From: Mogibacterium sp.
Lineage (GTDB): Bacteria; Bacillota; Clostridia; Peptostreptococcales; Anaerovoracaceae
Reading direction: 5' to 3'
DNA: 33,742 nucleotides
NCBI GenBank assembly: GCA_017431685.1
Contig: JAFRKO010000034.1
Span: forward strand, 1 to 33,742
This document shows, one piece after another, positions 1 through 33,742 of the stretch (the stretch's first letter is position 1; the number at the start of each line of letters is the position of its first letter). Under the pieces are notes generated by a model, which saw nothing but the letters and a program-made list of their open reading frames with translations, searched no databases and had not been told where the DNA came from. The position numbers and the translations under genes are program-made.

Positions 1-132
1 GCAATAGAAAAGCGCCTTTAGGCGCCGCCTGAGAATAGAGATGCGGTTGGCAGTCTATTCGGCGCGTCTTAAGACGCTTGCAAGCAAAAGGCCCTTTTAG
101 GGCCAGTGCATACCACCAGTTCAACTGGTGGT
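1..132. repeat. Cluster of consecutive palindromes/hairpins without a gene
   Basis: Short inverted repeats follow one another: a 5-bp stem at 12-16/21-25 with loop TTTA, a 6-bp stem at 33-38/55-60, a perfect 14-nt palindrome at 64-77, a 6-bp stem at 90-95/99-104 with loop TTT, and a 10-bp stem at 112-121/123-132 around a single C. The GCGCC/GGCGC segments at 12-16, 21-26 and 61-65 can also pair with each other in alternative ways. No ORF covers them. Such crowded imperfect palindromes are found at ends of IS200/IS605-like or REP-type elements and in some structured RNAs. Which applies cannot be decided, because the window starts here. Confidence 0.5.
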
Positions 133-172
133 TATGATTTGATAAATTCCTATAATAATAGTCGGAATTATC

Positions 173-201
173 TTGACAAAAAGGTTTGAGTTAGCTATAA
201 C
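173..201 (+). promoter_or_regulatory. Probable sigma-A promoter of the feo operon
   Basis: A perfect -35 box TTGACA (173-178) and a -10 box TATAAC (196-201) are separated by 17 bp, about 60 bp upstream of feoA. No other start signal competes in this gap. Confidence 0.7.
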
Positions 202-212
202 TAACGATAGTT
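190..212. promoter_or_regulatory. Overlapping dyads over the feo -10 box, possible metalloregulator operator
   Basis: GTTAG (190-194) and CTAAC (201-205) form a 16-bp dyad centred on the -10 box. A second dyad, AACTA (199-203)/TAGTT (208-212), overlaps it. TTAG...CTAA half sites resemble DtxR/IdeR-type iron boxes, and feo operons are commonly iron-repressed, so an iron-responsive repressor is the likely reader. The assignment to a specific regulator is inference. Confidence 0.4.
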
Positions 213-262
213 AAGGGACTCTAATATAGTTAATAGATGCTAACAATATAGGAGGGAGCATA

Positions 263-556
263 ATGGAATTAGCTTATGCAATGAATACAAAGGCTGTAGT
301 CACAGGAACCAAAAAAGAATCCTGTGATGCCACAGCAGGCAATATGACGCTTCTGGATGCTGAACCTGGACAGACTTACATAATCAAAGAGATTAATACC
401 GATGATGACGACATGAACTCGTTTCTGTTTAGACTGGGATGTTATCAGGGAGAGCCTATAACTCTTATTTCTAAAAAGAAAAAGAGCTGTATTGTCGTTA
501 TAAAAGACGGCAGATACAACCTCGATAAGATGCTTTCTGAAGCTATCATTATTTAG
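263..556 (+). CDS. feoA: FeoA, ferrous iron transport accessory protein
   Basis: FeoA is a small cytoplasmic SH3-like protein that works with the FeoB ferrous iron transporter. The 97-residue product shows the FeoA pattern from about residue 28: MTLLDAEPGQ, then a stretch ending in RLGCYQGEP and a final strand with the ILV-rich end. About 27 residues precede the SH3-like core, which is longer than the usual 75-residue FeoA. The ATG at 263 has GGAGGG 6 nt upstream. It is followed 39 nt later by feoB with its own strong ribosome-binding site, so the two form an operon from the promoter at 173-201. Family assignment is confident; the N-terminal extension has no assigned role. Confidence 0.85.
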   Translation: MELAYAMNTKAVVTGTKKESCDATAGNMTLLDAEPGQTYIIKEINTDDDDMNSFLFRLGCYQGEPITLISKKKKSCIVVIKDGRYNLDKMLSEAIII

Positions 557-595
557 ATCACAAAAGGAAATGTTATATATAAGGAGGTATTTCAG

Positions 596-2611
596 ATGAG
601 AATCGCTTTTGCCGGTAACCCTAATAGCGGCAAGACAACCATGTACAATGCTTTGACGGGCAGAAATGAAAAAATCGGAAACTGGGGAGGAGTTACGGTC
701 GGAAGCAAGGAATTCCAGTTAAAAAAGGAATTCGCAGGCGGCAAGGAAGTGATTGCGGTAGACCTTCCGGGCGCATATTCGATGTCACCGTTCACACCGG
801 AAGAGGGTATAACGAGTGAGTATGTCCGTACCGCAAACCCCGATGCGATCGTCAATATCGTAGATGCTACGAACCTGAGCAGATCGCTCTTCTTCACAAC
901 ACAGCTGCTTGAGCTCGGTATTCCGGTTGTCGTTGCGCTTAACAAGACAGATATCAACGAGAAGGAAGGCACAAAGATCGATGTAAAGAAGCTCTCTGAA
1001 AAGCTTAACTGTCCTGTATTTGAGACAGTATCCACAGAGAACAAAGGTCTCGCTGAGATGATTACCATGGCGATCTCGCTCGCGGGAACTGCGCAGAAGG
1101 CGCCTTATCTGCAGGCAGACATCAACCTGCACGATAAAGCAGCAGTAGATGCAGAGGATCGCAAGCGTTATAGTTTTGTAAATGGTATTGTCAAAGACGT
1201 AGAGACAAGAAAGACCATGTCTGCTGAGACGACCTCTGCAGATAAAGTTGATGGTGCGCTGACAAATCCGATTATAGGAATCCTCGTATTCGCTGTAGTA
1301 ATGTGGGGAGTATTCTGGGTGTCTCAGGCATGGCTCGGACCTCTTGTCGCTGACTGGCTGGTAGGCTGGATCGAAACGTTCCAGGGATGGGTCGCAGGCC
1401 AGCTCGAGAACAGTCCGGCTATATTATCTGCTCTGCTTGCTGACGGAATCGTGGGCGGCGTTGGAGCTGTAGTCGGATTCCTGCCTCTCGTAATGGTGAT
1501 GTACTTCCTGATCGCTCTGCTGGAAGACTGCGGATATATGGCACGCGTAAGCGCGGTAATGGACCCTATCTTCAAGAGAGTAGGCCTTTCAGGTAAATCT
1601 GTTATCCCTGTAGTCATCGGTACAGGCTGCGGTATCCCTGCAATCATGGCATGCCGTACGATCCGTGACGAAAGAGAGAGAAGAGCAACCTCGATGCTCA
1701 CAACCTTCATCCCATGCGGAGCGAAGATCCCTGTCATCGCACTCTTTGCAGGCGCTTTCTTCAACGGCGCAGGCTGGGTAAGCACTCTCTCATATTTCTT
1801 CGGACTTGTACTGATCTTCCTGGGAGCTCTGCTTATAAAGGGAATCACAGGATATAAATACAGAAAGTCGTTCTTCATCATGGAGCTTCCGAAGTGGAAA
1901 ACACCAAGCCTTAAGTTCGCTTTCAAATCCATGATGGAGAGAGCAAAAGCATATATCATCAAGGCAGCTACGATTATCCTTGTCTGCAATACAGTGGTAC
2001 AGATCATGCAGACCTTCGACTGGCACTTCCAGGTCGTTGAAGAGGGGGCAGAGAACACATCGATTCTCGCTTCGATCGCTTCGCCATTCGCGATCCTGCT
2101 CATACCTCTGGGATTCGGAGTATGGCAGCTGGCAGCAGCAGCTATCACGGGCTTTATCGCGAAGGAGAACGTTGTTGGTACACTCGCAGTAGTATTTGCG
2201 CTTACATCATTCATCGATACAGAGGAGCTTGCAATGACAGGCGGCGCAAACACAGTAGCAGCAACTATGGGACTCACATCTGTAACAGCACTTGCATATC
2301 TGTTCTTCAATCTTTACACACCTCCGTGCTTCGCAGCTATCGGAGCAATGAACTCTGAGATGAAGAGCAGGGGATGGCTCTGGGGGGCAATCGGACTGCA
2401 GCTCGGAACCGGATACACGATCGCATTCCTGATCAATCAGTTCGGAACACTCTTTACTGAAGGCCATTTCGCAGCAGGTTTTGTACCTGGACTGATAGCA
2501 GAAGCCTGCATGGTCGCAGCAGTTGTTCTCATCGGCAGAAAAGTGAGAGCACACTTCGACGAGCAGTACGAACTTCATAAAACTTCAAAAGCTGCAAAGG
2601 CAGCAGCATAA
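596..2611 (+). CDS. feoB: FeoB, ferrous iron transport GTPase/permease
   Basis: FeoB imports Fe(II) across the inner membrane. The N-terminal G domain shows G1 GNPNSGKTT (residues 7-15), G2 around GNWGGVTVG (28-36), G3 DLPG (56-59) and G4 NKTD (116-119). From about residue 220 onward there are repeated membrane segments with two nucleoside-recognition Gate-like regions; GTGCGIPAIMACRTI and the GYMARVSAVMD segment are typical FeoB signatures. At 671 residues it is in the normal range for Clostridial FeoB. AAGGAGG (581-587) lies 8 nt upstream of the ATG. One oddity is that the G2 segment reads GNWGG where most FeoB proteins have GNWPG. It sits between feoA and the Cys-rich accessory gene. Confidence 0.95.
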   Translation: MRIAFAGNPNSGKTTMYNALTGRNEKIGNWGGVTVGSKEFQLKKEFAGGKEVIAVDLPGAYSMSPFTPEEGITSEYVRTANPDAIVNIVDATNLSRSLFFTTQLLELGIPVVVALNKTDINEKEGTKIDVKKLSEKLNCPVFETVSTENKGLAEMITMAISLAGTAQKAPYLQADINLHDKAAVDAEDRKRYSFVNGIVKDVETRKTMSAETTSADKVDGALTNPIIGILVFAVVMWGVFWVSQAWLGPLVADWLVGWIETFQGWVAGQLENSPAILSALLADGIVGGVGAVVGFLPLVMVMYFLIALLEDCGYMARVSAVMDPIFKRVGLSGKSVIPVVIGTGCGIPAIMACRTIRDERERRATSMLTTFIPCGAKIPVIALFAGAFFNGAGWVSTLSYFFGLVLIFLGALLIKGITGYKYRKSFFIMELPKWKTPSLKFAFKSMMERAKAYIIKAATIILVCNTVVQIMQTFDWHFQVVEEGAENTSILASIASPFAILLIPLGFGVWQLAAAAITGFIAKENVVGTLAVVFALTSFIDTEELAMTGGANTVAATMGLTSVTALAYLFFNLYTPPCFAAIGAMNSEMKSRGWLWGAIGLQLGTGYTIAFLINQFGTLFTEGHFAAGFVPGLIAEACMVAAVVLIGRKVRAHFDEQYELHKTSKAAKAAA

Positions 2612-2639
2612 ATCCCTTATATTGAGGCATCTTAACTAA

Positions 2640-2677
2640 GCATGGTGCGCGGCGCAATGATTCGCCGCGCATCGTGC
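2640..2677 (+). terminator. Long intercistronic hairpin between feoB and the Cys-rich gene
   Basis: A stem of about 15 bp (2640-2654 with 2663-2677, two G-T pairs) with an 8-nt loop begins 29 nt after feoB. No T-run follows, so it is more likely an RNA-stabilising or attenuating hairpin than a full terminator. Confidence 0.45.
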
Positions 2678-2708
2678 TGATTTGAAAAATGTGAAAGGAG
2701 GCAGCACG

Positions 2709-2903
2709 GTGAATGCAGCTACGATAATAGCGATAATAGTAATAGCAGCGATACTGTTCTTCGCCATCAGATATATCTATAAAGAAAAGAAAAAAGGAAA
2801 CGCCTGCATAGGCTGCCCATATGCGGATTCCTGTCCGAGGCACAGGCAAGAAGGGGCATCATGCTGCGGAAGCACAGTGCAGCACAAGGCTGATCTTAAT
2901 TAG
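2709..2903 (+). CDS. FeoB-associated Cys-rich membrane protein
   Basis: This 64-residue protein has one N-terminal membrane helix (about residues 3-24), a basic stretch KEKKKG, then a Cys-rich tail with C33, C36, C42 and C52-C53 (GNACIGCPYADSC...SCC). This is the layout of the FeoB-associated Cys-rich membrane protein family that follows feoB in many Clostridia. The tail is thought to bind or hand on iron, but its function has not been proven. GTG at 2709 is chosen as the start because AAAGGAGG (2694-2701) lies 7 nt before it; the upstream ATG at 2682 has no such site. It is the last gene of the feo operon and is followed by a terminator. Confidence 0.8.
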   Translation: MNAATIIAIIVIAAILFFAIRYIYKEKKKGNACIGCPYADSCPRHRQEGASCCGSTVQHKADLN

Positions 2904-2906
2904 ATA

Positions 2907-2935
2907 CGATTGCAGATAACTGCAGTCGTTTTTTT
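2907..2935 (+). terminator. Rho-independent terminator of the feo operon
   Basis: A 9-bp stem (2907-2915/2920-2928, one G-T pair) with loop ATAA is followed by seven T residues, directly after the stop codon of the Cys-rich gene. Confidence 0.85.
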
Positions 2936-3107
2936 ATTGGCAGATATGGACATTCTGTCAAAAGCAACTTTTCATAACAATAATATCAGCGAAATGTATA
3001 TTGCGGTTGGTAGACGTCTGCTGCGATCCGCCATACAATTATGTTAACAATAATTGCAAAAGTAGGAATGATTAGAAATAACCTAAAAATATGAAAGGTG
3101 GAAAAAG

Positions 3108-3533
3108 ATGTTTAAAGACAATCTTATCCAGCTTAGAAAGCTGCAGAATATGACTCAGGAAGACATTGCTGAGAAAGTAGGTGTATCCAGGCAGTCTGTT
3201 GCCAAGTGGGAGTCAGGTGAGACGACTCCTGATCTCGAGAAGGCAAGGCTGCTTGCCGGAGCATTAGGAGTTTCTCTGGATGATCTGACAAATTATGAGC
3301 CCCGGGAGAACATGGGGCTGGGCGTTCCTCCGAAAGGCAGATATCTTTTCGGTGTTGTTACAGTCGGAGATAAAGGACAGATAGTCATCCCCGCAAAAGC
3401 AAGAAAGGTGTTCAGCATCAGCGCAGGCGATCAGCTCATGGTCCTCGGTAAGGAAGGTGAAGGAATCGCGATAATCAAAACGGATGATTTTCTTGCGCTT
3501 GCTGACATGATAAGAAACGAAGAAAACCGGTAA
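3108..3533 (+). CDS. XRE-type HTH regulator fused to an AbrB/SpoVT-like domain
   Basis: The 141-residue protein has an N-terminal XRE helix-turn-helix (about 5-60; TQEDIAEKVGVSRQSVAKWESG) and a C-terminal swapped-hairpin AbrB/SpoVT-like domain (about 81-126; VTVGDKGQIVIPAKAR). Both halves are DNA-binding folds, so it is probably a dimeric repressor with two contact surfaces. It lies 19 nt upstream of a two-gene ABC transporter and most likely controls that operon and itself. Start ATG 3108 is preceded by AAAGGTGG. Family assignment is firm; the target operator and signal are not visible. Confidence 0.85.
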   Translation: MFKDNLIQLRKLQNMTQEDIAEKVGVSRQSVAKWESGETTPDLEKARLLAGALGVSLDDLTNYEPRENMGLGVPPKGRYLFGVVTVGDKGQIVIPAKARKVFSISAGDQLMVLGKEGEGIAIIKTDDFLALADMIRNEENR

Positions 3534-3552
3534 CTTCCGAAGGAGACCTGAA

Positions 3553-4278
3553 ATGCTTGAAATAAAAAACTATTCAAAGACATATGGAGAAGGAAAGAAA
3601 GCAGCGGACAATGTGTCGCTCACAGTTGAGAGCGGGGATATTTACGGCTTTATCGGACATAACGGTGCAGGAAAATCGACTACTATACGTGCGGTGGTGG
3701 GAGTACTTGATTTCACCGAAGGAGAGATTTTCATAGATGGGCATTCCGTGAAAGATGAGCCGATGGAATGCAAAAAGGTTACCGCATATATTCCTGACAA
3801 TCCTGATCTGTATGAGAACCTGACCGGTATCCAGTACCTGAACTTCGTAGCTGACGTTTTCGGTATCAGCGCTGCGGAGCGTGAGTACAGAATAAAGAAA
3901 TACGCCGATATGTTCGAGATCACAGACTCTCTCGGTGACATGATAAGCTCTTACTCACACGGAATGAAGCAGAAGGCAGCGATAATATCTGCGCTTATCC
4001 ACGATCCGAAACTCATGGTTCTTGACGAGCCTTTTGTAGGGCTCGACCCTAAGGCAGCGTTCACTCTCAAGGAGATCATGAGAGAGATGTGCAATAACGG
4101 CGCAGCGATCTTCTTCTCTACGCATGTGCTTGACGTGGCTGAGAAGCTGTGCAACAAGGTAGCCATAATCAAGCAGGGCAGAATTATAGCAACAGGCACC
4201 ATGGAAGAGATCACCGAAGGACATTCACTGGAAGAGGCATTCCTCGGAGACGCATTCCGGGAGGCAGACCATGAATAA
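3553..4278 (+). CDS. ABC transporter ATP-binding protein
   Basis: The 241-residue nucleotide-binding subunit contains Walker A GHNGAGKST (35-43), a degenerate signature YSHGMKQ (134-140), Walker B LMVLDEP (154-160) and the switch His in FFSTHVLD. It resembles the CcmA/EcsA type of ATPases that energise ABC-2 exporters. The 3' end overlaps the permease start by 8 bp, indicating translational coupling. The preceding gene encodes the XRE-AbrB regulator, so regulator, ATPase and permease form one unit. The substrate is unknown; drug, peptide or lipid export would all fit. Confidence 0.9.
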   Translation: MLEIKNYSKTYGEGKKAADNVSLTVESGDIYGFIGHNGAGKSTTIRAVVGVLDFTEGEIFIDGHSVKDEPMECKKVTAYIPDNPDLYENLTGIQYLNFVADVFGISAAEREYRIKKYADMFEITDSLGDMISSYSHGMKQKAAIISALIHDPKLMVLDEPFVGLDPKAAFTLKEIMREMCNNGAAIFFSTHVLDVAEKLCNKVAIIKQGRIIATGTMEEITEGHSLEEAFLGDAFREADHE

Positions 4279-5869
4279 GAGCATGATCCTTCTCAGAACT
4301 CTGCTCCTGTCAACGAGCCAGAGTAATATATACAGGCATTGCCGGGATAAGAAGAAGCGCGGAAAGATAGTTGGCGGGCTTATCGGAGCTGCTCTCTTAT
4401 ATGCGATGATCATGGCATACTGCATCGTTATGTGCATCGGGTATGGAAAAGCCGGTATCATCGATGCGGCACCCGTAATGTGTGCTCTCGTAATCAGCAT
4501 GCTTGCGTTCCTGTTCACATTTTTCAAGACTAATGGATACCTGTTTAACTTCAAAGAATATGACATGCTTATGTCGCTTCCTTTTGAGGCCAGGACGGTA
4601 GCGGGATGCAAGTTCCTGTATATGTATATCAAAAACCTGCCATGGTATCTGAGTATTTCTTTCGCGATGATGATCGGGTATGGATATTACGCGCATCCGC
4701 TGTTTTTCGCTTATCCAATATGGATTGTACTCACATTCTTTCTGCCGGGCATCCCGATGCTTATCGCATCTTTTCTGGGTTTCCTGATAGCCAGGATCAG
4801 TACGGGCTTCCGGAAGACAAATATCATTCAGACAGTACTGACGATGGTTTTCGTCATATTCTGCTTCTCCTTGCGATTCATAATAGAAGATGTATTCAAA
4901 AACAATAAAGTAGAGGCGACACTCGATAAGACATCTGAGATAACATCCAATGCCGCGGGGGTATATCTGCCTGCGAAGTGGTTTGAAGATGCAGTCACAG
5001 AGAGCAGCGTATCATCTATACTGATGCTTATAGGGATAAGTGTGCTGCTGTTTGCAGTCACATTCCGTGTAGTCGGGAATTCATACAGGAGTATCAATTC
5101 ATCTCTGAAGTCGCATGCTGCTGCAAAGAAATATAAAATGACCAGGCAGAAGAGACATAACGTGGTCAACTCCATAGCGTTTAAAGAATATAAGAGACTG
5201 GTGGGATCTACGTCATATACAGTGAACGGAGCGATGGGAGAGATCCTGGCCATTCTGCTCGGACTTGTCACACTGATCATCGGTTTTGACAGGATCGTAA
5301 GTGTTGTTACTTCGGATGCACCCTTTGATCATGCTATACTCCAGCCGGCGATACCTTTCATCATATATTTCTTTATAGGAATGGCTGCAACAACGGCGAT
5401 GTCTCCATCGCTTGAGGGCAAAAACTATTGGATCATACAAAGCCTGCCGATAGAGAAGAGAACCGTTTATCAGGGCAAGATGCTGTTCAACATGTATCTG
5501 ACAGTACCGGCCATGGCATTCGCGACATTATGCATGTGCATCTCCGCAAAAGTACCTGTTCCCGATACTTTGCTGTATCTGGTGCTTGGTTTCGCTCTTT
5601 GTGCGTTCTCAACGGCCTGGGGATGCGTGTGCGGTATAAAGCACATGCGGCTCGACTGGGAGAATGAGATCGAAGTGATCAAGCAAGGTGCTGCAGTCGC
5701 TATCTACATGCTGCCGAACATGTTCGTGGTAATGGGATTGGTCGTGCTTACTGTTATACTTGGCATCAGAATGGATCACAGGCTGCTTGCGCTTGGGTTT
5801 ATAATAATAACAATTTTGCTGACTGTGCTGAGCTATCTGAGAGTTATGGCTTTGGCAAAGCGCAGCTGA
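4271..5869 (+). CDS. ABC transporter permease (ABC-2/exporter type)
   Basis: The 532-residue integral membrane protein has many hydrophobic segments arranged in two halves, with a long cytoplasmic loop around residues 280-310 (AAAKKYKMTRQKRHN). It is the membrane partner of the ATPase whose gene overlaps it by 8 bp. The length and arrangement fit the large putative ABC exporters of Firmicutes that pair with a single ATPase. No substrate-determining motif can be recognised. A terminator follows 24 nt after the stop codon. Confidence 0.8.
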   Translation: MNKSMILLRTLLLSTSQSNIYRHCRDKKKRGKIVGGLIGAALLYAMIMAYCIVMCIGYGKAGIIDAAPVMCALVISMLAFLFTFFKTNGYLFNFKEYDMLMSLPFEARTVAGCKFLYMYIKNLPWYLSISFAMMIGYGYYAHPLFFAYPIWIVLTFFLPGIPMLIASFLGFLIARISTGFRKTNIIQTVLTMVFVIFCFSLRFIIEDVFKNNKVEATLDKTSEITSNAAGVYLPAKWFEDAVTESSVSSILMLIGISVLLFAVTFRVVGNSYRSINSSLKSHAAAKKYKMTRQKRHNVVNSIAFKEYKRLVGSTSYTVNGAMGEILAILLGLVTLIIGFDRIVSVVTSDAPFDHAILQPAIPFIIYFFIGMAATTAMSPSLEGKNYWIIQSLPIEKRTVYQGKMLFNMYLTVPAMAFATLCMCISAKVPVPDTLLYLVLGFALCAFSTAWGCVCGIKHMRLDWENEIEVIKQGAAVAIYMLPNMFVVMGLVVLTVILGIRMDHRLLALGFIIITILLTVLSYLRVMALAKRS

Positions 5870-5893
5870 AGCCGTTAAAAGAATGCTTTTTTC

Positions 5894-5920
5894 GGAACTG
5901 CAGTTATGCAGTTCCTTTTT
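5894..5920 (+). terminator. Rho-independent terminator of the ABC transporter operon
   Basis: A perfect 9-bp stem (5894-5902/5907-5915) with loop GTTA is followed by TTTTT. Confidence 0.85.
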
Positions 5921-5957
5921 ATAGTACAATATGCGAAAAGCATGATATCAGATAACA

Positions 5958-7265
5958 ATGAAAAAGGTTATGAAAATGATTTTGGAGACGGAAAGACTGA
6001 TCCTGCGTCCATGGGAAGAAAAGGATGCGGAAGACCTTTATGAATACGCAAAAGATGACAGAATCGGGCCTGCAGCGGGATGGCCGGTGCATACAAGTGT
6101 CAAAAATAGTCTTGACATTATCAGGACTGTTTTATCTGCACCGGAAACCTACGCTGTATGCCTGAAAGAAGACGGTAAGCCTATAGGCAGCATCGGACTG
6201 ATGGTGGGCATGCAAAGCAACATCGGATTACCGGATACTGAAGCGGAGATCGGTTACTGGATCGGCGTGCCGTTCTGGGGACAGGGCTTAATACCTGAGG
6301 GAGTGAGAGAAATCATTCGTTATGCATTCGAGGACCTGCATATCGAAACGCTCTGGTGCGGCTATTTCGAAGGCAATGACAAGTCAAGACGCGTACAGGA
6401 AAAGTGCGGGTTCACTTATCAATATACGAATGAGGACGCTGAATGGGTCAAGATGATGGACAGACGCACAGAACATATCTCAAGGCTTACCAGAGAGGAA
6501 TGGATGCACAGGAAAAACTATCAGGATATAAATGCAGAGACTATAGACCGCTGGATCGAAGAAGGCTGGGAGTGGGGAAAGCCAATAAGTCATGAAGAAT
6601 ATGCTGCAGCTGAGCAAGGCCGCTGGGATGTGAAGCTCACTCCGACCAAAAACGTTCCACATGAATGGTTTGGCGACCTCAAAGGTAAAAAGGTCCTGGG
6701 ACTTGCCAGCGGCGGCGGACAGCAGATGCCGATTTTTGCAGCTCTCGGAGCTGAATGCACGGTGCTGGATTATTCGTCGAGGCAGATCGAAAGCGAGAGA
6801 ATGGTAGCTAAGCGTGAAGGCTATAACATAACGATAAAACAAGGCGATATGACAAAACCTCTCCCATTTGAAAATGGATCATTCGACCTGATTTTTCATC
6901 CTGTGTCAAACTGTTATGTCAGGGATGTGCGTTCTATCTGGAAAGAGTGCTATAGGGTGCTGAAGCCGGGCGGGTCATTGCTGTCCGGAGTCGACCACTA
7001 CATCAATTACATAGTGGACAGCGAAGAAAAGATGATAGTCAATTCTCTTCCGTTTGATCCGCTCGTGAATCCGGAGCAGATGAAACAGCTTCAGGATGAA
7101 GACGCCGGCGTTCAGTTTTCACATTCTCTGGAGGAACAGATAGGCGGCCAGCTTGAAGCAGGATTTACAGTACTGGAACTGTACGAAGACACAAATGGTG
7201 AGGGACGGCTGCATAAAATGAATATCCCAACGTTCTTAGCAATTCGCTCAATGAAAATGTTATGA
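5958..7265 (+). CDS. GNAT acetyltransferase fused to a SAM-dependent methyltransferase
   Basis: The 435-residue protein joins two enzymes. Residues about 7-170 are a RimJ/RimL-like GNAT domain ([15 protein letters not shown] at the start, [18 protein letters not shown] as the acetyl-CoA loop, [13 protein letters not shown] near its end). Residues about 185-435 are a class I methyltransferase: motif I is [13 protein letters not shown], the acidic residue after strand 2 is in CTVLDYS, then [10 protein letters not shown] and RVLKPGG. ATGs at 5970 and 5976 are alternative starts. The last fits the conserved start of GNAT proteins and has a weak AAGG 8 nt upstream. It opens a tight operon with radical SAM, GNAT and CooC-like genes. 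Substrates are unknown. Confidence 0.85.
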
Positions 7266-7322
7266 TAATAGGCAACAATGCAGAAGCATGGAATATGGAA
7301 AAACGAAGTAAAAGGGATTAAT

Positions 7323-8414
7323 ATGGACGAAAGATTTGATTTGCAGAAATACCTGACTGAAGGAGTAGAGCAGGTTATTAAGGACGCGCTGAAGGCGACA
7401 CTCAAAGATCCGCGAGAAAGCGCGTTTCTGGTGAAGTTCGCTGCTTCATGTGCTGTGGCGGATAAAAGAAGAGAGAAAAACGAAAAGGAAGGCCTTCATG
7501 TTCCTTCGTATCTTATAGCGAGCATTACTTCAAACTGCAATCTCCACTGCGAAGGTTGCTACTCGCGTGCAAATGAGGCAACGACAGACTGTGCCCCGTC
7601 GATGCAGCTTACTGAAGAGGAATGGCTGAAGATTTTCAGAGAGGCAGAGGAACTCGGTGTCAGCTTCATACTGCTTGCGGGCGGAGAGCCGATGCTCAGA
7701 TGGGGTGTCATAGAATCTGCAGGAAAGATGAAGAACATCATGTTTCCTGTTTTCACCAACGGAACATTCATGACGGATAAGCATCTTGATCTTCTCGAAA
7801 AGTGCCGCAATATCGTTCCGGTAATAAGCATAGAGGGTGAGCGCGAAGAAACTGATACAAGAAGAGGCGCAGGCGTTTACGATACTGTCATGGAGAAGAT
7901 GGACAGGCTCCATGAAATGGGTATCATATACGGCGTATCCGTGACTGTCACAAAAGAAAACATGGAAAAAGTCTATTCTGACAGCTTCCTCGACAGTCTG
8001 AGATCGCGCGGATGCAAGGCTGTATTCTATATAGAATTCACCCCGATCTCAGATGAAGGGGCGCATCTCGCACCGGATGATGATGACCGCGAGTTCATGT
8101 CGGACAGAGTAGAAGAACTGCGGATGAATAAGCAGGATATGATATACATTTCATTCCCGGGCGATGAGAAAAGCTCCGGCGGATGTCTGGCTGCCGGACG
8201 CGGATTCTTCCATATCAACTCTCATGGAGGAGCTGAGCCATGCCCGTTTTCTCCGTATTCGGACATTAATGTCAAGGACACCTCTCTGAAAGAAGCTCTC
8301 TCTTCAAAGTTGTTTGTAGCCTTGAGAAGCAGTGACATTCTTGCGGATGACCATAAGGGCGGATGCGTTCTGAATGAGAAAAGGGACCAGGTAGAAGCTT
8401 TGCTTGGATTATAA
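7323..8414 (+). CDS. Radical SAM protein
   Basis: The 363-residue enzyme has the radical SAM [4Fe-4S] motif CNLHCEGC (C72, C76, C79), followed by the SAM-binding glycine-rich LLAGGEPML. A Cys-containing C-terminal region (GGCLAAGRG, EPCPF, GGCVL) could hold an auxiliary cluster in the manner of SPASM/twitch domains. The start at ATG 7323 is preferred because AAAGGG lies 6 nt upstream. An in-frame ATG at 7278, 12 nt after the previous stop, has no good site. It overlaps the possible TTG start of the next gene. The operon context suggests action on the same pathway as the neighbouring acetyl- and methyltransferases. Reaction not known. Confidence 0.85.
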   Translation: MDERFDLQKYLTEGVEQVIKDALKATLKDPRESAFLVKFAASCAVADKRREKNEKEGLHVPSYLIASITSNCNLHCEGCYSRANEATTDCAPSMQLTEEEWLKIFREAEELGVSFILLAGGEPMLRWGVIESAGKMKNIMFPVFTNGTFMTDKHLDLLEKCRNIVPVISIEGEREETDTRRGAGVYDTVMEKMDRLHEMGIIYGVSVTVTKENMEKVYSDSFLDSLRSRGCKAVFYIEFTPISDEGAHLAPDDDDREFMSDRVEELRMNKQDMIYISFPGDEKSSGGCLAAGRGFFHINSHGGAEPCPFSPYSDINVKDTSLKEALSSKLFVALRSSDILADDHKGGCVLNEKRDQVEALLGL

Positions 8415-8418
8415 ATAT

Positions 8419-8982
8419 ATGGAATACCACAAATCGATAAAACTTAAAGACGGCAGAACGTGCATACTACGAAACTGCACAGCGAATGACGGAAAGGCTG
8501 TGCTGGAGGTCTTCAACCTGACACACGGGCAGACTGACTGGATGCTGACATACCCTGAGGAGATGACCTTCACTGTCGAACAGGAAGCGAAGTTCCTGCA
8601 GGACAGAACAGATAGTGCTGATGAGATAGAGATACTGGCTGAGATTGGCGGAAAAGTCATTGGTACTGCGGGAATCGGCTGCGTCGGCAGACGGGAAAAA
8701 CTGAGGCACCGCGCCGAATTCGGTATCGGTATAGACAAGGAATACTGGGGCCTCGGCGTAGGACATGCCCTGACAAAAGCGTGCATAGAATGTGCCGAAA
8801 CAGCAGGATATGCTCAGCTTGAACTGGATGTCACTGCGGAAAACGAAAGAGCAATAGCATTGTACATGAGTGAAGGCTTTGTTGAGTTCGGCAGGAATCC
8901 AAGGGGGTTCAGAACACGTGAAAACGGATGGCAGGAGCTTGTGCTGATGAGACGTGAACTTTCCGGAGGTAATCAGGAATGA
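8419..8982 (+). CDS. GNAT family N-acetyltransferase
   Basis: The 187-residue protein is a single GNAT domain. The acetyl-CoA binding segment is GIGIDKEYWGLGVGHAL, followed by LELDVTAENERAIALYMSEGF, the usual last helix and strand. ATG 8419, 4 nt after the preceding stop, is chosen because homologous starts look like MEYHKSIKLKDG. A TTG at 8404 would overlap the upstream gene by 11 bp and is possible. No strong ribosome-binding site is seen, so translational coupling to the radical SAM gene is likely. The 3' end overlaps the next gene by 4 bp (ATGA). Acceptor substrate unknown. Confidence 0.85.
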   Translation: MEYHKSIKLKDGRTCILRNCTANDGKAVLEVFNLTHGQTDWMLTYPEEMTFTVEQEAKFLQDRTDSADEIEILAEIGGKVIGTAGIGCVGRREKLRHRAEFGIGIDKEYWGLGVGHALTKACIECAETAGYAQLELDVTAENERAIALYMSEGFVEFGRNPRGFRTRENGWQELVLMRRELSGGNQE

Positions 8983-9722
8983 AGATAATACTGTGCGGAA
9001 AAGGCGGCTGTGGAAAAAGCACAGTTGCAACTCTTCTTGCAAGAGCTTATCAGAAGGCAGGAAACAATGTGCTGGTGATCGACTCCGATGAGTCAAATTA
9101 TGGATTGCACAGACAGCTTGGTTTCGATCTGCCAGAAGACTTCACGCATTACTTCGGCGGCAAAAAAGGCGCATACCGGGTGATGGATGAGAAGGGAAGA
9201 GTCTTCGACGACAGGTGGCACTTTTCAGATATTCCCGAAGAGTTCATGACAGGTGAAGAAAACCTTCATTTGATGGCCATCGGCAAGATCGCAGAGGCAG
9301 AAGAAGGCTGTGCATGCGGCATAGGCTTCACCGGAAAGATGTTCCTCGACAATCTCAATACTGACGATGGGGATGTAGTTATCACCGACACGGAGGCTGG
9401 TGTAGAGCACTTCGGCCGCGGACTGGACAGGTGTGCTGATGTGATACTTATGGTAGTAGACCCGTCCTACGAATCGATACATCTGTCCGAGAAGATCTTC
9501 GACATGGGCAAGGCTCTGGGTAAACCGGTCTTTTTCGTTATCAACAAAACAGATGATGAGCAGGCTGCTATGGTAAGAGAAGCGTTACGCGACAAAGAAG
9601 CTGTGATCGCTGAGATACCTGCTCAGACAGGGATAATGATGGCAGGCCTTAAAGGCGAGGCGCTGACCTGCGAAAGCCCGGGTGTTCAGGATATCATCAA
9701 GACGGTTTGTGATTTTAAATAA
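8979..9722 (+). CDS. CooC-like MinD-family ATPase, probable metal-centre maturation factor
   Basis: The 247-residue P-loop ATPase has the deviant Walker A KGGCGKST (8-15), switch I aspartate in VIDSDESN (D35) and switch II DTEAG. A CxC motif (C111-A-C113 in EEGCACGIGF) lies where CooC of carbon monoxide dehydrogenase maturation has its metal-binding Cys pair. CooC proteins are dimeric ATPases that help insert nickel. No carbon monoxide dehydrogenase or other nickel enzyme lies in this window, so the client is either elsewhere or is the neighbouring radical SAM pathway. The start overlaps the GNAT gene by 4 bp, so it is co-translated with it. Family is confident, function inferred. Confidence 0.8.
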   Translation: MKIILCGKGGCGKSTVATLLARAYQKAGNNVLVIDSDESNYGLHRQLGFDLPEDFTHYFGGKKGAYRVMDEKGRVFDDRWHFSDIPEEFMTGEENLHLMAIGKIAEAEEGCACGIGFTGKMFLDNLNTDDGDVVITDTEAGVEHFGRGLDRCADVILMVVDPSYESIHLSEKIFDMGKALGKPVFFVINKTDDEQAAMVREALRDKEAVIAEIPAQTGIMMAGLKGEALTCESPGVQDIIKTVCDFK

Positions 9723-9740
9723 AAACAAAAGCAATATTTG

Positions 9741-9769
9741 TTGATATTAACAAAGCTACGTAGTACCAT
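9741..9769 (+). promoter_or_regulatory. Candidate promoter for the tyrosine-leader transcript
   Basis: TTGATA (9741-9746) and TACCAT (9764-9769) are spaced by 17 bp and lie 42 bp before the leader peptide ATG. An 18-nt dyad, TTTGTT/AACAAA (9737-9742/9749-9754), overlaps the -35 and might be an operator. Confidence 0.4.
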
Positions 9770-9810
9770 AGCGCTATATTCAAAAAGAAGTTTACAATCA
9801 AGAAGGTCAA

Positions 9811-9885
9811 ATGAAACAGAGAATCAACTTCACAGCAGAATACTATTATTACTACTACCGCGACGGGGTAGCTGTTTTGCTGTGA
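9811..9885 (+). CDS. Tyrosine-rich leader peptide of an attenuator
   Basis: This 24-residue ORF reads MKQRINFTAE, six consecutive Tyr codons (residues 11-16, at 9841-9858), then RDGVAVLL and TGA. AGAAGG (9801-9806) precedes the ATG by 4 nt. A run of codons for one amino acid just upstream of a terminator is the mark of ribosome-mediated attenuation, as in his, phe and trp leaders. Here the amino acid sensed is tyrosine, and the structural gene downstream belongs to the tyrosine phenol-lyase/tryptophanase family. The stop codon falls inside the antiterminator arm (9868-9884), so a ribosome finishing the peptide would mask that arm. Confidence 0.85.
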   Translation: MKQRINFTAEYYYYYYRDGVAVLL

Positions 9886-9943
9886 GTAGTATGATAATGT
9901 GACAAACGCACATGGTTGATGATGCTCCGCAGCAAACAGCTGC
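9868..9943 (+). promoter_or_regulatory. Predicted antiterminator of the Tyr attenuator
   Basis: Segment 9868-9884 can pair with 9928-9943 through 16 base pairs (two G-U, one bulged U at 9878). This uses the top of the 5' arm, the loop and the start of the 3' arm of the terminator at 9924-9948, so the two structures exclude each other. In addition, the Tyr codon tract itself (9845-9858) can pair with 9886-9898. A ribosome stalled at the Tyr codons leaves 9868-9884 free, while one at the TGA (9883-9885) covers it. Structures were paired by eye. Confidence 0.7.
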
Positions 9944-9957
9944 GGAGCTTTTGTTTT
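9924..9957 (+). terminator. Attenuator terminator before the lyase gene
   Basis: A perfect 10-bp GC-rich stem (9924-9933/9939-9948) with loop AAACA is followed by TTTTGTTTT. It ends 34 nt before the lyase ATG and 38 nt after the leader stop codon. Confidence 0.9.
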
Positions 9958-9991
9958 GGGATTTGGATCAACAGCAAGGAGGAATACAGTA

Positions 9992-11440
9992 ATGCCCGCA
10001 ATTAAGTTTTATGATCACGAACCTATTCCTGTGGAGATGCATAAAGTCAAGATCGTTCAACAGCTTCAGCTGCTGGCGGCAGATCAGAGACTTGAGAAGA
10101 TGAGAGAAGCCGGATTCAACACGTTCCAGCTTCACAATGGAGACATCTTCATGGACATGCTTACCGATTCCGGTGTAAACGCGATGAGCGATCAGATGCT
10201 TGCAAGTATGATGACGCCTGATGATGCCTATGCAGGGAGCGAATCGTTTTTCCGCATGAGGGACAAGCTTGAAGAAATATTCGGTATGAAATACTGCCTG
10301 CCTGCGCATCAGGGAAGAGCATGCGAGAATATTCTCGCGACCAGATTCGTAAAACCGGGCAGCTGCGTGATCATGAACTATCATTTCACAACGGCAAAAG
10401 CTCATATAACCAGACTTGGGGGTCATGTTGAGGAGCTCGTAAAGGATGAAGGTCTGGTATCACAGAGCGATCTTCCGTTCAAGGGGGATATCGACCTGGA
10501 TAAGCTGGAAGCCTGCATTGAGAAGGAAGGTGCAGATAATGTTGCTTTCATGAGACTGGAGGCAGGCACTAATCTTATCGGTGGTCAGCCTGTATCGGTA
10601 CAGAGCTTCAAGGACGCCTGTGCTGTGGCAAGAAAGCATGGAATACTGTCGGTACTCGACGCATCGCTGCTGCAGGATAACCTCTACTTCATAAAGATCC
10701 GTGATGAAGAGCGCAAGGATATGTCCGTGCGTGATATCACCAGAGAGATTGCCGACCAGTTCGATATGATCTATTTCTCGGCCAGGAAGTTCGGATTCGC
10801 ACGCGGCGGAGCCATTCTTGTCAGAGACGAGGAGCTGTTCCATTCAATGGAAGATCTGGTTCCTATGTTCGAAGGCTTCCTCACATACGGCGGTATGTCG
10901 GTGCGTGAGATAGAAGCCATGACTGTAGGCTTTGATGAGTCGATGGATATGGATATCATTTCACACGGCCCTCAGTTCATAAAGTACTGTGTCGATAAGC
11001 TGGTGGAGTACGGTGTGCCTATGATAACTCCTGCCGGAGGACTGGGAGCTCATGTCGATGCAACCCAATTCGTTTCCCACATACCTCAGCAGGAATACCC
11101 GGCCGGAGCTCTTGTATGTGCGTTCTACCTGTGCGGCGGAATACGGGGAATGGAAAGAGGTACACTTTCTGAAGAAAGAAATGCTGACGGAAGTGAGAGA
11201 TTTGCATCCATGGAGCTTGTGAGACTGGCGCTGCCGAGACGCGTATTTACACTCTCACAGGTTGAATACGTGATAGACAGAGTCAAGTGGGTGTTCGATC
11301 ACCGTGATCTGATAGGCGGACTCAGGTTCGTGCACGAGCCGGCAACACTGAGATTCTTTACCGGAAAACTCGAGGCGACATCCGACTGGCCTGAGAAACT
11401 GATTGCCGCATACAAAGCCGATTTCGGTGAGGATCAATAG
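9992..11440 (+). CDS. Tyrosine phenol-lyase/tryptophanase family PLP enzyme, divergent
   Basis: Family members cleave Tyr or Trp to phenol or indole, pyruvate and ammonia, and the Tyr reaction is reversible. The 482-residue product has family marks: TDSGVNAMS, AYAGS (Y80), HQGR (R109), FTT (132-134), GGQPVS, VLDAS (D223), SARK with the likely PLP lysine K266, and the closing EPATLRFFTGKL. FTT matches tyrosine phenol-lyase; tryptophanase has FDTT. Unusually, the Arg that follows D-A-T/S in both families is Leu (L226), GGHA is GGLG, and K266 is followed by Phe, not Asp. ATG 9992 has AAGGAGG 9 nt upstream; a TTG at 9956 lies inside the terminator and is not used. Controlled by the Tyr attenuator. 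Exact reaction uncertain. Confidence 0.8.
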   Translation: MPAIKFYDHEPIPVEMHKVKIVQQLQLLAADQRLEKMREAGFNTFQLHNGDIFMDMLTDSGVNAMSDQMLASMMTPDDAYAGSESFFRMRDKLEEIFGMKYCLPAHQGRACENILATRFVKPGSCVIMNYHFTTAKAHITRLGGHVEELVKDEGLVSQSDLPFKGDIDLDKLEACIEKEGADNVAFMRLEAGTNLIGGQPVSVQSFKDACAVARKHGILSVLDASLLQDNLYFIKIRDEERKDMSVRDITREIADQFDMIYFSARKFGFARGGAILVRDEELFHSMEDLVPMFEGFLTYGGMSVREIEAMTVGFDESMDMDIISHGPQFIKYCVDKLVEYGVPMITPAGGLGAHVDATQFVSHIPQQEYPAGALVCAFYLCGGIRGMERGTLSEERNADGSERFASMELVRLALPRRVFTLSQVEYVIDRVKWVFDHRDLIGGLRFVHEPATLRFFTGKLEATSDWPEKLIAAYKADFGEDQ

Positions 11441-11470
11441 ATCTGACATATACATACATACTAAGCGCAA

Positions 11471-11498
11471 ACGGCTGTCGAAAGACAGTCGTTTTTTT
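11471..11498 (+). terminator. Rho-independent terminator of the lyase gene
   Basis: A 9-bp stem (11471-11479/11484-11492, one G-T pair) with a GAAA tetraloop runs into seven T residues. Confidence 0.9.
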
Positions 11499-11554
11499 GA
11501 TAGAATAACCATGTATTTGTATAACGCAACATTAACCACAGAAGGGTATGTGAA

Positions 11555-12004
11555 ATGACTGATTATGATCTTATGTGCAGACAGTTTGAGAGCCTGTCTG
11601 AAGGAGTTGACTGGGACATCACGGTCCTGTCCAATGCTGCTGCACTTATCTTGGATTCGCTGAGTGAAATCAACTGGGCCGGCTTCTATCTTATGAAAGA
11701 AGGAAAGCTCCTGCTTGGACCGTTTCAGGGGAAACCAGCGTGCACAGTTATAGAGGTTGGGAAAGGTGTGTGCGGAACGGCGATAGCTGAAAACAAAACG
11801 CAGATTGTAAAAAACGTACATGAATTCCCGGGGCATATTGCATGCGATTCTGCCAGCAATTCAGAGATAGTCGTGCCGGTACACGCCGCAGGCACGCTTT
11901 ACGGCGTGCTCGACATAGACAGCCCGAAACTTGAAAGGTTCTCGGAAGAAGACAGGGAAGGACTTGAAGCGTTCGTACGCATACTTGAGTCAGTAATAAA
12001 GTAA
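11555..12004 (+). CDS. msrC: Free methionine-R-sulfoxide reductase (GAF domain)
   Basis: This enzyme reduces free Met-R-sulfoxide with thioredoxin. The 149-residue protein is one GAF domain with NWAGFY, LGPFQGKPAC, GVCG and HIACDSASNSEIVVP. The three Cys are C63, C73 and C97. Their spacing (10 and 24) equals that of the catalytic and resolving Cys of E. coli fRMsr (84, 94, 118). It is followed 15 nt later by a tRNA-editing gene and then by msrA, giving a methionine-oxidation repair operon. Start ATG 11555 has only a modest AGAAGG site, 12 nt upstream. Confidence 0.92.
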   Translation: MTDYDLMCRQFESLSEGVDWDITVLSNAAALILDSLSEINWAGFYLMKEGKLLLGPFQGKPACTVIEVGKGVCGTAIAENKTQIVKNVHEFPGHIACDSASNSEIVVPVHAAGTLYGVLDIDSPKLERFSEEDREGLEAFVRILESVIK

Positions 12005-12019
12005 AAAGGGAGGAAAGAG

Positions 12020-12556
12020 ATGTTTATAAGTGAAGTAATGACCACTGCACCGCAGGATGAGCGCGGAGCGCTTGAGACAAAGACATATCAGGAGCTGGAG
12101 AGGCTTAATATCAAGTATGAGAGGGTCGACAACGATACTGTGGAAGCTATGGAAGAATGCGTTGAAATCTCCGAAAAGCTCGGCGCTGAAATACGCAAAA
12201 CCATTGTTGTATGCAACAGACAGAAGACTCAGTTCTTCCTTGTTATTCTGCCTGCGAACAAGAGATTCGATTCAAAGCTGTTTGCGGCCATGATGCATAC
12301 AGCCAGGGTCTCGTTCGCTTCGCCTGAGGATATGGAAAGCGTGATTGGTCTCACGCCGGGGGAGGCATCAGTTATGGGCATCCTCAATGATCCTGAAGGC
12401 AAGGTGAAAGTCGTGATCGACAAGGCGGTGGCAGACGCTGAATGGTTCGCCTGCAATCCCGGAGCAAACACCTCGCATCTGAGATTCAAGACAAAGCAGC
12501 TTATCAATAACTTTTTGCCTGCAGAGAAGCATAAACCTGAAATAATAATGCTCTAA
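12020..12556 (+). CDS. YbaK/ProX-type aminoacyl-tRNA deacylase
   Basis: The 178-residue protein has the YbaK/ProRS-editing fold: a conserved Lys in IRKTIVVCN, FFLVILPANKRFD, LTPGEASVMGI and the end motif GANTSHLRFKTKQL. Such proteins hydrolyse mischarged tRNA-Pro in trans; the GANTSHLRF pattern best fits the Ala-tRNA(Pro)-clearing ProX group. It acts in the cytoplasm to keep proline codons accurate. AAGGGAGG lies 7 nt upstream of the ATG. It stands between two Met-sulfoxide reductases (15 and 12 nt spacing), which ties it to protein quality control. Substrate specificity is inferred. Confidence 0.8.
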   Translation: MFISEVMTTAPQDERGALETKTYQELERLNIKYERVDNDTVEAMEECVEISEKLGAEIRKTIVVCNRQKTQFFLVILPANKRFDSKLFAAMMHTARVSFASPEDMESVIGLTPGEASVMGILNDPEGKVKVVIDKAVADAEWFACNPGANTSHLRFKTKQLINNFLPAEKHKPEIIML

Positions 12557-12568
12557 GGAGAACGCATA

Positions 12569-13060
12569 ATGAAGACCATATATTTTGCGGGAGGATGCTT
12601 CTGGGGGACACAGAAGTATTTTGACCAGTTTGATGGAGTTATAAGAACAGAAGTCGGCTACGCAAACGGTCCTGATGAAGCACCATCGTACCAGGATGTA
12701 TGCGCCAGCAGCGGCCATGCAGAGACGGTGCTTGTGGAGTTTGACGAGACTGTGATCAGCCTTGAGAAACTGATACGATACTACTTCCTTGTGATAGATC
12801 CTACATCGGTCAACAGGCAGGGCCATGATGTGGGGATACAATACCGCACGGGCATTTATTACAGTGATCCGGATATGGCAGAGACTATACAGAAGGCTTT
12901 CGATGAAGAGGAAGCACTTGTAGGACAGACTCTCGCGGTGGAGGTGAAACCTCTTGCGAATTTCTTCACTGCAGAGGAGTATCATCAGAAGTATCTGGAT
13001 AAGAATCCTTCAGGTTACTGTCACATACCGGCTGAGTTTTTCACTATCGCTGAGAAATAG
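12569..13060 (+). CDS. msrA: Peptide methionine-S-sulfoxide reductase MsrA
   Basis: MsrA reduces the S epimer of Met sulfoxide in proteins and free amino acids. The 163-residue product has the active-site GGCFWG with C10 at the N-terminus, the conserved GHAETVLVEFD, and a resolving Cys C151 in NPSGYCHIP. AAGGAG precedes the ATG. It is the third gene of the repair operon. Together with the free Met-R-SO reductase it covers both epimers of the free amino acid; no MsrB is seen in the window. Confidence 0.95.
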   Translation: MKTIYFAGGCFWGTQKYFDQFDGVIRTEVGYANGPDEAPSYQDVCASSGHAETVLVEFDETVISLEKLIRYYFLVIDPTSVNRQGHDVGIQYRTGIYYSDPDMAETIQKAFDEEEALVGQTLAVEVKPLANFFTAEEYHQKYLDKNPSGYCHIPAEFFTIAEK

Positions 13061-13126
13061 ACAGGCAGGACAGATATACAGGGTATTGACGATATAAATA
13101 AATCAAGACTCCGGCTGATATTTACA

Positions 13127-13978
13127 ATGCTGCTCTTCGGCACAATTGGTACTCTATCGAGGTACATCAATATGCCGTCGAGCATCATTTGTCTTGGGCG
13201 GGCCTTCTTTGGAGTCATAACAATACTGATATTGCTTGCTTTGCGCAAAGAGGAAACCGATTCTGAAGCAATCAGAAGAAATATCTGGTGGCTGCTGCTG
13301 AGCTCGACCCTGATGTGCTGCAACTGGATATGTCAGTTTGAGGCTTATAAATACACGACCATAGCAACCGGCACCCTGTGCTACTATATGCAGCCTGTTT
13401 TCTATATACTTGCCGGAGCGATTGTTCTTAAAGAGAGACTGACGGCAAAGAAACTTGTCTGTGTAGCCGTGGCGTTCTGCGGAATGATACTGGTGTCGGG
13501 AGTCCTTCAAACCGGATTACATATCTCTGAGCTAAAAGGAGTGATCTTCGGCGTGTCAGGAGGTTTCTTCTATGCAATGGTGGTGCTTATCAATAAGTAT
13601 ATGAAAGACATTTCACCGGTCAACACCACTATTATGCAGCTGGCGCTGGTGTCGGTGATCATGCTTCCATATTCTGCTGCGACCGGAGCATTCAGAGGGG
13701 CGAGCATCACTGTGACAGGTATCATCTGCCTTCTGATACTCGGAGTGCTTCATACCGGGATCGGATATATCATTTACTTCGATGCAGTCAATAAGCTGCC
13801 TACACAGACCGTTGGCATCCTCAGTTACATCGATCCGGTGGAGGCGGTGATGCTTTCGGCATTCTTTCTCAGAGAACCAATAAATATTTATACGATCATA
13901 GGAGCTGTCATGATTCTTGGTGCTGCGGCGGTCAGTGAACTGACAGGCAGCCGGGAAACAGCAGCAGAAACAGCATAA
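13127..13978 (+). CDS. EamA/DMT family transporter
   Basis: The protein of at least 283 residues is a drug/metabolite transporter with about ten membrane helices in two repeated EamA halves. GTIGTLSRYI opens the first and GVLHTGIGYIIYFDAVNKLPTQTVGILSYIDPVEAVMLS lies in the second. The ATG at 13127 has no ribosome-binding site and starts inside the first helix. In-frame codons upstream (RLRLIFT) read like the normal start, and the only candidate further up is ATT at 13085. The true start is therefore uncertain. It follows msrA by 66 nt and may belong to that operon. Substrate unknown. Confidence 0.8.
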   Translation: MLLFGTIGTLSRYINMPSSIICLGRAFFGVITILILLALRKEETDSEAIRRNIWWLLLSSTLMCCNWICQFEAYKYTTIATGTLCYYMQPVFYILAGAIVLKERLTAKKLVCVAVAFCGMILVSGVLQTGLHISELKGVIFGVSGGFFYAMVVLINKYMKDISPVNTTIMQLALVSVIMLPYSAATGAFRGASITVTGIICLLILGVLHTGIGYIIYFDAVNKLPTQTVGILSYIDPVEAVMLSAFFLREPINIYTIIGAVMILGAAAVSELTGSRETAAETA

Positions 13979-13998
13979 ATCAAAAGAGGTGATGTCCT

Positions 13999-14316
13999 GT
14001 GAGCAAAGTGCAGATCGAAAGAATAAAAAAGATGGAATTATATCTGGATGAAGCCGGTGCAGCAATTGCGGAACTTGCTGAAGCCATGGACAGGTATGAG
14101 AAGATACAGAGCAAGTATTATAAGCTGGAGAATTATTACGGCAGCACAAAATGGATCGATGATTTCGAGACGGATGAAGCGGGGAAACTGCCTGCAGATC
14201 TGAAAAGGGGAGTTCTGTCTGAAGATGCGGTCTATGATCTCATTACAGATCACAGCGCGCTGATGGCGAGAATGCAGAGGGCTGTGCTCAGGAGTATTGA
14301 GAAAAAGGAATTATGA
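13999..14316 (+). CDS. DUF4298 domain protein
   Basis: The 105-residue soluble protein fits the DUF4298 pattern: an N-terminal helix with ERIKKMELYLDEA, then YYGSTKWIDDFETDEAGKLPADLKRGVLSEDAVYDLI in the centre. Its function is unknown. GTG 13999 is the start, with AGAGGTGA six nt upstream. It overlaps the following DUF2804 gene by 4 bp (ATGA), so the two are co-translated. It is 20 nt after the DMT transporter gene. Confidence 0.8.
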   Translation: MSKVQIERIKKMELYLDEAGAAIAELAEAMDRYEKIQSKYYKLENYYGSTKWIDDFETDEAGKLPADLKRGVLSEDAVYDLITDHSALMARMQRAVLRSIEKKEL

Positions 14317-15359
14317 AAAAGGGAATGGTGAAGGCAATGAGAAATCATGAAGTAACAAAGGTACAGCTGCTGCTTGATGAAAAGGGTGAGCTGAGGGAGC
14401 CGGGCTGGTCGAGAAGCCTTGTGCAGAAATACCGCAGAGATGATATCAAGGCGCCGGCATTCCGCATAAAGGAATGGGACTACTATCTTGTCGTCAACAA
14501 GGACTTTGCAGCTGCATTTACTATCTCCGACGACGGTTATATAGGCCTGCAGTCAGTGTCACTGCTCGTGTTCGGAGACGAACCATGGGAGCACACCGAA
14601 ACTGTGCTCAACGCGTTTCCTATGGGTAAGCTGAGCCTGCCGAATGACTCTTCGTACGGCACCACAAAATACAGCGACAAGAGGCTTCAGATGAGTTTCG
14701 AGGTCAAATACCAGACAAGACACATAAAGTGTCATTTCGAGAACTTCCTGGATGGCAAGCCTTTCGATGCCGAGATAGTTCTTGAGCAGCCGCCAATGGA
14801 CTCGATGGTCATAGCGACTCCATGGCCAGAGAAGCACGCTTTCTATTACAATCAGAAGATCAACTGTATGAGAGCCTCCGGATATGTCAGCTTTGACGGC
14901 AAAAAATACCGTTTCGATCCTGCGGCGGACTTCGGTACTCTTGACTGGGGCAGAGGTGTGTGGACATATGACAACACTTGGTTCTGGGGATCCGGTAATG
15001 CAGACATAGACGGCAACAGCTTCGGGTGGAATATCGGATACGGTTTCGGCGACACGAGCGCGGCTTCCGAGAACATGCTGTTCTGGAATGGAAAGGCTCA
15101 TAAGCTCGACGATGTTGAGTTTATCATTCCGGAAAGCGGTTATATGGACATGTGGAAATTCACATCTTCTGACGGACGCTTCGAGATGACTTTCGAGCCG
15201 GTACTCGACAGAGCTGCCTGCCTTGATTACAAAGTAATCGTGTCCGATCAGCATCAGGTGTTCGGCAGAATGAGCGGCAAAGCCGTGCTTGATGACGGCA
15301 CCGAGATAAATATAAAAGACGTAATGTGCTTCGCCGAGAAGGTACATAACAAATACTGA
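14313..15359 (+). CDS. DUF2804 domain protein
   Basis: The 348-residue protein matches the DUF2804 family, with the conserved GWSRSL near the N-terminus, DFGTLDWGRGVWTYDNTWFWGSG, and GWNIGYGFGDTSAASENM in the C-terminal half. The family has many aromatic residues and a lipocalin-like beta fold, but no proven activity. No signal peptide is seen. ATG 14313 overlaps DUF4298 by 4 bp; ATG 14328 is an alternative. The sirtuin gene begins within 14 nt of its stop codon. Confidence 0.8.
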   Translation: MKKGMVKAMRNHEVTKVQLLLDEKGELREPGWSRSLVQKYRRDDIKAPAFRIKEWDYYLVVNKDFAAAFTISDDGYIGLQSVSLLVFGDEPWEHTETVLNAFPMGKLSLPNDSSYGTTKYSDKRLQMSFEVKYQTRHIKCHFENFLDGKPFDAEIVLEQPPMDSMVIATPWPEKHAFYYNQKINCMRASGYVSFDGKKYRFDPAADFGTLDWGRGVWTYDNTWFWGSGNADIDGNSFGWNIGYGFGDTSAASENMLFWNGKAHKLDDVEFIIPESGYMDMWKFTSSDGRFEMTFEPVLDRAACLDYKVIVSDQHQVFGRMSGKAVLDDGTEINIKDVMCFAEKVHNKY

Positions 15360-15372
15360 AGGGGTGCTGAGT

Positions 15373-16098
15373 GTGTGTGTCGAAAAGCTTAAGGAAATAA
15401 TAGAAAGATCGAGGAGGATAGTGTTCTTCGGCGGGGCGGGGGTGTCAACTGCAAGCGGCATACCTGATTTCCGTTCTGAAGACGGTCTTTACTCGGAACA
15501 GTTCCATGATGTTTCTCCTGAAACCATCCTCAGCGCATCTTACTTTATGCTGCATACTGCGGAGTTCTATGAGTTCTACTGCAGGTATATGATCTATCCT
15601 GATGCCAGACCTAACGCGGTACACAGGTATCTGTATAAGCTTGAGAAACAGGATAAGCTGCGCGGCATCGTTACTCAGAACATCGACGGTCTTCACAAAG
15701 AAGCGGGCAACAAGAGGGTATATGAGCTGCACGGGAGCGTTCGTGAAAACTACTGTGTTGACTGCGAGAAGGAGTATCCTCTTGAGAAGATAATTCAGAG
15801 CGATGGCGTACCGAGATGCGATAAGTGCGGAGGCATCATAAAGCCGTGGGTAGTCCTTTACGGGGAGATACCTGACAAATATACGATGATAGGCGCGTGC
15901 AGAGAGATTTCAGGCGCCGATACCATGATAGTCGCCGGCACCTCGCTCTCTGTTGAACCTGCTGCATCGCTGATAAATGAGTTTAACGGAAAAAATCTTG
16001 TGGTAATAAACAAAACGCCTACGCCTGCTGACGAAAGAGCTACGCTGCTCATAAGGGCAGATGTGGATGAGGTGTTCAGACAGCTGTTTGAGGAATAA
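15373..16098 (+). CDS. NAD-dependent protein deacylase, sirtuin family
   Basis: Sirtuins remove acyl groups from lysines using NAD. The 241-residue protein shows GAGVSTASGIPDFRS (22-35), TQNIDGLH (101-108), catalytic H120 in LHGS, a zinc site of four Cys (C128, C131, C149, C152), GTSLSVEPAASLI and VVINK. GTG 15373 is chosen because AAGGGG lies 8 nt upstream; GTG 15364 overlaps that site. It ends the operon at a bidirectional terminator shared with pepT. As two GNAT genes lie in the window, protein acetylation control is possible, but no link is shown. Confidence 0.93.
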   Translation: MCVEKLKEIIERSRRIVFFGGAGVSTASGIPDFRSEDGLYSEQFHDVSPETILSASYFMLHTAEFYEFYCRYMIYPDARPNAVHRYLYKLEKQDKLRGIVTQNIDGLHKEAGNKRVYELHGSVRENYCVDCEKEYPLEKIIQSDGVPRCDKCGGIIKPWVVLYGEIPDKYTMIGACREISGADTMIVAGTSLSVEPAASLINEFNGKNLVVINKTPTPADERATLLIRADVDEVFRQLFEE

Positions 16099-16102
16099 AA
16101 AT

Positions 16103-16126
16103 AACGGATCCTGCGGGATCCGTTTT
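16103..16126. terminator. Bidirectional terminator between the sirtuin gene and pepT
   Basis: A 9-bp perfect stem (16103-16111/16116-16124) with loop TGCG has T residues on the plus side and an A-rich stretch upstream that gives T residues on the minus side, so it can serve both convergent genes. Confidence 0.8.
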
Positions 16127-16145
16127 GTATTGCTTTGCTATTCTT

Positions 16146-17357
16146 CTATTTTGCTTTTGCCAGCTCCACAAGCACTTCCGCCATTTTCTCCAGCGATTGC
16201 ACAGGAATGTACTCGGTGTTGGAATGGAAATTCATTCCGCCTGTGGACAGGTTAGGGCAAGGCAGTCCTTCGTAAGTGAGCCTTGCTCCGTCTGTGCCGC
16301 CTCTGATAGGAATGATTATCGGCTCTATTCCACATGCTCTGAATGCAGCTTTTGCGTTGTCTATCAGGAACATGTGCGGTTCTACCAGCTCTTTCATGTT
16401 ACGGTACTGTTCGCGTATCTCAAGAGTGACCGAGTTTTCATATTTTGTATTGAAGTAGTCGACGCATTTGCGCATAAGTGCAATCTTCTTCTCGAAGAGC
16501 GCGGCGTCATGATCTCTGATTATATAACGGGACTCTGCCTCAGCCGGAGTGCCGGTCAGCTGTGTCATGTGGAAGAAACCGTCATAGCCGTCGGTGTATT
16601 CAGGTCTCTGCTCCTGAGGAAGCATCCTCTCGAGTTCTGTTGCGATCCTGACCGCGTTGATCAGTACATCCTTGGCATATCCCGGATGAATATCGCGGCC
16701 CTTGAAATACACCCTTGCTTCAGCAGCGTTGAAGTTTTCGTATTCCAGTTCTCCGATGCGGCCTCCGTCTACTGTATAGGCATAATCCATGCCAAATCCC
16801 TCAATGTCGAAATAATCTGCGCCTTTTCCGACTTCTTCGTCTGAAGTAAAGGCAAGACCGATTCTGCCGTGAGGGATCGAAGGGTCATTTATGAATGTTT
16901 CAGCCATGGTCATGATCTCGGCGATGCCGGCTTTGTCATCACTTCCCAGAAGCGAAACGCCATCAGTGACGATAAGGTCACAGCCTATATAATCCCTGAG
17001 TTCAGGATAGATTTCAGGATCGAGAAATACTTCATCGTTGAGCCTGACCACTCCGCCGTCGTAGTTCTTATGTATCCTTGCGTTTCCGGCGTCTCCAGGA
17101 GCGCTCGGAGATGTATCCATATGAGAAATGAAACCGATGGCCGGTATATCAGCGTCCTGGTTAGAAGGGATCTCACCGTACACATAGCAGTGCTGGTCAT
17201 CAAGCCTCACATTTGATACACCCATAGCAGTCATTTCTTCAGCCAGAAGCCTGGCAAGCCGGAATTGCTTAGCCGTGCTTGGCGATGTTGTGCTGTCTTC
17301 GTCAGACTGTGTGTCTATCGAAATATATCTCATGAATCTGTCAACGATATTGCTCAT
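16146..17357 (-). CDS. pepT: Peptidase T (tripeptide aminopeptidase)
   Basis: PepT is a cytoplasmic M20 dizinc peptidase that removes the N-terminal residue of tripeptides. The 403-residue product has the metal ligands in ISHMDTS (H79, D81), LLGSDDKAGIAEIMT, TSDEEVGKGAD, VDGG and the C-terminal GMNFHSNTEYIP. RGGTDGARLTYEGLPCPNLSTGG is typical of PepT. On the minus strand GGGAGG (17368-17373) precedes the ATG. It is convergent with the sirtuin gene and divergent from the MFS transporter gene. Confidence 0.96.
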   Translation of the reverse strand: MSNIVDRFMRYISIDTQSDEDSTTSPSTAKQFRLARLLAEEMTAMGVSNVRLDDQHCYVYGEIPSNQDADIPAIGFISHMDTSPSAPGDAGNARIHKNYDGGVVRLNDEVFLDPEIYPELRDYIGCDLIVTDGVSLLGSDDKAGIAEIMTMAETFINDPSIPHGRIGLAFTSDEEVGKGADYFDIEGFGMDYAYTVDGGRIGELEYENFNAAEARVYFKGRDIHPGYAKDVLINAVRIATELERMLPQEQRPEYTDGYDGFFHMTQLTGTPAEAESRYIIRDHDAALFEKKIALMRKCVDYFNTKYENSVTLEIREQYRNMKELVEPHMFLIDNAKAAFRACGIEPIIIPIRGGTDGARLTYEGLPCPNLSTGGMNFHSNTEYIPVQSLEKMAEVLVELAKAK

Positions 17358-17456
17358 TGATGGATAACCTCCCGGTCGGTTTTATTTGCAGATCAGTGCT
17401 GTCCGCTACGAATAATGATACTGTTTTTAATCAGCTTTGGCAATTGAGGAATAGAA

Positions 17457-17486
17457 TTGAAATGGCCTGTATATTTCAGTTAAAAT
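17457..17486 (+). promoter_or_regulatory. Candidate promoter of the MFS transporter gene
   Basis: TTGAAA (17457-17462) and TAAAAT (17481-17486) are separated by 18 bp, 20 bp before the ATG. Confidence 0.45.
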
Positions 17487-17506
17487 GAAAATTCAGAGGG
17501 ACTTGA

Positions 17507-18715
17507 ATGATAAAGAAATTAAGAGAGACATTCAGACCTGAATCAAGCTACAAGGCCTTTTTCGTAACGATATTGACATTTGCGCTTGCACATGGTCTAT
17601 ACAAGGGAATTATCGATAACTATCTTGCCGAAGCAGTCGGAATGTCAGCGTTTGACAAAGGTGTTTCAGAGTTTTTCAGGGAAATGCCGGGGCTTGCTCT
17701 GATATTTGTGCTGGCATTGCTGTATGAGTTTTCTGCGGAAAGGATATATCAGATCGGTGCGCTTGTAATGCTTGCCGGAATGGCGATGCAGGCTGTTATA
17801 CCTCCCTCGAAAGTGCTGGTAATAATGGCGATTTTCATCTATTCGCTTGGAGAGCATATACAGCTTGGCATGCGCAATACGATCACGCTGGAATACGCTC
17901 AGGAAGGGAAGAGCGGGGTTGCGCTGGGACAGCAGAGCGCAGTCTATCAGATAGGAATGCTGGCGGGCTACTTTGTAGTAATAGGTTTGTTCTACGTATT
18001 GGGAAGCAGAGGGTCTCTTTTTAAGCCTATATTCATGATGAGTGCTGCTATCATTCTCCTGGGTTTTGCCGCTTCAATAAAGATAAAGGGGGAGAGCAAG
18101 CCTGACCCGTCAAAAAGGAGGTTTTTCTTCCACAGGAAGTACACCAAGTACTATATGCTGGAGCTCTTCTACGGAGCCAGGAAGCAGATATTTTTCACAT
18201 TCGGTCCTTATGTGCTGGTGCTGTTTTATGGCGCCAGCGCAATGGATATAAGCATATTGTTTGCGGTCTCGTCGATATGCTCGTACTTTGCCTCACCGGC
18301 AGTGGGGAGGATAATCGACCGCTTCGGCTATAAGATAGTGATGATATCCGATACGCTCATCCTTGTTATAGTCTGTTTCTTTTACGGATTTGCCCATCAT
18401 ATATTCCCTATGCATACCGCATTTATTATATGCTGTGCAAACTATGTGCTTGATTCCGTGATCTCGCTGGCATCGATGGCATCGAGCGTATATGTACAGG
18501 ATCTGGCGGATAACGCAGATGAAGTCAGGGCAACGATATCCACCGGAGTATCTGTGAATCACTTTATCACGATACTCGTTGCGTTATTTGGCGGGTGGAT
18601 ATGGAAAGTATTAGGTATAGAGACGCTGTTCATGCTTTCTGCCGCGCTGGGGCTCTGCAACAGCGCTTATGCGGCAACCATCAAAACGCGTAATCAGACA
18701 GCTGATCAGAACTAG
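17507..18715 (+). CDS. MFS transporter
   Basis: The 402-residue protein has about twelve hydrophobic segments in two six-helix halves with a basic loop near residues 200-215 (SKPDPSKRRFFFHRKYTKY), the usual MFS layout. RIIDRFGYKIVMISD in the second half is the conserved loop between helices 8 and 9. AGAGGGA lies 5 nt before the ATG. It is followed 19 nt later by the ACT-domain gene without a terminator, so it may be the first gene of that operon. The substrate cannot be told. Confidence 0.85.
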   Translation: MIKKLRETFRPESSYKAFFVTILTFALAHGLYKGIIDNYLAEAVGMSAFDKGVSEFFREMPGLALIFVLALLYEFSAERIYQIGALVMLAGMAMQAVIPPSKVLVIMAIFIYSLGEHIQLGMRNTITLEYAQEGKSGVALGQQSAVYQIGMLAGYFVVIGLFYVLGSRGSLFKPIFMMSAAIILLGFAASIKIKGESKPDPSKRRFFFHRKYTKYYMLELFYGARKQIFFTFGPYVLVLFYGASAMDISILFAVSSICSYFASPAVGRIIDRFGYKIVMISDTLILVIVCFFYGFAHHIFPMHTAFIICCANYVLDSVISLASMASSVYVQDLADNADEVRATISTGVSVNHFITILVALFGGWIWKVLGIETLFMLSAALGLCNSAYAATIKTRNQTADQN

Positions 18716-18734
18716 TTTTTAAAAAGGAGAAAAA

Positions 18735-19010
18735 ATGGATAAACAGGAAAATGCAGTTCTTACGGTAGTTGGCATTAATGACGTCGGTATTCTGGCCAAG
18801 ACAGCATTATGCGTAGCAGAGGCCAAAGGGAATGTGGTCCAGGTATCTCAAATAGTCATGGATAAATTCTTCACCATGAACATGCTCATAGACATAACGG
18901 AACTTGAGGGCAGCCTCAAAGAACTCGAAGATGCGCTCAAGGAGAGCCTCCCGGGCATAGAGGTTCACCTGATGCACGAGAATATCTTCAACTCAATGCA
19001 CAGAATCTGA
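18735..19010 (+). CDS. ACT domain protein, UPF0237 family
   Basis: The 91-residue protein is a single ACT domain ([33 protein letters not shown] at the start), like the regulatory ligand-binding domains that sense amino acids. UPF0237 proteins are nearly always encoded next to a UPF0210 protein, as here (22 nt spacing). Residues in the NDVG loop probably bind a small ligand. AAAAAGGAG precedes the ATG. The ligand is unknown. Confidence 0.9.
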
Positions 19011-19032
19011 ACAGCGGAAGGAAACGACGGAT

Positions 19033-20391
19033 ATGTATGATGTAAAGGATATCATGGAGACGGTCTCCATGATCAGGGACAACAATCTTGACATCCGCAC
19101 AACCACCATGGGCATATCACTCATCGACTGCGCGGACACTGATATCGATAAGTCGTGCACCAAGGTGTATGACAAGATCTGCCGACTTGCCGGCGACCTC
19201 GTATCGGTAGGGGAGGATATTTCAGCCAAATATGGCATTCCGATCGTAAACAAGAGAGTATCGGTAACACCTGTTTCGATGCTTGCAGGCGTTTCGGGCG
19301 GAGATCCTGTCAAATACGCGAAGGCCCTCGACCGTGCTGCCAATACTATAGGAATAAACTTTATCGGAGGTTACTCAGCACTGGTTCACAAGGGGTTCAG
19401 TGCAGGCGACATGGAGCTGATAGAATCGATCCCGCGTGCGCTTGCTGAGACGGAACTGGTATGCTCATCTGTCAATATCGGATCGACACGCGCAGGCATC
19501 AATATGGATGCAGTGAGAAAGATGGGCAGCATCATCAGGGAGACTGCTGAGCTTACAAAGGAAAATCAGTGCATGGGCGCTGCCAAACTCGTGGTGTTCT
19601 GTAACGCTGTTGAAGATAACCCGTTTATGGCAGGTGCATTCCATGGCACCGGAGAAGCTGATCATGTGCTGAGTGTCGGAGTTTCAGGCCCGGGGGTAGT
19701 CAGATCAGTGCTTGCCGGGATGCCTAAAGATGCGCCTCTGGACGAGGTGTCAGAAGTCATCAAAAAGACGGCGTTCAAGATCACGAGAGTAGGGCAGCTG
19801 GTAGGTTCTGAGGCAGCTGCCAGGCTGAATACCCAGTTCGGCATAGTTGATCTGTCACTTGCACCAACACCTGCGATAGGTGATTCCGTTGCGCATATTC
19901 TGGAGGAAATCGGACTTGAGCAATGCGGCGCGCATGGAACGACTGCGGCCCTGGCCATGCTGAACGATGCAGTCAAGAAGGGCGGAGTAATGGCTTCCTC
20001 CAGCGTAGGAGGTCTGTCGGGAGCATTTATCCCTGTAAGTGAAGACGCCGGAATGATAGACGCAGCAAGAGAGGGGACTCTGTCAATAGAGAAGCTCGAG
20101 GCAATGACCGCTGTGTGCTCAGTCGGCCTCGATATGATAGTCGTGCCGGGAGACACAACAGCTGATGTGATCGCAGCGATTATTGCAGATGAGGCTGCGA
20201 TAGGCATGGTCAACTCAAAGACCACTGCAGTCAGGCTGATACCGGCAATAGGGCTTGCAGAGGGAGAAGAACTAAACTTCGGCGGGTTGCTCGGTTACGG
20301 ACCGGTGATGCCGCTTCGCACCAAATCGCCGTCAGTTATGATCGCGAGGGGCGGACGGATACCGGCACCGCTTCAGAGCCTGAAAAACTAA
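19033..20391 (+). CDS. PFL family protein, UPF0210 (DUF711)
   Basis: The 452-residue protein belongs to the UPF0210 family, which has a fold related to pyruvate formate-lyase but lacks a proven activity. Family features are [60 protein letters not shown] and the end [12 protein letters not shown]. The length is full. It forms a conserved pair with the preceding ACT-domain gene, which may regulate it. The hairpin at 20417 ends the operon and marks the end of the housekeeping part of the window. Confidence 0.92.
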
Positions 20392-20416
20392 ACAGGCATC
20401 AGGATTACGGAAAGAA

Positions 20417-20452
20417 AAGAGCCTTGGGATCTGATGATTCCAAGGCTCTTTT
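20417..20452 (+). terminator. Rho-independent terminator of the UPF0210 operon
   Basis: An 11-bp stem (20417-20427/20440-20450) with a 12-nt loop is followed by TTTT. Confidence 0.8.
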
Positions 20453-20660
20453 GGTGCGCGCGTTCAATCGCTAAAAAGCTCGAAATGCTGTTATTTCAAC
20501 CATCTCAGAGACCTGTCCTCAAAATGGCATATAAGGAACGGGATATTCAAATATCCTTCAGGTTTTCGGATCGGGATACGCGGATGTGGTCAGATCCAAT
20601 CGTATAATAGTCTCTTATGAAAATATAGCATACACTAAAGCTGACAAGGAGGAAGAGACG
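20453..20660. other. Intergenic left edge of the accessory region
   Basis: No gene is seen. The stretch holds a perfect hairpin at 20541-20547/20550-20556 and a TATAAT at 20603-20608 that could be the -10 box of the small gene at 20661, though no good -35 is spaced correctly. This is the likely left border of the element remnant; no att repeat could be found by eye. Confidence 0.4.
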
Positions 20661-20801
20661 ATGTCTAGATCAAAGTATAAATTCTCATATGACGAGATAA
20701 GGATCATAGTCCTGGCCCTAGTTGAACTCAAGAACAAACTTATTGCAGAAGGACGTTACACCGATGCCCTAGATGATCTGCTCATCAGATTAGTAGATTA
20801 A
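20661..20801 (+). CDS. Small 46-residue protein of mobile-element type
   Basis: The product MSRSKYKFSYDEIRIIVLAL... continues with KNKLIAEGRYTDALDDLLIRL. It is a short mostly helical acidic protein. AAGGAGG (20646-20652) lies 8 nt before ATG 20661, so this start is preferred over the ATG-less extension from 20586. Small proteins of this look are, to my recollection, frequent in Clostridial integrative elements, where their function is unknown. It is followed by a terminator-like hairpin and the next accessory genes. Confidence 0.65.
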   Translation: MSRSKYKFSYDEIRIIVLALVELKNKLIAEGRYTDALDDLLIRLVD

Positions 20802-20832
20802 ACAATAGCTATTCATAAAGCTGCATTACATG

Positions 20833-20858
20833 CCCTGCGCAATCTCGCGCAGGGTTTT
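20833..20858 (+). terminator. Terminator-like hairpin
   Basis: A perfect 8-bp GC-rich stem (20833-20840/20847-20854) with a 6-nt loop is followed by TTTT. It lies between the 46-residue gene and the 133-residue gene. Confidence 0.7.
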
Positions 20859-20895
20859 ATATTTAGAGCCGGAAATCCCGGAGAAAGGAAAAACC

Positions 20896-21297
20896 ATGGA
20901 TCTTATTAGACCAAAGAAGGATTACTGCGATAAAAACGGCAGTAAAGATGCGATCCGTATTGCAGATGGAATAGCTGTTGCCGTAGTAGAACATCTTAAA
21001 GAACCGGATAGCATTTTCACAAGAGACGGCTTCAAGGAATTGTATTTGGATCATGTCAGGACACTGCATGATCACAAATTGGACTATGAAGCTATCGAAT
21101 TCATCGCGTATGTGTTCTATGAAAAAGAACTGAACGATGCAGGCCAGATGGTTGCAGTTATGTCGGCAGCATCTGATTCTGTGAAACGCGTATTCGTATC
21201 AAAATTCATCAAGTATGCCAGCATCAAGAGTGGGCATGAAATGCTTAATGACATACTCGATGATATGGCAAAAAACGGTTCGATATGCCTCGGTTAG
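20896..21297 (+). CDS. Hypothetical 133-residue protein
   Basis: I do not recognise this family. The product is soluble and mostly helical, with no signal peptide, no Cys cluster and no nucleotide-binding motif. The start is ATG 20896, with AAAGG (20884-20888) seven nt before it; the longer reading from 20830 begins inside a hairpin and is rejected. Its end overlaps the ParB gene start by 13 bp, so the two are co-translated, and a role beside ParB in the element is likely. Confidence 0.65.
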   Translation: MDLIRPKKDYCDKNGSKDAIRIADGIAVAVVEHLKEPDSIFTRDGFKELYLDHVRTLHDHKLDYEAIEFIAYVFYEKELNDAGQMVAVMSAASDSVKRVFVSKFIKYASIKSGHEMLNDILDDMAKNGSICLG

Positions 21298-22205
21298 TAA
21301 AGGACCCTGGCGCTCCGTCTTCAGTGCCCACAAAAGGCGATGCGGATATCAGGAAAGTGTATGATATCCCTCTGGCGGAAATCGATCCGTTTCCGGATCA
21401 TCCTTACAAGGTTCGTGATGATGAAGACATGATGAACCTTGTCGAATCAGTAAGATCAAGAGGAATACTAACTCCAGCCATCGTCCGAAAAAAGGAAGAC
21501 GGCAGATATGAACTTTTGTCCGGGCACAGGCGCATGAGAGCCTGTGAACTTGCAGGTCTTCCAACTCTCCGATGTGAGGTGGTCGAGATGGATCGTGATC
21601 ATGCAATTCTTCTCATGGTGGATTCAAACCTTCAGAGGTCGTTTATACTCCCAAGCGAGAAAGCCTTTGCCTATAGGATGAGACTTGAGGCTATGAGCAG
21701 ACAAGGTCAGCGAACGGACTTAACTTGTGCAACATCGTTGCACAAGTCAAAGAAATCCAGAGAGTTAATAGGCGAATCTGTAGGAGAAAGCCGTGAGACT
21801 GTGCGCAAGTATATCCGTCTTACAGAACTCATACCAGAATTACTGGATATGGTAGACGAGGGTAAGATCGCGATGAGACCGGCCGTTGAACTGTCATATC
21901 TGCCAAAGCTTCAACAGGGAAAACTGTGGGAGTGTATGGAGCAGGAAGACTGTACGCCATCGCATGCTCAAACGATCCGCATAAGAAGACTGTCGGAGGA
22001 AGGCAAGCTTACCGATGAGGTCATGGAAGCGATCATGATGGAAGAAAAACCGAATCAGCGGGACAAAGTAGTCATACGGGGAGAGAGAATAAAGGATCTC
22101 TTTCCACCTGGTCTCCCTATTTCAAGGCGTGAGGAGTATGTAGTGGCCGCACTTGAGTTTTATTCCAGGCACAGAGATCGCCAGAAAGACCGCGGTGCCA
22201 GATAA
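21285..22205 (+). CDS. ParB-like protein (ParB/RepB/Spo0J family), orphan
   Basis: The 306-residue protein has the ParB N-terminal nuclease-like domain: IPLAEIDPFPDHPYKVRDDEDMMNLVESVRSRGILTPAIVR, then the CTP-binding box II LSGHRRMRACE and SNLQRSF. A helix-turn-helix follows (SRELIGESVGESRETVRKYIRLTELIPELL). The C-terminal third is short. No ParA gene is beside it, which fits the orphan ParB proteins of integrative elements and not the chromosomal parAB locus. It overlaps the upstream gene by 13 bp and has a weak ribosome-binding site. A terminator follows at 22243. Confidence 0.85.
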   Translation: MPRLVKDPGAPSSVPTKGDADIRKVYDIPLAEIDPFPDHPYKVRDDEDMMNLVESVRSRGILTPAIVRKKEDGRYELLSGHRRMRACELAGLPTLRCEVVEMDRDHAILLMVDSNLQRSFILPSEKAFAYRMRLEAMSRQGQRTDLTCATSLHKSKKSRELIGESVGESRETVRKYIRLTELIPELLDMVDEGKIAMRPAVELSYLPKLQQGKLWECMEQEDCTPSHAQTIRIRRLSEEGKLTDEVMEAIMMEEKPNQRDKVVIRGERIKDLFPPGLPISRREEYVVAALEFYSRHRDRQKDRGAR

Positions 22206-22206
22206 G

Positions 22207-22220
22207 TTACAGTACTGTAA
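22207..22220. promoter_or_regulatory. Perfect 14-bp palindrome after the ParB gene
   Basis: TTACAGTACTGTAA is a perfect palindrome directly after the parB-like stop codon. It could be a repressor or ParB site; nothing decides between them. Confidence 0.3.
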
Positions 22221-22242
22221 TAATCGCAATACAACAACATAG

Positions 22243-22281
22243 ACAGCGTTCAAATCGTTATGACTTGAACGCTGTTTTTTT
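22243..22281 (+). terminator. Rho-independent terminator of the ParB gene
   Basis: A perfect 11-bp stem (22243-22253/22265-22275) with an 11-nt loop runs into seven T residues. Confidence 0.88.
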
Positions 22282-22310
22282 ATGCCTCGGATTGCGGGAA
22301 AGGAGTGGAA

Positions 22311-22487
22311 ATGAACAAAGAGGCTGAAAAAAGCAATAAGAACAATGACGTGATCATCTGCACGGATGAGGCCGGAATGCAGCTTTATCTAAGTGAAAAG
22401 GCTGCCAACAGACTGTCGTGGATCCTGACAGGTTTGATGATCCTGATCAGTCTTCCGGTGATCATCCTTGCATTCACGTTGATTTGA
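22311..22487 (+). CDS. Small membrane protein with C-terminal anchor
   Basis: The 58-residue product has a charged, Lys/Asn-rich N-terminal half and one hydrophobic helix at the very C-terminus (about residues 36-58, WILTGLMILISLPVIILAF). It has the look of a tail-anchored protein. ATG 22311 is preceded by AAAGGAG; a GTG at 22305 lies within that site. No family is recognised. It lies among element genes between ParB and the RadC remnant. Confidence 0.55.
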   Translation: MNKEAEKSNKNNDVIICTDEAGMQLYLSEKAANRLSWILTGLMILISLPVIILAFTLI

Positions 22488-22511
22488 AACTATGAAAGGA
22501 GAAATGGAGCA

Positions 22512-22911
22512 ATGACAGTTAAGAGTAAAAAGAGCCTGAAAAAGTGGCTCACAAATACCTTGCTTATTCGCAATACTTAATCTCAAGGCAAACGGGCAAC
22601 CACTCAATCTGAATATATGCAGCATCGGCACACTGGACTCAGCTGTGGTTCAGCCACGTGAGATCTTCAAATCAGCGGTCCTACAGAACAGCAGCAGTTT
22701 CCTTGCGGTTCATAATCATCCAAGCGGCAGCCTTACACCAAGTCAGGAAGACAAGGATGTCACCAGAAGGCTGCTTGCATGTTCAGAGCTCATGGGTATT
22801 GCTATGCTGGATCACCTGATAGTTGCCGGGGAGACCGGTGAGATTTACAGCTTCAAGTCGGAAGGCTTGCTTGATCAGTTAAGGCCCAGATCAAGAGTCT
22901 GGGAACGATGA
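22512..22911 (+). pseudogene. RadC/JAB domain gene lacking its N-terminus
   Basis: The frame open from 22540 to 22911 encodes most of a RadC-type JAB domain: CSIGTLDSAVVQPREIFKSA, the metal site HNHPSGSLTPSQED, and MLDHLIVAG. In a normal protein at least 30-40 residues precede this. Here the frame is closed by TGA at 22537 and no usable start exists before GTG 22645. The ATG at 22512, with GGAG upstream, is in another frame and stops after 22 codons. This fits a broken gene by deletion or frameshift near 22540-22580. The catalytic residues are intact. JAB/RadC genes of this short type are common in mobile elements. Confidence 0.7.
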
Positions 22912-22927
22912 TAGGAGGACGAATAAT

Positions 22928-23233
22928 ATGGCAGAGAACGATGTGATGAGAATCAACAGTGGTAATGTTGAAATCGTAATATATGAGCATATAGGTGTGC
23001 TCGAGAGGAGAGACAACGGGTGGAGCCTCGAGTGCAACGTCGTTTCATGGAATGGTGGTACACCAAAGATAGATATTCGCGAGTGGTCCGGTGACCATCA
23101 GAGGATGTCAAGAGGACTCGCAATAACCGAAGTACAAGCTGAGAAACTTGCAAGAGCTCTCGCGGACAGATACCGCCAGAGATCCGCCAAAAGCAGGGTA
23201 ACACCACCTGAAAAAGAATCTCTTGAACGCTGA
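22928..23233 (+). CDS. YdbC/PC4-like ssDNA-binding protein
   Basis: The 101-residue protein matches the YdbC family, the bacterial counterpart of the transcriptional coactivator PC4, in VIYEHIGVLERRDNGWSLECNVVSWNGGTPKIDIREWSGDHQRMSRGLAITEVQAEKL. YdbC homologues bind single-stranded DNA as dimers and can act in replication or recombination. AGGAGG precedes ATG 22928. The basic C-terminal tail (RYRQRSAKSR) may add nucleic acid contact. It sits 16 nt after the RadC remnant and is one of the accessory genes. Confidence 0.8.
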   Translation: MAENDVMRINSGNVEIVIYEHIGVLERRDNGWSLECNVVSWNGGTPKIDIREWSGDHQRMSRGLAITEVQAEKLARALADRYRQRSAKSRVTPPEKESLER

Positions 23234-23331
23234 GTCAAGGGAAACAACTGCGGCATTCTATGGTAAACTACGATATAGGGCACTGTAGAAGTGCCGCGTT
23301 ACATAAGGAGCTAGGAAAGGGGATATGACAT

Positions 23332-23574
23332 ATGGATTATGAAGTCATCAGGAATGATATTACAAATATGGAAGTGGACGCTATAGTTCTTCCTGCGAAT
23401 CCGATGCTCAGAGAAGGTAGCGGTACGTCAAAGGCCATATATGAAAAAGCTGGCAGAAGAAGCTTGAACAAAGCATGCAACGAAATACTGAAGCGATATC
23501 ACAGCATTAGGACTGGTACAGCCGTGCCTACGCTGGGGTTCAAGTCAAATGCAAAATACATTATCCATCACTGA
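23332..23574 (+). pseudogene. Macro domain gene, truncated
   Basis: The 80-residue ORF is the first half of a macro domain, an ADP-ribose or O-acetyl-ADP-ribose binding fold: NDITNMEVDAIVLPANPMLREGSGTSKAIYEKAG, then GTAVPTLGFKSNAKYIIH. At this point normal macro domains continue with another strand and helix (about 60-90 more residues, including the second ligand loop), but here the frame ends in TGA at once. The DNA changes character at about 23570 into the tail of an unrelated gene. AAAGGGG lies 9 nt before ATG 23332. A 6-bp hairpin (23279-23295) lies in its 5' region. Confidence 0.8.
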
Positions 23575-24019
23575 TCAGCTGGAAGCCGGTGTGAAGGCTG
23601 TTTTCGAGAGCGATGCATATTTGTATTTTATTCTCAGATCCAACATGACAGGAGGCTCTATCTGCCGGATAAAAAAGAATTCAAAGAAAATGACCTTTGT
23701 TGCCTCGGAAGCATATATGCCTGACAGATACACGTTCTACAAAGGAAAGCTCTACTATGGGCATATCAACATGGATCCAAACGGCGAAGATCTGAAGTAT
23801 AAATCATGCTCACTGAGTGGAAAGAACAAGAAATCCGCAAAAGTAAAGATTACAGTAAAGCATAAAAAAACAAATGCAAAGGGCTACTCTGGTATGAGTA
23901 CATACAAAACCGCAATCAATGATAACGACTATGAATACTACTATGGAAAAGACTATCTAAAAAAACCTGACGGAAAGAGGATATTTCTTGGAGACTATTG
24001 TGTTGATCCATTTAGTTAA
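23573..24019 (+). pseudogene. C-terminal remnant of a probable exported or surface protein
   Basis: The frame (open through the macro gene from an accidental ATG at 23549) gives about 148 residues rich in Lys, Tyr and Gly, for example SICRIKKNSKKMTFVASEAY and YFILRSNMTGG, with short repeats of strand character. The pattern resembles the C-terminal end of beta-propeller-like surface proteins (DUF5050-type), but the family is not firm. There is no start, signal peptide or ribosome-binding site of its own, so it is the tail of a longer gene cut off by the deletion joint at about 23570. Confidence 0.55.
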
Positions 24020-24147
24020 TTTTTGATAACACACTGCCTCTTAGTCTGGCATGGGACAGGAGAAAAACAGTATTGCAGATCCGGAATGTTATGCTGTATA
24101 TGTCAGTAAAACAAAATATTGTTAAACCGGACAGGAGAAAAGAAACA

Positions 24148-26022
24148 ATGAAAAGAACACTAAAAAAGCTGATCATATTCGTGCTAACGTTCTGTGTAGC
24201 CTTCGGAGGCCTCCCGGCGGCGATGAATTCAGATGAGGCTTATGCATCATCCAAAAGCCCCAAAAAGATAGTGTTAAAAGCTGCATCAGCCGGGAAGACC
24301 ACAGTCAAGCTCAAATGGAACAAGGTCAAGAGTCCCGGCAAGGGATACGCCGTCTTCAGAGACGGCAAGGTCATCAAGCGCCTGAGCACTAAGAAGACTT
24401 CTTTCACGGACAAGGGACTCAAGCCGGGTACTAAGCACAGATATCAGATCAAGACCTACACCAAGAAGAAGGTCACGAAGTGGTACAACAAGAAGACCGG
24501 CAAATGGCAGAAGAAGAAGCCAGCGAAGAAATACTGCGGCAAGAGCAAGAAGGTTACGACTTACGTATATAGGAATAAATCGAATATATTAAGGGTAAGG
24601 ACCAAATCATCATCTAAGGAATCACAGCCTTCAGATCAGGACGATTCTAATATTGATGTAAACAAAACCACAGACGATACTGGCGATACCGATACATCTG
24701 TTACCAACGATACGGATAATAGTGATAATGGCAAGCCTGCTTCGGACGATACAGATACATCAAATACAGATAAGACAGGATCTGATGATACTGCTACGTC
24801 TGCAACTGATATCTCTGCACCGACCGGTTTTTCATACAAGATCAACAGTGACGGCTATCCTGAATTCAAATGGAATTCCGTAAGCGGCGCGACAGGGTAC
24901 AGGCTTTACAGAACATACAACGGTTCAACTGTTGAAACATCAGTTACGACGACTACAGCAACAGACACCACTGTAACACAAGGTCTGATATATGAATACT
25001 ATGTGATCGCATTAAAAGGATCTACTACATCGCCAAGATCAGAAACGATTTCTGTTCCTGTTCCGTTAAGAACAACGGTAGCAAATTACTCGGGCGAAAC
25101 AACCACAATCTATAAAAGACCGACCGAAAACGTTTGGCGTTATGCTTCCAATAACATAAAAGTTGGAAACATGGCGGAAATAGACAAAACTGTTGATGGC
25201 GAATTCGAATCAATCGATGGCCATATGATTCAATATCATGGGGCTACTTTTAACGCAACAAAAATTGAAAATGCGTTGCCGAAAAATTATGACTATTCCG
25301 TACAGATGCACAACGGTGATTCGAGTAAATTCACGATTGAACTCGAAAGCGGAATGGACATCAAACCGATCAGCACATACAAAGAAGTCGGAAATCACAA
25401 ATACGAGCAAACAGCAAAATACTACTATTTCAAAAACGGTCATCCTATAGCACAGCCCAGAGTGACAGATGGAGCCTTCATTTACAAAACAGAAACATCT
25501 GACAGTATTACAACAAAGCATTTCCTTGTAATCAACTCAGCAATGGCAGTAGGAGATGCCCTCGGAATATGGGCAGAGACATTCAACGTCTATGTCAAAT
25601 ATGACGGCAAATTAATAGGAACAATAACAATAGACACTGCAAGAGACGAGTTTCTAGGATCATCCTGGACGTCGCAGACTGCCAGCGGGATGTCTCCGTG
25701 GAGAAGAGTTGCTCTGAACATCGCAGAACAGGCAATCGCAGCAAAAGGCGGTACCACAGGAAGCATCAATAGAGATTTACGACTTATAGAAGACTACTTA
25801 GAAGAGAACTATGTTTACGGAGAAGATGTTGAAGTATATGGTGCAACGATGCCGATGAAGTGCGTAGCGGGAGCCATCATACTGGAAACATATTCCATCG
25901 TTCACTATAACAAATTCGGCTTTGAGTCAAGTGGATCGAATTACAGTTCAGGAACACACTCTGCATTCAACCTTAATGAAGACCCGCAGACATATTACGA
26001 GACACAAGGACGTCTCAATTAA
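24148..26022 (+). CDS. Exported protein with two FnIII domains and a possible transglutaminase-like end
   Basis: The 624-residue product has a signal peptide (about 1-33, ending AYA), a very basic FnIII domain (about 38-155), an Asp/Thr/Ser-rich linker (about 155-222), a second FnIII domain (about 224-305) and a C-terminal region of about 300 residues. The end carries C572, H604 and D612 in MKCVAGAIILE and GTHSAFNLNEDP, in the order of a transglutaminase-like Cys-His-Asp triad; this is inference. ATG 24148 has AGGAG 10 nt upstream. It is likely a secreted cell-wall protein, held by the Lys-rich domain. The first FnIII domain is nearly identical to that of the next gene. Confidence 0.75.
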   Translation: MKRTLKKLIIFVLTFCVAFGGLPAAMNSDEAYASSKSPKKIVLKAASAGKTTVKLKWNKVKSPGKGYAVFRDGKVIKRLSTKKTSFTDKGLKPGTKHRYQIKTYTKKKVTKWYNKKTGKWQKKKPAKKYCGKSKKVTTYVYRNKSNILRVRTKSSSKESQPSDQDDSNIDVNKTTDDTGDTDTSVTNDTDNSDNGKPASDDTDTSNTDKTGSDDTATSATDISAPTGFSYKINSDGYPEFKWNSVSGATGYRLYRTYNGSTVETSVTTTTATDTTVTQGLIYEYYVIALKGSTTSPRSETISVPVPLRTTVANYSGETTTIYKRPTENVWRYASNNIKVGNMAEIDKTVDGEFESIDGHMIQYHGATFNATKIENALPKNYDYSVQMHNGDSSKFTIELESGMDIKPISTYKEVGNHKYEQTAKYYYFKNGHPIAQPRVTDGAFIYKTETSDSITTKHFLVINSAMAVGDALGIWAETFNVYVKYDGKLIGTITIDTARDEFLGSSWTSQTASGMSPWRRVALNIAEQAIAAKGGTTGSINRDLRLIEDYLEENYVYGEDVEVYGATMPMKCVAGAIILETYSIVHYNKFGFESSGSNYSSGTHSAFNLNEDPQTYYETQGRLN

Positions 26023-26117
26023 AATACAATGACTGCTTATAAGTTCCGGGGAAAGCAGGAGATATAAACCGGGCAAATGGCTGTTTAAGTCGGTCTATCC
26101 GAAAGGAAATTTTGAAG

Positions 26118-27482
26118 ATGAAAAGAAACATATCAAGGGTAATTTCAATACTTCTTGCGTTCTGCATGGCGTTCTCAGGCCTGCCGCTTTTTGTCGGCAG
26201 CCTCGATGCCAACGCTGCTTCCGTGACAAAGAAGAAGATAATGCTCAAGGCGACTGTATCAGGTAAGACCACGGTAAAACTGAAGTGGAACAAGGTCAAG
26301 AGTCCCGGCAAGGGATACGCAGTATTCAGAGACGGCAAGGTCATCAAGCGACTGAGTATCAAGAAGACATCTTTCACAGACAAGGGACTGAAGCCGGGTA
26401 CTAAGCACAGATACCAGATCAAGACTTACACAAAGAAGAAAGTCACGAAGTGGTACAACAAGAAAACGGGCAAATGGCAGAAGAAGAAACCTGCGAAGAA
26501 ATACTGCGGCAAGAGCAAGAAGGTCTGGACTTACGTCTATAAGGAGAAATCCAACGTCGTAGTTGCAAAGACCAAGGTGTCGAAGAAAAAGACATCGGAT
26601 GCGGAATCTAAAGAAGATAAAGAGTCTGCAACGGATACGAAATCCACACAATATGATTATAAACTGCATCTTTTCAATCAACCATACTCCGGCTGCGAAG
26701 TGATAATTTATCTCGAGACAACTAATCCGAGCGCAAAAGATTTCTCTTTATACTTTTATGATTCAGACGGCAGTGAGTTCAAAACGACAGAAGCCGGTCC
26801 GGTAGCGTACTATGAACCAGACGGAACGTGCACGCTGAGAACGGTACTGGATTATTACAAAGATCTGCCTGAGTGTGAAACAGAAGCTGTTTACGGATGG
26901 CATAAGGTCGATGGTGGGTTTATCAAGGCCATAACATTTGAAAAATCCGGGACTGTGGTGTGTAAGATCAGTGAGACCGCATCCGGCTTGGGCAAGACAA
27001 GTATAGATGCAATAGGCAGTTTCAGCGTGATCGACTATGAAAAAGCACATGATGAATGGCTAGACAGCATAATAGCCGGATGCACCGATGACAGCATGAC
27101 GCCTTACCAGAAAGCCTGTGCGGTCGAGAGCTACCTTAGGGATAATACCAAGTACAAAAAAGTATCGGATAAAGACGGGAAGTACTGTTACCTTGCCAAG
27201 GATTCGGGGCTTCCGGGGTTCATTCTAGGTGAGTACAGCTCGGCGACTTCACCTTATGAGCTTGAAAATGTCGGTGCGAAGGTCGGCTATCCGCTGCGCA
27301 GCATGTATGACGATTATGAAACGTGGACGGATGAGTGGTATTCGTACCATTACAAGGCCGTGTCGCTCGAGGAACCAAAGCAGTACTTCTACTTCTGTGA
27401 CACAAAGGACAGCAACATTGTTTATGAAGATAAAGTACAGCATGTAGATCTGAAGACATATCATTTTTATGACGCGAAATAG
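26118..27482 (+). CDS. Exported FnIII protein, paralogue of the preceding gene
   Basis: The 454-residue product has a signal peptide (about 1-33, ANA before the cut), a basic FnIII domain (about 40-150) almost identical in sequence to that of the preceding gene, a charged linker and a different C-terminus. Residues about 310-454 (MTPYQKACAVESYLRDNTKY, then HYKAV and YFYFCDTKDSN) resemble a transglutaminase-like fold. The expected Cys position reads GEYSS, so it may be inactive. ATG 26118 is chosen; a TTG at 26112 lies nearer to the AAAGG. It follows its paralogue by 95 nt. Confidence 0.75.
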   Translation: MKRNISRVISILLAFCMAFSGLPLFVGSLDANAASVTKKKIMLKATVSGKTTVKLKWNKVKSPGKGYAVFRDGKVIKRLSIKKTSFTDKGLKPGTKHRYQIKTYTKKKVTKWYNKKTGKWQKKKPAKKYCGKSKKVWTYVYKEKSNVVVAKTKVSKKKTSDAESKEDKESATDTKSTQYDYKLHLFNQPYSGCEVIIYLETTNPSAKDFSLYFYDSDGSEFKTTEAGPVAYYEPDGTCTLRTVLDYYKDLPECETEAVYGWHKVDGGFIKAITFEKSGTVVCKISETASGLGKTSIDAIGSFSVIDYEKAHDEWLDSIIAGCTDDSMTPYQKACAVESYLRDNTKYKKVSDKDGKYCYLAKDSGLPGFILGEYSSATSPYELENVGAKVGYPLRSMYDDYETWTDEWYSYHYKAVSLEEPKQYFYFCDTKDSNIVYEDKVQHVDLKTYHFYDAK

Positions 27483-27488
27483 AGTGAT

Positions 27489-27519
27489 AAACAAAATTGC
27501 ATTTCGATCCTGCTAAATT
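27489..27519 (+). promoter_or_regulatory. Promoter with conserved upstream block, copy 1
   Basis: ACAAAATTGCATTTC, then 5 variable bases and TGCTAAATT (extended -10, TGnTAAATT at 27511-27519). The same 29-bp layout occurs at 29983-30011. It lies 50 bp before the lipoprotein gene. Confidence 0.45.
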
Positions 27520-27568
27520 GTATCTGTAAGCGGAAACGAATATGGATCATTTGAAGGGGGAGAACAAG

Positions 27569-28114
27569 ATGAATAGGCATATGAGAAGAATTCTAGCAAC
27601 GCTTTTAATTGCTGCAGTTACAACACTACTTCTTGCTGCATGTGGTACGAAAATTCAGACGACAGATATAGATGAACAGGCACCGCCGGATAGTGAAATC
27701 ACAGAAGAAGCCGATCCGGAAAATACAGATGACGAGGCATTTGATAAAACGTATGAGCTTTCAGATCTGATGTGGTTCGACTCTGAAAACGAAGAGTGGG
27801 TAACGAGTGATTTTATCCCGGGCGCCGAAAAGTATTTTTTTTACGATGACAACACCTGTGAGTACGTGTACAAATATTATCCGACATACGATGACATGCT
27901 GATTGACAGCAATTATGAGATAGTAACAGCAAAAGGCACTTACATTTATAATTTGGGACAGGAAAGGGTCAGCATGATGCTTGATAATATACCAATACCA
28001 GTTACTGGCAGCATAGATGGCAACCAGCTTATAATTGAATATGACTATGATGGTAGTTCCGCGGTAAGGGCGATATATACAGTAGCTGAGGAGAAATTGA
28101 ACAAATATGAATAA
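27569..28114 (+). CDS. Putative lipoprotein
   Basis: The 181-residue product has a lipoprotein signal peptide with lipobox LAAC and C25 as the lipidated Cys. An acidic linker and a beta-rich C-terminal domain follow (ITGSIDGNQLIIEYDYDG-like strands, lipocalin/DUF5640-like in layout). It should be anchored at the outer face of the cytoplasmic membrane. AAGGGGGA lies 7 nt before ATG 27569. Its end overlaps the next gene by 8 bp, so the two are co-translated. The shared promoter block at 27489 precedes it. No function is recognised. Confidence 0.75.
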   Translation: MNRHMRRILATLLIAAVTTLLLAACGTKIQTTDIDEQAPPDSEITEEADPENTDDEAFDKTYELSDLMWFDSENEEWVTSDFIPGAEKYFFYDDNTCEYVYKYYPTYDDMLIDSNYEIVTAKGTYIYNLGQERVSMMLDNIPIPVTGSIDGNQLIIEYDYDGSSAVRAIYTVAEEKLNKYE

Positions 28115-29000
28115 CAATAAAAAGATAATAATTCTGCTGGCAGCGGCAATTATTTGCTGTGTCCTAGTACTTGTGATAAAAGGACTAACCATTGACAATA
28201 ATCCAATAGAGGAGGAACCAGTTGCTGAAGATTCGTTTGGGATTATTACCCGCGAAGAGAATTCCAGTGCCGAATCAGATAACACCAGCGAAGAATTATC
28301 AGAGGAACCAGAAGGCATGTCCGCGAACGATGTTCCGGATGTCGACTATCAGGTCGATTGCAATTATGTGCTGCAGGAAGATCGTAAAGTCTACGATGGC
28401 GCATCATATTCAGCAAGATGGAAAAAAAGAACAGAGCTGTCGGAAAATGCGCAGGATCATGCAGCTTCAGATGATAATGCGATCCTTGAGAAAAATACAG
28501 TCGTTACATGTCTTGAAATAGATGGTAATTGGATGAGGATCCCGTCAGGATGGATATGTTGCAGAGAAGATGACAAAGTGTATGTAACAGACTCCCTGAC
28601 CATCAGTGATGAGGATATAAAGGAAACAGGCAGTAATTCACCAGGCACGATCTATGGTATAAACGGAGACCTGATATGTGATGATTATGAAATGATACCG
28701 TCTGATCAGGCGCTTAACGGGAAATATACCATCAAAAGGAATAGCTACGAAAAAGCAAACGAAACAGTTAGGGTCGACTTCAGCGGAGACGGAACATGTA
28801 TAATAGAATATTCTGAGGAGATCCCGAATTGGACGGACGAAGAAGGAAACTGGAGTGGCTGCAAATACACAGTAAAAGATAATACCGTATATATACGTAA
28901 GGGCGGAACGCAGAGTATCAGCGCGTATGAGATCGGTGATGGCAGGACGCTGGAGTTTCTGTATGAGGCGTCTTCGACCAAAATTGTTTACTTTAACTGA
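28107..29000 (+). CDS. Membrane-anchored protein with SH3-like and lipocalin-like domains
   Basis: The 297-residue product has an N-terminal membrane anchor (about 6-25, no clear lipobox), an acidic Ser/Glu-rich linker, a bacterial SH3-like segment (about 80-165; ILEKNTVVTCLEIDGNWMR, GWICC) and a C-terminal beta domain (about 205-297; GKYTIKRN, DFSGDGTCII, RTLEFLYE) similar in layout to that of the preceding lipoprotein. It would sit outside the cell, where SH3-like domains often contact peptidoglycan. It overlaps the lipoprotein gene by 8 bp. Function unknown. Confidence 0.7.
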   Translation: MNNNKKIIILLAAAIICCVLVLVIKGLTIDNNPIEEEPVAEDSFGIITREENSSAESDNTSEELSEEPEGMSANDVPDVDYQVDCNYVLQEDRKVYDGASYSARWKKRTELSENAQDHAASDDNAILEKNTVVTCLEIDGNWMRIPSGWICCREDDKVYVTDSLTISDEDIKETGSNSPGTIYGINGDLICDDYEMIPSDQALNGKYTIKRNSYEKANETVRVDFSGDGTCIIEYSEEIPNWTDEEGNWSGCKYTVKDNTVYIRKGGTQSISAYEIGDGRTLEFLYEASSTKIVYFN

Positions 29001-29020
29001 GATTGCTCTGTGCGAACGTG

Positions 29021-29047
29021 AAGTGTCTCACTGCATGATACTTTTTT
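29021..29047 (+). terminator. Possible weak terminator
   Basis: AGTGTC (29022-29027) pairs with GATACT (29037-29042, one G-T pair) and six T residues follow. It lies 22 nt after the previous stop codon. Confidence 0.45.
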
Positions 29048-29204
29048 GCCCATCTCGTAAAAGATGGTTGCTTGTACCTTTAATTTTGAACACAAATCAT
29101 AACGAAATAAACGATCCAATTGTAATAAACCTAAATGTCTGATTTACACAAAAGTGAGGAATGTAGTTTTGAAGTCATTTAGGATGTTATGGAGAATAAT
29201 TGAT

Positions 29205-29837
29205 ATGAAAACAGTGAGGAATACTATTATAGCTGTGATAATTATGCTAATCGCTATTTCCGTGTACCTTGTTTGGCCAAGATACGATGAGCCAGATATG
29301 AGCCCTCGATTCCATACATATGAGGATGTTGTGAATTATGCTCGTAGTATCGATAATGGAGCAACTGTTTACGAAGCGTTTACTGACGAAACCATTGACG
29401 GCCATGTGTATCGTATATGGCCAGCCATCATTTTTGGCAAGGCGTGCAAAGTTGCAAGCGTTCCAGAAGAGATTCTGGGAACTAGCCTGCTGTCACTTTT
29501 CGGTGGCTTTGTTTGCAAAGATTTCTATAGGCTTGACAACAACTATGATTATCTTATGGTTAGTGAAGCTCTGAAAGAACATCCGGAGCTCGGCGATATC
29601 ATCACATCTGAATTCGATGATACGGTTACATCACAAGTAACCATTGAAAAAATATCTGATGAAGAGTACGAAAAACTCAAGGCGTCATATGATGACTTAT
29701 TGAGAAAGATGTTACATCATACAAAAAGTTATACGGTAGTGATTTATGCAGGAGATGAAGAAATCAACTTAATGAATATAGGGGCATTTAGGGAAGATTT
29801 ATCAGGGGAATTAACATATGAGAAAATTGAATACTGA
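29205..29837 (+). CDS. Membrane-anchored hypothetical protein
   Basis: The 210-residue product has an N-terminal signal anchor (about 6-26, VRNTIIAVIIMLIAISVYLVW) and an extracellular soluble domain of about 180 residues. I do not recognise the family; the domain is mixed alpha/beta with acidic residues. ATG 29205 has GGAGA 9 nt upstream. Two further in-frame starts are possible: TTG 29169 with GTGAGGA before it, and GTG 29154. Base composition is more AT-rich than in the housekeeping part. It stands alone between two weak terminators. Confidence 0.6.
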   Translation: MKTVRNTIIAVIIMLIAISVYLVWPRYDEPDMSPRFHTYEDVVNYARSIDNGATVYEAFTDETIDGHVYRIWPAIIFGKACKVASVPEEILGTSLLSLFGGFVCKDFYRLDNNYDYLMVSEALKEHPELGDIITSEFDDTVTSQVTIEKISDEEYEKLKASYDDLLRKMLHHTKSYTVVIYAGDEEINLMNIGAFREDLSGELTYEKIEY

Positions 29838-29939
29838 GAGTTGCCTTAAGAAACATCATATTTAAGTAGATAATGTTTTCTGGCTTATTCAGAAGTGCTG
29901 AAAGCATATAAAGCAGATCTAATAGTTTTCAGAAGTTTG

Positions 29940-29969
29940 CTCCAGTGGGAACAGTCGCTGGAGTTTTCT
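29940..29969 (+). terminator. Probable terminator
   Basis: CTCCAG (29940-29945) and CTGGAG (29958-29963) flank a 12-nt loop and are followed by TTTTCTT. Confidence 0.6.
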
Positions 29970-29982
29970 TATTGAGCGAAAA

Positions 29983-30011
29983 ACAAAATTACATTTCCGG
30001 ATTGCTATACT
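29983..30011 (+). promoter_or_regulatory. Promoter with conserved upstream block, copy 2
   Basis: ACAAAATTACATTTC, then 5 variable bases and TGCTATACT (extended -10 ending at 30011). Length and layout equal copy 1 at 27491-27519, and TTGTAAG...CGGAA continues similarly downstream in both. Confidence 0.45.
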
Positions 30012-30285
30012 TGACTTGTAAGAAAGAGCGGAACGCTTATAACACCAAAGCTAATAAGAAAACGGAGGTAATAGAAATGAAAGATAGATGCTGACATTTG
30101 TTATCAGGCTTGCATTTTTTATAAAAAAAATCATGCATCAAAATGGTGTATAATGTCACCAGTATGGATAATTAATATACCAGGGCAGGAGTAAATGTAT
30201 GTAAATGATATCTTAACGATATGGCATTCCAATGACTGCAGTATTTGTAAACAACAGAGTTAAATGTTCAGGAAAGGAGATTATT

Positions 30286-31068
30286 ATGACACTCAGAACG
30301 AAACACATTTTACGAACTTTAATATGTATCTTAATGATTATGGTGGGGTTGTTGACGCTGTCTGCATACAACACATACGCTACAGACAATGCGGTTGATG
30401 AGATAGAACCTAACAATTCGTGGAATGAGGCAAATACTATTTCATTCGGAACAACTGTATATGGTAGTACCGTTGCAAGTGCCGGGCAAACTATAGATGG
30501 CGATGACTTTTTCAAATTTACAGCGCCTGTATCAGGAACAGCAAAGGTTACGATGTATGCAGATAAGATGGATGAAGATGCTTTTGCCTTTATCTATGTA
30601 AAAGACGACTCGGATAAAGAACTCGCAGTGGCGCAGGACAGACTGTCCACGGTTGCTGGTGATAGTGTTGAATTCCCTGTAAAATCAGGCAAAACATATT
30701 ATCTTAATTGCTGCGCACATAACGGCCTTTACGGATTTTCATGTGATTATCACTTCACATTGAACTATTCCATAGGCAGAACTACAATCAAGTCCGCAGC
30801 TGGTAAGAAAAACGGATTTACTGTTAAATGGAATAAAAAGGAGAAAGCATCCTTTTATGAGATTCAGTATGTAAAGAAGAGCGTCTACAATGATTACAAC
30901 TGGAAAAAAGCAATAACCATAAAGGTATCAAGAAAAACGGGAAGCAAGACCATAAAGAAGCTTAATAAGAATAAAAAATATTACGTGAGAGTCAGAGTCG
31001 CCAGAACGATAGATGGGGAGACATATTACTCATCGTGGAGTCCGAAAAAAGTTGTTAAAACCAAATGA
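30286..31068 (+). CDS. Exported protein with PPC-like and FnIII domains
   Basis: The 260-residue product has a signal peptide (about 1-32, TYA before the cut), a bacterial pre-peptidase C-terminal (PPC) like beta domain (about 37-165; DEIEPNNSWNEANTI is the typical opening, DGDDFFKFTAPVSG follows), and a basic FnIII domain (about 170-260; FTVKWNKKEKASFYEIQY, KKYYVRVRVAR). No enzyme domain is present, so it may be a surface binding protein. ATG 30286 is preceded by AAAGGAGA; the upstream reading from 30232 is not needed. The FnIII domain is related to but clearly different from those at 24-27 kb. Confidence 0.75.
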   Translation: MTLRTKHILRTLICILMIMVGLLTLSAYNTYATDNAVDEIEPNNSWNEANTISFGTTVYGSTVASAGQTIDGDDFFKFTAPVSGTAKVTMYADKMDEDAFAFIYVKDDSDKELAVAQDRLSTVAGDSVEFPVKSGKTYYLNCCAHNGLYGFSCDYHFTLNYSIGRTTIKSAAGKKNGFTVKWNKKEKASFYEIQYVKKSVYNDYNWKKAITIKVSRKTGSKTIKKLNKNKKYYVRVRVARTIDGETYYSSWSPKKVVKTK

Positions 31069-31176
31069 TTGCTATAGATCGTTCTCAAAAAATGAGCAGA
31101 TGCTATGTTCCAGATATGTTAAGAATTAAACTGACTTAAAGGAATCATCTTAGCAAAATGCTGCAAACTATGGTAT

Positions 31177-32547
31177 CTATAATAGCTTCTCCCACTCAGA
31201 GGATTTGCTTTTGGACGCAAGGTGAGATTTGTAAAGATAAAAGTTTTCCTGTGACATAGCCATTATTTCGGCTTCCTGCAGGAGCAGAGTCATCGGATCA
31301 TCTGTATTCATGTAGTCAATAATAAAATCGTCTATTTCGCGATCCGAACTGAGAACAGGAAATCCACAGTTATTAAGTATAGAACGAAGACGGGTTTCAT
31401 TTATCCGGTGCTCTTTCGGTATGTCGGACTCTTTATCGAAGAACAGCAGGAACGACAGGAAAGTAGTGCGGTCCAGATCGACTGTGCCGCGGAGGACTTT
31501 CCTCAAAAATGATTCTCCTACACGGCTCGGCACTGAGGATGATCCGTTGCCTTCAAGAGAATACTCAAGATCAGCCTCTGCATCACGCCTTTCCATCTCT
31601 GTCTGTTGCCAGGCAATGACTTCGTTATCGGTCATTTCCGAAAGAGCTTTGTTATAACTGCGGAGATAGTCAGCAACATCTTTCTTTTGCGACTCGGAAA
31701 GATGATATATATCATAGCGCTCAAGCAGTACATTCATCCAATCCATGGTGGTGTACTCAAAGTAGAAGGATTGGAAGTCGTCATATATAGCAGAAAGTGA
31801 AATAGGAGCTTCATCTATAAGATGTGAGGTTTCTGACGGAGCGTATTTCTTGCGCGACAGCGTACTTTGTACTTTGAAAACCGAAAGTCTGGAAAGAGCT
31901 CGCTGCACACCGCGATCTTTTTCAAGAGCGCGGCAATAGTCGTTCTTCCGCGTTTCCAGGAAGTAGACAAGGTATTTGCAGAAATAATATCTGGTTATTT
32001 CACGGACAAAACTGAATTCCGATATATTGCGAAGCAGGTATTTGAGCAACTCCTTTCTGTCCCCGCTTGCGGAGGACAAGTGACTCTGGATGCTATTTGT
32101 CCTGTGCATTGTTTCGTAATAAGTGTCAGACGCATCTTCGGAATTCTTGGCAACGTACTTGCGGATGCCGGCCAAAGAGATTCTGCTTGATGACAAAAGA
32201 GGTTCGTCATTGACTTTGCTGCGAATGTGCTCGCTTTCCTTCAGTAAATTTCGCCATTCATCATAGCTGAGTCCGTTGTTAAAAGCATATATCAGGGTAG
32301 CCTCGTATGGGTTGCGTGCATACAGCTGCTCGCAGGAATGGGCTACCAAGGCTGAATTTAGCTCGTTAAGGCTTGCTTTACTGATGAAAGCAGCAGCAAT
32401 GATCCTATATCTGAAAGGTATACCTCTTGCGATTTTATTATCAGCCAGCATTGCCTGACCGAGAACACTTTCTGAATCCGAAGACAGGAGCTCGCCTATC
32501 AGGCTGTCCATCAAACCATACTTTGCTTTTGACTTGTTGCTGCTCAT
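31177..32547 (-). CDS. Hypothetical 456-residue protein divergent from the phosphatase/kinase genes
   Basis: I do not recognise this family. The product is soluble, almost entirely helical in character, with many Ser, Glu and Leu residues and no signal peptide or membrane segment. Weakly repeating helical pairs (for example LSESQKKDVADYLRSYNKAL) might make a helical-repeat scaffold. GGAGGT on the minus strand lies 8 nt before the ATG. It is divergent from the PP2C gene with 147 nt between the starts, so both may share control; a phospho-regulated partner is conceivable but not shown. Confidence 0.7.
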   Translation of the reverse strand: MSSNKSKAKYGLMDSLIGELLSSDSESVLGQAMLADNKIARGIPFRYRIIAAAFISKASLNELNSALVAHSCEQLYARNPYEATLIYAFNNGLSYDEWRNLLKESEHIRSKVNDEPLLSSSRISLAGIRKYVAKNSEDASDTYYETMHRTNSIQSHLSSASGDRKELLKYLLRNISEFSFVREITRYYFCKYLVYFLETRKNDYCRALEKDRGVQRALSRLSVFKVQSTLSRKKYAPSETSHLIDEAPISLSAIYDDFQSFYFEYTTMDWMNVLLERYDIYHLSESQKKDVADYLRSYNKALSEMTDNEVIAWQQTEMERRDAEADLEYSLEGNGSSSVPSRVGESFLRKVLRGTVDLDRTTFLSFLLFFDKESDIPKEHRINETRLRSILNNCGFPVLSSDREIDDFIIDYMNTDDPMTLLLQEAEIMAMSQENFYLYKSHLASKSKSSEWEKLL

Positions 32548-32694
32548 TATAATTACCTCCGGCCGGCTATTCTGTTCCAGTCGATTTTACAGTATTTACA
32601 GAACGCAGTAAACAATAACAACTATCGCATATGTTGTAATAAAGAAACTGAAACGATGATCAAACCGATATTTCCGGTTGAATGAAAGGGGAAA

Positions 32695-33510
32695 ATGGAT
32701 AAAGAATCGAGAAGGAAAAACAGCATCTCAATAAAATGTTCCTGTAGATGTGATAAAGGTAATATTCGCGATAATAACGAGGATAACTATTATTTCCAAG
32801 GAATGTTTCTTGATGCCGATAATGAAAGTCTGGATAAAACGCTTACCGTATCGATGGAAGCAGACGAAATAAAGGACCATGGTATATTTATGGCTGTGTT
32901 TGATGGAATGGGCGGAGTCAGTCACGGTGAACTTGCAGCATATGAAGCAACAAAATATGCGGATGAGTTCAAGTCGCGTTTTACCAGAGCAACCGTGGGC
33001 GTGGAAGCAGACATGCTCGCAGCTTTGTGTAAAGGAATGAATATGCGAGTCCATTCCGCAGCTATAAAGAGCGGAGTTTCAGTCATGGGGACTACTATGG
33101 CCTCTCTTTACTTTTACGGGGATCAGGTGTGGTCATGTAATGTTGGAGACAGTCGCTGCTACAGATACCGAGCAGGGGTTCTAGAGCAACTATCTGTGGA
33201 TCATGTTGAGGAATTGTACTATATCGATAGAATAAATTGGAACAGAAAACCCGGTCTGATCCAGTATATAGGTATGGATCCTGAGGAAATATTACTTGAG
33301 CCAGCAATCAGCGGCAGCGATGTTCAGGACGAAGATAATTATCTGATATGCAGTGACGGTCTGACCGATATGGTTACAGAAGCGGACATTGCTGCAATGA
33401 TCAGCGATGCGTCAGACACGGAAGAAGCCGCAAATAGCCTCGTTGACATGGCTCTTGCAAATGGAGGAAAAGATAATATCACAGTAATAGTCTGCCGATG
33501 CAGATTATAG
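32695..33510 (+). CDS. PP2C-family Ser/Thr protein phosphatase
   Basis: PP2C enzymes remove phosphate from Ser/Thr using two metal ions. The 271-residue cytoplasmic protein shows the motifs in order: GNIRDNNEDNYYF (E29, D30), FDGMGG (D70), MGTTMASL, NVGDSRCYRYR, ICSDGLTDM and GGKDNITVIVCR. No membrane segment is present. AAAGGGG lies 3 nt before ATG 32695. The kinase gene begins 28 nt after the stop codon, so the two form the usual antagonistic phosphatase/kinase pair. The N-terminal end (CSCRCDKG) has three Cys residues close together. Confidence 0.93.
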   Translation: MDKESRRKNSISIKCSCRCDKGNIRDNNEDNYYFQGMFLDADNESLDKTLTVSMEADEIKDHGIFMAVFDGMGGVSHGELAAYEATKYADEFKSRFTRATVGVEADMLAALCKGMNMRVHSAAIKSGVSVMGTTMASLYFYGDQVWSCNVGDSRCYRYRAGVLEQLSVDHVEELYYIDRINWNRKPGLIQYIGMDPEEILLEPAISGSDVQDEDNYLICSDGLTDMVTEADIAAMISDASDTEEAANSLVDMALANGGKDNITVIVCRCRL

Positions 33511-33538
33511 TAGGTAACAGCAAAAATGGAGGCATCAT

Positions 33539-33742
33539 ATGGCATCTTTCGAGAATGTCAACATCCCATGGCCCGGCTGGAAGGCAATAAGGGAGATCGG
33601 GGAAGGCGGATACGGAAAAGTATATGAGATCGAGCGCACACAGCATGGTATAACGGAAAATGATGCGCTCAAGATCATTCGAATACCGAAAAGTCAGCAG
33701 CAATATGATGAGCTTGCATACAGAATGTCAGCTGAGGACAAC
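33539..33742 (+). CDS. Ser/Thr protein kinase, partial (runs off the window end)
   Basis: The first 68 residues are visible. They open a Hanks-type kinase: glycine loop GEGGYGKVY (21-29) and the ATP-anchoring Lys K45 in ALKIIRIP. The catalytic loop, membrane helix and any sensor domain lie beyond the window. GGAGG lies 6 nt before ATG 33539. Paired with the PP2C gene directly upstream. Whether it carries extracellular PASTA repeats or other domains cannot be seen. Confidence 0.85.
   Translation, partial: MASFENVNIPWPGWKAIREIGEGGYGKVYEIERTQHGITENDALKIIRIPKSQQQYDELAYRMSAEDN

Follow-up and report, generated by a model that had tools for sequence, protein, structure and literature searches.

A putative tyrosine-sensing transcription attenuator precedes a tyrosine phenol-lyase-like gene in a Mogibacterium genome without detected chorismate synthase

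The window, by which we mean the whole stretch of 33,742 nucleotides that was analysed, contains a gene for a PLP enzyme of the tryptophanase/tyrosine phenol-lyase (TPL) family, preceded by a short leader open reading frame (ORF) with a run of Tyr codons and by an intrinsic terminator (Table 1). The terminator has a 10-bp stem (9924–9933 with 9939–9948) followed by the T-rich tail TTTTGTTTTG. Strand 2, which the leader stop codon (9883–9885) overlaps, can pair with strand 3 over 16 pairs with one bulge, and the resulting antiterminator excludes the terminator; including flanks, the duplex has a predicted energy of −30.0 kcal/mol, against −21.6 kcal/mol for the terminator hairpin. Strand 2 can also pair with strand 1 (−22.4 kcal/mol), which completes the set of 1:2, 2:3 and 3:4 helices. 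A preliminary description of this DNA had listed a leader of 24 codons that include six Tyr codons in a row, the terminator, a 16-bp antiterminator that excludes it, and a leader stop codon within the antiterminator arm, and we found each of these at the coordinates it gave. Its further claim, that the Tyr tract also pairs with 9886–9898, fared less well: the sequence there is conserved only among the closest relatives in our alignment. The folding check that it proposed gave a clear result, with a whole-leader fold at a z score of −5.69 that none of 200 shuffled sequences equalled.

Table 1. Positions of the leader elements and the structural gene in the window, with one T-box from elsewhere in the same genome
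Feature	Position	Strand	Basis
Possible sigma-70-type promoter, TTGATA-17-TACCAT	9741..9769	+	Scan: one match against 1.0 expected by chance
Leader ORF, 24 codons, MKQRINFTAEYYYYYYRDGVAVLL then stop	9811..9885	+	Tyr-run leader in 21/80 fetched loci
Strand 1, partner of strand 2 (1:2 helix)	9829..9847	+	Duplex energy
Six consecutive Tyr codons, putative sensing codons	9841..9858	+	Tyr kept, TAC/TAT vary
Strand 2, antiterminator 5' arm, overlaps leader stop codon	9868..9884	+	Duplex energy, alignment
Strand 3, antiterminator 3' arm, common to terminator	9928..9943	+	Duplex energy, alignment
Intrinsic terminator	9924..9957	+	Sequence scan, alignment
Shine-Dalgarno-like AAGGAGG of structural gene	9976..9982	+	Sequence
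482-aa PLP enzyme, tryptophanase/TPL family	9992..11440	+	Profile matches, PDB match
Trp T-box (UGG) before TrpB-like gene	L105:1501-1764, genome G000:C54	-	Rfam, specifier reading

Runs of five TAY codons occur at two places in the 2.74-Mb genome, namely the leader and the interior of a long ORF, so that no other Tyr-run leader was found in it. In the window, no T-box or other Rfam family reached its gathering score (RF00230 included). The genome is probably that of a gut or rumen bacterium, judging from the sources of nearly identical genes, for example goat jejunum.

A scan with one genome per species returned 314 stretches encoding a relative, and among the best 80 of these 314 a Tyr-run leader is present in 21 loci, 19 of them Mogibacterium-like and the other two being L044 and L050. 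The Mogibacterium-like group comprises 22 loci (L009–L029 and L064); the three in which no leader was seen (L019, L022 and L023) have upstream DNA of only 177, 1 and 248 bases. We aligned the window with its 21 leader-bearing relatives, 22 sequences in all. In this alignment, 96.3% of the 352 antiterminator cells can pair, and seven cells are changed on both sides; for the terminator the figures are 96.4% of 220 cells and 21 cells. Neither count of two-sided changes was reached in 500 shuffles, which ignore relatedness. In 20 of the 22 sequences no more than 3 of 200 shuffles match the antiterminator energy; the antiterminator is weak in L021 (27/200 as good) and L064 (114/200). The 1:2 helix energy is reached by at most 7 of 200 shuffles in 18 of the 22 leaders, and the helix is weaker in L021 (11/200), L026 (49/200), L064 (24/200) and L044 (12/200). 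Each leader has four to eight consecutive Tyr codons, 129 in total (73 TAC and 56 TAT), and since the two codons are mixed it is the amino acid that is kept, not the letters. The comparison with relatives thus returned what the preliminary description had asked of it, kept Tyr codons together with both-sided changes in both of the competing helices. That the Tyr run and the hairpins are a coincidence, or that the terminator is a plain unregulated one, seems very improbable to us: the weak antiterminators of L021 and L064 would suit such an account, but the fold score, the retention of the arrangement in 22 sequences with both-sided pair changes, and the scarcity of such Tyr runs elsewhere in the genome all speak against it.

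Three other observations concern these relatives. The contigs of L044 and L050 bear the label Candidatus Saccharibacteria; both have the gene at 2501, the Tyr-run attenuator upstream of it and similar genes downstream. On the strength of these contig labels, a transfer of gene and switch between phyla is possible. In L023, the place that the attenuator occupies in relatives has a group II intron match (107–172), 76 bases upstream of the gene. In L064, the TPL-like frame (2501–3946) is broken after 439 residues.

We propose that region 9811–9957 acts as a ribosome-mediated transcription attenuator that senses charged tRNA-Tyr. With tyrosine plentiful, the ribosome would reach the leader stop codon and cover strand 2, the terminator would form, and the gene would be off. 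With tyrosine short, the ribosome would stall within the Tyr run, strands 2 and 3 would pair, no terminator would form, and the downstream gene would be on. In the absence of translation, strand 2 would be taken up by the 1:2 helix, and strand 3 could then form the terminator. Sequence comparison supports the architecture of the RNA, the conservation of that architecture and its link to tyrosine, and the switch very probably works in the cell as drawn.

Read by eye, the tail of the leader over strand 2 is VAVLL-like in 13 of the 22 leaders (one of them VVVLL), CFAV, CLAV or CFVAE in six, and different again in one, and two leaders stop at the strand 2 edge. Because the strand 2 RNA is kept while the tails use different frames, selection appears to act on the RNA and not on the peptide tail. 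The suggestion that the nascent peptide arrests ribosomes at high tyrosine, as TnaC does with tryptophan, is disfavoured by a C-terminal half that is not kept as peptide; we set a TnaC-like arrest leader aside, there being no conserved arrest peptide and the tail frames and lengths varying over the kept RNA.

Other members of the family lie behind T-boxes. Rfam places T-boxes with the specifier UAC (Tyr) before the orthologues L034, L039 and L043, and T-boxes below the gathering score precede L056 and L057, again with UAC, where the next base is not the usual A. A sample of 398 genomes of the phylum contained, besides the window's own, 42 genomes with a family member at 51–63% identity; with L125 and L126, from a sample of the bacterial family, these make up a distant group of 44. 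In this group a UAC T-box precedes 22 members (9 from Rfam alignments and 13 read by pattern). In three more (the f46 members L170, L172 and L173) the gene is preceded by another kind of Tyr-rich leader ORF, for example MNRYYAYTTACPCAYRRV and a stop, with hairpins and a terminator-like stem after it; this is a probable third leader type of the family. No Tyr control was seen by pattern before 16 of the 44 (four of them also searched with Rfam), and the upstream DNA of two is not readable. The T-box before the remaining member (L157:2991-3211, minus strand) reads UGC (Cys-like), the only such specifier read before a family gene; its genus-mate G433 reads UAC. Specifier readings were checked on T-boxes of other genes, giving ACC for thrS (cut by the locus end), UAC for tyrS, UGG for a trpB-like gene and CAC for a hisZ-like gene.

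A looser T-box pattern, applied to up to 600 bases upstream of the 38 members without detected control (340 bases including the gene start in the case of L171), matched in none of them. Six of these 38 (L040, L042, L081, L139, L141 and L154) have an ORF with scattered Tyr codons in AT-rich DNA, which we take as chance. Six loci (L151–L153, L159, L166 and L169) have a second short ORF between the T-box and the gene, Tyr-rich in L151–L153, possibly a second layer of tyrosine sensing. A GCTTTAA/TTAAAGC-type motif lies within 130 bases upstream in 16 of 52 members without Tyr control (for example L032, L040, L042 and L054) and in none of 26 with it, the pattern having been picked after some of the same sequences had been viewed; it is perhaps the operator of some regulator.

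T-boxes respond to uncharged tRNA by switching their genes on. Since the T-box and the Tyr-run attenuator are both tied to uncharged tRNA-Tyr, low tyrosine should turn the family on. The predicted logic of the window's switch, in which tyrosine shortage turns the gene on, had been put forward from this one leader, and is now backed by 22 aligned leaders and by independent T-boxes with Tyr specifiers.

In the window's genome (94.45% complete, 4.85% contamination) we found no DHQ synthase, chorismate synthase (AroC) or TrpA and no convincing prephenate dehydrogenase, only two weak partial matches to the latter, one of which, with neighbours, is just above the family cut-off. At this completeness a single absence could be a gap, which is unlikely because most of the leader-bearing relatives show the same absences; chorismate synthase is missing in the window's genome and in 16 of its 21 leader-bearing relatives. 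The missing genes fit the first of the alternatives raised in the preliminary description, that the enzyme works towards synthesis.

We tested 50 genomes, consisting of the window's own, those of all loci with a leader or a UAC T-box, and those of 23 loci that have neither, so that 31 of the 80 loci are not represented in the set. The aroC gene is present in 7 of 27 Tyr-controlled genomes (in L026's as fragments) versus 22 of 22 uncontrolled ones, prephenate dehydrogenase (at least 67 bits) in 5/27 versus 21/22, DHQ synthase in 6/27 versus 20/22 and TrpA in 1/27 versus 16/22; the tested genomes are related, so that these counts are not independent and the Fisher values overstate the evidence. 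Partial prephenate dehydrogenase matches of about 19–27 bits were taken as other NAD-binding proteins, and L030, with 87 bases upstream, was left out of the uncontrolled group in the Fisher test. G218 was left out as a duplicate, its upstream sequence matching that of L064 exactly. Of the 22 distant-group genomes with a UAC T-box, 14 have aroC (G328 as a fragment); it is present in none of the three f46 genomes and in all 16 in which no control was found. The distant-group Fisher test omits L157 (UGC), G371 (assembly gap), G636 (gene at contig end) and the three f46 members.

Among the tested genomes, 31 carry the gene, lack aroC and have readable upstream DNA; 28 of these show Tyr control, and the other three have the f46 Tyr-rich leader. 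The preliminary description had held that relatives keeping the gene without the Tyr run would speak against the switch. Many such orthologues exist, and to that extent the point goes against it; the 38 tested gene carriers without detected control nevertheless all keep aroC. The converse fails, as aroC is retained in many genomes with Tyr control. Within the 50-genome set, seven such genomes retain aroC and five a prephenate dehydrogenase, so that Tyr control extends beyond auxotrophs. A genome can also lose aroC without carrying the gene, since neither was found in the same-genus genome G184. Full-length prephenate dehydratase matches occur in the genomes of L011, L014 and L016 (G003, G006 and G008), where aroC and DHQ synthase were not found.

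The encoded protein passes the NF009709/PRK13238 tryptophanase subfamily profile (564.7 bits, cut-off 285) and falls below the TIGR02618 TPL equivalog cut-off (440.5 bits, cut-off 720.7), and its best PDB match is the TPL 9j3u. In a tree of 48 rows chosen from the set (in which the label 'none' denotes no T-box or Tyr run by pattern), the family is split from TPL and from two tryptophanase-like rows with support of 100/100. Compared with TPL 1c7g, all 112 family proteins keep Y71, T124, K257, M379, R381, R404 and F448, of which we take T124, M379 and R381 to be phenol-binding and Y71 and K257 to be catalytic. All 112 have Leu in place of R217 and Arg in place of K256, and 111 have Phe in place of M288. 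The tryptophanase-like homologues (n = 7) keep R217 and K256 and have Asp at 124, and the six that cover positions 381 and 448 have Ile and His there. L064, with its 439-residue frame, was left out of this comparison, and the group labelled as having neither Tyr leader nor T-box includes five members with short upstream DNA (L019, L022, L023, L030 and L124). Given that R217L and K256R occur throughout, the chemistry of the family may differ from that of TPL. A kept phenol-binding pocket with altered cofactor surroundings would suit a TPL relative with a changed balance or specificity.

We propose that this TPL-like enzyme supplies tyrosine in a bacterium without the shikimate pathway. The most likely chemistry would be the joining of phenol with pyruvate and ammonia, or of phenol with serine, to give tyrosine. 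The enzyme probably makes rather than breaks tyrosine, and phenol is its ring donor on a somewhat less secure but still favoured reading. The joining direction of TPL is in industrial use, according to the part of the source available to us (PMC7508748). A study of rumen fluid, in its accessible text, quantified cresols but not phenol, and mentions rumen phenol from other work (PMC9776526).

Two other accounts of the enzyme have to be weighed. Classical TPL is catabolic, and the window's gene could encode an ordinary tyrosine-degrading TPL whose leader peptide stalls ribosomes at high tyrosine, as TnaC does, so that the gene is on when tyrosine is plentiful. The retained catalytic and phenol-binding residues are consistent with this, as is the overlap of the leader ORF with the antiterminator. 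The leader tails, however, run in various frames over a conserved strand 2, individual leaders have anywhere from 4 to 8 Tyr codons, and other family members lie under Tyr T-boxes, which are on with uncharged tRNA; moreover, a Tyr-auxotrophic bacterium would be destroying its own tyrosine supply. We consider this account improbable. The second accepts the attenuator as described and has the enzyme remove toxic tyrosine analogues, such as meta-tyrosine, or process another amino acid that matters when tyrosine is short. The changes R217L, K256R and M288F (Phe in 111/112) relative to TPL would fit, as would the many aroC-positive genomes that carry a Tyr-controlled gene and the one T-box that reads UGC. 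We nevertheless regard it as unlikely, though deserving more weight than degradation, in view of the invariant phenol-binding residues and the strong association with loss of the shikimate pathway. A Tyr-sensing attenuator upstream of a Tyr-supplying, TPL-like enzyme is, taken as a whole, the explanation that we think likely.

Tryptophan offers a parallel. In the window's genome a T-box with the specifier UGG, itself below the Rfam gathering score, precedes a TrpB-like gene (NF009057, 681.6 bits). Of the 27 Tyr-controlled genomes, 12 have TrpB-like genes above the family cut-off, and a further one has such a gene in two pieces. TrpB-type enzymes condense indole with serine. A TrpB-like gene under a Trp T-box, in a genome without detected aroC or trpA, is probably a means of indole salvage, its function being read from the family name. 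In the part of the source available to us, indole salvage by an auxotroph is documented in Chlamydia trachomatis (PMC6504234). The Tyr-controlled TPL-like gene and the Trp-controlled TrpB-like gene look like one strategy, in which aromatic amino acids are rebuilt from the rings of neighbours.

We lean, by a small measure, towards a more general view: that a widespread family annotated as tryptophanase/TPL is a tyrosine synthase that uses the phenol of other microbes, is turned on when tRNA-Tyr is uncharged, by leaders of at least two unrelated kinds (the T-box and the Tyr-run attenuator, with a probable third that is Tyr-rich), and is the tyrosine counterpart of indole salvage in bacteria without the shikimate pathway. 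Regulation and genome distribution together suggest that a family annotated as degradative behaves as Tyr-supplying. The regulation reverses the annotation, as tryptophanase/TPL genes are usually taken to produce indole or phenol. Phenol is a precursor of a uremic toxin, according to the available part of the source (PMC11259132), and family members under control by tyrosine starvation may consume it instead. This predicts cross-feeding from phenol to tyrosine among shikimate-less bacteria, a route that would account for the ability of some of them to live as auxotrophs for aromatic amino acids. The T-box and the translated leader stand in for each other before one gene family. In the open-licence literature, which leaves most subscription journals outside, we found no report of an attenuator or T-box before a TPL-like gene, in agreement with the preliminary description, to which no attenuator of this type was known for this family, and none of tyrosine synthesis as the natural role of TPL.

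Compared with known systems, the window enzyme shares with TPL (1c7g, 9j3u; TIGR02618) the fold family, the PLP lysine, T124, M379, R381 and F448, but differs in scoring below the equivalog cut-off, in R217L, K256R and M288F, and in its opposite regulatory logic. The tna operon has the short leader TnaC before a gene of the tryptophanase/TPL superfamily. The window likewise has a short leader before an enzyme of this superfamily, but without a conserved arrest peptide and with the logic reversed. With the TrpB indole salvage of C. trachomatis it shares the idea of an auxotroph that rebuilds an aromatic amino acid from a neighbour's ring, whereas in our case phenol would provide the ring, and a member of the lyase family would run in the reverse direction. 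The Tyr T-boxes (of tyrS and other genes) have the same signal, uncharged tRNA-Tyr, and the same output, on at low tyrosine, and occur before other members of the family too; the window instead has a leader ORF, no T-box, and a TPL-like target gene. In the accessible text of one study, Tyr T-boxes of the Bacillus cereus group are assigned to a tyrosine biosynthesis operon and to phenylalanine-4-hydroxylase, a Tyr-supplying enzyme (PMC2494555). Another, in the part available to us, reports leader peptides replacing T-boxes at hisS in Firmicutes, and its authors present the His leader peptides before hisS/hisZ in bacilli as the first outside Proteobacteria and Actinobacteria (PMC2965389). The classical attenuators (the trp, his, pheA and pheST leaders) have, like the window, a leader with cognate codons, 1:2, 2:3 and 3:4 helices and a terminator, and the logic predicted for the window is the same as theirs; the window differs in that it would sense tyrosine, precedes a gene annotated as a degradative lyase, and belongs to a host in Bacillota. 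Judged from its sequence, the window's switch would match a classical attenuator in the features that can be tested by comparison, though only partly so in its 1:2 helix.
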